Part shown: one piece after another, positions 1 to 64,000 of the stretch
How the letters are laid out: each line of letters starts with the position of its first letter
Position numbering within the stretch: position 1 is the stretch's first letter
NCBI RefSeq assembly: GCF_029581575.1
Contig: NZ_CP089975.1
Coordinates: forward strand, 1,426,001 to 1,490,000
Direction of reading: 5' to 3'
DNA: 64,000 nt
Source of the DNA: Moraxella nasibovis
GTDB lineage: Bacteria; Pseudomonadota; Gammaproteobacteria; Pseudomonadales; Moraxellaceae
The notes under the pieces: model-generated
What the model saw: only the letters and a program-made list of their open reading frames with translations
Databases searched by the model: none
Told to the model about the DNA's origin: nothing
Position numbers and translations under genes: made by a program

Positions 1-663
1 TCGCTCATCAAGCGCATCTTGACATCTGGGGCGAGCGCCGCCAACAGTCTTGGTCTTGTCATCATGATTCCGATTTTGACCTTTTATTTTTTGATCAATT
101 GGCACGAACGCCTACAAATCTGGCAAAACGCCCTACCAAGAGATCACGCCCACAAAATCGTCGCCATCGCCAAAGACTGTCACGAAGCCTTGATGAATTT
201 TGCCAAAGGTCAATTTGCGGTGATGATTTTGCTTGGCATCATCTATGCCGTACAGCTTGAATTGATTGGCTTAAAACTGGGTCTCATCATCGGCATTGGG
301 GCGGGCATTGCAAGCTTTGTGCCGTATTTGGGCTTTGGTATCGGCATCATTGCTGCATTTGTCGTTGGCTTTTTTCAGTTTGGGCTTGACTGGAAGCATT
401 TACTACTCATCGGTGCGGCCTTTGGCGTTGGGCAAATTTTAGAAGGCTATGTCTTGCAGCCTTTGCTGCTGGGCAATAAAATCGGACTGTCGGCACTGTG
501 GGTCATCTTTGCGGTGCTGGCGGGTGCGTCTTTGTTTGGCTTTATCGGCATGCTCATCGCCCTGCCCGTCTCTGCCATCATCAATGTGCTGTTTCGCCAT
601 GCCTACGCCGCCTATCTACAAAGCGAATGGTATTTGGGCGCCAAACAGTTTAAGCTGTGGTAA
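1..663 (+). CDS. AI-2E family transporter (PerM-like permease), 5' truncated by window edge
   Basis: The reading frame is open from base 1, so the gene starts outside the window; about 220 C-terminal residues are visible. They form several hydrophobic membrane segments, including a glycine-rich stretch (IIGIGAGIASFVPYLGFG) and a conserved tail (GLSALWVIFAVLAGASLFGF) typical of the AI-2E/PerM exporter family. Family members are inner-membrane proteins of about 350 residues with poorly defined substrates, so no substrate is assigned. It lies upstream of hda in the same direction, with a 138-base gap. The family call is by motif pattern. Confidence 0.8.
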   Translation, partial: SLIKRILTSGASAANSLGLVIMIPILTFYFLINWHERLQIWQNALPRDHAHKIVAIAKDCHEALMNFAKGQFAVMILLGIIYAVQLELIGLKLGLIIGIGAGIASFVPYLGFGIGIIAAFVVGFFQFGLDWKHLLLIGAAFGVGQILEGYVLQPLLLGNKIGLSALWVIFAVLAGASLFGFIGMLIALPVSAIINVLFRHAYAAYLQSEWYLGAKQFKLW

Positions 664-801
664 CGGCAAAATCGAGCGTATTTTGCCAATTTACTGTGTA
701 AAAAAAAATTAAAAAATTAGCAATTTTACTTGCCAATATTTCCCAAAATGTGCTATATATAGGCAAAAATTTGCCGCACGCAACCACAGATAGATTTTCG
801 A

Positions 802-1566
802 ATGATGAATGACTTGATGCAGCCTTCTTTGAACCTAGACTTAAAGCAAGACGCCAGCCTATCAGACTTTGGTGGCAAAGGGTTTGCGCCTGTCTTAGGG
901 GCCATTCGTGAGCTTTGTGTGGGCAATCTGCGTGAGCTTTTCATCATCGGCGACTTTGGCTTTGGTAAGACTCATCTGGCGGCAGCGATTTATCGTGACT
1001 ATACCCAAAACCGCAACAAAAGCGCCATCAGCCTAAGCCTAGGCGACATGATTGACAGCGACGAAGATGTGGGTGCGCTCATCGGACTGGAAATGTTTGA
1101 TCTCATCATCATTGACGATCTGCATTTGGTACAGCGCAGCCGTGAATGGCAAGAAGGACTGTTTCATCTCATCAATCGAGTGCGTGAGCAAAACAGACAA
1201 ATGGTCTTTTTGTCAGACAGCCCTGCCCGTGAGCTTGAGATCGGTCTTTTGGATCTGATGACCCGCCTAGCACTGGCGCCGACTTTTCGCTTGCCATCCA
1301 ATGAAGACATCGAAGACAGACAGGCGCTACTGGCATCCATTTTAAGACGCAAAAACTGGCGTCTGCCTGAGCAGATTTTTGAATACATTGTGCATCAAGG
1401 TCCTAGAAACGCAGGCGACATGATTTTGGTTTTAGACAAAATTTCACCGCTTTTGACGCATCTATCCCGAGTGCAAGTCCCTAAAAAAACCATCGATGAA
1501 GCCAAAAACATCATCGAAAAAGAGACATTTTTGCTCGAAATTTCCGAGCACAAGATGGATGGCTAA
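802..1566 (+). CDS. hda: DnaA inactivator Hda (DnaA-related AAA+ protein)
   Basis: The 254-residue protein is a short DnaA homologue without the DNA-binding domain IV. Residues 7-12 (QPSLNL) match the beta-clamp-binding motif of Hda, which supports a start upstream of this point. A Walker A loop lies at residues 50-58 (GDFGFGKTH) and a Walker B strand at 101-107 (LIIIDDL). In Hda-containing bacteria the protein, bound to the sliding clamp, stimulates ATP hydrolysis by DnaA after initiation and so limits re-replication. Two adjacent ATGs (802 and 805) are possible starts. Family fit is good, although DnaA-related proteins of other roles share this architecture. Confidence 0.82.
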   Translation: MMNDLMQPSLNLDLKQDASLSDFGGKGFAPVLGAIRELCVGNLRELFIIGDFGFGKTHLAAAIYRDYTQNRNKSAISLSLGDMIDSDEDVGALIGLEMFDLIIIDDLHLVQRSREWQEGLFHLINRVREQNRQMVFLSDSPARELEIGLLDLMTRLALAPTFRLPSNEDIEDRQALLASILRRKNWRLPEQIFEYIVHQGPRNAGDMILVLDKISPLLTHLSRVQVPKKTIDEAKNIIEKETFLLEISEHKMDG

Positions 1567-1615
1567 TTTCACAAATCACCCAAAAGCCCCCATCGGGCTT
1601 ATTCTAAGGAAAACC

Positions 1616-2251
1616 ATGAAAAAACTTGCCCTACTTAGCACCATTTTATTGGCAGCTGCCAGTGCGCACGCCGAAGTACGCTTATTGGTCGATGATCACA
1701 TCAAAGTGACTGCCATCAACGGTCAAGAGATTCGCCACAGTCTTTTGCAGCCACTACAAAAAGAATTTCAACTGCAAGCGGGTCGTCATGTCATCACCGC
1801 ACGCTACGACCGTATGTTTGACTTGTCTCGTGGTGAGCATGACTACCTAAAATCAGGCAATGTCACCATCACCGCTGACTTGGCGGACAACCAAACTTAT
1901 CAGCTGGTCATGCCAAATCAGCCAAATAACTACACCGCCGCCAAAGCCTTCGCCAAAGCGCCAACACTTGCCATCACACAAAACGGTCAAGTACTCACCC
2001 AAGAAAGCGTCGCTGAACAAAGAGAAGGCTTTTTAAGTGGCATCACTCAAAGCATCGGCGGTATGTTCAATCGTGGTGACAGCGCCCTTAGCTCAAACCA
2101 AAAAGCCATCGCTGCACTCAATCAAAACACTCAGCCCCAGCCAGCTCAGCCAACCGCTCGCAATCAAGACAATCTAGATGGCTTTATGCAGCTGTGGCTA
2201 AATGCCAGCGAAGAAGAGCGCCAAAAAATCCGTCAATGGGTTGGTAACTAA
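1616..2251 (+). CDS. DUF2057 family periplasmic protein
   Basis: The 211-residue product starts with a clear signal peptide (MKKLALLSTILLAAASAHA) and continues with the DUF2057/YccT-like pattern (VRLLVDDHIKVTAINGQ). The ATG at 1616 is preceded by TAAGGA, and an upstream in-frame start would spoil the signal peptide. The C-terminal third is rich in Gln and Asn, with a final acidic helix. A short AAGCCC/GGGCTT hairpin (1584-1600) lies just ahead of the ribosome-binding site and could act as a weak attenuator after hda. The role of the family is not established; export to the periplasm is inferred from the leader. Confidence 0.75.
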   Translation: MKKLALLSTILLAAASAHAEVRLLVDDHIKVTAINGQEIRHSLLQPLQKEFQLQAGRHVITARYDRMFDLSRGEHDYLKSGNVTITADLADNQTYQLVMPNQPNNYTAAKAFAKAPTLAITQNGQVLTQESVAEQREGFLSGITQSIGGMFNRGDSALSSNQKAIAALNQNTQPQPAQPTARNQDNLDGFMQLWLNASEEERQKIRQWVGN

Positions 2252-2268
2252 GCCTCCGCTCTTTTTTT

Positions 2269-2300
2269 AGCCCGTGGCAAATACGCTTACGGGCTTTTTG
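2269..2300 (+). terminator. Intrinsic terminator after the DUF2057 gene
   Basis: AGCCCGT (2269-2275) and ACGGGCT (2289-2295) form a 7-bp stem followed by TTTTT, 18 bases after the stop codon. Confidence 0.8.
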
Positions 2301-2435
2301 CTTACTGTGCGATTATCAGTTTAAATCAGCACAAATTTTTATTCCTGACACATCCAATGGCTTACAGCAAAATTTTGGATTAGGCTCGATCATCCAACTT
2401 ACCAAATTCATATCACTTTATCAATTCGGTAGGCA

Positions 2436-2468
2436 ATAAAAAAAGCCCAATGCATGGCACTGAGCTTT
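2436..2468 (-). terminator. Intrinsic terminator of the rplU-rpmA operon
   Basis: On the minus strand a 12-bp stem (2442-2453 with 2457-2468, two G-U pairs, 3-nt loop) is followed by a run of T. It sits 27 bases after the rpmA stop. Confidence 0.8.
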
Positions 2469-2494
2469 ACATCTTGGCTATTTGCCGTGTTGGA

Positions 2495-2752
2495 TTATTC
2501 ACCAACAACAGATACATAGCGACGGTTAAATTGACCTTTGGTCTCAAATTTAACCACGCCATCAGTCAAAGCAAATAGAGTATGGTCACGACCCATACCT
2601 ACGCCTTCACCGGCGTGAAATTCAGTACCACGCTGACGAACGATGATATTACCTGCGATCACACCTTGACCACCAAATACTTTTACGCCAAGCATTTTTG
2701 GGTTGGAATCACGACCGTTTTTGGTAGAACCACCAGCTTTTTTAGTTGCCAT
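2495..2752 (-). CDS. rpmA: 50S ribosomal protein L27
   Basis: The 85-residue protein begins [19 protein letters not shown], the standard L27 N-terminus that reaches toward the peptidyl-transferase centre, and contains the conserved core [15 protein letters not shown]. Length matches the family. It follows rplU with a 42-base gap, the usual L21-L27 operon, and ends at the terminator at 2436-2468. Confidence 0.97.
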
Positions 2753-2794
2753 GAGAATATCTCCTGTAAATACTTTTAGTTAAAAGTATGTAAA

Positions 2795-3106
2795 TTAACC
2801 ATTGATTGCTTTGATTTTTAGCTCAGTGAACCATTGACGGTGACCTTGCTCTTTGTGGTAGTGCTTACGACGACGGTGCTTAACGATACGCACCTTCTTG
2901 CCACGACCATGATCAACCACTTCAGCTTCAACGCTCGCACCAGCGACAACAGGCTGACCGATTTTGATGTCAGCGCCATTGACAATCATCAGCACATCTT
3001 CGATTTTTAGCGTTTCGCCTTTTTCAGCTTTTAGCAGCTCAACTTTCAAAGTCTCGCCAACGCTAACACGGTGCTGTTTGCCACCACTTTTGATTACTGC
3101 GTACAT
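2795..3106 (-). CDS. rplU: 50S ribosomal protein L21
   Basis: The 103-residue protein reads [18 protein letters not shown], the universal L21 start, so the ATG at 3106 is chosen over an upstream in-frame codon at 3169. The C-terminal half has the basic [21 protein letters not shown] segment that contacts 23S rRNA. GGAG-like bases precede the ATG. First gene of the rplU-rpmA operon. Confidence 0.97.
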
Positions 3107-3268
3107 TGTACTTCTCCGAAAAAACCTGTGTGCCGTGGTCACCCCTTGATGACACTTGATAACGAACACGACTAGGACATAAAATTAAGCCGACATTCTA
3201 ACAAAACAACCATCAAAACACAAGCAAAATTTGCGCATTTTATGATTTATTTGAAGCATATCGACAAA

Positions 3269-3787
3269 TCATCTCAAAAACACCACTTCATTTGCCAGCT
3301 CATTGCCAGAAATGTCGTCATCTGGATAATGCTGAGCAAGCAGCTCGCCGATGTCTTGAATCAGTCCAAGCAATGCCTCGGCAAAATGCCCCGCTTGACA
3401 GCGTGCCAAGGCTTTATCGGTCAAAGCTTGCCAGAGTGCCTCATTGACACAGCTGTCAATACCTCGGTCAGCGATGACTTCAAGGTCGTGCTCGCAGACA
3501 TTCAGATAAATCATCACGCCTGTATTTTCGGCGGTGTCCCACACACGATGCAGCCCAAAAAGATCGAGCGCACGCTCACGGCAGCCGGTACGATAAGCCT
3601 GAGCGATGGGCAGGTGGTTTTCAATCACCAGATAAATCTCGCCACGATGACCTCGCTCCACCTGCGTGATCGCCTCTGTGAGCGACGCACGCAAATCGTC
3701 AGTAAGCCAGCGATTGTGCAAAATTGGAATGAATGTCAGCTGTCGCCACAGTCTGGATAAGCTTTTGGTTGAAACAATGTGTTGCAT
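3269..3787 (-). CDS. TPM-domain protein (short, soluble)
   Basis: This 172-residue protein has the TPM fold pattern: an N-terminal helix with LTDDLRASLTEAI, the strand GEIYLVIENHL, then GVMIYLNVCEHDLEVIADRGI and a C-terminal amphipathic helix. It has no signal peptide or membrane segment, unlike its larger neighbour. It is the last gene of a lemA-TPM-TPM cluster, 41 bases after the larger TPM protein, a grouping common in Proteobacteria. TPM proteins have been linked to membrane and envelope processes, but no activity can be assigned here. Confidence 0.75.
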   Translation of the reverse strand: MQHIVSTKSLSRLWRQLTFIPILHNRWLTDDLRASLTEAITQVERGHRGEIYLVIENHLPIAQAYRTGCRERALDLFGLHRVWDTAENTGVMIYLNVCEHDLEVIADRGIDSCVNEALWQALTDKALARCQAGHFAEALLGLIQDIGELLAQHYPDDDISGNELANEVVFLR

Positions 3788-3828
3788 GAGTTAAAAATTT
3801 CGCTCTATAAAAATAAATGATCGCAAGC

Positions 3829-4977
3829 TTACCACGAGCCGCCAGCACCGCCGCCGCCAAAGCCGCCGCCTCCGCCGCCAAAGCCGCCCGAACCAAATCC
3901 GCCACCGCCAAAGCCGCCACCCGTAGGCAGCACCACAAAGCCGCCGCCACGACCACCTCGACCGCCACGACCACCGCCTGAGCCGCCTTTAAATAGCAGT
4001 AAAAATAACCACAGGATAAAGGCGATTGGGATTGCCATAAAGCCTGCGCCGAGCGCCATGCCAAAAAAGCCGACGCCACCTGCGGTAATGGTTGCGCCCA
4101 ACACTCGACCAAAGATGGAAGTCAAAAACGAACCGATGACAAAGCCAAAAATCAACAGCGCCATCAAAGACACGCTTTCATCACCGTAGGCGTCTTGGGA
4201 TTGGGACTGGGCGGCATCAGCACGCTGCAAAGTCTCAGGATCGGCACGAAGTCGCTCACTGATACTGCCGATGGCTGCCGACAGACCTTGGGCATATTGT
4301 CCTGTTTTAAAAGATGGCGTGATGTCGTTACGAATGATGCGATTAACCGCCGCATCTGGCAGCACCCCCTCTAGCCCATAGCCTGTCAGGATGTACAGAT
4401 TGCGATCATTGATGGCAACGACAATCAAAAGCCCCTCATCGGTGTCTTTATTGCCCAGTTGCCAGCGGTCAGCCACCGCCATCGCATAGTCAAAGATGGG
4501 CATACCCTCCGTGCTAGAGACGATGACGAGTGCCGCTTGCGCCAGTTTGTCATCATACAGCGCACGCAGCTGAGCACTCAAATGCGCCTTTTCGCTGGCG
4601 CTTAAAATGCGAGCGGCATCGACCACAGGCTCATTCAATATAAGCTTATCATGCGTGACGGCTGACGCCTCCGAAGTCCTAGGCACCCCAGTGGTTTCGG
4701 TCTGCATGGACTCATCAGTCTGAGCGCCAGTTTGGGGGTCAAGCTGGCGAGTGAAATCCTTCACCGAGTCGGTCAAAGGCGACAGTGCGCCGCCTGTGGT
4801 GTTTTGAATGCTTCGATTTAGCCCGCCATGATTGGCAATGACGACTGCTGCCGCCTCATCCTCAGCACTTAGTGCAGTGGCGGTGGCAGAGTTGGCATAC
4901 ACCTCAGATGACATGAAAGCACACAGCGCCAAAGCCATCAGACTTGGTGCAAAAGTTTGTTTTGGCATGTTTGCCAT
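3829..4977 (-). CDS. TPM-domain membrane protein with Gly-rich C-terminus (YgcG-like)
   Basis: The 382-residue product begins with a signal peptide (PKQTFAPSLMALALCAFMSS...), followed by a TPM domain at about residues 110-240 (LSAQLRALYDDKLAQAALVIV ... RNLYILTGYGLEGVLPDAA), two membrane helices, and a C-terminal tail of about 50 residues made almost only of Gly with Phe and Arg. The start at 4977 has AGGA seven bases upstream and lies one base after the lemA stop, so the genes are translationally coupled. The domain order is that of YgcG-type proteins found with LemA. Confidence 0.8.
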   Translation of the reverse strand: MANMPKQTFAPSLMALALCAFMSSEVYANSATATALSAEDEAAAVVIANHGGLNRSIQNTTGGALSPLTDSVKDFTRQLDPQTGAQTDESMQTETTGVPRTSEASAVTHDKLILNEPVVDAARILSASEKAHLSAQLRALYDDKLAQAALVIVSSTEGMPIFDYAMAVADRWQLGNKDTDEGLLIVVAINDRNLYILTGYGLEGVLPDAAVNRIIRNDITPSFKTGQYAQGLSAAIGSISERLRADPETLQRADAAQSQSQDAYGDESVSLMALLIFGFVIGSFLTSIFGRVLGATITAGGVGFFGMALGAGFMAIPIAFILWLFLLLFKGGSGGGRGGRGGRGGGFVVLPTGGGFGGGGFGSGGFGGGGGGFGGGGAGGSW

Positions 4978-4978
4978 C

Positions 4979-5638
4979 TTATTGTCCTGCGGTCGCTGTG
5001 CCAGCATTGTTGGTATTAGCAGCGCCGCTATTTGCGCCATTACCATTAAAGGTCACGCTTGGTGCAGTCGAGATCGCTGCCTCATTTTCAACAGTGAAGT
5101 TGGCTTTTGGATCCATACCAAAGACCATCGCCGTCAAGTTGGTTGGGAATTGACGAACTGTCGTATTGTAGCCTTGCACATCTTGGATGTAGCGCTGGCG
5201 AGCCACTGCGATGCGGTTTTCGGTACCTTCAAGCTGTGATTGCAAATCTTGGAACAGCGCATCGGCTTTGAGCTGTGGATAATTTTCAGAAATCGCCATC
5301 AGTCGAGACAGCGCACTGGTCATCTGTGCCTGCGCCTCTTGATACTGTCTCATGGCGTTCGGATCATTTAGGGTCTCAGGGGTCAGCTGCACACTGCCTG
5401 CTGCCGCACGCGCTGCTGCCACCTCGGTAAATACACCCTGCTCATGCTCAGCATAGCGCTCAACCACAGACACAAGGTTTGGCACAAGGTCAGCACGGCG
5501 CTGATACTGGTTCACCACCTCAGACCAAGAAGCGTTCACCTGCTCATCTTGGGCTTGTAGTGTGTTATAACCACAGCCAGAAAGCATGAGCGAGCTGGCA
5601 AGCAAAGTGGCGATACCAAGTTTTTTGAAAGTTTTCAT
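4979..5638 (-). CDS. lemA: LemA family lipoprotein
   Basis: The 219-residue protein starts MKTFKKLGIATLLASSLMLSGCG, a lipoprotein signal with lipobox LSGC. The LemA core follows (NASWSEVVNQYQRRADLVPNLV, then NRIAVARQRYIQDVQGYNT and FPTNLTAMVFGM), mainly long helices. The C-terminal 25 residues are low-complexity Ala/Asn/Gly. The ATG at 5638 has AAGGAAAACCTT upstream and is favoured over earlier in-frame codons because it gives the lipobox. It heads the lemA-TPM-TPM operon. LemA function is not established. Confidence 0.88.
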   Translation of the reverse strand: MKTFKKLGIATLLASSLMLSGCGYNTLQAQDEQVNASWSEVVNQYQRRADLVPNLVSVVERYAEHEQGVFTEVAAARAAAGSVQLTPETLNDPNAMRQYQEAQAQMTSALSRLMAISENYPQLKADALFQDLQSQLEGTENRIAVARQRYIQDVQGYNTTVRQFPTNLTAMVFGMDPKANFTVENEAAISTAPSVTFNGNGANSGAANTNNAGTATAGQ

Positions 5639-6274
5639 AAGGTTTTCCTTAAAAAAGTAGTGCTTGCAGTTAAATTTGAATGTGATGACACAAGCACTAA
5701 ATGAAAATAAACACACAAAATCGCTCATTGACAAAACAGCAATCAAGCCCACTTTGCTTAAATTCAACAATTAAAAACTTATAAAAGCTTGCAAAAAGGC
5801 TTAAAAAACGACTTTGGCGATAGTGCTGCTATAATGACAATATTAAAGCAAAAAAACAAGCCAAAAAGATAAAATCTTACACAAGCACAACATAAATGTT
5901 AAATTTGCAAAACGCCATTCATACATTGGCATTCAAACCGCCTGCTTGCAGACGACAAACCAAGGGTTTGGCAGGTTTTGAAATTTACAAAGAGAGGCTC
6001 ATCGTGGCGTTGACGGAAAGCAATCATCATATACGGTGGGTACTTTGACAAAAGCTGGCTTAAATTGATGTTTTTTTATGATAAATCAAGATTTTTTGTA
6101 AAAAAATACTAAAAAATTGCAAATTTTAGTGGAATTTGTTGCAAAAATATGGCAAATTGCAACATGAGATTCATCGTTAATGATAAAAATGATATTTTGA
6201 TACAATATCGCAAGGAATTTTATCAATCATTAACGAATGAAACGACTTCTTTATTCCAAATTAAGGGAATACTC
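5639..6274. other. Intergenic region between divergent lemA and AGCS genes
   Basis: This AT-rich stretch of 636 bases separates two divergent genes and should hold both promoters. I see no convincing coding sequence or RNA gene. An imperfect inverted repeat lies at about 5938-5980 (AAACCGCC with GGCAGGTTT). A glycine riboswitch, often found ahead of AGCS transporters, was looked for and its core motifs were not found. Confidence 0.5.
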
Positions 6275-7780
6275 ATGGAACAATTTATCAATACTCTAAA
6301 CGGCATCATTTGGAGCCCTGCGCTGATCTATCTGTGCTTGGGTGCTGGTCTATTTTATTCTATCATGACTCGTTTTGTGCAAGTGCGCATGTTCAAAGAA
6401 ATGATTTCTTTGATGTTCAGCGGCGTAAAAAGTGCAGACGGCATTTCATCTTTTCAGGCATTTGTCGTAGCACTAGCAAACCGTGTCGGTGTGGGTAACA
6501 TCGCAGGTGTGGCAGCGGCGATCGGCTTTGGTGGTCCATCGGCAGTCTTTTGGATGTGGGTGGTGGCATTTTTGGGTGCATCTACCGCTTATGTCGAATC
6601 GACCATGGCTCAAATCTACAAAGAAAGAGACCCATTGACAGGTCAATATCGTGGCGGTCCTGCTTATTATTTTGAAAAAGGCTTGGGTCAAAAATGGTAC
6701 GCTGTACTGTTTGCAATCGCCATGGTCATTGCTTGCGGACTGTTCTTACCAGGTGTGCAAGCCAACGGCATCGTTAGTGCGGTTACTCGCATCACAGGCG
6801 ATGGTGCAGCCATGAACTTCTTAGGCATGGAAGTGGGCTCGCTGCGTGTGGTGGTGATGGCGGTGGTCGTTTTTGGTCTTGCGACGATCATCTTTGGCGG
6901 CATTAAGCGCATTGCTCGTGTGGCGGAATTCATCGTGCCATTCATGGCTTTGGGCTACATCATCTTGGCTCTACTCATCATGGTCATGAACCTAGATAAA
7001 GTGCCTGCGGTGTTTGGTCTGATCATGAGCGACATCTTCAACCCAATGGCAGGCTTAGGTGCGGCGATTGGCTGGGGTGTGAAGCGTGGCGTATACTCAA
7101 ATGAGGCGGGTCAAGGTACAGGTCCTCACCACGCAGGTGCGGCAGAAGTTGAGCATCCTGCACAGCAAGGTCTGGTGCAAGCATTCTCTGTATATGTGGA
7201 CACTCTGCTTGTGTGTTCAGCGACCGCCTTTATGATTTTGACGATGGGCACTTATAATGTGCAAGGAACACTTGAATCAGGTCAATTCATCGTACAAAAT
7301 GTCGATGCCTCAGTAGAAATCGGCACGCCTGCCTTCACTCAGATGGCACTAGAAGCAACCTTTGGTAGCTTTGGCAACTATTTCATCGCCATCGCTGTAT
7401 TCTTCTTCGCCTTTACCACCGTCATGGCATACTACTACATTGCCGAAGTAAACATCGCTTATCTGACTCGCCACAAAGACAAAGCGCTACAAAAACTTGC
7501 CATGTGGTTCCCAAAAATCAGCGTGATTTTGATGGTGGCGTATGGCAGTTTGAACAGCGCAGGTTACATCTGGAACTTGGGCGATGTCGGCGTGGGCATG
7601 ACAGCATGGCTGAACATTGTCGGCATCTTGGTGATGTTCTTTATGGCAAGACCAGCGATGCGTGCTTTAAAAGACTACGAAGATCAAAAGAAAGCTGGCG
7701 TTACCAACTACACCTTTGACCCAGTTAAACTTGGCATCAAAAATGCAACCTTCTGGGAAGAGCGTCTAAGAAACAAATAA
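6275..7780 (+). CDS. Alanine/glycine:cation symporter (AGCS) family protein
   Basis: The 501-residue inner-membrane protein has the AGCS signatures: NRVGVGNIAGVAAAIGFGGP near residue 75, AFLGASTAYVESTMAQIYK, and GWGVKRGVYSNEAGQGTGPH near residue 270. About ten membrane helices are visible. Family members import alanine or glycine with sodium ions. ATG 6275 has AAGGGA nine bases upstream; an in-frame codon at 6149 would add 42 polar residues with no family match. The gene is monocistronic and ends at the 7803-7832 terminator. Substrate preference cannot be read from the sequence. Confidence 0.9.
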   Translation: MEQFINTLNGIIWSPALIYLCLGAGLFYSIMTRFVQVRMFKEMISLMFSGVKSADGISSFQAFVVALANRVGVGNIAGVAAAIGFGGPSAVFWMWVVAFLGASTAYVESTMAQIYKERDPLTGQYRGGPAYYFEKGLGQKWYAVLFAIAMVIACGLFLPGVQANGIVSAVTRITGDGAAMNFLGMEVGSLRVVVMAVVVFGLATIIFGGIKRIARVAEFIVPFMALGYIILALLIMVMNLDKVPAVFGLIMSDIFNPMAGLGAAIGWGVKRGVYSNEAGQGTGPHHAGAAEVEHPAQQGLVQAFSVYVDTLLVCSATAFMILTMGTYNVQGTLESGQFIVQNVDASVEIGTPAFTQMALEATFGSFGNYFIAIAVFFFAFTTVMAYYYIAEVNIAYLTRHKDKALQKLAMWFPKISVILMVAYGSLNSAGYIWNLGDVGVGMTAWLNIVGILVMFFMARPAMRALKDYEDQKKAGVTNYTFDPVKLGIKNATFWEERLRNK

Positions 7781-7802
7781 TCTGGCCATTTTTGATATAA
7801 AA

Positions 7803-7832
7803 TTAAACCCCAATCTTGGGGTTTAATTTTTT
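7803..7832 (+). terminator. Intrinsic terminator of the AGCS gene
   Basis: TTAAACCCCAA and TTGGGGTTTAA form an 11-bp stem with a two-base loop, followed by a T-rich run. Confidence 0.85.
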
Positions 7833-7924
7833 GGTTTTTTTATAGGTCATCGAAGTGCAAAATCATCATAAATCAGACGCAGTGTCAAAGAGACGCTCAG
7901 GACCTTAGGTTGCGTTGAGTGAAA

Positions 7925-7987
7925 CGAAACCCAACAAATTCAATTGGTTACACCATAAATGCTGGGTTACGCTGCCGCTAACCCAGC
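7925..7987. repeat. Dispersed repeat: shared 35-bp unit plus GCTGGGTTA palindrome
   Basis: Bases 7925-7960 (start CGAAACCCAACAAATTCAAT) are nearly identical to 8646-8679. They are followed by the inverted repeat GCTGGGTTA-N9-TAACCCAGC (7961-7987). Related palindromes occur at 19041 and 32486. The two 35-bp copies and a diverged inverted copy at 9289-9345 lie around the RAYT transposase gene, so they are probably its REP-type substrates. Confidence 0.7.
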
Positions 7988-8108
7988 CTACGGGCTTGGA
8001 CTATCTGGAAGTCTAAGATAATTTGACAAGCCAAAAAATAAGCATATCGATGAGTGTCGGTATGCTTATTTGTTTACACATTCAAAATAGACAAACCAAA
8101 TCATCGAA

Positions 8109-8441
8109 TTAATCCAAAACCCATCCCATGACAAGACCAACCATCATCAGCCACCACAGATACTTTGCCCATCGATTCATCTTGGTGAGCGTAACGCCGC
8201 CCCACTGATGCTCATATCGACCAAGCATGGCATCCACGACACGATTCGACAGGAATACCACTAAAGCCACCGCCAAAAACTGCCCCAACACCATCCATGC
8301 ACTCTGTGAGTCAAACTCATGGTACTGTCTTATCTGCCAAAGCCCATAGAAATACAATATCAGACAAAGACCGCTAGGTAATGCATACATCCATCGATAT
8401 TGAGTAAAAAATTGCTTTCGACGCTCTTTGGTGAGTGTCAT
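8109..8441 (-). CDS. Small integral membrane protein, function unknown
   Basis: The 110-residue protein has a basic N-terminus (MTLTKERRKQFF) and three predicted membrane helices at about residues 18-36, 46-66 and 92-108. I do not recognise a family. The ORF is flanked by dispersed repeats and has its own spacing on both sides, so it is probably monocistronic. A T-rich, Fur-box-like stretch (ATAATGATAATTATC) lies about 35 bases upstream at 8480-8500 and might indicate iron control; this is an inference from pattern only. Confidence 0.55.
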   Translation of the reverse strand: MTLTKERRKQFFTQYRWMYALPSGLCLILYFYGLWQIRQYHEFDSQSAWMVLGQFLAVALVVFLSNRVVDAMLGRYEHQWGGVTLTKMNRWAKYLWWLMMVGLVMGWVLD

Positions 8442-8645
8442 TGCTATCTCCCTGAATATTTTTCTTGATATTTTATATTAAATAATGATAATTATCAATA
8501 TCTTTACTAATTGGGAATGCCTTTGAATCTAAGACATGCTATGCGAAGACTGCACACCGTGCATCGTTGATAGACGGGTTTATGATGGCGTATAATATGC
8601 ATATCACCCTACTTGCAAAAAAGCTCGGTAGGTTGGGTTGAGGTA

Positions 8646-8679
8646 CGAAACCCAACAAATTCAATGGGTTGCACCATAA
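8646..8679. repeat. Second copy of the 35-bp RAYT-associated repeat
   Basis: The sequence repeats 7925-7960 with a few substitutions and is preceded by GTAGGTTGGGTT, which can pair with AAACCCAAC inside the unit. It lies about 80 bases past the 3' end of the transposase gene. Confidence 0.7.
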
Positions 8680-8756
8680 TTTTGGCTTTATCATCATTTC
8701 ACTTCCCATCACATCAAAACCATTCATATTTTACATCAAAACCACTTTATATAAAA

Positions 8757-9248
8757 TCAGCCGCCCCACTCTTTTGGTAAAATTCCCTGCTGAACATACC
8801 GATGAAATGATGAATATTGCCAATCTGACACCTTGCTCACTAGACCGTGTTTTACAGGGTTGATGTGGATATAATCAACATGAAAATTAAAATCTTGCTC
8901 GTCTTTGATGCAATGCTCCCAAAAGCGTCTTTGCCAAATGCCCCTTTCTTGCTTTTTTTGCCGACTTGTTGAAATTCGTTCTGTTTTGGGGAGTTTTTGA
9001 GAAAAATAAGATTTGATCAGACGAATGCGTGTGGAATAATCACAATCATCATCAAAGGTGCATAGCATGTGCAGATGGTCTGGCAATATCACGATAGCGT
9101 CAATGTCAAATGGGCGCTGCTGCTTGACGATTTTAAAGGCATGACGCAGCTCATCGATGTGCCTTAACAGCAAATCACTGGATCGATCTGCCAGATTTAG
9201 GGTGAAAAAATAGCTTTTATTTGGCTCGTAATGTCGGCGATATTTCAT
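8757..9248 (-). CDS. REP-associated tyrosine transposase (RAYT, Y1_Tnp family)
   Basis: The 163-residue protein begins MKYRRHYEPNKSYFFTLNL, a typical RAYT start, so ATG 9248 is preferred to an in-frame TTG at 9281. The HUH-type metal motif appears as LPDHLHMLC, and the candidate nucleophile tyrosine lies in the helix HVDYIHINPVKHGLV. RAYTs are single-copy housekeeping-like transposases that act on REP hairpins. Both flanks carry copies of the same repeat family in opposite orientation (8646-8679 and 9289-9345), which fits a RAYT with its substrates. The gene appears intact. Confidence 0.88.
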   Translation of the reverse strand: MKYRRHYEPNKSYFFTLNLADRSSDLLLRHIDELRHAFKIVKQQRPFDIDAIVILPDHLHMLCTFDDDCDYSTRIRLIKSYFSQKLPKTERISTSRQKKQERGIWQRRFWEHCIKDEQDFNFHVDYIHINPVKHGLVSKVSDWQYSSFHRYVQQGILPKEWGG

Positions 9249-9288
9249 GTCATCATACAAATAAAGGTATAGGGCTGGCAAAGTCCCC

Positions 9289-9345
9289 TAAATTCAATAA
9301 ACTGCGCCGCAAATGTTGGGTTTCACTTTCGTTCAGCTGAGCCGC
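9289..9345. repeat. Inverted, diverged copy of the RAYT-associated repeat
   Basis: Read on the minus strand this region contains GTGAAACCCAACA and TTGAATTT, matching the order of elements in the copies at 7925 and 8646 but with a different middle. It lies just upstream of the transposase start. Confidence 0.55.
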
Positions 9346-9368
9346 TAAGCTGGTATTGAATCAGACAA

Positions 9369-9398
9369 AATAAAAACACCACTTAGGGTGTTTTTATT
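9369..9398. terminator. Bidirectional terminator between carB and the RAYT gene
   Basis: AATAAAAACACC (9369-9380) pairs perfectly with GGTGTTTTTATT (9387-9398). It follows the carB stop by about 45 bases and has T-runs on both strands. Confidence 0.8.
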
Positions 9399-9444
9399 GT
9401 CATTGACTTGATTGTGATGGCGCTGACAGCCATCAAACGCTCAA

Positions 9445-12681
<3,237 letters not shown>

Positions 12682-12708
12682 AGGGTTCTCTCTCGCTCGT
12701 TTTATTTA

Positions 12709-13845
12709 CTAAAATTCATAATCGGTTTGATTAATCATTATCGGATTGGGATTTGCCTTAACCCACAATACCGCTAAATTACTCAACTCAACCGCTTCAT
12801 CATAACTATTGGGATTACCTTGATAAACTTTGGCTTTTAAATATTCAGCTTGATTTAATTGCTCATTGTTCAAAGGATACCCCATTTTAAAATAATTTAT
12901 CAAGGCATTTAACATTTTTTGATAATCAGCTTTCCAATTCATTCCACCATTACGGTAAATTTCGCCTGCTATGCGTCCTGTAATGCGAATAACTTCGCCC
13001 TGCACGGTTGAACATTGTCCTGTTGGTAATACCAAAAAATCCCATAATTGTTTAAATGTCGCTTGCAAATCATCATTATCTGGAACAATAATTTGTGAAT
13101 GACCATCATATAATTGGCGTGGCTTGATAGGCTCAACACCAAATAAACGATACAATTCATTCATTATGGATTCATTTCTTTCTATAATATATTTAGAATA
13201 TTCAGACAATGTTGGATTTAATTTTTTATCTTCAAACCTTTTGCCCATTACCCCAACATATTCTTTCATTTGCTCGGTAATTGGCACACCTAAGGATAAT
13301 AATAATTTGGCAATTTCCAAAGTTTCTGGAATTGGAGCAAATTGATATAATGCTTCCGTTAATGGCGAATTAAAACCTTTATCACTACCAATAGGGTCTG
13401 CACCGTGCTTTAATAAAATTTTAACTGCTGTTGGATTCAGTGAACGACACGCCAAAATTAACGGTGTTGAACTTGTATTGGTATTAACTTCTGCCCCCAA
13501 TTCAATTAACAATTCAATAATTTCTGAATTATCATAGTGGATTTGCAATCCCTGCTCAAAAAATTTTTTATAAATCTCATTATCTTTTTCATTGCTCGTA
13601 AAACACGATTGTCGCCCTAATGGTGTGTAACCAAAATTATTACAATAATGAATATCTCCACCTTGCTCTACAAACCAACGCACAAATTCAGGTGTTAAGC
13701 CACGAAAAAATAAAGCCGTATCCGAACCATAACGCTCGTGAGCATTGATTTCACATTTTTTAAATACCGCTTTTAATTCGTCCAAATCGCCACGCTGAAC
13801 GATCTCTTCAAAATCTTTGGGTAGTGTTTTATTTTTTCGTGCCAT
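12709..13845 (-). CDS. Ankyrin-repeat protein
   Basis: The 378-residue protein contains ankyrin-like units in its first two thirds: GSDTALFFRGLTPEFVRWFV, then INTNTSSTPLILACRS-type, and PTAVKILLKHGADPIGSDKG, each helix-turn-helix with the ALL-x-x-GAD pattern. The C-terminal part (from about residue 230) is unrecognised. No signal peptide is seen. ATG 13845 is used; an in-frame TTG lies nine codons upstream. Codon use is AT-rich compared with carA and carB, which suggests acquisition. Ankyrin proteins mediate protein contacts, so no reaction is assigned. It may be co-transcribed with the Fic remnant just upstream. Confidence 0.8.
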   Translation of the reverse strand: MARKNKTLPKDFEEIVQRGDLDELKAVFKKCEINAHERYGSDTALFFRGLTPEFVRWFVEQGGDIHYCNNFGYTPLGRQSCFTSNEKDNEIYKKFFEQGLQIHYDNSEIIELLIELGAEVNTNTSSTPLILACRSLNPTAVKILLKHGADPIGSDKGFNSPLTEALYQFAPIPETLEIAKLLLSLGVPITEQMKEYVGVMGKRFEDKKLNPTLSEYSKYIIERNESIMNELYRLFGVEPIKPRQLYDGHSQIIVPDNDDLQATFKQLWDFLVLPTGQCSTVQGEVIRITGRIAGEIYRNGGMNWKADYQKMLNALINYFKMGYPLNNEQLNQAEYLKAKVYQGNPNSYDEAVELSNLAVLWVKANPNPIMINQTDYEF

Positions 13846-13855
13846 TTTTACACCG

Positions 13856-14002
13856 TTATCCCATACAAACAATAATGGTTTTGGTTTGTGGAAAAGTGGT
13901 ATTCACCTTTTCTAGCCGTGAAATACTGTGAATGACTTCCACAATATTTTTGCGAGCCAAAAAACGGTTTTGTTCAAGAGTTAGGTTAAATTTATCTTGC
14001 AT
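13856..14002 (-). pseudogene. N-terminal remnant of a Fic-family protein (48 residues)
   Basis: An open frame reads MQDKFNLTLEQNRFLARKNI and continues with SISRLEKVNTTFPQTKTII, the N-terminal pattern of Fic/DOC proteins of the type K-FNLTLEEN-FLAK--IV...ARLEG--VTFP-T. The frame stops at 13856 before any Fic core (no HPFxxGNG motif downstream), so this is a decayed stump. Fic proteins attach AMP or related groups to targets. The truncation point lies just before the ankyrin gene, suggesting that insertion of the latter removed the rest. Identification is from pattern memory of short sequence. Confidence 0.5.
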
Positions 14003-14022
14003 ATGCTTTTTATGTTTCAGTT

Positions 14023-14047
14023 GTAAGGTGTCTATTATGCACCTTGC
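14023..14047. repeat. GTAAGGTG-type palindrome
   Basis: GTAAGGTG (14023-14030) and CACCTTGC (14040-14047) form a short inverted repeat that overlaps the stop codon of the 14035-14607 gene. Similar units occur at 34236 and 36140. Confidence 0.6.
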
Positions 14048-14607
14048 AGATTGAACATATTACATTCTCGCAAAATATAACCCGTATACTCATCAGACAT
14101 TCGTCTTCCAAGATATTCTGCCTGCGATGTGGTTGCCCCTCCCAGCGTTGCCAATTTATACAATACCGTCACATTTTCCACATTCTCATACATTTTTAAT
14201 TGTTTTGTATAGTAATCTGTACCATAGTTAGTCATTCCACTTTTACTCAAAGAGATATTTCTTACCAACTCAAGCAATTTTTTATCACTTAAAGCTGCTT
14301 GATATGCTTGAATTTCAGATTTTGTTTTATTTTGCATAAAATCAGCAATTAGTGGTAATAAAAACTGAGCATAAGTTGTATCATTACTATGATTTAGCAA
14401 ACACTCAAATATTTGTTTTTTTGCAATAGGGATGTTTTGCTTGTCTAATTTCTGATATTCAGTATTTAAAAGCTGATTAAAAATTGTACCTCCTGCGTGA
14501 ATATAAGCAACTTTTTCAGCAATCTGCTGATTTTGTTCGTTGTTAGCAAACACCGATTGACAAGCAATCATAGCCATGAAAATAGCAGTTATTTTTCTTT
14601 TTAACAT
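14035..14607 (-). CDS. Secreted protein of unknown function
   Basis: The 190-residue product begins with a signal peptide (MLKRKITAIFMAMIACQSVFAN, written here in part) and is otherwise helical and polar. ATG 14607 is chosen because AAGG stands nine bases upstream; an in-frame TTG lies three codons earlier. Two Cys residues remain after the signal (in IFECLL and LRECNMF) and could form a disulphide. I do not recognise a family. Base composition is AT-rich, like the ankyrin gene and Fic stump, so the block probably arrived together between carA and carB. Confidence 0.6.
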   Translation of the reverse strand: MLKRKITAIFMAMIACQSVFANNEQNQQIAEKVAYIHAGGTIFNQLLNTEYQKLDKQNIPIAKKQIFECLLNHSNDTTYAQFLLPLIADFMQNKTKSEIQAYQAALSDKKLLELVRNISLSKSGMTNYGTDYYTKQLKMYENVENVTVLYKLATLGGATTSQAEYLGRRMSDEYTGYILRECNMFNLQGA

Positions 14608-14649
14608 ATTAACCAACCTTAAACAAAATCAACAAATTAGCCCTTAAAA

Positions 14650-15849
14650 TCACGCCTTAACCTTCGCCATCTCATCGGCAAAACGGTCAAATAACACCGA
14701 GCAATCGTGCGGGCCGGGGCTGGCTTCTGGGTGTCCTTGGAAACTAAATGCCACACGGTCGGTGCGTTCGATGCCTTGGTTTGAGCCATCAAACAGTGAT
14801 CGGTGAGTCGCACGCAGATTGCTCGGCAAGGTCGCCTCATCTACCGCAAAGCCGTGATTTTGACTGGTGATCATCACTTTGCCATCATCAAGATTTTGTA
14901 CAGGGTGGTTGGCACCGTGATGACCCAGCGTCATTTTGATGGTTTTTGCACCGCTTGCCAAAGCCAGTAGCTGATGTCCTAGGCAGATACCAAACACAGG
15001 GATTTTGGTGGTGTCGCAGATGGTCTTGATCGCCTCGATCGCATAGGTGCAAGGCTCTGGATCGCCAGGACCATTAGATAGGAAAATGCCATCTGGATTG
15101 TGTTTAAGCACTTCATCGGCAGGCGTGGTCGCAGGCACGACAGTCACATGACAGCCACGATCAACAAGCATTCTTAAAATATTGGTCTTAACCCCAAAAT
15201 CATACGCCACGATGTTAAAACGATGTTCAATGTCCTCGCCCAGCTTTTTAAAGCGACCGCCAGTCTCAGTAGTTTTGGCATTGCGACCATCATTGGCAAG
15301 CTCCCAAGAACCTTGTGTCCAAATAAAGCCCTCTTGATCACAGCACACTTTCGCCAAATCCTGACCTTTCATAGACGGGGCAGATTTGGCAAGCTCGATG
15401 GCTTTTTGTTCGTCAATATTGCCATCAGCATCAGCGGTCAAAATACAGCCGTTTTGTGAGCCAGTTTTACGCAGTAGTGTCGTCAAACGGCGAGTGTCAA
15501 TATCGCCAATCGCTACAACATTATTGGCAATCAAATACTCAGACAGCGAGCCTGACGCACGAAAATTGCTGTGCAATAATGGCAAATCACGGATAATCAG
15601 ACCTGTCGCCCACACCTTATGAATGCGACCAGACTCCATATCTTCATCGTTACAGCCAGTGTTGCCGATGTGCGGATAAGTCAAAGTCACCATCTGACCT
15701 GCGTAGCTTGGGTCGGTCAAAATCTCTTGATAGCCTGTCATCGCCGTATTGAAGACCACTTCGCCGACGCTGCTACCGCTCGCCCCGATACTCACACCAC
15801 GAAAAATCGTCCCATCAGCTAGGGCTAAAATGGCTTTTTTTGTTGTCAT
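14650..15849 (-). CDS. carA: Carbamoyl-phosphate synthase small subunit
   Basis: The 399-residue protein starts [20 protein letters not shown] with GGAG eight bases upstream at 15849; a longer in-frame start would add a non-family, basic 54-residue segment. The C-terminal class I glutamine amidotransferase has the nucleophile in [15 protein letters not shown] and the His/Glu pair in [11 protein letters not shown]. It hydrolyses glutamine and passes ammonia to CarB. The partner gene carB lies about 2 kb downstream after an accessory insert. The leader contains an attenuator-like terminator (15993-16075). Confidence 0.97.
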
Positions 15850-15992
15850 GACACGCTCCGAAAAATGTTTGGTTTTGTTGTAAATGTCAAAAAACGGCGG
15901 CTTTTGGCAAATTTTGGACAAAATTTTTTGGCAAAATTTGCCGAGCTTGTTTTGGCGAAACTGCCAATTTAATAAATTTTTAAATCGCCAAT

Positions 15993-16075
15993 AAAAAAAG
16001 CGAACAACCAAAAAATCACTAACTTAATTTGCAAATTTGGCAAGTGTTAAGTCGCATTTTTCATGGTTGCTCGCT
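15993..16075 (-). terminator. Candidate transcription attenuator in the carA leader
   Basis: On the minus strand AGCGAGCAACCA (16075-16064) can pair with TGGTTGTTCGCT (16010-15999) in a 12-bp stem with one G-U pair, followed at once by seven T residues. The 53-nt loop holds a further ACTTAA/TTAAGT stem. The left arm overlaps a tiny frame (ATG at 16063, Met-Lys-Asn-Ala-Thr-stop). The element stands about 145 bases before the carA start, so it could halt transcription conditionally. The shape is seen; the regulation is inferred. Confidence 0.5.
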
Positions 16076-16093
16076 TTGGCATAGATTTTAGCC

Positions 16094-16099
16094 ATTATA
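16094..16099 (-). promoter_or_regulatory. Possible -10 element of the carA promoter
   Basis: TATAAT on the minus strand with no strong -35 match 16-18 bases upstream. It would give a leader of roughly 240 nt that includes the attenuator-like hairpin. Confidence 0.3.
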
Positions 16100-16174
16100 C
16101 ATAATTTTACAAAAAATGGCTAGCAAATTTTTATTTTATTTGCAAAGTCAGTGTTGACCCATCTATGTGCTGCG

Positions 16175-17248
16175 TTAAGCAGGATTTCTTTTGTTATACT
16201 GTATCGAATTATAGACAGACAAAGCAATGAACGCAATGCCGATCAAGCCTGTGATGATCTCTGGCACATGGAATTTGGTAGAAAGTAGCATGATGACCGC
16301 CAAAGCACCGATGGCATAGTGCGCGCCGTGTTCAAGATACACAAACTCGCTCAGCGTGCCTTTATCCACCAAATAAATCGTCATCGAACGCACGAACATC
16401 GCACCGATGGCAAGACCAATCATGATAATAACCACATCATTGGTGATGGCAAACGCACCAATCACACCGTCAAAGCTGAACGACGCATCCAGCACTTCTA
16501 GGTATAAAAAGCCTGCCACACCGCCTTTTAGAATCGTTGGCGACACGCCTGCGGTATTGGTGATGGGATTGCCTTTGGCGTCATAGACGACCTCATCAGG
16601 GTCACTCTCACCTTCTAGCAATGCCGACAAGACACTCACACCCAGATACACCAAGATACCCCAGATGCCTGCCACCAAAACGACGCCCTGCTTAGCCTCA
16701 TCCACCCAGCTCATCGAGATCATGAGTACCACCAGCGCCACAAACACGCTCATCGCATCGACTTTGCTGAACTTCACCAAACGAGACTCAAGCCAAGTAA
16801 ACCAATGCACATCTTTGTCGCCAAACATGAATTTTAAGAACACGAGCAATAGGAACATACCGCCAAAGGCAGAAATCTCAGCATGATGAGCATTCAGATG
16901 TTCAGAATATTTGACAGGGTTATTGAGTGCCAAATCGATGACTTCAAACATGCCAAGATTTGCCGTCACCGCCACGATGACGATTGGGAATACCAAACGC
17001 ATACCAAAAACGGCGATCAAAATACCGACGGTCAAAAAGATTTTTTTCCAAAAATCATCCCAGCCCTTCAAGATGGACGCATTAACAACCGCATTGTCAA
17101 AGGACAGCGACACTTCCATCACCGCCAAGATCGCCGTCACACCAAGCGCCAAGAGCATGCCAGACACACCGCCATGTGAGTAGCCCCACCAAGCAGCGAT
17201 GAAAAAACACACCACCGTAAAAATAATATCAAATAAAAAATGTCTCAT
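16175..17248 (-). CDS. DUF475 / TerC-like integral membrane protein
   Basis: The 357-residue protein has about nine hydrophobic helices and conserved acidic motifs inside membrane segments: LAVMEVSLSFDNAVVNASIL near residue 45 and FLYLEVLDASFSFDGVIGAFA near residue 245. These E...SFDNA and E...D...SFDG pairs are the mark of TerC/DUF475 proteins, which are linked to metal-ion homeostasis, including manganese export in some bacteria. Family length is normal. No regulatory element such as a yybP-ykoY leader was seen in the short upstream space, where the tRNA terminator lies. Confidence 0.85.
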   Translation of the reverse strand: MRHFLFDIIFTVVCFFIAAWWGYSHGGVSGMLLALGVTAILAVMEVSLSFDNAVVNASILKGWDDFWKKIFLTVGILIAVFGMRLVFPIVIVAVTANLGMFEVIDLALNNPVKYSEHLNAHHAEISAFGGMFLLLVFLKFMFGDKDVHWFTWLESRLVKFSKVDAMSVFVALVVLMISMSWVDEAKQGVVLVAGIWGILVYLGVSVLSALLEGESDPDEVVYDAKGNPITNTAGVSPTILKGGVAGFLYLEVLDASFSFDGVIGAFAITNDVVIIMIGLAIGAMFVRSMTIYLVDKGTLSEFVYLEHGAHYAIGALAVIMLLSTKFHVPEIITGLIGIAFIALSVYNSIQYNKRNPA

Positions 17249-17282
17249 GTCAGCCCTTAGCGCTTAAATTTTAGACATACGA

Positions 17283-17317
17283 ATAAAACCAATAATCGCT
17301 TTGATTATTGGTTTTAT
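17283..17317 (-). terminator. Terminator of the tRNA-Leu gene
   Basis: A perfect 15-bp stem (17283-17297 with 17303-17317, five-base loop) follows the tRNA 3' end by six bases and ends in a T-rich run on the minus strand. Confidence 0.88.
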
Positions 17318-17323
17318 GGAAAA

Positions 17324-17408
17324 TGGTGGGGTCGGAGAGACTCGAACTCTCACACCTCGCGGCGCCAGAACCTAAATCTGGTGCGTCTACCAATTTCGCC
17401 ACGACCCC
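17324..17408 (-). tRNA. tRNA-Leu (anticodon UAG)
   Basis: The minus strand folds into an 85-nt tRNA with acceptor GGGGTCG/CGACCCC, encoded CCA end (17324-17326), D-loop GAAATTGGTAGACGC, anticodon stem CCAGA/TCTGG with loop TTTAGGT giving anticodon TAG, a long variable arm, and T-loop GTTCGAGTC. The long variable arm and the anticodon both fit leucine (CUA-reading). No integrated element is seen at this tRNA. Confidence 0.96.
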
Positions 17409-17537
17409 AAGTTGTATCATCAAGACCTCTAAAAGAATTTTACAATGTCGTCTTGATGGGCGGTATTATACTTGGATTTTAAAATTTGGCAAGTCATTTT
17501 TTAAAAAATTGCGAAAAAATTTTATAAGCTATTGATT

Positions 17538-18167
17538 TTAAATATCTTTTAATTCTACCAGCCGAACACCCAAAGCGTTCATTTGATGAGCGGCAGCCTG
17601 ATACGAGCCATCCACATCGATGGCGGCGGACAAATCTGTCACCACCGTGCATTCATAGCCTAATCTGGCAGCATCCATCGCCGTCCACGCCACACAAAAG
17701 TCCGTGGCAATGCCTACCACGACGACCTGCTCCACGCCAAGCTGCCTTAGATAGCCATCAAGCCCTGTCGGCGTGCCGTCCGCCTCAATGAATGCCGAGT
17801 AGCTGTCCACATCGGCACGGCAGCCTTTGCGGATAATCAAGCGTGCATGATTGATGGCAAGCTCATCGGATAGTTTCACACCCCACTCGCCCTGCACGCA
17901 GTGATCCGCCCACAAAACCTGCCGACCATAAGGCGCATCCAGCACGCCAAGCTCTGGCAAATCGTGCGTACTGGCAAAAGAAATGTGCTTAGGCGGATGA
18001 TAATCTTGGGTCAAAACCACCAGCTCAAATCGCTTGGCAAATTCATTGATCGGCTTAATAATATCAGACGCACCCGCCACCGCCATCGTGCCTGTGATAA
18101 AGTCATTTTGGACATCGACGACGATGAGTGCGGTCTTTTTGGCAAATTGCTTGGCTGTGTTTGTCAT
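17538..18167 (-). CDS. pncA: Nicotinamidase
   Basis: The 209-residue isochorismatase-fold hydrolase has the catalytic triad Asp18 (VVDVQNDF), Lys114 (IIRKGC) and Cys158 (ATDFCV), and the metal ligands Asp55, His57 and His61 in TQDYHPPKHISF. It converts nicotinamide to nicotinic acid for NAD salvage. Length matches PncA. It is encoded six bases after fpr and is probably co-transcribed with it. Confidence 0.93.
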   Translation of the reverse strand: MTNTAKQFAKKTALIVVDVQNDFITGTMAVAGASDIIKPINEFAKRFELVVLTQDYHPPKHISFASTHDLPELGVLDAPYGRQVLWADHCVQGEWGVKLSDELAINHARLIIRKGCRADVDSYSAFIEADGTPTGLDGYLRQLGVEQVVVVGIATDFCVAWTAMDAARLGYECTVVTDLSAAIDVDGSYQAAAHQMNALGVRLVELKDI

Positions 18168-18173
18168 TTTAAA

Positions 18174-18971
18174 TTACCAATAATTTTCCACGGCAATGTT
18201 ACCCACGCCACGGCGATTCATGGTTAAGCCCTTATCCTGCAAGGCTTTTTTGGTATCATCAATCATTTGCGGATTACCGCACAGCATTGCATGGCAATCA
18301 CTTGCAAACGATGCGCCTGCCACTTGCTCCAGCTCGCCACTGGCAATCAACGCAGGAATGCGAGCATTTAGACAGCCTGACACCGACTCACGAGTAACGA
18401 TTGGCACATAGATGAATTTGGCAGGATTGTCGCACAGCTTGCCAAAAGTATCGGCAAGCTCATTGATGCGGTCGGTGTAGGCAAGCTCGCTTAGCGTTCT
18501 GGCGCTATACACCAAAATAATGCTCTCATACTGCTCCCACACGCTCAAATCGCCAAGCATGGACAAAAACGGTGCAAGCCCTGTGCCAGTCGCCAGTAGC
18601 CACAGCGTCTTTGGGGCAGGTTCTTGATAGCGAGATAAAGTCAAAAACCCAAACGGCTCAGGATTAAGATACAGCGTATCGCCCACCGCCAAATGCTGTA
18701 GCTGACTGGTAAATGCCCCATCAGGCATGACCACCGAGAAAAATTCAAGATGTTCATCATAGGGGCTGGACGCCACCGAATAAGCACGAAAAATGCGTTC
18801 ATCAGGGGCATTGTCGGTGTGCTGTAATTCGCAAGGATTTACGCCCAAACGAGCAAACTGCCCTGCCTCAAAACGAAAACCGTCAGGGCGTGTGGTGGTA
18901 AAGCTAAACAAAGTGGGCGACCAGACGGTCTTGGAGAGTACTTTGATGGGGGTGGCGTTTTGGTCGGACAT
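18174..18971 (-). CDS. fpr: Ferredoxin--NADP(+) reductase
   Basis: The 265-residue flavoprotein has the FAD-binding pattern RAYSVASSPYDEHLEFF near residue 63, the loop TLYLNPEPFGFLTL, and the NADP-binding segment LLATGTGLAPFLSML near residue 130, ending in the family-typical VENYW with a terminal aromatic residue. It moves electrons between NADPH and ferredoxin or flavodoxin and is often part of oxidative-stress defence. pncA follows at once. Confidence 0.92.
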   Translation of the reverse strand: MSDQNATPIKVLSKTVWSPTLFSFTTTRPDGFRFEAGQFARLGVNPCELQHTDNAPDERIFRAYSVASSPYDEHLEFFSVVMPDGAFTSQLQHLAVGDTLYLNPEPFGFLTLSRYQEPAPKTLWLLATGTGLAPFLSMLGDLSVWEQYESIILVYSARTLSELAYTDRINELADTFGKLCDNPAKFIYVPIVTRESVSGCLNARIPALIASGELEQVAGASFASDCHAMLCGNPQMIDDTKKALQDKGLTMNRRGVGNIAVENYW

Positions 18972-19040
18972 GGTTTGCTCTTATGTTGTTATTTTTTATG
19001 ATATACCTACCGAACCGACAAAGTAATACAGCTTATGTAG

Positions 19041-19067
19041 GTTGGGTTAGCGATAGCGTAACCCAAC
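19041..19067. repeat. GTTGGGTTA-N9-TAACCCAAC palindrome
   Basis: Perfect 9-bp arms preceded by TATGTAG; same family as 7961-7987. It lies alone between fpr and the nuoN terminator region (18972-19195), where nothing else was seen. Confidence 0.7.
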
Positions 19068-19187
19068 ATTTCTATCACAAGTCTTTGAAATTTTTGGGTT
19101 TTCGAAAGCTCAACTGAACCTACGACATCACATAATTTTGTGGTAATTATATTATTCGGTAGATATATTCATCATTGTAACAATGAA

Positions 19188-19224
19188 CCAAAAACAAAAC
19201 AAGTGCCAACTTGACACTTGTTTT
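19188..19224 (-). terminator. Terminator of the nuo operon
   Basis: AAAACAAGTG (19196-19205) pairs with CACTTGTTTT (19215-19224); read on the minus strand the stem is followed by T-rich sequence. It lies 24 bases after the nuoN stop. Confidence 0.8.
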
Positions 19225-19247
19225 ATTATGCTCTTTTATATTAAGGA

Positions 19248-20726
19248 TTAAGGTGTGATGGTAGCAAGCGCCGCCAAATTCATCAGCCCATTTGGCAAAA
19301 TACCAAATACAATGATGAGCGCCGTGACGACAAGCAGCATGACACCGCCCGCCTTGATGCCCCATTCGTGGTGCGCATCAAATTCAAAATGCGCTTTTGG
19401 TCGCTGATACAGCGCCGTCAAGACACGCAGATAATAAGACAGACCAATCGCACTGCCTGCGATCACCAACAGCGCCGCCCAAAATCTCATGCCCTGCACC
19501 GATGAAAAAATCACCATAAACTTCGTCATAAAGCCTGCCGTCAGCGGAATCCCTGCCAAAGACAACAGCATGATGGTCAAAACCGCCGTCAAAACAGGGC
19601 GACGCCAGAATAACCCTTGATAAAACCGCATCTCATCCGCCTCGCCCGAGATGGAAGTGCGACCACGCTCTTTATATGGGCTAGACATCAGCGTAATGAC
19701 ACCAAACGCACCAATGCTCGTCAAGGCATACACCGCCATATACATGCTGATCACCCCCGTACTGCCAGCGCCGACGCTAAGCAGCGCCACCAGCGCATAG
19801 CCGATGTGGGCGATGGATGAATACGCAAGCAGGCGTTTTAGGTTGGTCTGGCGGATGGCAAGCAAGTTGCCCAAAATGATGGAGCTGACGATGATCAAAA
19901 TCAGCACCGCATTAAAGGCAGTCAGTGACGGTATGGCGGTCACCGTCAAAAAGCGGATGGCAAGCGCCATCATCGCCACCTTGCTGACACTCGCCAAAAA
20001 TGCCGCCACGGGTGCAGGCGCGCCTTCATAGACATCAGACACCCACGAGTGAAACGGTGCGGCGGACAATTTAAAGGCGATCGCCACCAGCATCATCATC
20101 GCACCTGCCACAAACCAAAGACCGATCTGACCTTGTGCCAAAGCCAGCCCCAGCGTTTTAAAGTCAAGTGCGCCCGTATTGGCAAAAATGAACGCCATAC
20201 CCATCAGTAGCGTGGCAGACGCAGTCGCTGACAGCACCAAGTATTTTAGTCCAGACTCAAGCGATCTGGCACGCAAGAAAGTATAGGCAAGCATCCCATA
20301 CATCGGCACTGACAGCAGCTCTAACGCCATAAAAAACGCCGCCAAATGATTGGCACTCGCCATCAGCATCGCCCCAAGCGTGGCAATCAGCATCAGCAAA
20401 TACAGCTCATCTTTATTGTCTTTTAGGGTTTCAAAATAACCATAAGACAAGGTGCAGCACGCCAAAGACGCAATCAAAATCACCGCCATATTAAAGACAG
20501 CAAAGCCATCGATGACAAATAGATGATTTGGCACACCCATCGGCAGTACGCCCACAGCTTGTAAAATCAGCACAATCAGCGCAATATTCAAACCCACCAC
20601 GCTCAAAGTCGCCGACCAAAAGTGCGAACGCTTCACAGCGATGGCAAGCATCACCACCAGCGCCGTCACAGCCACCACAAGCATCGGCGCAAATGACAAT
20701 AAGGATTCAAGAAAATGATTCATCAC
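19248..20726 (-). CDS. nuoN: NADH-quinone oxidoreductase subunit N
   Basis: The 492-residue protein is a Mrp-type antiporter-like subunit with about 14 membrane helices. Conserved features include MALELLSVPMYGMLAY near residue 132 and the lysine-bearing helix FKLSAAPFHSWVSDVYEGAP near residue 220. It forms one of the proton channels in the membrane arm of complex I. Last gene of the operon, eight bases after nuoM. Confidence 0.96.
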   Translation of the reverse strand: MMNHFLESLLSFAPMLVVAVTALVVMLAIAVKRSHFWSATLSVVGLNIALIVLILQAVGVLPMGVPNHLFVIDGFAVFNMAVILIASLACCTLSYGYFETLKDNKDELYLLMLIATLGAMLMASANHLAAFFMALELLSVPMYGMLAYTFLRARSLESGLKYLVLSATASATLLMGMAFIFANTGALDFKTLGLALAQGQIGLWFVAGAMMMLVAIAFKLSAAPFHSWVSDVYEGAPAPVAAFLASVSKVAMMALAIRFLTVTAIPSLTAFNAVLILIIVSSIILGNLLAIRQTNLKRLLAYSSIAHIGYALVALLSVGAGSTGVISMYMAVYALTSIGAFGVITLMSSPYKERGRTSISGEADEMRFYQGLFWRRPVLTAVLTIMLLSLAGIPLTAGFMTKFMVIFSSVQGMRFWAALLVIAGSAIGLSYYLRVLTALYQRPKAHFEFDAHHEWGIKAGGVMLLVVTALIIVFGILPNGLMNLAALATITP

Positions 20727-20734
20727 ACTACTCC

Positions 20735-22435
20735 TTATTTGTCGTGCGTATTGGTTGAGTGGGTGGACGCATGGTCATGACCTTCATGATGATGGTCGTG
20801 ATGTCCTTGATGGTGATGGTCGTGTTCATGATGATGGTCGTGCATGTGATCAATGATGCCGTGCGGTGTGTGATGCTTAACGGGCAATTCACCTGCATAA
20901 GCCTTAGCAATCCAGCCCATCGATGATTCGGACGCATTCAGTACAGGCTGCGGATACAAGCCTAGCCACACCAAACCTGCCGCCAACACCGCAAGTAAGC
21001 TGATCTCTCGCTTACCCAAATCTCTTAGGCGACCGCCATTGACTTTGGCAAGCTTAGGCGCTGTATTTTCGCCAAACAACGCCTGATAAATCAAAATCAG
21101 CGAATACAAACCACCAAGCACAAGGCTGATGGTTGCAAGCACCACAATCACAGGATACTGCTCAAATGAACCCAGCAAAATCAAAATCTCGCCAATAAAG
21201 TTGCCCGTACCGGGAATGCCCAAAAGTGCCGCACAAAAGAACATGAGTAGCGGTGCAAAGTAGCGAAATTGCCCCCACATACCGCCCATCTGTGTCAAAT
21301 CACGAGTGTGCAAGCGTTCGTACAGCTGACCTGCCATGATAAACAGTGCCGCACTGGACAGACCGTGTGCGATCATTTGCACCATCAAGCCCTGCAATGA
21401 CATCAGATTGCCCGCATAGATGGCAAGCAGCACAAAGCCCATGTGCGAAATACTGGTGTAGGCAAGCAGGCGCTTGATGTCAGTCTGAGCAAAGGCAATG
21501 AACGCCCCATAAAAAATACCAACCGCACCCAAAGCAATCGCAATCGGTGCAAATTCTGCCGACGCATTTGGAAATAGCGGCAATACAAAACGGAGCAAAC
21601 CAAACGCCGCCGTTTTAATCAAAATACCCGCCAAATCCACCGAACCTGCGGTTGGGGCTTGGGCGTGCGCGTCAGGCAGCCAGCCGTGCAACGGAAATAC
21701 GGGCAATTTGACCGCAAAACCGATAAAAAAGCACAGCATGATGACATATTCCCAGCCGCCCAGATTCAGACCCAATAGGTCATGATAATTAAAACTTAGC
21801 ACACCAGATTGACTAAAATGAATGATGACCAGCATTAAAATGCCAATCAGCATGATTAAGCCTGATGCTTGGGTATAAATAAAAAACTTAGTCGCTGCGT
21901 ATTCTTTGGTCCTACCACCTGTGGCATTATGCCCCCACAAAGCAATCAAAAAGTAAATCGGCAGTAGCATCAATTCCCAAAAGAAAAAGAATAAGAATAG
22001 GTCAATCGCCAAAAACACGCCAATGACACCACCCAAGCTCCATAGCAAGTTTAGGTGAAAAAAGCCCACTCGACGAGTAATCTCACCCCACGAGCAGCCC
22101 ACCGCCATCACGCCCAAAAATGCCGTCAAAGCCACCATCAACAAGGACAAGCCGTCCATCGCCAGATGAAATGAAATGCCCAAAGACGGAATCCAAGGCA
22201 GCACAAACTGAGCCGCCCAAGGCAAAGCGCCTGCATCAGCGCCATCAGTGACAAGCAGACGAGCAAAGTCGCCCTGCTGCCACAGCAAAAGACTGATGCC
22301 AAAAGTCATGAGCATGGCAAGCAGTGCAATCCAGCGTGGCAGCTTGTCATTTACCTTTTCAATCAGCCAACACAAAAACCCTGCCACAAAAGGAATGGCA
22401 ATCAATGTCGGCAAAAGCCAATTTTGTTCTGTCAT
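20735..22435 (-). CDS. nuoM: NADH-quinone oxidoreductase subunit M with His-rich tail
   Basis: The 566-residue protein carries the NuoM signatures FFFFWELMLLPIYFLIALWG (conserved Glu in helix 5) and AVKLPVFPLHGWLPDAHAQAP, with about 14 membrane helices that pump protons. E. coli NuoM has about 509 residues; here the last 47 residues or so form an extension with about 21 histidines in blocks such as DHHHEHDHHHQGHHDHHH. The tail is not part of the known fold and would lie outside the membrane. See findings. Confidence 0.96.
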   Translation of the reverse strand: MTEQNWLLPTLIAIPFVAGFLCWLIEKVNDKLPRWIALLAMLMTFGISLLLWQQGDFARLLVTDGADAGALPWAAQFVLPWIPSLGISFHLAMDGLSLLMVALTAFLGVMAVGCSWGEITRRVGFFHLNLLWSLGGVIGVFLAIDLFLFFFFWELMLLPIYFLIALWGHNATGGRTKEYAATKFFIYTQASGLIMLIGILMLVIIHFSQSGVLSFNYHDLLGLNLGGWEYVIMLCFFIGFAVKLPVFPLHGWLPDAHAQAPTAGSVDLAGILIKTAAFGLLRFVLPLFPNASAEFAPIAIALGAVGIFYGAFIAFAQTDIKRLLAYTSISHMGFVLLAIYAGNLMSLQGLMVQMIAHGLSSAALFIMAGQLYERLHTRDLTQMGGMWGQFRYFAPLLMFFCAALLGIPGTGNFIGEILILLGSFEQYPVIVVLATISLVLGGLYSLILIYQALFGENTAPKLAKVNGGRLRDLGKREISLLAVLAAGLVWLGLYPQPVLNASESSMGWIAKAYAGELPVKHHTPHGIIDHMHDHHHEHDHHHQGHHDHHHEGHDHASTHSTNTHDK

Positions 22436-22436
22436 C

Positions 22437-24293
22437 TTACACCACCATCATCATTGCCAAGATTAACACCAGCACCAGTCCCAAGCCAAAGCTCACGGCA
22501 TGACTGCCAAGCCGCCCTGTCTGAGCCTTAGCGCTTAGGCGATTGCCCACGCTTGCCAAGGCGGGCAGCACATTCCACAGCTTATCCACAGGATCGGCTT
22601 TTAAGAGCTTACAAATCGCCAAAAACGGCTTGACGAACACGATGTCATAAAGCGCATCAAAGCCTAGCCCATGATGACACCAATGCACACAGGCAGCGCC
22701 TAAGGTGGAATTTGTCCAAGCGCTGAGCAGCTTGCCTTTGTTTAACACATATAAAAAGTACGCAAGCACCAAGCCGAGCGCCGTCACCGTCATGGCGATG
22801 ATTTCTGCCGTGTGCTTACCTTCGCTTAGCGTACTGCCCACACTTGCTGGCAACACATGAGCCAATGGCGGATGAATGAGCGCCCCCACACCGGTTGACA
22901 AAACAAGCAGTACCGCCAAAGGCAGCGCATAGCTGATGCCAGACAAAGGCTCGGCGTGCGTTTTGGCTTGTCCAAAAAACACCAAATAAATCAAACGGAA
23001 AGTATAAACGGCAGTCAAAAACGCCCCAAACACGCCCGCCCAGAATAGCGTCATATGCCCTGTGGCGTAGGTTTCCCACAGAATGGCTTCTTTGGAATAA
23101 AAACCCACCGTAACAAATGGTACCGCCACAAGCGCACCGCCACCGACCATAAACGACCAAAAAGTCAATGGGATTTTTTTGGCAAGTCCGCCCATCTTAA
23201 AGATGTTTTGCTCGTGATGCGTGGCGACAATCACCGCACCTGACGCCAAGAACAGTAATGCCTTAAAAAATGCGTGCGTCATCAAGTGAAAAATCGCCAC
23301 CTGCCACGCACCCACGCCCAGAGCAATGAACATATAGCCCAACTGACTCATCGTAGAGTAGGCAAGCACTCGCTTGATGTCGGTCTGCGCCAGTGCCGAA
23401 AAGCCCGCCACCAGCATAGAAACTGCCCCAATGCCGCCCACCACATACAGTAGCACCTCAGGCGTTAGGATAAATAATGGGTGCAAACGAGCAATCAAAT
23501 ACACGCCTGCCGTGACCATCGTCGCTGCGTGAATCAGTGCTGACACAGGCGTCGGACCTGCCATCGCATCGGCAAGCCAAGTATGTAGCGGAATCTGAGC
23601 CGATTTACCAAACGCACCGCCCACCAGCATGAGCGTGATCAAAATCATCGTTGGGTTATTTAGGCTAAAAATTTCAGGCGCTTTGGCGATGATGGCGTGA
23701 ATGTCTAGCGTGCCAAATTCTCGGAACAACAAGAACAAGCCAAGCGCCAAAAACACATCGCCCACACGAGTAACGGTAAATGCCTTGATCGCTGCTCGTC
23801 CATTGGCTCGATTGTCAAAATAATAACCAATCAACAGATACGAGCAAATGCCCACGCCTTCCCAGCCTAAGTAAAGTAATAATAAATTATCCGCCTGCAC
23901 CAATAAGAGCATACTGGCGACAAACAGATTTAGATAACTAAAAAATCTGGCAAAACCTGCATCGCCTTTCATGTACCAGCTGGCGAACAGATGAATCAAA
24001 AAGCCCACGCCTGTGATGATGGCGGTCATCGTCAAAGACAGACCGTCCAACGCCAAGACGAATTTTGGGGCAAAATCCCCTACTGACAGCCAAGTCCAAA
24101 GCGGCACAAGCACCGTCTGACTGCCATGATGGCTCAAATAATTGACACCCACCACCGCTGTGGTGATGGCAGATAAAAACAACGAGCCGACGCCAATGAC
24201 GGTCGCCAGTTTCTCAGAGATTCTGTCTCGTCCGATTGCCAAAATCAAAAAGCCAATCAAAGGGAAAATAAAAGTCAAAGCCAACATATTCAT
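22437..24293 (-). CDS. nuoL: NADH-quinone oxidoreductase subunit L
   Basis: The 618-residue distal proton-pumping subunit has LYLGWEGVGICSYLLIGYY near residue 140 and SAQIPLHTWLADAMAGPTPVSALIHAATMVTAGVY-type sequence near residue 230 (shown in parts), with the long lateral helix predicted in the C-terminal 120 residues. Length matches NuoL. It overlaps nothing and starts eight bases after the nuoK stop. Confidence 0.97.
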   Translation of the reverse strand: MNMLALTFIFPLIGFLILAIGRDRISEKLATVIGVGSLFLSAITTAVVGVNYLSHHGSQTVLVPLWTWLSVGDFAPKFVLALDGLSLTMTAIITGVGFLIHLFASWYMKGDAGFARFFSYLNLFVASMLLLVQADNLLLLYLGWEGVGICSYLLIGYYFDNRANGRAAIKAFTVTRVGDVFLALGLFLLFREFGTLDIHAIIAKAPEIFSLNNPTMILITLMLVGGAFGKSAQIPLHTWLADAMAGPTPVSALIHAATMVTAGVYLIARLHPLFILTPEVLLYVVGGIGAVSMLVAGFSALAQTDIKRVLAYSTMSQLGYMFIALGVGAWQVAIFHLMTHAFFKALLFLASGAVIVATHHEQNIFKMGGLAKKIPLTFWSFMVGGGALVAVPFVTVGFYSKEAILWETYATGHMTLFWAGVFGAFLTAVYTFRLIYLVFFGQAKTHAEPLSGISYALPLAVLLVLSTGVGALIHPPLAHVLPASVGSTLSEGKHTAEIIAMTVTALGLVLAYFLYVLNKGKLLSAWTNSTLGAACVHWCHHGLGFDALYDIVFVKPFLAICKLLKADPVDKLWNVLPALASVGNRLSAKAQTGRLGSHAVSFGLGLVLVLILAMMMVV

Positions 24294-24300
24294 GACACCA

Positions 24301-24642
24301 TCACCCCTTTAACTTACTGGCATGATTGACATCAAGGCTCTTAAAGCGATGATAAAATTGCAATAAAATCGCAAGACCAATCGCCGCCTCAGCCGCCGCC
24401 AAAGTCAATACAAAAATAAACATGATTTGCCCATCAGGCGAACCCCAAATATTGCCACCAATCACGAACGCCAATGCCGCGGCATTCATCATGATTTCAA
24501 GGCTCATGAGCATAAATAGCACATTACGGCGTGCCATCACACCCACCAAGCCTATGACAAATAAGACCGCCGATAAGATCAGCGCATGCTCAGCAGGCAC
24601 ACCCAAGGATGCCGACTGTACAGATGTTAAGACTGCACTCAT
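24301..24642 (-). CDS. nuoK: NADH-quinone oxidoreductase subunit K
   Basis: The 113-residue protein has three membrane helices with the family pattern [18 protein letters not shown] (membrane Glu) and [19 protein letters not shown]. It is slightly longer at the N-terminus than the usual 100 residues. Its start overlaps the nuoJ stop by four bases (ATGA). Confidence 0.95.
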
Positions 24643-25229
24643 GAGTTTTCTCCCTGATCCGCATGCTCATCGATTTGATCTTGAAAATGACTGACATTTT
24701 CATCATCCAGCGCTCTTTTGCCCAAATGATATGCCGCCACAAGCGCACCCAAGAGCAAAAATGCCGCCACTTCAACGAGTAGCACATATTGGGTAAACAG
24801 GCTGACGCCCACCGCCTTGACATCAATGGTGGCGTCGCTTAGCATAGCACGCTCGCCACCCACCAAAAAGCCGACAAGCACACCGCCGATGATCAGCGTC
24901 AAGCACACAGGCGTCGCCCAAGCACTGGCGGTCAGCCATGATTTTTCTTCCAAAGTGTCCGTGCCGAGATTGAGCATCATGATCACAAAGACAAACAGCA
25001 CCAAAATCGCCCCTGCATAGACGATCATTTCAAGCACGCCTGCAAAGGGCGCACCGATGATAAAGAAAATGCCTGCCACCGCAAGTAGGCTTACGATCAT
25101 TGATAAGATGGCATGCACAGGGTTTGCGTGCGTCACCACTCTTAGGCTCGACCACAGCGCCACAAAGCCAAGCGCATAAAATCCGACGACCTCGCCATTC
25201 GCCAAAAAGCGTGTTAATAATTCCATCAT
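24639..25229 (-). CDS. nuoJ: NADH-quinone oxidoreductase subunit J
   Basis: The 196-residue, five-helix subunit includes [29 protein letters not shown] (parts), the conserved helix 3 of NuoJ with its pi-bulge region. The polar C-terminus (residues 165-196) is a species-variable tail. Four-base overlaps join it to nuoI upstream and nuoK downstream. Confidence 0.95.
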
Positions 25230-25774
25230 GGCAACAGACTCCGCACATCGATCGGCTGACTTTCACGCTCATGCGACCCTTTTGGTTGATTTTCGGTCGC
25301 CATGCCCGTCACACGATAATAGTTATATTCTGGATATTTGCCCGGTCCTGAGATGAGCAGATGCTCTTTTTCATAGACCAGATTTTGGCGGTTGTATTCG
25401 CCCAATTCAAAATCAGGGGTGAGCTGAATCGCTGTCGTAGGACAAGCCTCTTCGCACATGCCACAAAACACACAGCGGCTAAAATTGATGCGGAAAAATT
25501 CAGGATACCAGCGACCATCTTCTCGCTCGGCTTTTTGTAGGCTGATACAGCCCACAGGACAAGCGACCGCACATAGGTTACACGCCACACAGCGCTCATC
25601 GCCATCTGGATCTCGTGTCAAGACAATACGACCACGAAAACGGGGTGGCACTGGCACGGGCTGTTCTGGATATAAAATCGTGTCTCGCTTACGCAGGGCG
25701 TGGCTATTCACCATCCACATCGAGCGGACAATGCTTGCAATACCGACTGCGGTATTTTTTAAAGTTGAAAGCAT
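25226..25774 (-). CDS. nuoI: NADH-quinone oxidoreductase subunit I
   Basis: The 182-residue peripheral-arm subunit binds two [4Fe-4S] clusters (N6a, N6b) through [12 protein letters not shown] and [12 protein letters not shown], each with the CxxCxxCxxxCP spacing. ATG 25774 is preceded by GGAG and is preferred to an in-frame GTG four codons upstream, which would swallow that ribosome-binding site. It passes electrons toward NuoB and N2. Confidence 0.96.
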
Positions 25775-25789
25775 AAAAATCTCCACCCC

Positions 25790-26809
25790 TTATTGCATTA
25801 ACAAAATCACGGCTGCCGTGACCAGCAAATTGACCAAAGTAACAGGCAAGCACACTTTCCAGCCAAAATTCATCACCTGATCATAGCGTGGACGCATGAG
25901 CGAGCCACGAGCCAAGACAAATAAAGTCATAAAAAACAAAGTCTTAATCATGAACCACAGCACTGGCGGTACAAACGGAATGTCAATACCGAACGGCGGC
26001 AACCAACCCCCAAAAAACAAAGTCGTCATCAACGCTGAAATCACCACCACATTGACATACTCACCGATGAAAAACATACCAAATTTCATGCCAGAATATT
26101 CCACATGATAACCCTCGGCAAGCTCTTGCTCTGCTTCTGGCTGGTCAAATGGGTGTCGGTGCGTCACCGCAACGCCTGCCACCACAAAAGTCAAAAAGCC
26201 AAAAAACTGTGGCACGACATTCCACACGGTGGTCTGCGCCATGACGATTTCACGCAGATTGAACGAGCCCGCCATCGCCACCACGCCCATCAAAGACAAG
26301 CCCAAAAACACTTCGTAGCTGATGGTCTGCGCCGCCGAACGAAGTCCGCCAAGTAGCGAGAATTTATTCGCCGATGCCCAGCCGCCAAACATCACGGCAT
26401 ACACCGCAAGCCCTGCCATGGCAAAGAAAAACAGCAAGCCGATGTTCCAGTCGCTCGCCCCCAAAGTCGGAGACAGCGGAATGATGGCAAAACTTGCCAA
26501 AGCAGTGAACATGGCTATCGCAGGCGCCAGCGTAAAAATACGCTTGTCGGCAAAATTTGGCGTCCAGTCTTCTTTAAAGAAAATCTTTAACATATCAGCG
26601 ACAAGCTGCAAAGAGCCTTGCCAACCCACACGGTTTGGACCGTAGCGATCTTGCCACAAAGCCAGCATACGGCGCTCATAGACGATCATCAAGGCGGCGA
26701 CCAGCACCAGACCTAAGAAAATCACCAACGCCTGCACAGTCAGATAAACGACCGACCACCACTCAAATGACAAACCAAGCCATGATGGCATTTCAGGAAT
26801 GATACGCAT
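25790..26809 (-). CDS. nuoH: NADH-quinone oxidoreductase subunit H
   Basis: The 339-residue membrane subunit forms the quinone chamber with NuoB and NuoD. Conserved segments visible are [19 protein letters not shown], the acidic loop [20 protein letters not shown] and [13 protein letters not shown]. Eight or so helices; normal length. Confidence 0.97.
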
Positions 26810-26811
26810 CT

Positions 26812-29800
26812 TTATGCCCCCACCTCTTGTTTGACCGCCATTTGTGTCAATGGCTGATTATTAAAGCCTGCTTTTGGCGTAAATATCGTCTGTCTGTCGT
26901 GTGCCGCCAGCGCCTGCACGCTCTGGACATAGGCTGGAATGAAGTTTGGCGCATGATCATCGGCTTTTTTCATCACAGCTGGCACATTTGCCTCAAAAGG
27001 CACGACGCCAGACAAGAAGCCCACACACCCTTCAGCAACATAATCCACCAACGCCACAGGCAAAGTCACCGCCACGCCCTGCTGAGTGATGGTCAGTTTA
27101 TCGCCATCTTTTAGCAGCCATCGATCGGCGTCATCACGCCCGATCATCCAAGTGGTAGGCTTGATTTGGCTTGCCACAACAGGACTTCGGCACACCATCG
27201 GCGTACTGGCGAACATCCGATACACTGGCACCAGCACCGCACGACCATCAAAGACACTGCTTAATGGCTCATCACCAAGCGCCAGTTTGTCAAACACCGT
27301 CTCATTCATCGGCAAATGATCAAACAAACGAATGCCGACATCACCACCTTTTAGGCGACCACCGACTTTATCTTGATATTTATTCCACGCTTGTGGCGAG
27401 TTCCAGCCTGCCGCCCACGCAAATGGAATGAGACTGGCATCGGTCTTATCGCCCACATAACCTTCCATCGAGAAAGTCAAACCGCTGTCCTTATCCTTAG
27501 GCTGCATTGGCTCGTGGATGGAGATTGGCGCACGCAGCACGGTACGACCCGAGTAGCGACGCGGCTCACGAGCGACTTTCAGACCAGTGATGCGATAGTT
27601 CGCCTCAGGGGCGACTTGCTTGATCATGGCAAATTGGGGATGGCTTGCCGCCAGCTCATTGACCACATCATCCAGATGGCACCAGCTTGGCTCGCCCGAC
27701 ATACCTTGTGCGGCATTATCCAGTGCGTGCAGCCAACGCCAGCTGTCCTTGATGTCACTCGTCGGCTCATAGTATTTTTTATCATAAGCAGCAAAGAACC
27801 GTGCCGCACGCCCCTCTGCCGACACCAAAGTACCATCACTTTCGGCAAATGAACCACAAGACAGCACCATGTCCGCCTGATGATGCCAGTCATAGCTTTG
27901 ATGATCCAGCACGATCACGGTCTTATCCAAAAGCTTGGCTCGTTGATTGACGCTCAGATTTGCCAAATCATGCTCCATCACCAAAGCCGCCTCAAAGTCG
28001 TTTGATAAGACCTCTTCGATAGACTGACCGCCCATCAGACTCAGCCCCACGCTGTTGGCATCTGGCATGGCAAGGTACACGCCTGTTTTTTCGGCATAGT
28101 GCGCATTGACTTTTAGCAGGCGAGATTGTAGCGTTTTTTCAAAGTCAGCAGGATCACGCTCGGTCTGATGCTCGCCATCGACTTTGGCACTCTTATCAGG
28201 GTCGGTGAATTGTCGTGCCACTTCATCACGAATCTTGGCATTTTCCACTTCGATGAATTCACGCTCAACATGGGCGATTTGCGCACGCTTGGCGGTCAGA
28301 GTCTGAGCGATATAGGCGGTGGCTTGTAGCAGCGCTTTGGATGACAGGCTGGTACCAGAGATCAGTAGCGGTCGGTCTGCCATCACCAGATCATAGGCGA
28401 TGTGATGCGCCAAAAACTCCATCGCCATGTTCTCATCGATGACCAGATTTGGCGCTTTTTCTTTGGCGAAAATGGCGTTCTCGGTTTCGGTGATGGCGGT
28501 CAGCTCATCAGCATAGCCTTTGATGATGTCGCCAACCATAAAGCCAAGCTTTGCGATGTCATTTGCCGTGGCGATGGCGGACACCTTAGCGATGTCATCA
28601 AGCTTGGTATCCACCACGCTCGTCAGATAGATTGGGCTGTGATTTTCTTGTCCGATGCGCTTCACCGGCTCAGCCAACCAATGCTCCGTGCGAAGTGCCG
28701 TCGCCATCTGTCGAGCTTTGTTTTTGGCAGCTTGGCGCAGTGACAATGCTGCACGGCTGGCGGTCTGAGTTAAGTCCTCACCCAGTACAAAGACGCAATC
28801 CGCCGTCTCGATCGCCGCCACAGACACCTGATGCACGGCATGATTTTGCAAAATGCTCGTCGCATGCGCCACCAAGTCTTTCACCGCTTGGCGCTCACCG
28901 GTGCTATAACGAGCCTCGCCCACCAGTTTTTTTAGGGCAAAGTTACTCTCTAAGCTTGCCCGAGTCGAGCCGATGCCGATGACTTTTTTGCCACGGATCA
29001 GATTTGCCGCCTGATCAAGAGCGGTGTTGGCGTCTAGCTCTTGCTTGCCTGCGTGCGTGTTGGCATACGGTCTGATTGGGCGGTCGCTACGATTGATGAA
29101 GCCCGTACCAAAACGCCCTTTGTCGCACAAAAAGTAGCCATTAACATCGTGGTTGTAGCGGTTTTCGATGCGGCGAAGTTCGCCATAACGCTCGCCTGCC
29201 GAGATGTTACAGCCCACCGAGCAGCCGTGGCAAATGCTTGGGGCGTATTGCATGTCCCATTTTCTATTGTAGCGGTCGGAGTGGGTTTTGTCGGTGAATA
29301 CGCCAGTTGGGCAGACTTCGGTTAAGTTGCCACTAAATTCACTTTCAAACTGACCGCTCTCTTCTCGCCCAAAATAGACACGGTTATTAGACGCATACAC
29401 GCCAAAATCTTCGCCGCCTGCATAGTCCTTATAAAAGCGCACACAGCGATAGCAAGCGATACAGCGGTTCATCTCGTGATTGATGAACGCACCCAAGTCT
29501 TGGTTGTGGTGCGTGCGTTTGGTAAAGCGATAACGACGCTTGCGATGCCCACTCATATAAGTCATGTCTTGTAGATGACAATGTCCGCCTTCTTCGCAAG
29601 TTGGGCAATCGTGTGGGTGGTTGGTCATCAAGTATTCTACGATGCGTTTGCGAAAATCACGGGCTTCGGCATCGTCTACCGAGATGTACATATCATTGGT
29701 AGGGGCGACCATACAGCTCATCACAAGGCGACCACGCCCTGCTTTATAATCGTCTTCGTTATTGTACTGCTTGACCGCACACTGACGGCACGAGCCGACC

Positions 29801-29922
29801 GAGCCAAGTGCAGGGTGATAACAAAAATACGGCACATCAATGCCAAGCGACAAACAGGCTTGCAATAAATTATCGGCACTATCAACTTCTACCGTTTTGC
29901 CGTCAATATGAATGACTGCCAT
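26812..29922 (-). CDS. nuoG: NADH-quinone oxidoreductase subunit G
   Basis: The protein has 1036 residues, longer than the roughly 900 of E. coli NuoG. The N-terminus has the [2Fe-2S] site ([20 protein letters not shown]), the His-ligated [4Fe-4S] segment [17 protein letters not shown] and [16 protein letters not shown], then the molybdopterin-oxidoreductase-like domain with [12 protein letters not shown] 29922 overlaps the nuoF TGA by one base and has AGGGGG upstream; an in-frame GTG one codon earlier is less likely. The extra length seems to lie in the middle and C-terminal regions. Confidence 0.96.
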
Positions 29923-31364
29923 CACACGCCCCCTTGGTTGTCTGACGCACTTGCTTGTGCTGATTCAATTTTTTGTTCAAATTCGTGGCGGAAATATTTT
30001 AATGCACTCATCAAAGGCTCCATCGCCCCTGGTGCGTGAGCGCAAAAAGTCTTACCAATCCACAAATCACGAGTCAGCTCAGACAGTTTATCAATGTCGT
30101 CCGCTTGCCCTTGTCCGTTGTCAATCGCATCAAGGATTTTTACGCCCCACGGCAAACCATCACGGCAAGGCGTACACCAGCCGCACGATTCTCGTTGGAA
30201 AAATTGTTGTAAGTTTTTAGAAAGGCTTACCATATCCTGCGTTTCATCAACGACCATCATCAGGCAGGTGCCAAGTCGTGAGCCTGCTTTCATAATCGGA
30301 TCAAAGTCCATGACAAGGTCAAGATGTTCATCGCTTGCGGTCAGAAAATCGGTACTCGCCCCGCCAGGTAGCCACGCTTTGAGCTTAAGTCCATCTTGCA
30401 TACCGCCAGCAAGCTCAATCAGTTCACGAGCCGTATAACCAAATGGCACTTCCCAAAGACCTGCGTCTTTTACTCGTCCACTACAACCCATAATCTTGGT
30501 GCCAGGGGTTTCGGATTTGCCCTTAATCTTGGCAAGGTCCAAATACCACTGTACCCCATTTAGCATGATTGCCGACATATTGTTCAGCGTTTCGACATTA
30601 TTCACAACAGTCGGACGACCCCACGCCCCTGACACTTGGGGGAATGGCGGTTTGGTGCGTGGGTTGGCTCGGCGACCCTCTAGGCAGTTAATCAACGCCG
30701 TTTCTTCGCCACAAATATAACGACCCGCCCCAGTATGGACATGCAAGTCAAAATTAAAATCCGTACCCAAGATATTATCGCCAAGCAAATTGTTGGCAAT
30801 CAGCTCATCAATCGCCGCTTGCAGACGCTCTGCCGCCAAAATGTACTCGCCACGGATAAAAATATAGCCTGCGGACGCACCGATGGCATAAGCGGTGATC
30901 AGCATACCTTCAATCAGTTGAAACGGTAGGCGTTCCATCAGCAGACGGTCTTTAAAAGTACCCGGCTCCATCTCGTCAGCATTACAAATAAGGTAACACA
31001 TACCCCCATCAGGCGGCGTCATGAATGTCCATTTTAAGCCTGCGTTAAAGCCGGCACCGCCACGCCCACGCACATTGGCGTTTTTGATCATCTCGCCCAC
31101 TTCCTTTGGCGTTTTTGATAAGGCGATTTTAAAGCCTTCAAAGCCTTTTAGCGCCAAATAATCCGCCAGTTTTAGCACGGCATCTGAGTGGAACAGTCGC
31201 CAAGTCAAAGGGTGCGTCAAAGAAGTCGGCTCCTGACCCTCTGCCAGACCCACACCCCAGATTGGGGTTTTTTGGCGGTTAAGCTGGCTTGGCGCAAGTC
31301 CGTTTTGACGAGCTTGGATTTGACTTGCCAAATCCGCCTTATTATTCGCTGCATTATAAATCAT
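29922..31364 (-). CDS. nuoF: NADH-quinone oxidoreductase subunit F
   Basis: The 480-residue NADH-binding subunit shows the glycine-rich NADH/FMN site NVRGRGGAGFNAGLKW near residue 95, the FMN segment YICGEETALINCLEGRR, and the N3 cluster site ESCGWCTPCRDG near residue 390. It accepts hydride from NADH. Its start overlaps the nuoE stop by four bases. Confidence 0.97.
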   Translation of the reverse strand: MIYNAANNKADLASQIQARQNGLAPSQLNRQKTPIWGVGLAEGQEPTSLTHPLTWRLFHSDAVLKLADYLALKGFEGFKIALSKTPKEVGEMIKNANVRGRGGAGFNAGLKWTFMTPPDGGMCYLICNADEMEPGTFKDRLLMERLPFQLIEGMLITAYAIGASAGYIFIRGEYILAAERLQAAIDELIANNLLGDNILGTDFNFDLHVHTGAGRYICGEETALINCLEGRRANPRTKPPFPQVSGAWGRPTVVNNVETLNNMSAIMLNGVQWYLDLAKIKGKSETPGTKIMGCSGRVKDAGLWEVPFGYTARELIELAGGMQDGLKLKAWLPGGASTDFLTASDEHLDLVMDFDPIMKAGSRLGTCLMMVVDETQDMVSLSKNLQQFFQRESCGWCTPCRDGLPWGVKILDAIDNGQGQADDIDKLSELTRDLWIGKTFCAHAPGAMEPLMSALKYFRHEFEQKIESAQASASDNQGGV

Positions 31365-31870
31365 TGATAGTACTCCAACAGCATCGCCACTTCCTCAGGA
31401 CGCACAGGACCATAGGTATCTTCATCTATCAGCACGCTCGGACCTTTGTCACAGTTGCCAAGACAGCAAATCGGCAATAGCGTAAAGCGACCATCAGGCG
31501 TGGTTTGTCCATAATCAATGCCAAGCGACTGCTTAAAGGCATTGGCAAGCGCTTCATAACCTGTCAAATAACAAGCGATCGAGTCGCAAAGCAAAATCAC
31601 ATGGCGACCGACTGGCTGACGATAAATGCGGTTAAAGAAAGTCGCCACGCCCTCCACATCTGCCACAGCAATGTCTAGCATATTGGCGATGGCGGCGACT
31701 TGGGCATCATTGACCCAGCCATTTCGTTTTTGCACGAGTTTCAACGCATCAAGGACGGCAGCCCGAGCCTGTGGGTAGTGATGGATATACTCATCAATGC
31801 CTGCAATCTCTTCGGCGCTTAGGATAGATTTGACATCTACCTTGGGGGTTTTGTCGGTTACTATTTTCAT
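31361..31870 (-). CDS. nuoE: NADH-quinone oxidoreductase subunit E
   Basis: The 169-residue thioredoxin-like subunit carries the N1a [2Fe-2S] cluster through CDSIAC and CCLGNCDKGP. Normal length. It is the first gene of the nuoE-N block; upstream the operon is broken by GNAT and permease genes before nuoCD. Confidence 0.96.
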   Translation of the reverse strand: MKIVTDKTPKVDVKSILSAEEIAGIDEYIHHYPQARAAVLDALKLVQKRNGWVNDAQVAAIANMLDIAVADVEGVATFFNRIYRQPVGRHVILLCDSIACYLTGYEALANAFKQSLGIDYGQTTPDGRFTLLPICCLGNCDKGPSVLIDEDTYGPVRPEEVAMLLEYYQ

Positions 31871-31996
31871 AAAGTTACCATTTTTTAGTTCGCTAAACCG
31901 TCTATCGGTTGGCTATTTTTTAAGTTTTTGATTTGTTAAAATTATGAACTTTTTATGATTGATAAATTTAACAAATCTTTAAAGAATCGGGTTTGG

Positions 31997-32443
31997 CTAC
32001 TCCACCGCCAGTTCATAATTGATCCATTCGTTATTTTGTGTCGCTCCCAAGCGTTCATAAAATTTCATGCCCTTTTCGTTCCAAGGGGCGACCGTCCATT
32101 TGATGACGGGGCAATGATGTTCTTTGGCAATCTTTTTTAGCTTTAACATCAATTTTTCGCCGACTTTTTGATTGCGATAAAGCTCAGCCACATACAGCTC
32201 TTTCATATAAATGTTTGGGCGATTTTGGGCGGTATAAGGCAAAAAATAATACACGAGCATGCCAGCAATCACGCCATCATCGTCCGCCACCAAACAATAA
32301 AAATCGTGATTATCAATGCCTTTTTCTTTGACAATCTCTGGCGTGATTTTAAAGCTGTCAATATAATGCTCAAAAATCGCCAATTCCTTCATCAACGCAA
32401 AAGTTTGGTTAATGTCGGTCTCACGCATACAACGGATTTGCAT
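31997..32443 (-). CDS. GNAT family N-acetyltransferase
   Basis: The 148-residue protein has the GNAT order: an N-terminal strand-helix (MQIRCMRETDINQTFALMKEL), the strand pair with GVIAGMLVYYF, and acetyl-CoA motif A in ELYVAELYRNQKVGEKLM, followed by the C-terminal FYERLGATQNNEW segment. It resembles diamine or small-molecule acetyltransferases of the SAT type, but the acceptor cannot be told. It sits inside the nuo operon, same strand, 126 bases before nuoE, with a dispersed palindrome at its 5' side. Confidence 0.85.
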   Translation of the reverse strand: MQIRCMRETDINQTFALMKELAIFEHYIDSFKITPEIVKEKGIDNHDFYCLVADDDGVIAGMLVYYFLPYTAQNRPNIYMKELYVAELYRNQKVGEKLMLKLKKIAKEHHCPVIKWTVAPWNEKGMKFYERLGATQNNEWINYELAVE

Positions 32444-32485
32444 TATTTTTCCTTAAAATTTTAACTATTCTGCCAGTCTATGTAG

Positions 32486-32502
32486 GGTGGGTTTAACCCA
32501 CC
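32486..32502. repeat. GGTGGGTT-T-AACCCACC palindrome
   Basis: Perfect 8-bp arms around one base, preceded by TATGTAG as at 19035. It lies between the GNAT and permease genes. Confidence 0.65.
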
Positions 32503-32725
32503 GTTTTTAGTATAGCGATTTGGGTTGACAGATAAAGCCAATTCTATGCTCTATTGGCAAATTCACGGTCAAATTTATAATCCTTTGGCAAATGAATTTG
32601 AATATTTTTAAAAACTTCTTTCATTGTTGCATTGGGATTATAATGATAGGTTTTTTATGGCTATCACTTTGTTTAATTTCTTTTGTCTTCATCATCTTAT
32701 CATTTCATCACACATCAATAATAAT
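32503..32725 (-). other. Gap between permease and GNAT genes with a possible gene remnant
   Basis: A 26-residue frame on the minus strand (32544-32624, starting MKEVFKNIQIHLPKDYKFDR) reads like the C-terminal tail of a small antitoxin-type protein, but nothing convincing lies upstream of it. It may be the decayed end of a lost gene. No other feature was seen. Confidence 0.25.
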
Positions 32726-34123
32726 TTAAGCCACACCAACATACAACAAAACGCCCACCAATGCCACCAATGCCGTATTGATAACAGCAACCATTAAGGC
32801 GGTGCTTATCAATCTTTGTTCTTGTTGTGTGTCAGCTTTGGCAAGTCCTGCAATGATTGCCACCACTGGCAATGATGCCAACGCAGATGCCCCCGCCGCA
32901 CTGTTCATTATCGCCGCCAAAATGGGGTTATTGTCTGTCAAAATGGGCAACATCAACACATTACCACCCACATTAGATCCTGTCAAATACCCCCCAATCG
33001 CTCCTAGCATTGTCAAAATGGGTATTTGGGCAACAGCAGGCAAACCACTTAGCAATTGGTGAAATCCCTGCAAAAACTCGCCTTTTACCATTATCTGCGA
33101 CATTAACAAAAAACACAAGATGGTCGTCAATGGGCGATAAGCCCTTTTTAACCATTGGTGTATGACTGTGTTCAACGCATACTGCTGACGGTACGCCCAC
33201 CAAACCACTATCACCGTCAAAGCCAAAGCAATACTGGGCGAATTTATCGGCTTAAAACTTGCCTGTACGCCTTGCCAAGCCCAATGTTGCCACCCTGTTA
33301 AAAACCCGACCACTTTCAAGAATAACACCGAGCCAAACAGTACAGCATACACCCAAATCGCTTTGGGAATGGGTGATTTTTTGCCAAGCAACAAAAAATA
33401 CGCCACCACCGACAGCCCCGCCAACACGCCTGCTATCTCCACACCCACCGTTTTTGACGCACTTGCCAACACGCAGACAAACATCATACAAACCATCAAG
33501 GCATTGATAAGAGCTTGTTTGTCCAATAATTTTGCCAAAGACAATGCCCAAAGTGCAAGCCACATAAACACAGGGCTACTTACCATCGCCGAATACAAAC
33601 CCAATTCAGCGGCGGACAATCCAAGCATTGATGCTCCTGTAACCGTTGCCAAGCCCAATGTTCCCCACGGCATAATCGCCATACCCACCAATGCCGTTTT
33701 TAGGGCGATTTCTTTGGGCAACAATGTCAGCAAAATCGGTATTATCGCGATCAGCGACACCCCAAATCCCGTCAGAGCTTCAAGCATTGGGGCAATGCCA
33801 AGCATCACAAGTAACACACTTTGTGATTTTGGCAAATTAAGTAAGCCAACCCAAGAAGTAAATGCCTGATTGGTTGGTGTTTTTTCAAGCAAGACCACAA
33901 GCAAAAGCCCCATTGCAATCACAGATGCCACGCTCGCAAACAAAATCATCGTATCTGTAATGATTGCCCAAGCCAACACTTGTGAATAAGGCGTTGCCAC
34001 ATCGCACAGCCACAAAATCAAAGCACTTAACGCCCCAAAGAACGCCGCTTCAATCGGCGAACGCTTTAAGACAATAATCAGTAGTAGCACACCAAGAATC
34101 GGTAAAAGCGTCATCAGCTCCAT
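32726..34123 (-). CDS. L-lactate permease (LctP) family transporter
   Basis: The 465-residue protein has about 12-14 membrane helices and LctP-type signatures: LGIAPMLEALTGFGVSLIAI near residue 110 and MLGAIGGYLTGSNVGGNVLM near residue 375. It is shorter than the roughly 550 residues of E. coli LldP, so the substrate may differ. It stands inside the nuo operon between nuoCD and the GNAT gene, on the same strand, and is bounded by palindromes at 34236-34261 and 32486-32502. Co-expression with complex I is possible but not shown. Confidence 0.8.
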   Translation of the reverse strand: MELMTLLPILGVLLLIIVLKRSPIEAAFFGALSALILWLCDVATPYSQVLAWAIITDTMILFASVASVIAMGLLLVVLLEKTPTNQAFTSWVGLLNLPKSQSVLLVMLGIAPMLEALTGFGVSLIAIIPILLTLLPKEIALKTALVGMAIMPWGTLGLATVTGASMLGLSAAELGLYSAMVSSPVFMWLALWALSLAKLLDKQALINALMVCMMFVCVLASASKTVGVEIAGVLAGLSVVAYFLLLGKKSPIPKAIWVYAVLFGSVLFLKVVGFLTGWQHWAWQGVQASFKPINSPSIALALTVIVVWWAYRQQYALNTVIHQWLKRAYRPLTTILCFLLMSQIMVKGEFLQGFHQLLSGLPAVAQIPILTMLGAIGGYLTGSNVGGNVLMLPILTDNNPILAAIMNSAAGASALASLPVVAIIAGLAKADTQQEQRLISTALMVAVINTALVALVGVLLYVGVA

Positions 34124-34235
34124 TGTTTAGCCTCCTGATGCGTGAACATTACTTACTTTGATTGTTTGTTTCCTTTTTAACTTTAATAAATTTAAATTAA
34201 AAACAACATTCAATTTGTTGTTGATTTTGGTATTG

Positions 34236-34261
34236 TAAGGGTGCGTGATACGCACCTTACA
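34236..34261. repeat. GTAAGGGTGCGT palindrome
   Basis: GTAAGGGTGCGT and ACGCACCTTAC form an 11-bp stem with one bulged G and a two-base loop. It lies 20 bases after the nuoCD stop, where it could also act as a processing or weak termination site. Confidence 0.65.
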
Positions 34262-34280
34262 CACCACACACCATTAAACA

Positions 34281-36029
34281 TCATCTATCACAATCCGCCA
34301 TGACAATATCAATACTTGCCAAATAAATAATCGCATCTGACACAAGCGAGCCATTAATCACACTTGGCATCTGCTGCAAATGAGCAAAGGTTGGTGTACG
34401 GATACGAGTACGATAGCTCATCGTTGAATTATCCGATGTGACATAATAGCTGTTTAGACCTTTTACGCCTTCTACCATACACGCAGACTCGCCTGCTGGC
34501 ATCACAGGTCCCCACGACACGGAGACAAAGTGGTTAATCAAGGTTTCGATGTCTTGGAGTGTGCGGTCTTTTGGCGGTGGTACAGCCAGTGGATGCTCGG
34601 CTTTGTACGCACCTGACGGCATATTATTTAGACATTGCTCAATGATACGAAGTGATTGGCGAATTTCTTCAATTTTTACCAAACAACGGTCATAAGCATC
34701 GCCATTGTAGAATACCGGCACTTCAAATTCAAAATTCTCATAGCCCAGATACGGACGAGCCTTTCGTAGGTCAAAATCAATACCGGTAGCACGCAAACCA
34801 GCCCCTGTTACGCCCCACGCCAGTGCGTGCTTGGCATCGTACTGGGCAACAGCTTGGGTACGCCCTTTTAGGACGGTGTTGGTCATGGTCGCCTTGACAT
34901 ATTCATCAATGCGTTTTGGCATCCAGTCAAGGAATTCACGCACCAGACGCTGCCAGCCATTTGGCAAATCGTGAGCCGTACCACCGATTCTAAACCACGC
35001 AGGGTGCATACGATAGCCCGTTACCGCTTCGATGACATCATACGCCTTTTGACGGTCGGCAAACATATAAAACACAGGCGTCATACCACCAGCGTCTTGG
35101 ATAAATGTACCCCAGTACAAAAGGTTATTGGTAATGCGGAAAAACTCACTCATCATAATGCGAATGGTATTGGCACGGTCAGGCACGGTAATGCCAGCCA
35201 ATTTTTCGACTGCCATAATATAAGGCAGCTCATTCATCACACCGCCCAGATAGTCGATGCGGTCGGTATAAGGGATAAATGAATGCCAAGTTTGGCGTTC
35301 TGCCATCTTCTCCGCCCCACGATGATGGTAGCCAATATCAGGGATACAATCGACAATCTCCTCACCATCAAGCTGTAAGACAAGGCGAAACGCACCGTGT
35401 GCGGACGGGTGGTTCGGACCGATATTTAGAAACATAAAGTCCTCATCTCGACCCGAGCGTTTCATGCCCCACTCTTCTGGGACGAATCGTAGATTTTCTT
35501 GTTCAAACTGCTGTTTGGCGGTGTTCAAAAAATAAGGCGTAAACTCGGTCGCACGGGCGTGATATTCTTTACGAAGTGGGTGTCCTTCCCAGTATTTTGG
35601 CAATAAAATGCGTGTCAAGTGCGGATGTCCGTCAAACACCACGCCAAACATATCCCACACTTCTCGCTCATACCAGTTGGCATTTGGATAAATTTGTGTG
35701 GCAGACGGAATGCTCTCGCCTTCTGCCAATGCAACCTTGATACGAATGTCGCTGTTTCGCTCCAAACTCATCAAGTGATAAAACACCGTAAAATCACTTG
35801 CTGGCAAGCCATAACGATGCTGACGCAAGCGTTCGTCAATGGCGGACAAATCCACGAGCATCACAAAAGGCTTAGGTAGCTTTCGCAAATACAAAAGCAC
35901 ATCAAGCACTTGGGTTTTATCCACCCAAACGGTCGGAATGCCATCTACGGTTTCTTGAATGGTTAGGTTCTCAAACTTAGCATTAAGCTCGTTTAAAATC
36001 TCAAAATCGTGAATGTGGTTAATGCTCAT
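34281..36029 (-). CDS. nuoCD: NADH-quinone oxidoreductase fused subunits C/D
   Basis: The 582-residue protein fuses NuoC (residues 1 to about 170, with [29 protein letters not shown], parts) to NuoD (from about 190, [20 protein letters not shown]). NuoD residues His and Tyr near the quinone site lie in this GPNHPSAHG region. Fusion is usual in Gammaproteobacteria such as E. coli. ATG 36029 is chosen with GGAA upstream; an in-frame TTG lies three codons earlier. It is separated from nuoB by the GFA gene and from nuoE by the permease and GNAT genes. Confidence 0.96.
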
Positions 36030-36139
36030 AATTTCCAACTTATCAGAGAGTTGCCATCTTATGATGATTGTGTGATAAAATGTTTAAAAATTTATTCTGA
36101 TAAAAAAATACATTTTTAAATATTTTAATCATTATTTTA

Positions 36140-36179
36140 TTAAGGTGGTAGGGTGCTTTTATTAAGCACCTTACCTTAA
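36140..36179. repeat. GTAAGGTG-type palindrome downstream of the GFA gene
   Basis: TTAAGGTGGTAGGGTGCTT and AAGCACCTTACCTTAA form an imperfect stem with a five-base loop, between the GFA gene and nuoCD. Confidence 0.6.
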
Positions 36180-36189
36180 TCAAATCCAA

Positions 36190-36585
36190 TTATTGACCTG
36201 TTACCATCGCAATAAACTCGACTTCGGTTAATTTTGGTGTGTCATTGGCAAGCTCATAATAACACGCCTTTTTATCAATAAAGATTTGTGATTTTAATTC
36301 AAATTTCACATCATCAAATAATCCTGCTGACAGATAATAATTATCCGTGCCTAATTGATGAAAATACAAATGCGTGCCACACGTTTTACAAAAGGCTCGT
36401 TCGCCCCATTCGCTAGATTGAAAACTGGCGATATTATCAGCATTGTTGGTTTTTATGCCTTGTACCATCGTTGTAAAACCTGCTGAACCGCCCCATTTAC
36501 GGCAATGATTGCAATGGCAAGCGTGCAATTCTTGATTATCCGCCGTTTCAATGGTAACGGCTTTACATAAACATTGACCTTTCAT
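36190..36585 (-). CDS. GFA/CENP-V family zinc protein
   Basis: The 131-residue protein has the GFA-domain cysteine pattern: CLC at residues 5-7, CHCNHCRKWGG near residue 38, and CKTCGTHLYFHQ near residue 80, ligands for two zinc ions. Some members are called glutathione-dependent formaldehyde-activating enzymes, but most are unproved. ATG 36585 has AAGGGGAAA upstream; a longer in-frame start adds unrelated residues. It interrupts nuoB and nuoCD (54 bases after nuoB, same strand) and is a probable later insertion. Confidence 0.82.
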   Translation of the reverse strand: MKGQCLCKAVTIETADNQELHACHCNHCRKWGGSAGFTTMVQGIKTNNADNIASFQSSEWGERAFCKTCGTHLYFHQLGTDNYYLSAGLFDDVKFELKSQIFIDKKACYYELANDTPKLTEVEFIAMVTGQ

Positions 36586-36639
36586 ATTTCCCCTTAAACC
36601 ATATTGTATTAATCTTTTAATTAACATTTAATATAAAAA

Positions 36640-37317
36640 TCAAAACGCCTCATCAGGACTTCTTAGATTTTTTACCGCAATCCTTTCCGCATTTTTTCTA
36701 TCCCGCTCTGGGGTCATTACTGGCTGGATAATACCCTGTTCGTCCAGATGAATGCCCAGCGGACGGCGTTCGTGCGTGATGGAGTTTTGTAGTAGCATCA
36801 ATGCCTGAATGACCGCTTCTGGGCGTGGCGGACAACCCGGAATATACACATCGACAGGCAAGATTTTATCCACGCCTTGCACCACCGAATAAATGTCGTA
36901 CATACCGCCAGAGTTGGCACACGCACCCATACTAATGACCCATTTTGGCTCAAGCATTTGCTCATACAGACGCAAAATGACCGGTGCCATTTTGACAAAA
37001 CAAGTCCCCGCGACAATCATCACATCAGCTTGGCGGGGAGATGCACGAATGACTTCCGCCCCAAAGCGAGACAAGTCATGCACGCCTGTCAAAGTCGTGG
37101 CGTATTCCACATAGCAGCAGCTTGTACCGAAGTTAAACGGCCACAGCGAGTTTTTACGCCCCCAGTTGGCGGCGGCGTGCGTTAGGTCTTCAAGCTTTGC
37201 CATAAAGACATTTTTGTCGATTTCTGCTTGCGTGATGTCATCCACCACTTCTCGTGTGGTGTGCGGATATTGGTTGCCTTGCTCGTTTGGGCGGGTTAGA
37301 GTGTATTTCATGGTCAT
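36640..37317 (-). CDS. nuoB: NADH-quinone oxidoreductase subunit B
   Basis: The 225-residue subunit holds the N2 [4Fe-4S] cluster: adjacent cysteines in [13 protein letters not shown], then [10 protein letters not shown] and [12 protein letters not shown] 60-residue N-terminal lead and a C-terminal tail are normal for the group. Two ATGs (37317 and 37311) are possible starts and neither has a strong ribosome-binding site. It is the third ORF of the operon. Confidence 0.96.
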
Positions 37318-37365
37318 ATCATGTAAGTTGAGTATTTACTAAATTAGGATTGTCAAGCATCTTGA

Positions 37366-37524
37366 TTATTTTTTTGGCACATCTTTGACTTTCTTGGCAC
37401 CAAAAATCAAGCAGACAACCACCGAACCAATAAAGGCAGAGTTTTCAAGGGTGATTGCCATCACAAAAAAAACGATGGCAAGCATCAAAAAAATGGTGCT
37501 AATTCGATAGCTGCCGAATGTCAT
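37366..37524 (-). CDS. Small two-helix membrane protein between nuoA and nuoB
   Basis: A 52-residue frame starts at ATG 37524 with AGGGA seven bases upstream and nine bases after the nuoA stop. It encodes MTFGSYRISTIFLMLAIVFF followed by a second hydrophobic stretch (FIGSVVVCLIFG) and a basic tail (AKKVKDVPKK). The two predicted helices, spacing and strand support a real gene co-translated within the nuo operon. It matches no complex I subunit I know; it could be an accessory or assembly peptide. Confidence 0.65.
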   Translation of the reverse strand: MTFGSYRISTIFLMLAIVFFVMAITLENSAFIGSVVVCLIFGAKKVKDVPKK

Positions 37525-37533
37525 TGATAATCC

Positions 37534-38139
37534 CTAATCAAACTTCTGCGTGGTCACTCGTCCTGTATCATTGATGTGGTCGATGTTCGCCATGTCAGCT
37601 TTGTCTTTTTCAAGCACCGCTTGCAAGTCTTTTCGTCCTGCAAAAACCTTGCCAGACGACTGGGCAGGCACCTTGCCTGTGGGGTCGGTGTGCAAATCGT
37701 CAATCGTGGTAAATGCGGTGATGCTTGCCAAATCAAAATCGGCAGGACGAGACAAAATGCGTGGCTGTTTTTTGCGTTTGTCAGCAGGCGCCCAGTTCAT
37801 CGCACCAAGACGCATCTCATAGACCAGACCGATAAACAAAATGGCAATAAACACTGCCGCCGCCGTAAAGCCAAGCCAACCAACTTCTCGCACGCTGACC
37901 GAATAAGCGTACAAATACAGCGCTTCTAAATCAAAAATCACAAAAAAAATCGCCACCAAATAAAATTTAGCGGACAAACGAATGCGGGCGGTACCAGCAG
38001 ATACCACCCCAGCTTCAAAGTTTTCATGTTTTTGAGAACCTGATGAGCGACCGCCCAACAGACGAGGCACGACTAGCATAAAGACCACTAGCCCCAGTGC
38101 GGCTAGCAAATAGATAATGGCTGACCATTCGGCTGGCAT
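37534..38139 (-). CDS. nuoA: NADH-quinone oxidoreductase subunit A (extended C-terminus)
   Basis: The 201-residue protein has the NuoA core with three helices and the conserved ARIRLSAKFYLVAIFFVIFD, then ALYLYAYSVSVREVGWLGF. E. coli NuoA has 147 residues; here about 70 polar residues follow the last helix (from about 130). First gene of the nuo operon, about 80 bases downstream of an extended -10 promoter. Confidence 0.94.
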   Translation of the reverse strand: MPAEWSAIIYLLAALGLVVFMLVVPRLLGGRSSGSQKHENFEAGVVSAGTARIRLSAKFYLVAIFFVIFDLEALYLYAYSVSVREVGWLGFTAAAVFIAILFIGLVYEMRLGAMNWAPADKRKKQPRILSRPADFDLASITAFTTIDDLHTDPTGKVPAQSSGKVFAGRKDLQAVLEKDKADMANIDHINDTGRVTTQKFD

Positions 38140-38217
38140 AAATCACCCCTGCGTGATTTTTTTGAATAAAGAATTCAAGGATGGTCAAAACCTTCTGACA
38201 CACCCAAATTTTGACGC

Positions 38218-38227
38218 ATTATACCAC
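38218..38227 (-). promoter_or_regulatory. Candidate nuo operon promoter (extended -10)
   Basis: The minus strand reads TGTGGTATAAT, an extended -10 box (TG one base before TATAAT), 79 bases upstream of nuoA. No good -35 hexamer was seen. Confidence 0.45.
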
Positions 38228-38287
38228 AATTTGACACAATACTTATGAAAGATAGCGATTATTTTATCAGTTTTGCCAATAAACAGG

Positions 38288-38331
38288 AATACAAAAACAC
38301 AAAATCCCAAGCAAATGATGCTTGAGATTTT
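38288..38331 (-). terminator. Terminator of lolA
   Basis: On the minus strand AAAATCTCAAGC pairs with GCTTGGGATTTT (12 bp, one G-U pair, 7-nt loop) and T-rich sequence follows, about 35 bases after the lolA stop. Confidence 0.75.
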
Positions 38332-38366
38332 GTAATAAAATATTTCTAAGGCAAAAACACCTCAAC

Positions 38367-39035
38367 TCATTGGCTGATGACCTCTGCACCTCGTGGGGCG
38401 GTGAAGTTGAACTGGCTGGCGTTGATGCGCTTATTTACGCTGATGTTGCTAAATCGGATGGTGGTCTGCTGACCTGCCACATCGGTGACGATCATCTGCA
38501 CAGGCTTGCCGCCATTAAAGCTGATATAAAGCTCGTTAAAGCCTGCATTGCTCGACTTTGGCGTCAGCTTAAAGTAATTTTTTTTGCTATTGGGCTGGCT
38601 GACATTAAAGCTGTTGGCGATTTTGGCAGGGTCGCCAGAAAGCAAAATGGCAGGCGAATCACCGACTTGATTATTGGTGGACTGCTTGATCACTTGATTT
38701 AAGTCAGGATCATACACCCACATGGTCGAACCATTGGCAACGATCAGCTGCTCAGCAGGCGACTTGGTTTGCCAGCGAAATTGGTTTTGGCGTTGTACTG
38801 CCATCGTACCGCTGTAATTGGTGGTTTTTTTGCCCGCTCTGGTGGTCTGGGTGAAGTTAGCAGTCATCGAATTGGTCGCCGACAAAAGGTTGTTTAGATT
38901 TTTGATGGCGGTTTGCTGACTGGCTGGTGCAGCGATGGCAACGCTTGGCAACATGGCGGCACCCACACCCAAGGCAGCACTTGCACCTAAGCACAGCGAC
39001 AGACCAAAAGCTTTCATGGTATTAGATTTTGACAT
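38367..39035 (-). CDS. lolA: Outer-membrane lipoprotein carrier protein LolA
   Basis: The 222-residue protein has a long signal peptide ending near VAIAAPA and the LolA core: SMTANFTQTTRAGKKTTNYSG, MAVQRQNQFRWQTKSPAEQLI and DGSTMWVYDPDLNQVIKQ-type sequence (here NGSTMWVYDPDLNQVIKQ). It carries lipoproteins from the LolCDE transporter to LolB across the periplasm. ATG 39035 has GGGAGATAATA upstream; a much longer in-frame start would bury the signal peptide. Confidence 0.92.
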   Translation of the reverse strand: MSKSNTMKAFGLSLCLGASAALGVGAAMLPSVAIAAPASQQTAIKNLNNLLSATNSMTANFTQTTRAGKKTTNYSGTMAVQRQNQFRWQTKSPAEQLIVANGSTMWVYDPDLNQVIKQSTNNQVGDSPAILLSGDPAKIANSFNVSQPNSKKNYFKLTPKSSNAGFNELYISFNGGKPVQMIVTDVAGQQTTIRFSNISVNKRINASQFNFTAPRGAEVISQ

Positions 39036-39250
39036 TATTATCTCCCAATTTAAATGGATGGTAAAAAGACGACACAAGACCAAAAGATGCATGGTCGTCT
39101 CATCAAGACAGGTGCATTGTGCCAGTTTTTGATGTTGCAATCTACTAGAAATTTGCAACCAAACAGGGCGGATTGTTGCAGATTGGCGAATTTTTGGCGC
39201 AATGGTCATCAATTTTGGCAAATTGTTACTAAATATTTCAAAATTAGCAA

Positions 39251-39287
39251 AAAACCTCGCCATCAAATGATGATTGGCAAGGTTTTT
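39251..39287 (-). terminator. Terminator of glmM
   Basis: AAAACCTCGCCATCA and TGATTGGCAAGGTTTT form a stem with one mismatch and one bulge; the minus strand continues into T-rich sequence, about 70 bases after the glmM stop. The rest of 39036-39355 shows nothing else clear. Confidence 0.65.
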
Positions 39288-39355
39288 ATAAAAACTGCCT
39301 TTTAAAACCAACAGCGGACAATTTTTCGCCTTTTATACAGCACAAGGCAATGACA

Positions 39356-40717
39356 TTAGCCCAGTACCGCTTGCACTTTTTGAGCGATGTCTTTGGCAAG
39401 ACTCTGGCACAGCGCCTCGTCTTGGCATTCCACCATCACACGAATCACAGGCTCGGTGCCTGATTTACGAATCAAAAGACGACCCTTGCCAGACAGCTTA
39501 GCCTCTGCATCAGCAAACACCTTGACAAGCTCATCATTTTCATAAGGATCTGACATCTTAGACAGGCGCACATTGATGAGTGTCTGCGGATAAGGGGTGT
39601 AGCCTTTGGTAAGCTCGCTCAAAGCCACGCCCTGCTCCACCATGCACATCAAGACTTGTAGACCTGCGACAATAGCATCGCCTGTGCGAGATTTGTCAAG
39701 GTATAGGATATGACCTGACGGCTCACCGCCAATGGACAGTCCATGCGCCTCCAAATCCTGCATGACATAGCGGTCACCCACTTTGGCACGATGAAACTCA
39801 ATGCCTCGCTCACGCATGGCAAGCTCCAAGGCGACATTACTCATCAAAGTACCGACAATGCCCGCAGGCTGATGATGATTTGCCAGCGCATACAAAATGG
39901 CGTCACCATCGACGATATCGCCTTTTTCATCCACCATGATGATGCGGTCGCCATCACCGTCTAGGGCAATGCCGACATGAGCGCCATGCACCAAGACCGC
40001 TTGCTGCAAGGCTTCTGGGTGAGTCGAGCCACAGTTGTCATTAATATTGATACCATCCGGGGTGTTGTGGATGGCGATGACCTCAGCGCCCAGCTCTCTA
40101 AGCACTCTTGGGGCGACGCTATAACCTGCGCCATTGGCACAGTCCACGACGATTTTTAGGGTATTGAGATTTAAATGATAAGGAAAGCTGCCTTTGCAAT
40201 ACTCGATGTAACGACCCTTGGCGTCCTCCACACGATAAGACTTGCCAATACTGTCCGCCTTAATACCCGCCAAACGAGACAGACGAGCGTCCGTATTACC
40301 CACCAAAGCATCAAGCTCGACATTGATCAGCTCTTGCAGTTCGTCAGAGATTTTCTTGCCTTCATGAGAGAAAAACTTGACGCCATTATCATGATAAGGG
40401 TTGTGCGAAGCAGAAATCACCGCCCCCATGTCCGCATGGAAACTCTTGACAAGATGCGCAATGGCAGGCGTAGGCAAAGGACCCAAAAGATAAACATCCA
40501 CACCTGCGGCATTAAAGCCTGCTTGCAGTGCCGCCTCGATGACATAGCCTGACAGACGAGTGTCTTTACCAATGACGACGCTTGGGCGTTTTTTGGACTT
40601 GCCCACCTGACTCACCAACACTCTGCCCGCCCCAAAGCCTAGGCGCAACAAAAAGTCAGGCGTGATCGGAAACACACCAAATTCACCACGAATGCCATCT
40701 GTACCAAAATAACTCAT
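39356..40717 (-). CDS. glmM: Phosphoglucosamine mutase
   Basis: The 453-residue enzyme starts [14 protein letters not shown] and has the phosphoserine loop [15 protein letters not shown] (Ser104), the metal loop DGDGDR near residue 245, the sugar-binding GGEPSGH, and the phosphate-binding [14 protein letters not shown]. It converts glucosamine-6-phosphate to glucosamine-1-phosphate for UDP-GlcNAc. ATG 40717 has GGAG upstream and is preferred to a codon six residues earlier. Confidence 0.96.
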
Positions 40718-41116
40718 AGTCTTACTCCAAATCAATACTCACAGCAAAATACGCTGCTTTTTAAGGCTTGTGATACACCAAAGCCACGCCGAGACGCATT
40801 TTTGCCTTTATTTTGCCATTATTATAACACGCCTGCTCATTTTTGGCGCAGTTTTGATGATTGACCGTCCATTTAGGCGTTTATCACGACTGCTTAACAT
40901 CGGTTTTGTAAGCTCATTTTGTAGTCTGTCCGTCATTTAACCAATCTTAGGTCGTTGTTTTTTCATGAATTTTCATGATTTTTCATAATTTTTATGCGTG
41001 CTTGCTGTGTTATAATGTGCTTTAAAGACATATCTTAATAAATCTTGGCAGACATCAATCATCGTTGTTTTTCAAGATTTTTAAGATTTATAAACCAAAC
41101 CGCTCACCAATCCATC
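40718..41116. other. Intergenic region between glmM and the CPBP gene
   Basis: Roughly 400 AT-rich bases between divergent genes. A TATAAT-like -10 (TGTTATAATGTGC, near 41010) faces the CPBP gene. No RNA gene, repeat or coding frame was recognised. Confidence 0.4.
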
Positions 41117-41863
41117 ATGACAAAATCCATCATGAAAAAGCCCAGCCCACCACCGTCAAAAATCTACGCACTCATCTTATGCGTGCTTTTGTCTGTGGCA
41201 ATCTTAGTCGCACAGACGCTGTTTGTCTGGGGGTTTGGGCGAGCGTTTGGCTTGACTGTGTTTCAGGCAAGTGAAAACAGCTTGGTGGTCAGCTTATCTT
41301 TGATGGCGACAGCGCTTTGTCTCACTGCCCCCATCATCGCTGTATTTTGGCTCAAAAATGCTCGCACCAAGCCATGCGGCACCGTGGCGCATTTACAGAT
41401 GGCTGTCAGGCGGTTTGCTTGGCGTGATTTTGGCTGGTGCGTGCTGCTGCTTGGGCTGTATCTTGTCATCAGCGAAACACTAACCCGAAAGCTTAATCGG
41501 AACCCCACAGACTTCATGGACACACTCATGGACGGCTCATGGCGTGGACTTTTGGTGGTTGTGGTGGTGTTTATGGCGCCGATTTATGAAGAAATCGTCT
41601 TTCGTGGGGCGATATTTAACACGCTAAAAAACGCTTGGCAGACGAGCAGGCACGCCACCATCATCGCAAGCGTCCTTAGCAGCCTTGCCTTTGCCGTCAT
41701 TCACTTACAATACGAGCTACTTGAAATGAGCATGGTGTTTGGTCTTGGGCTGATATTTTGCTACGCCAAGGTGCGCACCGGCTCGCTCATCGCCCCCATC
41801 TTACTGCACATCATGAATAATGGCTTGGCGATGCTGGTCTATCTTTTGCAAAGAAGTGCTTAA
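41117..41863 (+). CDS. CPBP family intramembrane metalloprotease
   Basis: The 248-residue protein has about seven membrane helices and the CPBP (Abi, CAAX-like) motifs: EEIVFRG near residue 158, LAFAVIHLQYE with a catalytic His, and HIMNNGLA with His and Asn near the C-terminus. The family includes glutamate-dependent intramembrane endopeptidases. Starts at 41117 and 41132 are both possible and neither has a strong ribosome-binding site. It converges with dusA. Confidence 0.85.
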   Translation: MTKSIMKKPSPPPSKIYALILCVLLSVAILVAQTLFVWGFGRAFGLTVFQASENSLVVSLSLMATALCLTAPIIAVFWLKNARTKPCGTVAHLQMAVRRFAWRDFGWCVLLLGLYLVISETLTRKLNRNPTDFMDTLMDGSWRGLLVVVVVFMAPIYEEIVFRGAIFNTLKNAWQTSRHATIIASVLSSLAFAVIHLQYELLEMSMVFGLGLIFCYAKVRTGSLIAPILLHIMNNGLAMLVYLLQRSA

Positions 41864-41892
41864 TCCAAAGGCGGTAGAACGCCAGTCGAACC

Positions 41893-42867
41893 TTAGCCAT
41901 CTGCATTGAGCGCCAACACCGCCATGCCCGCCTTCTCAATTTGACTTAGGCTCAATGATTTTTGACCACTTAATGACTGCCGCCATTTACGAGCGCCCGT
42001 CAAACCCTGAAATAGCCCCAAATAATGACGCATTACCTGTGTCAAAGGCGTGCCATTTTTTTCAAAATTTTCCAATAAAATCAAAAGCTTTTCAAAAATT
42101 TCTTGATGGCTTGGCACACTCTCACCCCAAAGCTCATTGCACCATCCCAAAAGCATGGGATTGTGATAAAACTCTCGCCCAATCATCACACCATCCACTT
42201 GGGTTAAATGGGTTTTGATTTCGTCAAGCGTCTTGATGCCGCCATTGATTTCTACAAAAAGCTCTGGAAATTCTTGTTTTAAGCGATAAACATCGTCATA
42301 GCGAAGCGGCGGAATCTCACGGTTTTCTTTGGGTGATAAGCCATTTAATAGGGCAATGCGAGCATGGACGATGAAATGATTGCAGCCAGCATTCGCCACC
42401 GCCCCCACAAAATCACGCATGAACTCATAGCTGTCAAACTCATCAATACCAATGCGGTGCTTGACCGTCACGGGCAAAGAGCAAGCGTCCTGCATCGCCT
42501 TGACGCAGTCCGCCACAAGATGAGCCTCCGCCATGAGACACGCCCCGATCTTATTAAACTGCACACGATCAGACGGGCAGCCGACATTCAGATTGACCTC
42601 AGTATAGCCATACTCTTGGGCAAGTTTGGCACACTGAGCAAGCTCAGTGGGGCTACTTCCGCCCAGCTGCAAAACCAAAGGCGGCTCATTGTCAAAAAAT
42701 CGCAAATGATGCGCCGCATCACCCTTTAAAATCGCCCCTGTACTGATCATTTCGGTGTACAGATAAATATGAGGGTTAAACAGGCGAGCAAAGGTGCGGT
42801 AATGACTGGTTGTCCAGTCTATCATCGGAGCAACTGATACCCTCTTAGTTTCTTTAAAATCAATCAT
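41893..42867 (-). CDS. dusA: tRNA-dihydrouridine(20/20a) synthase DusA
   Basis: The 324-residue flavin enzyme has the DusA-type motifs VAPMIDWTTSHYRTFARL near the N-terminus, NLNVGCPSDRVQ (active-site Cys near residue 98), VKHRIGID and the DusA-specific HARIALLNGLSPKENREIPP. It reduces uridines in the tRNA D-loop. The 5' end faces a tyrosine integrase 168 bases away. The 5' part of dusA is a known attachment site for prophages carrying a dedicated integrase family, so the first codons here were probably rebuilt by the attachment event. Confidence 0.94.
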   Translation of the reverse strand: MIDFKETKRVSVAPMIDWTTSHYRTFARLFNPHIYLYTEMISTGAILKGDAAHHLRFFDNEPPLVLQLGGSSPTELAQCAKLAQEYGYTEVNLNVGCPSDRVQFNKIGACLMAEAHLVADCVKAMQDACSLPVTVKHRIGIDEFDSYEFMRDFVGAVANAGCNHFIVHARIALLNGLSPKENREIPPLRYDDVYRLKQEFPELFVEINGGIKTLDEIKTHLTQVDGVMIGREFYHNPMLLGWCNELWGESVPSHQEIFEKLLILLENFEKNGTPLTQVMRHYLGLFQGLTGARKWRQSLSGQKSLSLSQIEKAGMAVLALNADG

Positions 42868-42914
42868 TTATATAAAATCTCTTTTATTTCAATAACATAA
42901 TATAAAAATACAGC

Positions 42915-42947
42915 TTGTTTTTACTTGTTGTTGTTTGTTTTTACTTG
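42915..42947. repeat. Tandem TTGTTTTTACTTG direct repeat upstream of int
   Basis: A 13-base unit occurs at 42915-42927 and 42935-42947, start to start 20 bases, about two helical turns. Spacing and place (between dusA and int) suit arm-type integrase sites or an operator. Confidence 0.5.
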
Positions 42948-42974
42948 CGTTTTGTTGTTGGTGTGTTGTACCAT

Positions 42975-43012
42975 ATTTACACCATTTTTATGCGATTAAA
43001 AATGGTGTAAAT
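42975..43012. promoter_or_regulatory. Perfect 16-bp inverted repeat ahead of the integrase gene
   Basis: ATTTACACCATTTTTA (42975-42990) and its exact complement (42997-43012) flank TGCGAT, ending 22 bases before the int ATG. It may be an integrase or regulator binding site; as RNA it would form a hairpin that hides the int ribosome-binding region. Confidence 0.6.
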
Positions 43013-43034
43013 TTACCACGCAGGATCAGTACAA

Positions 43035-44183
43035 ATGGGTGCAATATCAGAACGCCAAACAACATCGGGCAAAACTCGCTACCGTGCGGTAATACGCATC
43101 AACAAAGGTGGTGTTAAGTATAGCGAAAGTAAAACTTTTAGCAAGCGAAATTTGGCAGAAAGCTGGCTAAAAAAACGAGAAGCCGAGATCGAGCTCAACC
43201 CTGACATCATCCATCAGAGCGAACAAAAAGACGACATGCGTTTTTCAGACGCCATCAGCCTCTACTTAGAACAGGCGGGGGCAGATTTTGGGCGTTCGCA
43301 CAAAAAGGGGCTATTATTCATCGCCAAGCAAGCCATCGGCGCCAAGTATCTCACCAAGCTGACCAATGCAGACTTTGCCAATTTCGCTGAGTTTCGCTTG
43401 CAAACAATCAAGCCGCAAACGCTCACAGGCGACATGATTGCCATTCGTGCCGTGTTAAGATACGCTAAGATGGTCTGGGGTATGAATGTCAATTTGGCAG
43501 GCTTTGAAGAAGTGGTGCTTGGGCTGCGTTACGCCAGAAAGATCAAGGGGTCAGACAAGCGCTCAAGATTGCCGAGCAATGAAGAATTACAACAACTGAC
43601 CGACTACTTTTATGCTGTTTGGCAGCGTGGCAACCAAGTCTACCCCATGCACCTGATTATGTGGTTTGCGATATACACATCGCGGCGTGAAGGAGAGATT
43701 GTCAATCTGCTGCTAGATGACCTAACCCACACCGAAGATGGCTACTGGTGGCTGGTACGAGACATGAAAAACCCCAAAGGCTCAAAGGGAAACCACATCG
43801 AAGTCAAGATACCCGAAAAAACCATATCAGTCATCAACGCTCTTAAAGATACAGCGATCAAAAAGCGCATGCAAAAATCATCATACTACGACGACAAAAA
43901 ACTTATCCCGTTAGACAGCAAGACCATCTCAAAATCTTTTACTGATGCGTGTAGAATACTAGGTATTGACGACTTAAATTTCCATGATTTACGCCATGAA
44001 GCCGCTACTCGCCTTGCCGAACAGGGTCTCACCATTCCCCAGCTTCAACAAGTGACAGGGCACCGTAGTTGGAGTAGCTTGCAGCGTTACACCAACTTAA
44101 AGCGTCGCCCCACCGTGCTTGATTTTGAAGATGCCATCGAGCAGGCAAAACAAAACCACGAGCATGGTCGTGGTTCGTTCTGA
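43035..44183 (+). CDS. int: Tyrosine-type phage integrase (dusA-site)
   Basis: The 382-residue recombinase has an N-terminal arm-binding domain (ISERQTTSGKTRYRAVIRI), a core-binding domain near 70-160, and the catalytic set Arg (YTSRREGEIVNLL), HxxR (NFHDLRHEAATRLAEQG), His (QVTGHRSW) and nucleophile Tyr (LQRYTNL). All catalytic residues are present. Position next to the dusA 5' end suggests the dusA-specific integrase family. It points away from dusA into the prophage. Confidence 0.95.
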   Translation: MGAISERQTTSGKTRYRAVIRINKGGVKYSESKTFSKRNLAESWLKKREAEIELNPDIIHQSEQKDDMRFSDAISLYLEQAGADFGRSHKKGLLFIAKQAIGAKYLTKLTNADFANFAEFRLQTIKPQTLTGDMIAIRAVLRYAKMVWGMNVNLAGFEEVVLGLRYARKIKGSDKRSRLPSNEELQQLTDYFYAVWQRGNQVYPMHLIMWFAIYTSRREGEIVNLLLDDLTHTEDGYWWLVRDMKNPKGSKGNHIEVKIPEKTISVINALKDTAIKKRMQKSSYYDDKKLIPLDSKTISKSFTDACRILGIDDLNFHDLRHEAATRLAEQGLTIPQLQQVTGHRSWSSLQRYTNLKRRPTVLDFEDAIEQAKQNHEHGRGSF

Positions 44184-44193
44184 TACTTTGGGG

Positions 44194-44460
44194 TTAGGCG
44201 TGCATGGCTTTATGGTCTAATGTTGCTTCATTTTTAATGGCATCAATCCAGCCAGCCAGGCTCTCAATCGGTACAAGATATTTTGGGCGCTTGTCCGAGC
44301 CGGTATTGATACAAGCAAAATTAAGCTGTTGATTTTTTGCCTTGCGGTGCAGCTCGGTCTTGCTGATGTCGCTTAGATAGTCATTAGCGACATTCTCCAG
44401 CGGTATCAAAGCCTTAAAGCCGTATTGCATGGCAAGCATTTGCATGGTCGTCATATTCAT
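44194..44460 (-). CDS. PrtN-like (pyocin activator) regulator
   Basis: The 88-residue protein resembles PrtN: ALIPLENVANDYLSDISKTE followed by a small winged-helix-like part (ELHRKAKNQQLNFACINTGS) and LVPIESLAGWIDAIKNEA. PrtN activates pyocin genes in Pseudomonas, and small homologues occur in prophages near the integrase. ATG 44460 overlaps the TGA of the upstream gene. It is convergent with int. Confidence 0.7.
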   Translation of the reverse strand: MNMTTMQMLAMQYGFKALIPLENVANDYLSDISKTELHRKAKNQQLNFACINTGSDKRPKYLVPIESLAGWIDAIKNEATLDHKAMHA

Positions 44461-45035
44461 CAATTATTCTCCACAGGCAGCCCAAACGCTGCATTAATAT
44501 TCACGATATTTTGTGGCACTAGCGGATAATTTGACTTACCTTGGTTTTCAAATTTACCGAGCAAAGATTGCGATTCTGGCCACACTTTCCACAGCTTTTT
44601 AAATGTATTGACACCAGCCAGCATCGCCTCCGCATCTCTTCTGGCATAGTTCATCTTATCGCACTCATCCTCATGAGCTTGCAAAGCCGCCAGATATTTT
44701 TTGATGATCTCATCATCTTCGGTCAATCCGTGAAAATTCTTTCCGACAACCGGCCCGAACGCCAGACCTACACGATAATCAGACAGTGAGACACGCAACC
44801 AAAAACAATTTTTAGACGATTTAATACCTTCCAGTCTTAGCTCTCTTGTGCGATTAAAGAGTAGCTCAGGCAATTTTTTAATATCATCAAGATGCTTGCC
44901 AAAAATATGCTGGTAAATCTCGTCGCCCGCCGCCTCCACAGCCTTGTGTTTGGCTCGGATATTTTCTTGGAACTTGCCATTTTTTAGTAGCTCGGCGATC
45001 ATTAGAGCCTTGGTATCTTTGGTAATCCTGGTCAT
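44460..45035 (-). CDS. Phage protein, possibly Nmad5-like
   Basis: The 191-residue protein begins MTRITKDTKALMIAELLKNG and has the mixed helical pattern of proteins labelled nucleotide-modification-associated domain 5 (Nmad5), a weak match made from memory. It lacks membrane segments and a signal. Its stop overlaps the PrtN-like start, and its start overlaps the stop of the 57-residue gene upstream, so the three form one operon. Function is unknown. Confidence 0.65.
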   Translation of the reverse strand: MTRITKDTKALMIAELLKNGKFQENIRAKHKAVEAAGDEIYQHIFGKHLDDIKKLPELLFNRTRELRLEGIKSSKNCFWLRVSLSDYRVGLAFGPVVGKNFHGLTEDDEIIKKYLAALQAHEDECDKMNYARRDAEAMLAGVNTFKKLWKVWPESQSLLGKFENQGKSNYPLVPQNIVNINAAFGLPVENN

Positions 45036-45208
45036 TAGTAATTCTCCTTGGCGTTTTTCTCTAATGCACGATATTCTGCGATTTTGGCTCGTTCGCCCTC
45101 GTAGGCTCTATCCCATGCGGCAAGCGACATCGAGACACAGCCTTTGAGTGCAAGCACGGACATGATGATGACCAGTGCAGATAGGCAGGTTTGTTTTACG
45201 GTTGGCAT
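45035..45208 (-). CDS. Small phage membrane protein or lipoprotein
   Basis: A 57-residue frame (start MPTVKQTCLSALVIIMSVLA) has one hydrophobic helix ending LKGC, a lipobox-like site, then a polar helical tail ending YRALEKNAKENY. The stop TAA shares a base with the next start (TAATG), a mark of coupling. It was too short for ordinary thresholds. No family is recognised. Confidence 0.6.
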   Translation of the reverse strand: MPTVKQTCLSALVIIMSVLALKGCVSMSLAAWDRAYEGERAKIAEYRALEKNAKENY

Positions 45209-45321
45209 GATTTTACTCCATCTTGGTTACTTCATGTGATAATAGTAACTTTTCTTTCTTTATTTGTCAATAAAAAAAGTAAATAAAGTTTCTTTTTTTG
45301 TAAAAAAATTACCAAGGGGAT

Positions 45322-45349
45322 AAAAAACCACCCATATAGGGTGGTTTTT
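45322..45349 (-). terminator. Intrinsic terminator for the Cys-rich peptide/nuclease genes
   Basis: AAAAACCACCC (45323-45333) pairs perfectly with GGGTGGTTTTT (45339-45349), loop ATATA, followed on the minus strand by T-rich sequence. Confidence 0.88.
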
Positions 45350-45368
45350 AGCTAGTCGGTCGAACTTT

Positions 45369-45551
45369 TTATTTTTTTGTGCAGACTTTTTTGGATTTGC
45401 TGATGGTGCCGTCTTTGCACATGAATTTACCGCCGGAGGTACATGAGGCAATACCGCCTTTCTTGCCGCTACAAGGCTTATTGCCTTTGGCGTAAGCCAT
45501 TGGGCTTGTCAAGAGTGCGCTCACAGTAAGCAATGTGATTAATTTTTTCAT
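45369..45551 (-). CDS. Small secreted Cys-containing protein
   Basis: The 60-residue product has a signal peptide (MKKLITLLTVSALLTSPMAYA) and a mature part of about 39 residues rich in Gly and Lys with four Cys (PCSG, ASCTSG, FMCKDG, KVCTKK), probably two disulphides. ATG 45551 has a GGATGA-type site upstream. It lies 26 bases after the exported nuclease gene, same strand, so the pair may be one operon. Role unknown. Confidence 0.65.
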   Translation of the reverse strand: MKKLITLLTVSALLTSPMAYAKGNKPCSGKKGGIASCTSGGKFMCKDGTISKSKKVCTKK

Positions 45552-45577
45552 AACTTCATCCTTTTGAAAAATTAAGA

Positions 45578-46426
45578 TTATCGGCATAAAGATTCACATG
45601 GCGTGCCGTCGCCATCTTTGTCCAGCTTAGACAATCCGCAAGTATTGAGATAATATTTCGCCTCTTGACAGCTAGACATCTGACCGCAGGTCTTTTTTGT
45701 GCCACATTTGCCGCTCTGTGATTTATTTAGCGCTTGGTTGAGCTTAGGGGAAGCTGTGGCACTTTTTGGCTTCGCTTGCAGGACGCTGGCGGTTTTGTTA
45801 CTACGCCATGCGCTTGGATAGACAGGGTTTGGCTGTGACCACAGCCCTACGCCAGATGATCGTGCGGCATTTTCAATGGTGGCGTAGTCAAAGTCGATGA
45901 GATATTCTTGATAAGCCCACGCCATGCCGTCACGCACCATCATTTTATTGATATTTTGATGGTCAGAAAGTCGGTACACCTCCGCCAAAGTGCGGCTATA
46001 CCTATCTGTGCCTGTCACCACTAAGCCAACGTTTTGCCCGTAGATGTGATCGGAAAGCGCCTGTTTGGCGACGCTGCCATAATCTTGACCGCTCTCTGGT
46101 GCATCGATCTGATTCATACGCACCTTGATCTGTATGTTAAGCTCATCAAGGCAAGTGAATGTGTCACCATCAGACACGCCCACGACTTTACACTGGACAT
46201 CATAGACCTTCATCGGCGTATATGAGATGTTCTGAACGCTGGTTGTCTGAGTGGTGCTGGTAGGCTGAGTCGCCACAGATGGTGACGACTCGGACTTAGA
46301 AAATATGCCGTGCAGTACGCCGACCGCCAAACCTTTCGCCGCATCCTTGGCGTATTCTTTCCAGTCCGCCGACGCTGGGGCGATCATCATGGCGCCCAGC
46401 GCCGCCACCAATACCAGTTTTTTCAT
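45578..46426 (-). CDS. Secreted thermonuclease-like (SNase) protein with excalibur domain
   Basis: The 282-residue protein has a signal peptide (MKKLVLVAALGAMMIAPASA), a staphylococcal-nuclease fold at about residues 80-205 with VSDGDTFTC, the catalytic Arg in KVRMNQIDAPESGQDYG and DRYSRTLAEVY, and a C-terminal excalibur-type calcium site (KLDKDGDGTPCESLC). ATG 46426 follows AAGGAATAAAT. An exported nuclease in the lysogeny side of a prophage may be a cargo gene acting on extracellular DNA; that is inference. Confidence 0.85.
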   Translation of the reverse strand: MKKLVLVAALGAMMIAPASADWKEYAKDAAKGLAVGVLHGIFSKSESSPSVATQPTSTTQTTSVQNISYTPMKVYDVQCKVVGVSDGDTFTCLDELNIQIKVRMNQIDAPESGQDYGSVAKQALSDHIYGQNVGLVVTGTDRYSRTLAEVYRLSDHQNINKMMVRDGMAWAYQEYLIDFDYATIENAARSSGVGLWSQPNPVYPSAWRSNKTASVLQAKPKSATASPKLNQALNKSQSGKCGTKKTCGQMSSCQEAKYYLNTCGLSKLDKDGDGTPCESLCR

Positions 46427-46466
46427 ATTTATTCCTTTGAATTTGAACATCAAAATACAATTTATG

Positions 46467-46494
46467 AAAAAACCACCTATTAGGCGGTTTTTTT
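46467..46494 (-). terminator. Terminator of the CI-STAS/GHKL operon
   Basis: Minus-strand AAAAAACCGCCTA pairs with TAGGTGGTTTTTT (13 bp, one G-T wobble) and ends in T residues, 25 bases after the membrane-protein stop. Confidence 0.8.
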
Positions 46495-46518
46495 GCAGAA
46501 AAAAATAAATAATCAATA

Positions 46519-47031
46519 TCACTTAATTGCAATAAGTTTTTGGATAATATCAGCCAATTTAATGTAAATATCTCCCTGTACTTGGGATGATTGCTGCTGA
46601 TTATAGTCATGCCTGCTTTCAATGTTGCTATGGAATTCACAGTACTCCACCCATTGATTATAATCATCTAAAATATTCATTTTTTTTTCTTGATGATTAT
46701 GAACAAATCTTATACATCGCATGGGCAACTTAGAAACTACATGACTTTGCAGTTTTGGGCTAATCTTAGTTACACACCGCTTAGTATGACTGTCAATACC
46801 TAAAAATTCCTCCAAACTCGCTTTAGCAATTTGACGATGCAAAAAATACACCTCATAAGACGAATGAGGATTTTGTAGCGAGTCTGCAGCGATTAAAGCT
46901 ATAGTCTCCATGCGCTTAATCGTCTCATTAAGTAGGGCAAGCTGTCGATTTTTTTTAATCTGATAATAACAGATGCCAGAAGCAACTATGACGGATAGCA
47001 ATGATACACCTAAGCCAAGATATTCTATCAC
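46519..47031 (-). CDS. Single-pass membrane protein, third gene of the STAS/GHKL module
   Basis: The 170-residue protein starts at GTG 47031, which overlaps the TAG stop of the DUF4325 gene by one base. Residues 4-22 form one membrane helix (YLGLGVSLLSVIVASGICYY) followed by a helical, probably cytoplasmic domain with His- and Gln-rich parts. I do not recognise a family. The tight coupling to the DUF4325 gene suggests a shared job, for example as the membrane target of the switch. Confidence 0.6.
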   Translation of the reverse strand: MIEYLGLGVSLLSVIVASGICYYQIKKNRQLALLNETIKRMETIALIAADSLQNPHSSYEVYFLHRQIAKASLEEFLGIDSHTKRCVTKISPKLQSHVVSKLPMRCIRFVHNHQEKKMNILDDYNQWVEYCEFHSNIESRHDYNQQQSSQVQGDIYIKLADIIQKLIAIK

Positions 47032-47345
47032 TAATTTACTTCTTCGATGTAGCGATGAACTTTTTCGGCGATTTCTGGATTTTCGTTGGCAATAATGCAA
47101 ATTTTATTTTTAAAATCCTGTTTACCAAGGATGCCATCACGAATCAACCCTGCGAATGCTTCTTCCAAAAATGAGGAGCCCGCACCTAAAACACCATCAA
47201 AATTTACTTCAATGGATTCGTTTGATTGGCTAAGTAAGTCTTTTAGCTTTTCACGAAAATGCTCGCCAGTATGACTACCATCCTTCTTATATCGCCCTGC
47301 AGGCAAAAGTGCGAAATCTTTCGCCACTTGAATTGTGCGTGTCAT
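47031..47345 (-). CDS. DUF4325 STAS-like protein
   Basis: The 104-residue protein has the DUF4325 hallmark ESIEVNFDGVLGAGSSFLEE near residue 48, in which a STAS-like strand-helix carries the conserved SSFL segment, preceded by a conserved GRYKKDGSHTGEHFREK. ATG 47345 is chosen over a codon ten residues upstream, leaving eight bases after the ATPase stop. STAS-like domains often act as regulated switch partners of GHKL kinases, and one is encoded next door. Confidence 0.75.
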   Translation of the reverse strand: MTRTIQVAKDFALLPAGRYKKDGSHTGEHFREKLKDLLSQSNESIEVNFDGVLGAGSSFLEEAFAGLIRDGILGKQDFKNKICIIANENPEIAEKVHRYIEEVN

Positions 47346-47353
47346 AATCAATC

Positions 47354-48325
47354 CTATATCAAAGCAATATGCCAAGCAATGATCGTCCCATCAATTCGAT
47401 CGGGAAAATCCTCAAGCTGGCCATTTAACGAATGCTCAATTTGCTTATTATGGTCTCTAGCAACAACATAGCTACCATGCCGGCTTAATATCATGGTGGA
47501 AATAAAGCGGATACCATAATCCTTTAGTTCCGCATTTCCTAATTCAAAAATATCATTAAAACCCTTACCACGGTTTGGCATCTGAGTGCTTGAATAGTCA
47601 GTTTTTGTGGCAAGTTTTATTAAGCCTGAATCACTTATTGATGCAGAATCTACTAAGTGATTCTGGGTGTTAAACTGAACAGTGTAAGGTACAGATACAC
47701 CTAAGTCCGATACTACCACAGAAATAGATTTATTGTCAATATTTGTCATTAAAAACCATTTACAATACTCAGGCTTATCTGGATAAGCGTGAGATACATT
47801 TTCAACAGCACCAAGAATACCTTGAATGAGCTTTTGGAAAAGCAGCTTATCCAGACGGTCTTGCATCTCCTGTATATGTGCCTGCATAGCATCACTAAAA
47901 TTAGCAGTAGTGCCGTCAAAACACTCCCATCCTGCAATCTCAGGTAATTTTGCGATATGGATAGGGCAAGGCGGCATGGGGAAATATTGTGTCAATCGAA
48001 ATCTTTCAAACACACCCCTAGGAATGAGGGATTTTGGACCAATTGTCTTAAATTGCCCACAGCCATATTTATCAATAATATGGTACAAATACAAAAAAGT
48101 CAGTGGATTGAGCGTTGCCACTTCACTAAAATCAATCAAATATCTTTTGTGCTCTTTAGACTTAATTATCTCTATAATTTTTAAAATCTTTTGTCGCTCA
48201 CCACCAACAAATAGACTAAACTCCCCTTTTAGTTTAATATGCATCGAATTAGCATTGTCATAAGCCTGAAAGCGCTTGCGTTGCTGTCGCTGATTATGTC
48301 GCACCCTTCGTCTTGCTTTTTTCAT
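47354..48325 (-). CDS. STAS-like + GHKL ATPase protein
   Basis: The 323-residue protein has a basic N-terminus (MKKARRRVRHNQRQQRKR), a STAS-like segment at about 28-100 (RYLIDFSEVATLNPLTFLYL), and a GHKL ATP-binding fold at about 160-320 with the N box ENVSHAY (Glu175, Asn176), the D-x-G box SDLGVSVP (Asp207, Gly209) and the G2 loop NRGKGFNDI. It lies 14 bases after the CI repressor stop, same strand, so it is probably expressed in the lysogen. No named family was recognised; an anti-sigma-like or MutL-like ATPase role are alternatives. Confidence 0.75.
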   Translation of the reverse strand: MKKARRRVRHNQRQQRKRFQAYDNANSMHIKLKGEFSLFVGGERQKILKIIEIIKSKEHKRYLIDFSEVATLNPLTFLYLYHIIDKYGCGQFKTIGPKSLIPRGVFERFRLTQYFPMPPCPIHIAKLPEIAGWECFDGTTANFSDAMQAHIQEMQDRLDKLLFQKLIQGILGAVENVSHAYPDKPEYCKWFLMTNIDNKSISVVVSDLGVSVPYTVQFNTQNHLVDSASISDSGLIKLATKTDYSSTQMPNRGKGFNDIFELGNAELKDYGIRFISTMILSRHGSYVVARDHNKQIEHSLNGQLEDFPDRIDGTIIAWHIALI

Positions 48326-48339
48326 AATTTTACCAACAC

Positions 48340-49083
48340 TCAAAACGCCACCCACTTGCCGACAACCTTACCCACCAGCTCCCATTCGCTTTTGGGTACC
48401 ATTTTTTGTTCGTGCCAATCAGGGTTGAGCGGCTTTAGGTACATGTCTTCGGCGGTATCGCCGATAATCAGTTGCTTAAATGTCGCCTCGTCATTCTCAC
48501 CCTCACGCACCACGACCAGATCGCCGTTTTTAAGCTCCAAAAAGCCATAATTAGGATCAACATAAATATAATCCCCCGGCTCAAACTTAGGCATCATCGA
48601 CACCCCACGCACTTTCAGCGCAAAGCCATTTTCAGGAAAATTAAACGGGCGTGGCAGATAATCAAACGCATCATACACCATCACCGCATTGGCATGAGAC
48701 CATGACCCAGCTGCCACCCATTCAACCACAGGTACAGGGTTATTGATGGACAGTGCATTGCTGGGTTCAAGCGCCTCGGAGTGTGCAACTTTGCGGTTTT
48801 CGATCGCTGCAATTTTATCTTTTAGCTCTTTGAGAATATCAATGTCAAGCTTTTGGCGAATAGGCTCAACAAGCTTGGCGTTCTGCCCACCAGTTGCGAG
48901 CCAGTCAAAAGACACGCCAAAAAACTTTGCCAATGCTTGTACATGTTCAACCTTTGGCATATTTTCGCCATCTTCCCAGTTTTTGATGGCGGTTTTTGAT
49001 ACGCCAATTTTAGTACCCAGCGCATCTCTAGCCAGCTTTTTTTCTTTTCTAAGTTTATACAAACGCTCTGAAAAAGTACTCAT
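48340..49083 (-). CDS. CI-like phage repressor (HTH-XRE plus S24 peptidase)
   Basis: The 247-residue protein has an XRE helix-turn-helix (TKIGVSKTAIKNWEDGENMP) and a C-terminal LexA/CI-type S24 peptidase domain: cleavage site Ala-Gly in WVAAGSWSH, catalytic Ser in RGVSMMPKFEPGDYI, and Lys in NDEATFKQLIIG. Such repressors keep the lysogenic state and self-cleave when RecA is activated. ATG 49083 has AAGGTGG upstream. It is divergent from the Cro gene at 49190 across an operator region, and the STAS/GHKL genes follow it directly. Confidence 0.93.
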   Translation of the reverse strand: MSTFSERLYKLRKEKKLARDALGTKIGVSKTAIKNWEDGENMPKVEHVQALAKFFGVSFDWLATGGQNAKLVEPIRQKLDIDILKELKDKIAAIENRKVAHSEALEPSNALSINNPVPVVEWVAAGSWSHANAVMVYDAFDYLPRPFNFPENGFALKVRGVSMMPKFEPGDYIYVDPNYGFLELKNGDLVVVREGENDEATFKQLIIGDTAEDMYLKPLNPDWHEQKMVPKSEWELVGKVVGKWVAF

Positions 49084-49108
49084 AGTTACCACCTTTTAAT
49101 TAATTTAC

Positions 49109-49130
49109 TATCTTACCACTTGATAAGATA
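49109..49130. promoter_or_regulatory. Candidate CI/Cro operator
   Basis: TATCTTA-N8-TAAGATA is a perfect 7-bp inverted repeat between the divergent repressor and Cro genes. The region 49084-49189 is AT-rich, as expected for overlapping promoters. A TTGATA/AATAAT pair spaced 17 bases (from 49120) may drive cro. Confidence 0.6.
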
Positions 49131-49189
49131 AGTTTTGTGTGCAATAATAGGTAATATTTTTTACTTTTTATCCAAAAAAGGAAACTTAA

Positions 49190-49363
49190 ATGACCAAACA
49201 AGAAGCTCTAAAAGTCGCCAAAGGCTCAGTGAATGAACTTGGACGCCTGCTCGGTATTAGTCACGCTGCCGTTTCACAATGGAACGATGAAAAAATTCCA
49301 GAATTGCGAGCCTATCAGGTCAGAGAAATCATGGCTCGTCAGCAAGCACAGGCTCGCCCATGA
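49190..49363 (+). CDS. Cro-like repressor (57 residues)
   Basis: A frame from ATG 49190 (AAGGAAA upstream) encodes MTKQEALKVAKGSVNELGRL and the helix-turn-helix LGISHAAVSQWNDEKIPELR, the pattern of Cro/DicC-type phage regulators, in which GRAYQ- or RAYQV follows the recognition helix. It stands opposite the CI gene across the operator, so it is the Cro of the switch. Its stop overlaps the next start (ATGA). Confidence 0.82.
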   Translation: MTKQEALKVAKGSVNELGRLLGISHAAVSQWNDEKIPELRAYQVREIMARQQAQARP

Positions 49364-49608
49364 AACCCAAAAAAACCCACCAAATCACCGTCCATCTCTC
49401 CGAAGAGTGCCATGCCGTCATCGGCAGACTGGCGGACGAATGTAATTTGTCCAAGTCAGAATGGCTATGTCGTCTCATTGAAGACGACCTGCGGGACCGC
49501 TACCATCGTGCTTATCATGCCATGCAAGTGCTGTCATTGCTAGAGAACGATGAGATTGTTGCGAGCGTTGAGAGCCGGCACAACACAGATAAGGACTATC
49601 CACTATGA
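49360..49608 (+). CDS. Small ribbon-helix-helix-type phage protein
   Basis: The 82-residue protein has a beta strand then helices (HQITVHLSEECHAVIGRLAD, NLSKSEWLCRLIEDDL) that resemble a CopG/Arc ribbon-helix-helix fold. It starts in a four-base overlap with cro and ends in a four-base overlap with the next gene, so it belongs to the early rightward operon. Probably a DNA-binding protein; target unknown. Confidence 0.65.
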   Translation: MKPKKTHQITVHLSEECHAVIGRLADECNLSKSEWLCRLIEDDLRDRYHRAYHAMQVLSLLENDEIVASVESRHNTDKDYPL

Positions 49609-49829
49609 CCACCCAGACCCATTGCGACACCCTGCTCGCCCACCTGCGACTTGCTCCCATCACCCACAAAGAAGCGGTGCAAAAATATCTCATCATGGGA
49701 TTTTTGGCTCGTATCAGCGAGCTAAGACAGATGGGGCACGCCATCAAAGACCGCTATGAGACCTCGACCACAGGGGCAAGGTACAAAGTGTATTATTTAG
49801 AAGGAGAATCATCAGATGCTCGCATTTAA
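49605..49829 (+). CDS. Small winged-helix-like phage protein
   Basis: The 74-residue protein has the pattern LLAHLRLAPITHKEAVQKYL then ISELRQMGHAIKDRYETS and KVYYLEG, typical of helix-turn-helix DNA-binding proteins in phage early regions that set start-up of replication genes. Early operon; four-base overlap with the gene before. Confidence 0.65.
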   Translation: MTTQTHCDTLLAHLRLAPITHKEAVQKYLIMGFLARISELRQMGHAIKDRYETSTTGARYKVYYLEGESSDARI

Positions 49830-50232
49830 TCGCCCAACTTGCAATCTACAAGCCCAAGAACAGCTCATATCAGACGCCATCGCCAGTGGTGTGCGTGTGA
49901 CAGTATTGCCAGACCACGCGCCCAAGCCACGACCAGCGCACACGGTCAAATCATGGAAAGTGATGGACCTACCCAAGCCCAAAAAACCGCCCACCGCCAT
50001 CAAGCCCAGAGAAATCCACACCAACAAAGAACGCAGAAACCGCCTGCTCAAATGCTTGGAGCGTGTCGGCATCATGACGCCGGAGCAAATCACAGAAAAA
50101 TTTGGCTACGCCAAGCCCGAAAAAGCCGTCAGTAAGATCAACAGCGAACATGATAGGCTCATCATCCGCACCAAAAAAGTAGCGGTCACCGGCAAAAGAC
50201 GCAAAGCCGTCTACTTCTGTTATGTGGGGTGA
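49816..50232 (+). CDS. Phage early-region protein, unknown
   Basis: The 138-residue protein is basic, with a Pro-rich middle (KPKPRPAHTVKS) and a C-terminal winged-helix-like segment (LLKCLERVGIMTPEQITEKF). AAGGAGA lies eight bases before ATG 49816, and the start is inside the end of the previous frame. It may help load replication proteins, as such genes often sit before the replication initiator. Confidence 0.55.
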   Translation: MLAFNRPTCNLQAQEQLISDAIASGVRVTVLPDHAPKPRPAHTVKSWKVMDLPKPKKPPTAIKPREIHTNKERRNRLLKCLERVGIMTPEQITEKFGYAKPEKAVSKINSEHDRLIIRTKKVAVTGKRRKAVYFCYVG

Positions 50233-51233
50233 TGATGAACTTTTATAATTTTCACATCAATGATTTTAACGCCGCCACACGCCATCTGTCGCACCTAGAA
50301 CGGTCGTTTTATCGTGATCTGATAGACATGTACTACGACACCGAAAAGCCCATTACGGGCGATTTGGTGGCGTTATGCCGCCGTCTTGCCGTCCGCAATG
50401 ATGACGAGCGTCAAGCACTGCAAAATGTACTGGACGAATTTTTCACGCTCAAAAACGGCAGCTACCGCCACGCACGCATCGATCGTGAAATCAAAAACTA
50501 CCGCCACCGCCACGGCGAGAGTAACGGGCGTAACGACCGTAACGAAAAAGTAACGGAGCGTAACGCAAAAAGTAACGGCAATAGTAACGCAAAAAGTAAC
50601 GCCAATCCGTTATCCAATGCCGAGCGTCAAGCACGCCGCCGCCAAAAAGTCAAAATGCTCAAAACCCTTGAAAATAAAGGCGTAAAGATGGCAGAGGGGG
50701 CGACTTTTGACGAGATTTTGACCGCCTATGAGAGCGTAACGAATACCCCTACCGTAACGGAGCGTAACGCAAAAAGTAACGGCAAAAGTAACGCCATAAC
50801 CAATAACCAAGAAATAGATATATTAGCTAGCTACGAGCAGGAGAAAAATTTTGAAAAAAACAATGCAAAAAATCAAAAACCAACGCCTACGGTCAAAACA
50901 CCGACAACGCCAAATCCGACATTTGCGTTCAGTCAAGCACAACGAGACCTTTGCACCACCAAAGGTCTGAACATTGATGAGACTTTTGCCAAATTTCGCT
51001 TGTTTTACACTTCTCGCAATTTCAACTGCACCGAGAAAACTTGGATCGCCATGTTTGACAATTGGCTTGCCAAAGAACGCCTACCATCTGATCTCAACGC
51101 TAAAACCACGGCAGGCACAGGGTCAGCAGGCACAGGGTCAGTAACACCCGCAGGCGAAAGCTACATGGATTATCTTGCCAAAATCCAAGCAGAAAACCGA
51201 GCCTTCGCCATCGAGCATGGCATGGTCAATTAG
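50232..51233 (+). CDS. DUF1376 (YdaU-like) replication initiator, O-like
   Basis: The 333-residue protein opens with the DUF1376 domain (NFYNFHINDFNAATRHLSHL, then RSFYRDLIDMYYDTEKPI), common in phage replication initiators. The middle (about residues 95-200) is made of RNAKSNG/SNA repeats, and the C-terminal part (from about 235) holds a helical domain ending IEHGMVN. ATG 50232 overlaps the previous stop. The repeat region contains 13 GTAACG units in two clusters, which may be an origin inside the initiator gene, as in lambda O (see repeats). Confidence 0.75.
   Translation: MMNFYNFHINDFNAATRHLSHLERSFYRDLIDMYYDTEKPITGDLVALCRRLAVRNDDERQALQNVLDEFFTLKNGSYRHARIDREIKNYRHRHGESNGRNDRNEKVTERNAKSNGNSNAKSNANPLSNAERQARRRQKVKMLKTLENKGVKMAEGATFDEILTAYESVTNTPTVTERNAKSNGKSNAITNNQEIDILASYEQEKNFEKNNAKNQKPTPTVKTPTTPNPTFAFSQAQRDLCTTKGLNIDETFAKFRLFYTSRNFNCTEKTWIAMFDNWLAKERLPSDLNAKTTAGTGSAGTGSVTPAGESYMDYLAKIQAENRAFAIEHGMVN
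50521..50601 (+). repeat. GTAACG repeats, cluster 1 (candidate phage origin iterons)
   Basis: Eight copies of GTAACG start at 50521, 50530, 50539, 50550, 50560, 50572, 50584 and 50596 (steps 9-12 bases, near one helical turn). They occur in two codon frames (as GTA-ACG and as xGT-AAC-G), so the DNA word itself seems conserved, not just the peptide. Confidence 0.65.
50736..50793 (+). repeat. GTAACG repeats, cluster 2
   Basis: Five further copies start at 50736, 50754, 50764, 50776 and 50788, about 135 bases after cluster 1 inside the same gene. Same spacing logic as the first cluster. Confidence 0.62.
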
Positions 51234-51242
51234 GGGCTAATC

Positions 51243-51410
51243 ATGCGAGTGTATCACAATCCCACCACAGACCAGACCGCCATCATCAACAGCGACAAGG
51301 CAGACAAAGACGGCAATGTGTGGGTAGAAATTGACGGCAAACTGCCAGAACCAGTCAATTATGACGAATTTATCCACCAATTTACCACCATCGGAGAGTT
51401 AAAACCATGA
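51243..51410 (+). CDS. Small phage protein, unknown (55 residues)
   Basis: The frame MRVYHNPTTDQTAIINSDKA starts nine bases after the DUF1376 stop and ends in a TGA overlapping the next ATG (ATGA). It is polar and acidic with no membrane segment. Coupled spacing supports a real gene; no function recognised. Confidence 0.55.
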   Translation: MRVYHNPTTDQTAIINSDKADKDGNVWVEIDGKLPEPVNYDEFIHQFTTIGELKP

Positions 51411-51661
51411 AAAATCATCACAACCACCGCCTACCCCAAACCCCCAAGCGTGGGCAAATTTGGTCGCCAAAAGATGCCGCCCACCACGATGTCATCATCG
51501 CAGACACCGCCCCAGAGATAGTGCATCTGCAATATGTGGAAAGCCCAGAATTTACTTTCATGATGGATAAGGCGACCTTTTTACGGTACTACACATTTCG
51601 CCGCCACCTCAAGCCCATCGTGCCAGTTTGCACCATCTACAATGAACCATTTTTTGCCTAA
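51407..51661 (+). CDS. Small phage protein, unknown (84 residues)
   Basis: The product contains PKRGQIWSPKDAAHHDVIIAD and ends with FRRHLKPIVPVCTIYNEPFF. The KRGQIW...H motif suggests a small SH3-like fold, seen in several short phage proteins, but this is a guess. It is translationally coupled to the gene before and closes the early rightward operon. Confidence 0.55.
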   Translation: MKNHHNHRLPQTPKRGQIWSPKDAAHHDVIIADTAPEIVHLQYVESPEFTFMMDKATFLRYYTFRRHLKPIVPVCTIYNEPFFA

Positions 51662-51913
51662 TCTGCCGTTTTCGCCATCGCAATCATTCGCAATGGCGAA
51701 ATCCCCCACAAAATGGGTCGTATATGCCACGCTAAGCCCCTTATTTCGCTAAGTTTTGCATCGTCCGACCCATACACCACCGCACCCATCTCGCCCTGCA
51801 ATCAAAGCGAGAGATTAAAACCCCGCAAGGGGGAGGGGGCATCGCACGGCTCGCTGTCGGCGACAAAAAAACAAAACCGCCAGCGTGGGCGGTCTTGTGG
51901 TGGAGAGAAAGGA
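51662..51913. other. Structured spacer between the early operon and the peptide/RNA module
   Basis: A 9-bp hairpin (TTTCGCCAT with ATGGCGAAA, 51670-51701) follows the early operon. A 77-residue frame on the plus strand (51713-51946) has no family resemblance and runs into the opposite gene, so I do not call it. Phage-leader-like GC-rich stretches with AAGCCCC and GAGGGGGC are present. Nothing else is clear. Confidence 0.4.
51870..51893 (-). terminator. Terminator of module A
   Basis: On the minus strand ACCGCC and GGCGGT form a stem followed by TTTTGTTTTTTTG, 20 bases after the stop of the gene at 51914. Confidence 0.75.
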
Positions 51914-52117
51914 TTATTGGTTAAGGGTCTGGTCATGGGCGAGTAAGGCAGCCTTGACGGCTTTGGCGACTGAACCGTAACGCTCAACCAGTCTATCCAG
52001 TGCGGCGAGAGCTTCGGCATCCTTTGGCATGAACTGCACGGTGGTGGAACGCAGAGCCTTGGCGTTGTAATTGGCTTTGGCTCGCTTGGTGTATTCGGTA
52101 TTGGCATAGTTTGACAT
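51914..52117 (-). CDS. Small DNA-binding-type protein, module A
   Basis: The 67-residue protein (start MSNYANTEYTKRAKANYNAK) ends in a helical segment (AEALAALDRLVERYGSVAKA then VKAALLAHDQ) that fits an Arc/CopG-like or antitoxin-like fold. ATG 52117 has AAGGAG seven bases upstream. The gene is the distal part of a transcript that starts with a 21-residue hydrophobic peptide and a structured RNA. The same order is repeated at 52781-53253 with a non-identical partner protein. Confidence 0.65.
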   Translation of the reverse strand: MSNYANTEYTKRAKANYNAKALRSTTVQFMPKDAEALAALDRLVERYGSVAKAVKAALLAHDQTLNQ

Positions 52118-52150
52118 GACAAACTCCTTATGGTAGTATAATCGGTAATG

Positions 52151-52199
52151 TAAGGGGTGGGCGGTGTTTCCAGTCGCCCTGCCGTAGGTTAAACCCTTA
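52151..52199 (-). ncRNA. Candidate structured RNA element, module A
   Basis: Between the peptide and the distal gene, TAAGG (52199-52195) pairs with CCTTA (52155-52151), a GGTT/AACC arm lies near 52187-52195, and GGGCG/CGCCC (52179-52175 with 52163-52159) closes a loop containing TGGAAAC. GGCAGG joins the arms. Module B has the same order with different stem bases but kept pairing (for example GGTTAGG/CCTAGCC), the mark of a conserved RNA fold. Whether it acts in cis or as a separate RNA is unknown. Confidence 0.55.
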
Positions 52200-52210
52200 G
52201 GCACTTGGTA

Positions 52211-52276
52211 TTAGTACGCTGGAGTACTAATCATTACCAAGACCACAACGATCAGAAGTTTTACCAGAACTTTCAT
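52211..52276 (-). CDS. 21-residue hydrophobic peptide, module A
   Basis: The frame from ATG 52276 has AAGGAG seven bases upstream and encodes a lysine-bearing start (MKVLVKLL), a hydrophobic run (IVVVLVMIS) and the end TPAY-stop. Module B encodes a peptide of identical length (MKTALKLI, IVIIALLLLSY-type run, PAY-stop). Such peptides resemble small membrane toxins of type I systems or leader peptides. A clean promoter and hairpin lie upstream. Confidence 0.6.
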   Translation of the reverse strand: MKVLVKLLIVVVLVMISTPAY

Positions 52277-52333
52277 CTCGTTTCTCCTTACAGGTTGTCG
52301 CTGGTTTTGCTTAACAGGTCAGCGAATTAACCT

Positions 52334-52363
52334 ACAAGGCAAGGCTCCTACCCCTTGCCTTGT
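52334..52363 (-). promoter_or_regulatory. 5' hairpin of module A transcript
   Basis: ACAAGGCAAGG (52334-52344) pairs perfectly with CCTTGCCTTGT (52353-52363), loop of eight. It begins at the expected start site, seven bases from the -10 box, so it would cap the 5' end of the RNA. Module B has an analogous hairpin. Confidence 0.65.
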
Positions 52364-52370
52364 TGTTTGT

Positions 52371-52399
52371 ATTATATCCTAGATAGTATATAAAGTCAA
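52371..52399 (-). promoter_or_regulatory. Consensus sigma-70 promoter of module A
   Basis: On the minus strand TTGACT (52399-52394), 17 bases, TATAAT (52376-52371). The start site is predicted near 52364. Module B has the same hexamers and spacing. Confidence 0.8.
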
Positions 52400-52455
52400 G
52401 TAATTTATGCCATAACTGCGTGAATTATTTGGCTTTTTTTATTGCCAAAGCCTTT

Positions 52456-52480
52456 TGTTGTAAATCCATCATCTACAACA
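52456..52480. promoter_or_regulatory. TGTTGTA-N11-TACAACA site, copy 1
   Basis: A perfect 7-bp inverted repeat. Read on the other strand the 25 bases match 62469-62493 in the late divergent promoter at all but one position. The likely binder is the Ogr-type activator encoded at 54406, or another phage regulator. Confidence 0.6.
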
Positions 52481-52528
52481 CGCCATCATTTACCCCCACG
52501 CCATTCATCGACATAATAGCCAACAAGC

Positions 52529-52563
52529 AAAACGCCCAAAGCTGGCAGGCTCTGAGCGTTTTT
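52529..52563. terminator. Hairpin terminator between phage transcripts
   Basis: AAAACGC (52529-52535) pairs with GCGTTTT (52556-52562), with an inner AGC/GCT pairing, and a T-run follows on the plus strand. It could end transcripts arriving from either side. Confidence 0.6.
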
Positions 52564-52602
52564 AATTTAACCCTTTTAATGCAGAAAAGGATATAAACTT
52601 AG

Positions 52603-52755
52603 ATGAATTTTAACATAGATTTTGGGCAGTGGGTAGTAAAAATGCTGGAAAAATATGAAAGTTCCCCAAAAGTAAGATTCTTAATTAACTGGCTGGTGGC
52701 GTGCTTAACAATTTTTGTTTTGGCGAGCCTTATCACAGCAATTCGCTGGTGGTAG
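52603..52755 (+). CDS. Small membrane protein (50 residues)
   Basis: The frame MNFNIDFGQWVVKMLEKYES continues with one membrane helix (LINWLVACLTIFVLASLITA) and ends IRWW. AAAGG lies about 13 bases before the ATG. It points opposite to the peptide modules on both sides and may be part of the same regulatory region. No family assigned. Confidence 0.5.
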   Translation: MNFNIDFGQWVVKMLEKYESSPKVRFLINWLVACLTIFVLASLITAIRWW

Positions 52756-52780
52756 GGCTTGACAAGGGTGTGGTAATGGG

Positions 52781-52981
52781 CTAATCAAACCCCTTTTCGT
52801 ACGCACGCACCGCTTCTACAATGAGCTGGTTTTGGGGCAATCCTAGACGCTCTGCAACTTGTTCAATCATAGCGATGTCATCTAAGTGTAGCTTAAAGGC
52901 TTTGATTTTAATACCCCTTTTAGCATCGCTATCAGCTTGGATTTGGGTGCGTGATTTGGGGTTTGTGGTAACTTTTGGCAT
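52781..52981 (-). CDS. Ribbon-helix-helix-type protein, module B
   Basis: The 66-residue protein has a basic N-terminus (MPKVTTNPKSRTQIQ) and then IKIKAFKLHLDDIAMIEQVA, RLGLPQNQLIVEAVRAYEKG, the strand-helix-helix pattern of Arc/CopG repressors. It follows the second peptide and RNA element. AGGA stands nine bases before ATG 52981. It is analogous to the 51914-52117 protein in place but not clearly homologous by eye. Confidence 0.7.
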   Translation of the reverse strand: MPKVTTNPKSRTQIQADSDAKRGIKIKAFKLHLDDIAMIEQVAERLGLPQNQLIVEAVRAYEKGFD

Positions 52982-53016
52982 TTGACTTTTTCCTATGGGT
53001 TTGTTAATATAAAAGA

Positions 53017-53072
53017 TAAGGAGTGGCTAGGCGTTTCCACCTAACCTGCCTTAGTAGTTCGGAGCTACCTTA
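53017..53072 (-). ncRNA. Candidate structured RNA element, module B
   Basis: TAAGG (53072-53068) pairs with CCTTA (53021-53017); GTAG/CTAC (53068-53065 with 53057-53054) forms a second arm; GGTTAGG/CCTAGCC (53046-53040 with 53031-53025) closes a loop with TGGAAAC. The motif GGCAGG (53050-53045) and the loop are identical to module A while the stems differ with compensation. It ends about 35 bases before the downstream gene. Confidence 0.55.
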
Positions 53073-53083
53073 GGCTTTTACTG

Positions 53084-53149
53084 TTAGTAAGCTGGATAGC
53101 TTAGCAACAGCAGAGCGATGATTACGATTAGTTTAAGTGCCGTTTTCAT
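53084..53149 (-). CDS. 21-residue hydrophobic peptide, module B
   Basis: ATG 53149 has AAGGAG six bases upstream. The product begins MKTALKLI, has a strongly hydrophobic middle and ends SYPAY. Length, charge pattern and last three residues equal those of module A although the middle codons differ, which argues for selection on a real peptide. Confidence 0.6.
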   Translation of the reverse strand: MKTALKLIVIIALLLLSYPAY

Positions 53150-53196
53150 CGTTTACTCCTTGTTTTTTGATGGTAACGATGGCTACCACCTTACCA

Positions 53197-53217
53197 ATCA
53201 AGCAACCCTTGCTTGAT
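53197..53217 (-). promoter_or_regulatory. 5' hairpin of module B transcript
   Basis: ATCAAGCAA (53197-53205) pairs with TTGCTTGAT (53209-53217), loop CCC, beginning at the predicted transcription start. A second stem TGGTA/TACCA follows before the peptide ribosome-binding site. Confidence 0.6.
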
Positions 53218-53224
53218 GGTGTAT

Positions 53225-53253
53225 ATTATAGGTTAAACCTACATTAAAGTCAA
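53225..53253 (-). promoter_or_regulatory. Consensus sigma-70 promoter of module B
   Basis: Minus-strand TTGACT (53253-53248), 17 bases containing the palindrome AGGTTTAACCT, TATAAT (53230-53225). Same arrangement as module A. Confidence 0.8.
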
Positions 53254-53311
53254 GTATTTTCTGGCTTTTTGCTAAAAATATTTGACTTTTTTATCGCCTT
53301 AAAGAAAGGGC

Positions 53312-53341
53312 TTGACAAAAGCTCACTCAATACGCTATGAT
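53312..53341 (+). promoter_or_regulatory. Promoter of the C4-like RNA / antirepressor transcript
   Basis: TTGACA (53312-53317), 18 bases, TATGAT (53336-53341). The start site is predicted near 53348, at the 5' end of the C4-like RNA. Confidence 0.65.
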
Positions 53342-53348
53342 AATTGCA

Positions 53349-53407
53349 AGGTGTCGAAACCTCAATCATAAGCGGATAACCGCAACCGAAATTTTAGCGG
53401 TTTTTTA
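53349..53407 (+). ncRNA. C4-like antisense RNA
   Basis: A stretch of about 60 nt between a promoter and a hairpin (AACCG/CGGTT) with T-run at 53384-53406 carries no protein frame. Its bases 53350-53375 are complementary, with small gaps, to 53542-53568 downstream (GGTGTCGAAA against TTTCGAACACC, and CATAAGCGG against CCGACTTATG). P1/P7 C4 RNAs work in this way: an RNA processed from the leader of the antirepressor transcript pairs with it and blocks its translation. The KilA-N gene follows, as expected. Confidence 0.6.
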
Positions 53408-53462
53408 ATATCCAAAATTCACTATACGAATTTGTATGGTGCAAAAATCCCCAAATTTCCAC

Positions 53463-53478
53463 TGTTGGAATTCCAACA
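53463..53478. promoter_or_regulatory. 16-bp perfect palindrome TGTTGGAATTCCAACA
   Basis: Self-complementary over all 16 bases, between the C4-like RNA and its target. It may bind a dimeric regulator. An imperfect ATAC...GTAT repeat lies about 35 bases upstream. Confidence 0.5.
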
Positions 53479-53541
53479 CTGCAAAAGTTTATGTTGGGGG
53501 TGGTGGCGAGATAAGGCGAGCAATCGCACGAATAAGCCCAG

Positions 53542-53568
53542 CCGACTTATGACGGCTTTCGAACACCC
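53542..53568 (+). promoter_or_regulatory. Target region for the C4-like RNA
   Basis: This stretch in the leader of the KilA-N gene contains the complement of the C4-like RNA (CTTATGACGG and TTTCGAACACC). In P1 the target overlaps the translation start of a small upstream frame needed for antirepressor synthesis; an ATG lies inside this target (53549). Confidence 0.5.
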
Positions 53569-53616
53569 CTAACGCCCTAATCGGCAAATTTCGAAAAATT
53601 TCATAAGGAGTTCATA

Positions 53617-54390
53617 ATGAACAATCTTTCTGTTGCCAATATCGCAATCTCCACTTACAACAACCTTTTTTCCTTGAACGATTTGCACAAAGCAAGTGGC
53701 AACGAAAATAAACACCGCCCAACTTTCTTTTTTCAAAACCAACAAACCAAAGACCTAATCCACGAAATTGAAAGCGAAAACACCATTGCCTACCACACCG
53801 TAAACGGTGGTAAAAATCGTGGCACTTATGTCTGTGAAGAACTGGTCTATGCCTATGCGATGTGGATTAGTGCTAAATTCAATCTAATGGTAATCCGAGC
53901 GTTTAAGGCTCTTAATACTGGTGCTATTCCTTGCCTAGCCAAAACCACCACCGACGACCGCCGTCATCTGGTGCAAGCGGTCAATGCCTTGGTTCATAAA
54001 CACAGACTGCCCCACGATGAAGCCTATCGCATGGTGCATCAGTATATGGGCGTTGGTGGTATTGATGAGATTGCCCTTGATGATTTGCCAAAGGCGGTCG
54101 CTTATGTGCATCGTCTGACACTAGGCAGTAGCCATGATGAAACGCACGCTAAGAACAATGCCTTTTGGCGTACTGTTGGCATGATAGAATACGAGCGTCT
54201 GTGTGAAGACCTAGATGCCATCTCATCTGTCATCACCCGAGCAGGGCAAACGCTAGCCAATCTCAATCGTTCAAAGGCGCTGATTTATGACGCCTTGGCT
54301 GAACAGCGAATGGCTTGTCATGGCAAATACGACCGCCAAGCCATCACTGATGAAGCCTATGCTTTCATTGGGCGAGCATATCAACGATAA
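53617..54390 (+). CDS. KilA-N / ORF6C antirepressor-type protein
   Basis: The 257-residue protein has a KilA-N domain (FSLNDLHKASGNENKHRPTF, then VCEELVYAYAMWISAKFNLM) and an ORF6C-type C-terminal region (AVNALVHKHRLPHDEAYRMV). This pairing is found in phage antirepressors that lift CI-type repression. AAGGAG precedes ATG 53617. The C4-like RNA and palindrome upstream fit a controlled antirepressor. Convergent with ogr. Confidence 0.83.
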   Translation: MNNLSVANIAISTYNNLFSLNDLHKASGNENKHRPTFFFQNQQTKDLIHEIESENTIAYHTVNGGKNRGTYVCEELVYAYAMWISAKFNLMVIRAFKALNTGAIPCLAKTTTDDRRHLVQAVNALVHKHRLPHDEAYRMVHQYMGVGGIDEIALDDLPKAVAYVHRLTLGSSHDETHAKNNAFWRTVGMIEYERLCEDLDAISSVITRAGQTLANLNRSKALIYDALAEQRMACHGKYDRQAITDEAYAFIGRAYQR

Positions 54391-54405
54391 AAAAGAATGG
54401 CAGAC

Positions 54406-54675
54406 CTAAGCCCACTCTGCCAACTCATCAAACATGTCTGGTGTACTGTCATTGCTCGGTAGACTTGGTGGTCGTCTGCCCTGCGGTAATTTGATGGCAG
54501 GGTCTGGGGTGGCGGACGGCGACAGTTCGCCATCGCATTCGCAGTTGTAAGTACCAGTCCAGCCACAAGATAGGTTTTGGCACTGCACCCACAGCCGTCG
54601 CAGTAAGATGTGTTCGTTACGACTGGTGCGAATGCGGATGGTTTTTTGTTTGCAATGTGGACAGATCCAAGACAT
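54406..54675 (-). CDS. ogr: Ogr/Delta-family late-gene activator
   Basis: The 89-residue protein has the zinc finger of P2 Ogr: CPHC at the N-terminus and, after LLRRLWVQCQNLSCGWT, the second CxxxxC pair, in the pattern C-x2-C...C-x4-C. Ogr/Delta proteins bind dyad sites upstream of late promoters and recruit RNA polymerase. It lies 64 bases after gene D in the same direction, as in P2. Candidate sites at 52456-52480 and 62469-62493 are described separately. Confidence 0.85.
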   Translation of the reverse strand: MSWICPHCKQKTIRIRTSRNEHILLRRLWVQCQNLSCGWTGTYNCECDGELSPSATPDPAIKLPQGRRPPSLPSNDSTPDMFDELAEWA

Positions 54676-54739
54676 GATTTAGCTCCTTATTTTTTTGTTA
54701 ATTATACCACCGATGATTGAGAACAAAGGGACAAAATGG

Positions 54740-56011
54740 CTATTTTTTGGCTTTGGCGCGAGCTTGTTTTTTCTGTTCGCGGGCTTTTTGTCCGTCTTTG
54801 GATTTGGGGTTTTTGGCGGTTTTGGATTCGTCCTTGCCATCTTTGCCTTTTTTGGACTTTTTGTCGTCTTTTTCGCCTACGGTGACGGGCGGTGCGGTCT
54901 CGTCAGACTCGGACAAGAGCCGTTCACATTCGATGCTGCAAGTATAGCCGCTTTCATCCAGCTGATGGACAACATTGGTCAGCGTCCAGTCGTGGGCGTC
55001 AATACTGTCTTTGATACCGACTACCATCACAGGCATCTGTGGCATGAGTAATGGGTCGCCGTGGGCGAGCGTATAGCTTAGCTTGGCGGTATCTCGGCGT
55101 GCGCGTTTGTAGGCTGCCATCGCTGCTTCGGTGGCGCTTTTTTGGTCGCGATGCACATAGCGTATCTCACGCACGCTGTCATCTTCTGTGCCGACCAGCA
55201 CGGGCACTTTGTCTTTTTTGGCAACATCATAAAAATGCGTGCGCACACCTGAGATGCTGTCTGCATTCTCGGTGTAGCTGTGGCGGTCGCCTAGGGTGCG
55301 TGTGATGACCATCGTGGGTAGTGGCTCGCCTGACACGCTCTCATGCACACCAAGCGGCATCATCAGCAAGATGTCGTCCTTAATCATTGCGGTGGCGTCA
55401 AACTCTTCGGCAAGGCGTGTTAATAGACTGATGTCCGATTCGTTCTGATCAAGGTGATAAATATCTTTTTTGGCAAGTTCTGGGTGGATCTTGGCGGTCA
55501 GACCATGCTCGTGGGCGATTTGTTGGGCGATTTTGTCCAGTGTGGTTTTTTCAAAACTGCGTTCTTTTTTCTGGCGAATGGTCTCTTTTAGATCGGCGGA
55601 CATGGCTCGGATGGTGAGCGTGTCTGGTGCGCCTTGGTGGGTAATTTCGTTGACAATGAACGCCCCTTTATAGACCATGCTGGTCGTGTGCCAGCCCAAA
55701 TGCAGCTCAATGAACGCTCCTTTGAGTGGAATTTCAAGCGCCCCATCATGGTCAGATAAGCTGACTTCCAGCGTGTCGGCTTCAAGCCCACGGTTGTCGG
55801 TCAAAGTCAAACTCATCAGCCGTGAATGAATGCCATCGGTCATGTTTTGCCCGTTGATGATGAGCGACCAGATGGGCTGTGGGTAGCTTTGTTCTAAGGC
55901 GTTGGCAATGTTGCCTGCCGCCAATGAGATAAAGTCCGCCCCTGCGTGCAGGACGGTTTTGCCTTGTTGCTTTAAAGCATCGATGCGTAAATTTGTCATT
56001 GCGTTCATCAT
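54740..56011 (-). CDS. D: Tail protein gpD (late control D, hub-like)
   Basis: The 423-residue protein has the P2 D family pattern: HSRLMSLTLTDNRGLEADTL, then EIPLKGAFIELHLGW and LLTRLAEEFDATAMIKDD, corresponding to the T4 gp27-like hub fold. The last 60 residues are unusually rich in Lys and Glu. GGAGGGGGT precedes ATG 56011. Third from the end of the minus-strand tail operon. Confidence 0.9.
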   Translation of the reverse strand: MMNAMTNLRIDALKQQGKTVLHAGADFISLAAGNIANALEQSYPQPIWSLIINGQNMTDGIHSRLMSLTLTDNRGLEADTLEVSLSDHDGALEIPLKGAFIELHLGWHTTSMVYKGAFIVNEITHQGAPDTLTIRAMSADLKETIRQKKERSFEKTTLDKIAQQIAHEHGLTAKIHPELAKKDIYHLDQNESDISLLTRLAEEFDATAMIKDDILLMMPLGVHESVSGEPLPTMVITRTLGDRHSYTENADSISGVRTHFYDVAKKDKVPVLVGTEDDSVREIRYVHRDQKSATEAAMAAYKRARRDTAKLSYTLAHGDPLLMPQMPVMVVGIKDSIDAHDWTLTNVVHQLDESGYTCSIECERLLSESDETAPPVTVGEKDDKKSKKGKDGKDESKTAKNPKSKDGQKAREQKKQARAKAKK

Positions 56012-56023
56012 TACCCCCTCCCT

Positions 56024-56533
56024 TTATTGCCCTTGACCAATATCCAACCCATAATCATTCGCCAAGCCGACCACTTTGCCAGTATCTACGCCATACGCGG
56101 CGGCGGTCTGTAATGCTGCACCGCCCACCGCTCGCAAGGTGTTGTCTTTCAAGGTTTTTGGCGTGCTGATTTGGGTCAATTCGATGATAAATTCCACCTT
56201 TCTTGCCGTGCCGTTCTTGAAGAACACGCTGTGTGTCTCATTGATGGACTCGATCACATATTGCCCCCACACACGCCCATTGCCACAGATGAGCGGATAG
56301 GCTTTGCCTTTGTCTGCCATGTTAGACAGCTGAATCAGTGATTTTTGGTTACCAAACTCAGGAACGATAGAGCCTGACAGCGTAATGCTGTTCTCTCCAC
56401 GCCCCAAAAACTGATACGCTGGCAATGTACCAACACGGCTATTACTGGCGTGCCGCCATTCTGTTTTTTGGACAAGCTGCTGATAAGCGGCGGTGCTGAT
56501 GCGAAATACGAACATACCAATAATCATCATCAT
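56024..56533 (-). CDS. U: Tail protein gpU
   Basis: The 169-residue protein resembles P2 U: FRISTAAYQQLVQKTEWRHA, then GRGENSITLSGSIVPEFG and DKGKAYPLICGNGRVWGQYV, a tail-completion protein. Three ATGs in a row give starts between 56533 and 56527, GGAG upstream. Between T and D as in P2. Confidence 0.88.
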   Translation of the reverse strand: MMMIIGMFVFRISTAAYQQLVQKTEWRHASNSRVGTLPAYQFLGRGENSITLSGSIVPEFGNQKSLIQLSNMADKGKAYPLICGNGRVWGQYVIESINETHSVFFKNGTARKVEFIIELTQISTPKTLKDNTLRAVGGAALQTAAAYGVDTGKVVGLANDYGLDIGQGQ

Positions 56534-56547
56534 AATTTCATCTCCTG

Positions 56548-59500
56548 TTAATCGGTCAATCTGGCACGGTGGCGAGCGGCAGATTTGGCTTGGAATTTTT
56601 CCAGCTCTTCACGCACTCGCATGGCGAGCGTGCGTTCGTCCATGCCAGAGGTTGCGTGGATATTGATAGTGATGTTGCTTGCGCTAGTATGCGATGCGCC
56701 CGCTGATGATGCGCCAGCGCCCGCCGTCACCGCATTAGCAGATCTGATGGGTGTCACATGAGCAGGCTTTGGCATCTGGGTAGCATTGCGACTCATGAGC
56801 TTAGGCAAATGGTTCAATGCCATGCCAACCAACGGATTTGCACTCAATTTTGGGGCGACCATACACACCAAATCACCAGCGACATTGTCAGAGCCAAGCG
56901 ATTTGCCCACCGTTTGTGCCATTTTGATAGCAGGGGTGGCGATATTTGGGCGGCTAAGATAATCCATCACACCGCCATAGGTCTTTTTGAGCGGCTCAAA
57001 TCGTCGGGCAATCCCCACCGTCATACCATCCATGATATGACCACCGATTTTTCTCATGACGCGGCTTGGGCTGTGAATGTCCATGCTTTTTCGGGAAAAA
57101 CTTGGCATGTATGAATTGACCTTTTGCCACACGCCTTTCAATCGCTCAAATCCTGCTTTGATACCACCAATCAAGCCATCAATGATGTTTGTGCCGATGC
57201 TACGCATTCTTGCACCCAGACCAGACAAATAGCCGATGACAGCGTTAAACGCCGACTGAATGGCATTTAAAATGGCACTACCGCGGAAAATAGCGACTAG
57301 GCTATTCCAGGCATTACTGATGATGCTTTTGATTCTTGCCCAAACACCAGAGATGAACGCCATCACTGCATTAAATTTGGCGACAATTGCCGACCAGATG
57401 GCAGATGCTCCTGTAACAACATAAGATCTGATCATTGTCCAAGCATTCAGTGCCATCATGCTAATGTTTGTCCAAACACCAGAGATGAACGCCACCACTG
57501 CATTAAATTTGGCGACAATATCCGCCCAAATACCAGCAACAAACCCAGCGATGAGCGTTTTGATTGCTTGCCAATAGGTTGAGATGGTCGCTGTGATAGA
57601 CTGCCACGCACCACTGATGGCAGCGCTAATATTGCCCCAAAGCGTGCTAAAAAACGCACTGATACTGCCCCAGTTGGCAATAATCATCCGTGGGATACCG
57701 ATGATTGGGAAAATAAAATTTAAAACAGGATTATTGGTAAAAATACCATCAATCGTACCGATAATATTCTTAAATGCATTCACCACGCCATCAATCGCCC
57801 CCAAGACAATGTTTTTTACACCATCCCATGCCGAGCTGGCTGACTGACTGATGCCATCCCAAATGGCACTTGCTTTTTGCTGAATGCCATCCCAAATACC
57901 ACCCACCCAAGTCGTGAACTGCGTCCATTTGGCCTTGATACCATCCCAAAAAGCCATCAGATACGGCTTAATCTTATCCCAATTGGCATAGATGAGATAA
58001 GCTGCCACCGCAATCGCTGTGATGACGGCTACGATGGGATTGGCAAGCATGAATTTACCCAACATCAAAAACGCCTTGCCCACCCCAAAAATGGCGGTTT
58101 TGGCAAAGCCAAGCACCCCTGACAAAGGCTTTAAAATATTACCAAATTTAGTAAAGATCGTCCCTAGTGTTACCGCTCCACCAGACAGGTTTGCTAAAAA
58201 TAGATTTAGCGAAAAGAAGGGCATGAGCATCAAACTTGCCACCCCCGCCAAAAGTGCCAATGACCCTAAAAGCGCCACCACCGCCACCGCTGCTTTTGCA
58301 AAACCCTCAAAGAGATTAGGATGAGCGCTTGCCAATGCTGTTATCTTATCCATCACAACCGAGACACGCTCTGCAATATCTGCCAAGATTGGCAATAAAT
58401 GCTTGCCGAAATCTTTGCCGAAATTTTGCATCTTAACTTTGACCTGTTCAATCTTAAAGCCTGTTGTCGAGATGGCAGAATCATATTCAGCATCGACCGA
58501 ACCACCAACCTTGCCCTTATCTTTGACGGCAGCAGTATAATTTGCAAATTTGGCAGGGTCATTCATCATCTGTGCCAGCACTGGCAAAGCTTCATCACCA
58601 CTAATCATACTAGCATATGCCAAGCGCTGTTCTTCGGGCAGCTTACCAAGCATTTCAAGGTATTTTTTGATGGCTTTTTCTGGATCTTTGAGCATATCTA
58701 CCGCCATCTGTTCAGCGGTCGTCCCCAGAGATTCCCAAGCCTTTCTTTGAGATTTGGTCGCAGAATCTCCTTTGGTGAGTGATTTGATGATATTTTTAAT
58801 GCCTGTGCTGGCACTGGATGCGTCAATACCTGACAAACTTGCTGCCATTGCTGCAATTTGCTCACCTGAGACACCAGCTGCTGCACCGACAGAGCCTGCG
58901 TATTGCACCACTTCTAGCAGGTATTTGGCGTTGTTGGTCGAATTGTTCCCAAGGTAGTTAATTTTATCAGCCAAACCCTCTACTTCATTTTGAGACAACT
59001 TCATGGTTGAGCGAAGCTCAGCGATTGCCTGACCCACATCAGATGCCGTCATATCCCACGCCACCGAAATTTTGGAGGCAGATTCGGCAAACTGCATCAG
59101 CTCATTTTTGGCAATACCACCTTGAGCGCCACCTGCAACAATGGCAGCGACATCAGCAAAACTCTTGCCAAGACGGTTTGACATCTGCGTCATCTGTGCT
59201 TCAAACTGATGATATTCTTGGGCAACTTTGCCATCAATCTTTAAACCATCAACAACTTTGGCAACATCTGCCATAGACTTCTCACCGTCAATGGCAAGTT
59301 TGGCAGGAATACTAAGGGCTGTTCCTGCAACGGTGGCAGATTTCATTGCTACGCCTGCAAGATCTTGCAACCGGGCTTTTTGTTCTTGGGCTTTTTGGTG
59401 TTGTGCGCTGACTTGTTGCAGCCGCTGATAGTTTTGCTCTTGTTTTTTTAGGGCGGCGGTAGTGCGAGCAATATCTTGCTCCATGATTTTTTGTACCTGT

Positions 59501-59898
59501 GCAAAACTTTTGCCTTGATGCCCTGCTTGGTTAAGTTCTTTTCGGTAACTTAATAACTGCTTTTGACTGCCAGAAACTGTATTTTCTAGCTTTTTAGTCT
59601 CATTCTGAGCCTTTTTAAGTTCTGCTGCCAGCTCTTTGCCGCCACCTTTCGCCATTTGTTGTTGTAATGCGGCGATTTTTTTTCTGTTATTGTCAAGTGC
59701 TTGGCTGGCTTGTTCAAAATCCGCCTTCATCTTGATAAAACGATCGTTTTTTAAATTTAGCTTCTCAAGTGCTAGAATTTTTTTCTGCGTATCGCCAATC
59801 TGACTCTCGAGTTTTTTAGCGGACGAATTCATTTTTTCAAGAGCGCCTGAAAGTTGATCGCTACCTTTGAAATTAATGTTTAAAAATAATACACTCAT
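56548..59898 (-). CDS. T: Tail tape-measure protein gpT
   Basis: The 1116-residue protein has an N-terminal coiled-coil (residues 20-190), the TMP domain near 250-450 (IVAGGAQGGIAKNELMQFAE, AAGVSGEQIAAMAASLSG), a hydrophobic stretch near 540-650 that may enter the host membrane, and a C-terminal Ala/Ser tail. It sets tail length; 1116 residues would predict a tail near 160 nm by the usual rule, an inference only. Normal order E, T, U, D. Confidence 0.93.
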   Translation of the reverse strand: MSVLFLNINFKGSDQLSGALEKMNSSAKKLESQIGDTQKKILALEKLNLKNDRFIKMKADFEQASQALDNNRKKIAALQQQMAKGGGKELAAELKKAQNETKKLENTVSGSQKQLLSYRKELNQAGHQGKSFAQVQKIMEQDIARTTAALKKQEQNYQRLQQVSAQHQKAQEQKARLQDLAGVAMKSATVAGTALSIPAKLAIDGEKSMADVAKVVDGLKIDGKVAQEYHQFEAQMTQMSNRLGKSFADVAAIVAGGAQGGIAKNELMQFAESASKISVAWDMTASDVGQAIAELRSTMKLSQNEVEGLADKINYLGNNSTNNAKYLLEVVQYAGSVGAAAGVSGEQIAAMAASLSGIDASSASTGIKNIIKSLTKGDSATKSQRKAWESLGTTAEQMAVDMLKDPEKAIKKYLEMLGKLPEEQRLAYASMISGDEALPVLAQMMNDPAKFANYTAAVKDKGKVGGSVDAEYDSAISTTGFKIEQVKVKMQNFGKDFGKHLLPILADIAERVSVVMDKITALASAHPNLFEGFAKAAVAVVALLGSLALLAGVASLMLMPFFSLNLFLANLSGGAVTLGTIFTKFGNILKPLSGVLGFAKTAIFGVGKAFLMLGKFMLANPIVAVITAIAVAAYLIYANWDKIKPYLMAFWDGIKAKWTQFTTWVGGIWDGIQQKASAIWDGISQSASSAWDGVKNIVLGAIDGVVNAFKNIIGTIDGIFTNNPVLNFIFPIIGIPRMIIANWGSISAFFSTLWGNISAAISGAWQSITATISTYWQAIKTLIAGFVAGIWADIVAKFNAVVAFISGVWTNISMMALNAWTMIRSYVVTGASAIWSAIVAKFNAVMAFISGVWARIKSIISNAWNSLVAIFRGSAILNAIQSAFNAVIGYLSGLGARMRSIGTNIIDGLIGGIKAGFERLKGVWQKVNSYMPSFSRKSMDIHSPSRVMRKIGGHIMDGMTVGIARRFEPLKKTYGGVMDYLSRPNIATPAIKMAQTVGKSLGSDNVAGDLVCMVAPKLSANPLVGMALNHLPKLMSRNATQMPKPAHVTPIRSANAVTAGAGASSAGASHTSASNITINIHATSGMDERTLAMRVREELEKFQAKSAARHRARLTD

Positions 59899-59906
59899 TG
59901 CAATCC

Positions 59907-59934
59907 TTGACTTTCACTCAAATAATGGTAAGAT
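59907..59934 (+). promoter_or_regulatory. Promoter of the plus-strand moron
   Basis: TTGACT (59907-59912), 16 bases, TAAGAT (59929-59934), 24 bases before the ATG of the 59958-60197 gene. It lies inside the start of the opposite tail operon gene space. Confidence 0.55.
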
Positions 59935-59957
59935 AAAACAAACTTAGGGGGCTTATA

Positions 59958-60197
59958 ATGACTGACAGACTTGACGAACTTCTGAAAAAACAACTCTACC
60001 CAGAAGAAATTGCTCGACAAAAAAGAAGAGAAGAAACCCTAGAGCTTATTGCTAGAACAAACAAATCCCTAGAAGAAGCTCAAAGACAACGCCGGTTATG
60101 GGCAGAGAAAAATGCCAAACGAGCCAAAAAACGCTCAAAATTCAGCTTACTTAAAGCCGTGGGGTTATCTGCCATTATCTATTCTCTATTCTCATAA
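59958..60197 (+). CDS. Small single-helix protein (tail-operon moron)
   Basis: The 79-residue protein is highly charged with a long helix (residues 1-58, RREETLELIARTNKSLEEAQ) and a C-terminal hydrophobic segment (LLKAVGLSAIIYSLFS), as in tail-anchored or phage membrane-bound proteins. It runs opposite to the surrounding tail genes, with its own promoter and a strong terminator (60205-60238): the classic form of a moron. AGGGGG precedes the ATG. Function unknown. Confidence 0.7.
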   Translation: MTDRLDELLKKQLYPEEIARQKRREETLELIARTNKSLEEAQRQRRLWAEKNAKRAKKRSKFSLLKAVGLSAIIYSLFS

Positions 60198-60204
60198 TTT
60201 ACTC

Positions 60205-60238
60205 AATAAAAACCCCGCCATTTGGCGGGGTTTTTATT
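60205..60238 (+). terminator. Strong terminator of the moron
   Basis: AATAAAAACCCCGCCA (60205-60220) pairs perfectly with its complement 60223-60238, loop TT, followed by T residues; because it is symmetrical it would also act on minus-strand transcripts. Confidence 0.9.
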
Positions 60239-60643
60239 ATGATGTTTGATGACGCTCCACCGCCAGATTATTCCAGCTCATCAACTCATCAAGCGTAAAG
60301 TCCGCACAATCTGACAGCGTCCAGCCAAAGACCACCGCCAGATTAGCAATGACCTCTTCTACTCGCTTGGGGTAGCCGTGTTCTCGTCCGCCAAAAAACC
60401 AAGCACCTCACCGACCAGCTCCATAAATTCGCTGATTTCCATGCGTTCAAGGGCGGGCTGTGGTAGGCTTGGCGTGGTAACACGAGGAATGAGTTTTAGT
60501 AGCTCTTCGGTATCAAAATTAAACAGCTTGGTAAGACTGATGCCTTTTAGGTGGCTGACAAAAGGCTTGGCGATGGTGATTTCGGTGATGGTGTTCTCAC
60601 CAAGTTTGACGCCGTGTGTTAGGGTGATTTGTTTACTTGTCAT
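60237..60643 (-). CDS. E': Tail assembly protein gpE+E' (-1 frameshift product)
   Basis: The E' frame lies -1 to gpE and ends at TAA 60237-60239. It is reached by slippage on T-TTT-TTG (60398-60392), the same slippery word as in P2 E/E+E'. After the slip the frame continues GGREHGYPKRVEEVIANLAV and has the GpE pattern FGWTLSDCADFTLDELMSWN. The fused product is a tail chaperone that binds the tape-measure protein in P2. The coordinates give the joined extent. Confidence 0.75.
60359..60643 (-). CDS. E: Tail assembly chaperone gpE
   Basis: The 94-residue protein starts MTSKQITLTHGVKLGENTIT and has FVSHLKGISLTKLFNFDTEE and ISEFMELVGEVLGFLADE. ATG 60643 is used because the family start is near this point. 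It lies 55 bases after FII, as in P2. Confidence 0.88.
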   Translation of the reverse strand: MTSKQITLTHGVKLGENTITEITIAKPFVSHLKGISLTKLFNFDTEELLKLIPRVTTPSLPQPALERMEISEFMELVGEVLGFLADENTATPSE

Positions 60644-60698
60644 AGGATTTATCCTTTTTTTTAAAATGGTGGGAAAGCCCACCGTTACGAGTTAAAAA

Positions 60699-61214
60699 TT
60701 ACGCACCGATATTTTTACGGTGTTCCGCCAGCATGTCTTTACCATTGACATTCTCAATCATATTTGGAATATCAACCTCAATCACCACTTTGCCATCAAT
60801 GGTGAGCTTGTAGTAGCTCCAAATCGTCTTGATGGTCACTTCGGTATCTTCGCCAGATTGAGCGTTGCCTAAGTCGATCTCCTCATGGCGACCACGCACC
60901 ACGATTTCTACGGCGGTGGTTTCGCCTGTATCGTCCTGCTGGTAAGAGCCCGCAAAGCGTAAGCCCACCCCTGCAACGGTTGGCGTGCCAAATTGTTCCA
61001 GCACCGTCTTATCAATACCGCCCAATTTCCACTCAAATTCTGTGATGTCGTCGGATAAGCCTAGGTCAATCTTGACCGAGCCATTCATACCACCGCCACG
61101 CCAGTCTTCAAATTTGCGGCCAAGCTTAGGTAGGGTAACTTCGCCTGTCTGACCAAGGTAGCTATTACCTTCGTTGAACAGGTTCATGAGTTTTAATTTT
61201 TTTGGTAATGCCAT
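60699..61214 (-). CDS. FII: Major tail tube protein gpFII
   Basis: The 171-residue protein has the P2 FII pattern: MALPKKLKLMNLFNEGNSYL, VTLPKLGRKFEDWRGGGMNG and TIDGKVVIEVDIPNMIENVN. It forms the inner tube of the contractile tail. Directly after the sheath gene. Confidence 0.93.
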   Translation of the reverse strand: MALPKKLKLMNLFNEGNSYLGQTGEVTLPKLGRKFEDWRGGGMNGSVKIDLGLSDDITEFEWKLGGIDKTVLEQFGTPTVAGVGLRFAGSYQQDDTGETTAVEIVVRGRHEEIDLGNAQSGEDTEVTIKTIWSYYKLTIDGKVVIEVDIPNMIENVNGKDMLAEHRKNIGA

Positions 61215-61227
61215 CTTTTAGCTCCTT

Positions 61228-62394
61228 TTAGGCGTTCACACGAGCCGCAAACTCAGCCAAATAGCTGTCAGTAATGCGTTGGCGAAGTGTTAAGTTTTCC
61301 AGCGGCGGCACTGGTGTGTAGTCATAATCCAGACGCAGCTGACCATCTTTGAGCGTCTCTTTGGTGTTCAATTCTGGGTCGTACCAGCATGAACCATCAA
61401 TGATGTAGCCTTGGGCTTTTAGGTCACGGAATTTGGCGTTAATGCCTTCGATGATGTCTCGGATAAGACTTGGATGCATTGGCTTATCCACCGCCCACAT
61501 GTGAGCTTCTGCGATGGTATCTGCCAACACCTGCGCTGTGCGAGTATAATTTTCAAATGCAAATAGCGGGTCGCCCGAGCAAGTGCGAGAACCCCAAAAT
61601 CTAAAGCCGTCTCGCTGAACGAGTGTGGTTACTTCGTTTTCGTTGAGATACCCTGCATCTGTCGCTGATGATTGCAGCTGAAAATAAACATCTTTGGAGA
61701 TGCCGGTTACGCCGTTGACAGGGACATTGGACAGGGTCTTATGCCAGCCGACCTCTTGGTCAAGCTTTGCCCGTAAGCCTAGTGCATACGCCACGGCAGG
61801 GGCGGTGGCGTTGGCATTCTTCACAGTATCCCACGCCAAAAAGTCCGGCCAGATAACCATCATTTCACGACTACCGTGTGTGTCTCGGTAGGCTTTGGCT
61901 TCCTCTTTGGTATTTGCACCATGTGCCGACACATAAGCAAAGGCTCTAAGCTGCTGCGCCACCGCCGCCAACGCTGTCGCCACCGCTGGTGTATCAAGCC
62001 CCGGTGCGCCTAGGATGCGTGGTTTGACACCAAGTTTGGCCTCCGCCGTCAAAAGCGCTTTCATGCCAGTATAGACGCCGTTTTCGGTCGTGCCGACGAT
62101 GGCCGATGCCTGCGTAGATTCGTCATCATGATGCGGCACACGCACCACCACCGTGATGGCGTTGGTCTGATCGCTGATGGCTTGTAGGGATTTGGCCAGC
62201 GTGCCTTGTTTGCCTGCCTTACCCACAGCGGATTGGACATTGGTGATCAGAACTGGCGTATTTTCTGGGAAAAATTGGGCATCGGCATCGCTTGCGGTGG
62301 CAACAAGTCCGATGACTGCTGTCGATACGGTACGAATGGGGCGTGTGCCTTCGTTAATCTCCAGCACTTTGACGCCGTGATGGTAATCGGTCAT
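61228..62394 (-). CDS. FI: Tail sheath protein gpFI
   Basis: The 388-residue protein has the contractile sheath pattern: TAVIGLVATASDADAQFFPE, YHGVKVLEINEGTRPIRTV-type start, and the C-terminal DLKAQGYIIDGSCWYDPELN then RLDYDYTPVPPLENLTLRQR. It contracts to drive the tube through the envelope. First gene of the minus-strand tail operon, facing gene V across a 163-base divergent region. Confidence 0.95.
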   Translation of the reverse strand: MTDYHHGVKVLEINEGTRPIRTVSTAVIGLVATASDADAQFFPENTPVLITNVQSAVGKAGKQGTLAKSLQAISDQTNAITVVVRVPHHDDESTQASAIVGTTENGVYTGMKALLTAEAKLGVKPRILGAPGLDTPAVATALAAVAQQLRAFAYVSAHGANTKEEAKAYRDTHGSREMMVIWPDFLAWDTVKNANATAPAVAYALGLRAKLDQEVGWHKTLSNVPVNGVTGISKDVYFQLQSSATDAGYLNENEVTTLVQRDGFRFWGSRTCSGDPLFAFENYTRTAQVLADTIAEAHMWAVDKPMHPSLIRDIIEGINAKFRDLKAQGYIIDGSCWYDPELNTKETLKDGQLRLDYDYTPVPPLENLTLRQRITDSYLAEFAARVNA

Positions 62395-62468
62395 ATAGAC
62401 TCCTTAGGTGGTCAAATTCAAAAACACCCTTAGGATAACGACACCCATAACAAAAATCGCTCACCCCA

Positions 62469-62493
62469 TGTTGTAGATGATTGATTTACAACA
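62469..62493. promoter_or_regulatory. TGTTGTA-N11-TACAACA site, copy 2, in divergent late promoter
   Basis: A perfect 7-bp inverted repeat about 75 bases before FI and 65 bases before V. The same 25-base sequence, one base different, occurs inverted at 52456. P2 Ogr sites have the form TGT-N12-ACA; here the inner TGT and ACA are 13 bases apart, so it is close but not identical. The region 62395-62557 has no other clear feature. Confidence 0.6.
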
Positions 62494-62557
62494 ACCCACA
62501 CGCCACACATCGCATGATGATGGTTAAGATAAGGCAAAATTAATTTTGGTTTGACTT

Positions 62558-63199
62558 ATGAGCCACGACATCATCCGCAGACTTGAAAATCTTATCCGCA
62601 TTGGCACAGTCGCCAGCGTGGATCATGCTGCTGCACGCTGTACAGTGGACTGCGTGGGTATCATGACCGCCCCGCTGCCGTGGATCGCCGCACGAGCTGG
62701 CACAGATAGGACTTGGGATGCTCCGACAGTGGGCGAACAAGTGCTGGTCTTTGCCCCTGGTGGCGAGATGATGCAAGCGGTGGTGCTGATGGGGCTGTAT
62801 CATGATGGCAACCCAGCACCCGCTGCCCAGCCAAATATTAAGACACGACACTTTGAAGATGGCTGTACCATCACTTATGACACGAGCGCCCACGCCCTAT
62901 CAGCGATTTTGCCAAGCGGCGGCACGGCAGTCATCACAGCAAATGGCGGCGTTACCATCAATGCCAACGCTGGTATCACCATCAACGCCTCTGGTGGTGC
63001 AACCATCAACGGAAACACCAAAATCAACGGCAATCTCAACATCTCAGGCGGTATCGCAGGCGGTACCGGCGGTGGCGGCGGTGCGACGATTAACGGCACA
63101 GTCAAAGCAACAGGCGATGTGGTGGCGGGCAATATCAGCGTCCAAAATCACAAACATCGTGAGCAAGGCGACGGTGCGATGACTTCGGGGGCGATGTGA
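62558..63199 (+). CDS. V: Baseplate spike protein gpV
   Basis: The 213-residue protein has the gpV core (GTVASVDHAAARCTVDCVGI, VGEQVLVFAPGGEMMQAVVL) and a triple-beta-helix spike made of repeats (GVTINANAGITINASGGATI) ending with a metal-binding tip motif near NHKHREQGDG (His-x-His). It forms the membrane-piercing needle. Start ATG 62558, no close ribosome-binding site; a late operon starts here. Confidence 0.9.
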   Translation: MSHDIIRRLENLIRIGTVASVDHAAARCTVDCVGIMTAPLPWIAARAGTDRTWDAPTVGEQVLVFAPGGEMMQAVVLMGLYHDGNPAPAAQPNIKTRHFEDGCTITYDTSAHALSAILPSGGTAVITANGGVTINANAGITINASGGATINGNTKINGNLNISGGIAGGTGGGGGATINGTVKATGDVVAGNISVQNHKHREQGDGAMTSGAM

Positions 63200-63534
63200 T
63201 GATCAGCAGACATGACGGGCAAGTGATGAGCCACATTGACCAAATCCGCCAATCCATCACAGACATTCTCACCACGCCCGTCGGCAGCCGTGTCATGCGT
63301 CGTGACTACGGCTCGCTGTTGCCTGAACTGATTGACCGCCCGATTGATGATGTGCTGATTTTACAAGCCTATTCTGCGATTTATACCGCCCTTCTTCGGT
63401 GGGAAAACCGTGTCATCATTGAGGCGATCAGCATCGGACAAGTCAAGCAAGGCATTTTGGAGGTGCGACTTTACGCCCATCTTGCCGAGTTTGGCGTGGA
63501 TGGCGTGCTGGATGTCGGTGTCGCATTAAGCTAG
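63199..63534 (+). CDS. W: Baseplate wedge protein gpW (gp25-like)
   Basis: The 111-residue protein has the gp25 lysozyme-like fold pattern: IRQSITDILTTPVGSRVMRR then DYGSLLPELIDRPIDDVLIL. ATG 63199 overlaps the V stop (TGATG). Normal P2 order V, W, J. Confidence 0.9.
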   Translation: MISRHDGQVMSHIDQIRQSITDILTTPVGSRVMRRDYGSLLPELIDRPIDDVLILQAYSAIYTALLRWENRVIIEAISIGQVKQGILEVRLYAHLAEFGVDGVLDVGVALS

Positions 63535-63548
63535 AACTGGGGATAAAA

Positions 63549-64000
63549 ATGAATGTTGATTTTAATACACTTGCCATGCCTGACATGATCGAGACGCTTG
63601 ATTATGAAACGATTTTAAATAATCGCAAACAAGCACTCATCGCACGCTTTGATGGCAAAGAGCAGGACAATATCCGTGCAATTTTGGCTCGTGAAAGTGA
63701 GCCTTTGACGAAGTTTATTGAGGAAAATGCGTATCGTGAGCTGATTTTGCGTCATCGCATCAACACGGCCGCTCGTGCGTGTCTGTTGGCGTATGCCACG
63801 GGGGCGGACCTTGACCACATTGCTGCTAATTTTAATGTCTCTCGTCTACTGATAACACCTGCCACTGAAGATAGTCCTGCCGTCTATGAGTCGGACGAGG
63901 TATTTCGTGGGCGAGTGCAAAGAGCCTTTGACCGCCTATCAGTGGCAGGGCCAGAGGCGGCGTATAAATACCACTGCCTGTCTGCTGATGGGCGTGTGGC
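63549..64000 (+). CDS. J: Baseplate assembly protein gpJ, 3' cut by window edge
   Basis: The first 150 residues are visible (ATG 63549, GGGGATAA upstream) and show the baseplate J family pattern: FDGKEQDNIRAILARESEPL and GADLDHIAANFNVSRL. The rest lies outside the window. Expected length about 300 residues. Confidence 0.85.
   Translation, partial: MNVDFNTLAMPDMIETLDYETILNNRKQALIARFDGKEQDNIRAILARESEPLTKFIEENAYRELILRHRINTAARACLLAYATGADLDHIAANFNVSRLLITPATEDSPAVYESDEVFRGRVQRAFDRLSVAGPEAAYKYHCLSADGRV

What the first reader, a model, noticed from the sequence alone, without database searches (positions are those of the whole stretch)
51914..53253. Duplicated module: promoter, 5' hairpin, 21-residue peptide, covarying three-way RNA, small DNA-binding protein
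Two adjacent minus-strand units share the same design. Each has TTGACT-N17-TATAAT, a perfect hairpin starting at the expected transcript end, a frame of exactly 21 codons with AAGGAG upstream and ending Pro-Ala-Tyr, then an RNA segment in which TAAGG/CCTTA, a middle arm and a TGGAAAC-loop arm keep pairing while stem bases change (GGGCG/CGCCC against GGTTAGG/CCTAGCC), then a small RHH- or antitoxin-like gene. The differing peptide codons and covarying stems imply selection on both peptide and RNA. It could be a phage toxin-antitoxin or leader-peptide attenuation system; I know of no named system with this set.
Basis: partly seen in the sequence, partly recalled or inferred. Interest (0 to 1): 0.85.

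Follow-up and report, generated by a model that had tools for sequence, protein, structure and literature searches.

The report
Phage Ibs/Sib toxin-antitoxin pair with repressor
Two neighbouring prophage units each appear to encode a tiny membrane-toxin peptide, an antisense RNA that silences it (relatives of the Ibs/Sib pairs of E. coli), and a small DNA-binding protein that seems to be a private repressor of that toxin's promoter; [quoted passage not shown]

Summary
The 21-residue peptides are Ibs-like (Pfam Ibs_toxin, E 0.0012 and 0.0053, below the curated cut-off). The 'three-way RNA' is also a Sib-like antisense RNA on the opposite (+) strand, with its own promoter: Rfam SIB_RNA matches unit A there (E 7.5e-5, below cut-off), and a model built only from Moraxella sequences finds annotated E. 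coli sibB, sibA and sibC (E 1.5e-7, 4.7e-5, 0.0098). Over 46 copies, 30 of 31 pairs show two-sided changes. So this is a type I toxin-antitoxin module, not leader-peptide attenuation. New here is the third part: in 68 of 74 distinct copies a 62-79 residue gene follows (group A ribbon-helix-helix, group B inferred). The toxin promoter's spacer, significantly palindromic in 12 of 24 clusters, tracks that downstream protein (Mantel r 0.63), not the ibs/sib cassette between them (r 0.00). Unit A's operator occurs once in the genome. Best reading: a toxin locked twice, by a dedicated repressor and by antisense RNA, on exchangeable phage cassettes. No experiment was possible.

The parts
53225..53253 (-). 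Unit A ibs promoter TTGACT-N17-TATAAT
   Evidence: 11 of 12 matches
53229..53241 (-). Unit A operator-like palindrome TAGGTTTAACCTA in the promoter spacer, overlapping the -10
   Evidence: p 0.05 against shuffles for this cluster of 7 units, i.e. borderline and not among the 12 counted as significant; the 17-mer reaching to the -10 occurs once in the genome
53197..53217 (.). Unit A hairpin: 5' end of ibs mRNA (-) and terminator-like end of the antisense RNA (+)
53084..53149 (-). ibs-like toxin peptide A, 21 aa
   Evidence: PF13956 E 0.0012; relatives
53014..53168 (+). Sib-like antisense RNA A (model extent)
   Evidence: RF00113 52982-53169 + E 7.5e-5; R1 159 bits (A is in the training set)
52982..53010 (+). 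Antisense promoter A TTGACT-N17-TAATAT, whose -35 abuts the start codon of repressor gene A
   Evidence: 9 of 12; similar sites in relatives
52781..52981 (-). Ribbon-helix-helix protein A, 66 aa, proposed repressor of ibs promoter A
   Evidence: phrog_3887 E 2.1e-26; RHH_1 in 11 of 16 relatives; Arc/CopG-like fold
52371..52399 (-). Unit B ibs promoter TTGACT-N17-TATAAT
   Evidence: 11 of 12 matches
52373..52390 (-). Unit B operator-like imperfect palindrome TATACTATCTAGGATATA
   Evidence: (p 0.01, cluster of 5 units)
52334..52363 (.). Unit B hairpin: 5' end of ibs mRNA (-) and terminator-like end of the antisense RNA (+)
52211..52276 (-). ibs-like toxin peptide B, 21 aa
   Evidence: PF13956 E 0.0053
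52148..52296 (+). Sib-like antisense RNA B (model extent)
   Evidence: R1 112 bits (B is in the training set); RF00113 only 18.3 bits, E 1.4
52111..52139 (+). Antisense promoter B TTGACA-N17-TAGTAT, overlapping the start of gene B
   Evidence: 10 of 12
51914..52117 (-). Small protein B, 67 aa, proposed divergent ribbon-helix-helix repressor of ibs promoter B
   Evidence: weakly related to phrog_9399 (unknown function; E 0.029); weak ParD2 resemblance; operator tracks it
51871..51898 (-). Terminator-like site after gene B

Best explanation
Each unit is a three-part, double-locked type I toxin-antitoxin cassette of a Moraxella prophage. (1) The minus-strand transcript encodes an Ibs-type 21-residue membrane toxin. 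(2) A + strand promoter makes a Sib-type antisense RNA covering the toxin ribosome-binding site and ORF and so blocks its translation. (3) The gene after the toxin encodes a small (ribbon-helix-helix) protein that binds a palindrome between -35 and -10 of the toxin promoter and represses toxin and itself. Shown here by sequence: homology to Ibs/Sib, the covarying RNA, the antisense promoters, and the coupling of promoter spacer to downstream protein independently of the toxin cassette. Inferred: toxicity, RNA silencing, DNA binding, cotranscription of toxin and repressor, and the role in prophage maintenance or exclusion of other phages.
For: Peptides match PF13956 Ibs_toxin. RF00113 SIB_RNA matches the + strand of unit A and a place in 6 of 22 Moraxella genomes at E<=0.001 (none over the cut-off). 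Model R1, made from 14 Moraxella antisense sequences, finds sibB, sibA and sibC at their annotated place and strand. Covariation: 30 of 31 pairs over 46 rows, 0 of 500 shuffles reach it. Wobble counts favour the antisense strand, 161 G-U against 72 A-C. Antisense promoter scores 9.7 against 7.8 in shuffles. Repressor: palindromes at p<0.05 in 12 of 24 promoter clusters with the gene against 0 of 4 clusters without. Spacer distance follows protein distance (Mantel r 0.63, p<=0.001; 0.62 after controlling flank, gap and downstream) but not ibs/sib distance (r 0.00) in 44 units; cluster AMI 0.67-0.70 against 0.11-0.17. In group A, K at strand position 27 goes with right half-site CCTA (12 of 17), A/I with ACTA (5 of 5). 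A copy found later, L132, has the operator that its A27 protein predicts. In the genus, 20 of 25 places of the two protein families sit beside an R1 match.
Against: Both peptides and both RNAs score below the curated Pfam and Rfam cut-offs; RF00113 does not find unit B on its own (E 1.4). Minimum free energy does not favour the antisense strand (lower in 17 of 46), and the middle arm leans the other way (15 G-U, 20 A-C). Alignment A3 is fitted to the model, so counts lean to it. 12 of 24 promoter clusters with the gene have no palindrome at p<0.05, among them unit A's own cluster (borderline, p 0.05) and the L030 type (p 0.91). Small couplings with other parts exist: peptide with spacer r 0.10 (p 0.009), body-spacer AMI 0.11-0.17 (p 0.004-0.048). 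Group A's fold match has no Foldseek E under 0.5; group B has no Pfam RHH match and only a weak fold match. The position-27 association may rest on one or two evolutionary events, and L132's protein is a close relative of the L039 type. No expression, toxicity or binding data.
Confidence: 0.83

Rival explanations
1. Plain Ibs/Sib type I toxin-antitoxin; the downstream DNA-binding gene regulates something else in the phage and is merely a neighbour.
For: Six of 74 units, and the E. coli copies, lack the gene; one intact orphan gene exists with no Ibs-like ORF in the 600 bases upstream (L134).
Against: Spacer type follows the protein, not the intervening ibs/sib or the flank; the 17-mer operator of unit A occurs once in the genome, at the ibs promoter; 22 of 25 places of these proteins in the genus lie beside an R1 match or an ibs-like ORF.
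Confidence: 0.12
2. Leader-peptide attenuator: translation of the 21-codon frame controls folding of the sense RNA and so expression of the downstream gene.
For: Order promoter-peptide-RNA-gene; the sense strand folds as well as the antisense; the GGAAAC arm in unit A has a G-U on the sense strand where the antisense has A-C (read).
Against: No minus-strand terminator-like site before the gene; copies without the gene keep peptide and RNA; homology to Ibs/Sib; conserved antisense promoter.
Confidence: 0.03
3. Type II toxin-antitoxin in which the RHH protein is the antitoxin of the hydrophobic peptide by direct binding.
For: RHH proteins are often type II antitoxins (general knowledge); the fold rows include MazE, VapBC, ParDE and AtaTR chains.
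Against: Peptide and antisense RNA are conserved without the protein in six units; protein type and ibs body are nearly independent (Mantel 0.07, p 0.04), unlike a binding pair.
Confidence: 0.03

Closest known systems
Ibs/Sib type I toxin-antitoxin of Escherichia coli (PF13956, RF00113)
   Same: 18-21 residue hydrophobic peptide mostly ending S-x-x-A-Y; antisense RNA over the whole ORF and ribosome-binding site; closing stem pairing 5' and 3' ends of the antisense RNA; hairpin over the C-terminal codons; tandem copies.
   Different: Found on phages; an extra middle arm not seen in the fold of SibC; followed by a DNA-binding gene in 68 of 74 units; palindrome in many toxin promoters; below the curated Pfam/Rfam cut-offs.
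LexA-controlled type I toxins (tisB/istR, symE/symR, dinQ/agrB)
   Same: Transcriptional repressor plus antisense RNA, two locks (PMC4147584, passages read).
   Different: There the repressor is the host's global LexA; here it is encoded in the cassette and its operator varies with it.
Phage cargo gene followed by a dedicated autorepressor, as in acr-aca operons
   Same: Small cargo gene, then a DNA-binding protein acting on an inverted repeat in the promoter (comparison from general knowledge; the Aca2 paper PMC8434428 was seen only in a search listing with the start of its abstract).
   Different: Aca2 is described there as HTH; the cargo here is a toxin peptide with antisense RNA; no homology was tested.
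CopG/Arc ribbon-helix-helix repressors
   Different: About 22-residue N-terminal extension; proposed target is a type I toxin promoter.

Membership tests
Ibs/Sib type I toxin-antitoxin | Short strongly hydrophobic peptide related to Ibs | tested here: met
   PF13956 E 0.0012 and 0.0053 (curated cut-off 27 bits not reached, 19.3 and 17.2); 35 distinct 21-residue peptides, residues 4-16 on average 92% VILMFAWCT, S17 in 30, A20 in 29 and Y21 in 29 of 35
Ibs/Sib type I toxin-antitoxin | Antisense RNA related to Sib, on the opposite strand, covering ORF and ribosome-binding site | tested here: met
   Unit A RF00113 + strand E 7.5e-5; unit B not by RF00113 (E 1.4) but by R1, which it helped to train; R1 finds E. 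coli sibB/A/C; Rfam cut-off 56 bits not reached
Ibs/Sib type I toxin-antitoxin | Own promoter for the antisense RNA | tested here: met
   by sequence only: (66 of 68 units score >=9, some at another place than usual; 6 of 74 left out)
Ibs/Sib type I toxin-antitoxin | Peptide toxic, antisense RNA protective | not testable with these tools
   needs expression
Ribbon-helix-helix DNA-binding proteins (group A, unit A) | RHH fold | tested here: met
   RHH_1 in 11 of 16 relatives at E<=0.1, best 9.3e-5 (unit A itself 0.053, below cut-off); CopG by profile E 0.0045; Arc/CopG lead the structure comparison, with Foldseek E 0.51 for CopG
Ribbon-helix-helix DNA-binding proteins (group B, unit B) | RHH fold | tested here: inconclusive
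Ribbon-helix-helix DNA-binding proteins (group A, unit A) | Binds operator at the ibs promoter | not testable with these tools
   only statistical coupling
Leader-peptide attenuator | Conditional terminator between peptide and downstream gene | tested here: not met
   none among the terminator-like sites on the minus strand between peptide and gene in either unit

The most novel reading that the evidence does not exclude
A new architecture of toxin-antitoxin system, in which a protein repressor with its operator flanks an exchangeable toxin/antisense-RNA cassette, and in which operator types define specificity groups among phages. A replicating superinfecting phage that carries the same operator could titrate the resident repressor and release the toxin, so that the module works as a type-specific exclusion sensor.
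Probability: 0.2. Interest if true: 0.82.

Novelty: new variant of a known kind. Interest (0 to 1): 0.62.

Why it matters
It places Ibs/Sib-type toxins in Moraxella and relatives on phages, where toxin-antitoxin systems often bear on phage conflict, and adds a dedicated protein repressor to a type I system. The many natural protein-operator pairings around similar toxin cassettes are a ready specificity series: which strand residues of a small repressor read which half-site, and what releases a doubly locked toxin, both become directly testable. It also warns that annotation misses such modules: in the four phage records looked at, the repressor is a 'hypothetical protein' and neither peptide nor antisense RNA is annotated (in one of them an unrelated antisense ORF is).

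Tried and rejected
Attenuation and type II readings: see rivals. Rfam at gathering threshold: only a tRNA in the window. NCBIfam: nothing for the peptides. Plasmid collection: only short chance-like matches. DNA search with unit B alone in phages: no match. R1 in samples of the class (369 genomes) and order (293): only the window's own genome; stricter filters, so weak copies may be lost. The 12 Mannheimia phage records were not followed up; no Mannheimia record matched the unit A toxin part. Fold energy as a strand test: undecided. Foldseek: nothing at E<=0.001 for either model. Other copies of the operators in the window: three two-mismatch sites for A (chance mean 0.72 matches), none for B. 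Papers: searches listed no work on Ibs/Sib in Moraxella; two searches listed none whose title or abstract start describes a type I toxin with its own cassette-encoded repressor; one search found nothing. The library is partial; key Ibs papers (Fozo 2008, 2010; the second recalled) were not read here.

Rows dropped: of 111 R1 matches went into the unit table (left out: 9 repeats in L038, L043, L056, L060; 3 E. coli; 2 reverse or secondary; L087, L119 and a 42-base piece of L103), plus one diverged unit of L012 added by hand, giving 95 and, after removal of identical units, 74. Searches used 44 non-redundant of the 68 units with a downstream gene. The pattern missed one group A protein among these 44 (L074, K27 with CCTA), with which the count would be 13 of 18.

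Full report
Observation. The window lies in a 2.23 Mb single-contig genome, and other genomes of its genus carry the same thing. Scanning the genome collection (84,980 species by its description) for an exact 22-base signature of unit A found three contigs, all Moraxella by title; records very near the window's own genome may be left out there.

The peptides. Both match Pfam Ibs_toxin, below the cut-off. Relatives make the case: 35 distinct 21-residue peptides, on average 92% hydrophobic from residue 4 to 16 and mostly ending S-x-x-A-Y (S in 30, A in 29, Y in 29 of 35). One Moraxella copy, MIKLLLIIILLLISLPAY, is close to E. coli IbsB, MMKLLIIVVLLVISFPAY. The peptide frame is open in all 74 units by construction of the table; the other two sense frames are open in 0 and 29 of 74.

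The RNA. Rfam SIB_RNA matches the + strand, i.e. antisense to the peptide, in unit A (E 7.5e-5) and not significantly in unit B (E 1.4). I built a model from 14 Moraxella antisense sequences. It finds the annotated E. coli sibB, sibA and sibC on the right strand (sibC weakly, E 0.0098), so the relation holds in both directions. It finds 25 places in 10 of 22 Moraxella genomes and hits in 17 of 299 genomes of the family, in 3 of 16 genera. Over 46 rows 87.4% of cells pair and 30 of 31 pairs have changes on both sides, against 22.4 in shuffles and 10-22 in slid versions. Because Watson-Crick pairs hold on both strands, I counted wobbles: 161 G-U against 72 A-C on the antisense strand, strongest in the closing stem that includes the anti-Shine-Dalgarno (53:11) and in the first arm (22:2), also in the start-codon arm (71:39), opposite in the middle arm (15:20); energies do not decide. 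The alignment was fitted to the model, so this leans. The sense RNA probably folds likewise; the antisense promoter (mean 9.7 against 7.8 shuffled; 66 of 68 units at 9 or more, some best sites off the usual place, 6 of 74 units not scored) and the Sib homology are what place the regulator on the + strand. The mRNA's 5' hairpins read as terminator-like on the + strand.

The third part. Of 74 distinct units, 68 have a 62-79 residue gene starting 69-122 bases after the toxin stop; L051 (three tandem copies), L052, L058 and L065 do not. Of the 68, 37 are of group A and 31 of group B. Group A (unit A) is ribbon-helix-helix by sequence and fold. Group B (unit B) is only likely so. Listing promoters by downstream protein suggested a different palindrome for each protein type. 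Palindromes exceed shuffles at p<0.05 in 12 of 24 promoter clusters with the gene and in 0 of 4 without; unit B's cluster is among the 12 (p 0.01), unit A's is borderline (p 0.05). In 44 non-redundant units the spacer distance correlates with the protein distance (r 0.63) and not with the ibs/sib body (0.00) or leader (0.02), though these lie between or beside them; the peptide correlates slightly (0.10, p 0.009). Controlling the upstream flank, the gap and the downstream sequence leaves r 0.62; with the protein, the flank correlates at 0.19, the gap at 0.22 and the downstream sequence at 0.15. Pairs with similar protein but different body have median spacer distance 0.46 (87 pairs); similar body but different protein, 0.83 (63 pairs). 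Cluster-level mutual information agrees (0.67-0.70 with the protein, 0.11-0.17 with the body, the latter small but nominally significant). Natural swaps show it plainly: L046 and L059 have nearly the same ibs but different proteins and spacers; L048 and L055 share protein type and spacer with different ibs. In group A, strand residue 27 K goes with the right half-site CCTA in 12 of 17 and A/I with ACTA in 5 of 5 (relatedness not corrected; one unit missed by the pattern would make it 13 of 18). L132, found later by protein search and not by R1, carries an A27 protein close to the L039 type, a quite different ibs-like ORF, and TAGTATTTACTA. In the genus 25 places encode these proteins: 20 lie beside an R1 match (by coordinates), two beside an ibs-like ORF that R1 misses (L012/L135 and L132), and three without an Ibs-like ORF in the 600 bases upstream (L134 intact; L136 with four in-frame stops; L152 a fragment). 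The 17-mer operator of unit A occurs once in the genome, with up to one mismatch allowed.

Mechanism. Shown by sequence: homology, covariation, antisense promoter, protein-spacer coupling. Inferred from Ibs/Sib (PMC4147584 and PMC8309996, passages read): the peptide depolarises the membrane, and the antisense RNA blocks its translation. Inferred: the protein represses the toxin promoter and, through cotranscription, itself. The antisense -35 abuts (A) or overlaps (B) the start of the repressor gene, so toxin/repressor and antisense transcription converge. A plausible use is that the RNA covers the moment of infection, before repressor has accumulated, and the repressor covers lysogeny; what releases the toxin is unknown.

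Known or new. Ibs/Sib is known; type I toxins under LexA are known. A type I module with its own cassette-encoded repressor was not seen in the listings, in a partial library. The Moraxella catarrhalis prophage paper PMC4619438 (passages found by term) discusses HicB antitoxins and has no occurrence of Ibs, antisense or ribbon. I rate it a new variant of a known kind.

Noticed in passing
window 52603-52755 (+): 50-residue ORF with a hydrophobic C-terminal half, between the two units, matching phrog_6632 (unknown function, E 1e-16). The stretch has DNA matches in M. catarrhalis phages Mcat14, 20, 24, 29-32; in the two looked at, Mcat14 and Mcat20, it lies next to coat genes.
   Followed up: partly
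L051/L004 (unnamed Moraxella genome G003, contig 15): Three tandem ibs/sib units without repressor gene or significant palindrome, like the tandem copies of E. coli.
   Followed up: partly
L088, L136, L152: Decayed copies: an ibs with a different reading frame after residue 12, a group A protein gene with four in-frame stops, and a truncated group B gene.
   Followed up: no
L132 and L012 (unit near 2098): A diverged ibs/sib branch with peptides of the type IILVL-ILL-SSS, missed by the RNA model but with the same promoter and downstream-gene arrangement.
   Followed up: partly
L030, L031, L032, L034 (Moraxella phages Mcat28, 9, 7, 25): In four phage records the cassette sits on the opposite strand from its neighbours (annotated tail or hypothetical proteins), as cargo; of the cassette only the repressor gene is annotated.
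   Followed up: partly
window 53312-53341 (+): TTGACA-N18-TATGAT promoter-like site upstream of the + strand ORF 53617-54390, next to the module.
   Followed up: no
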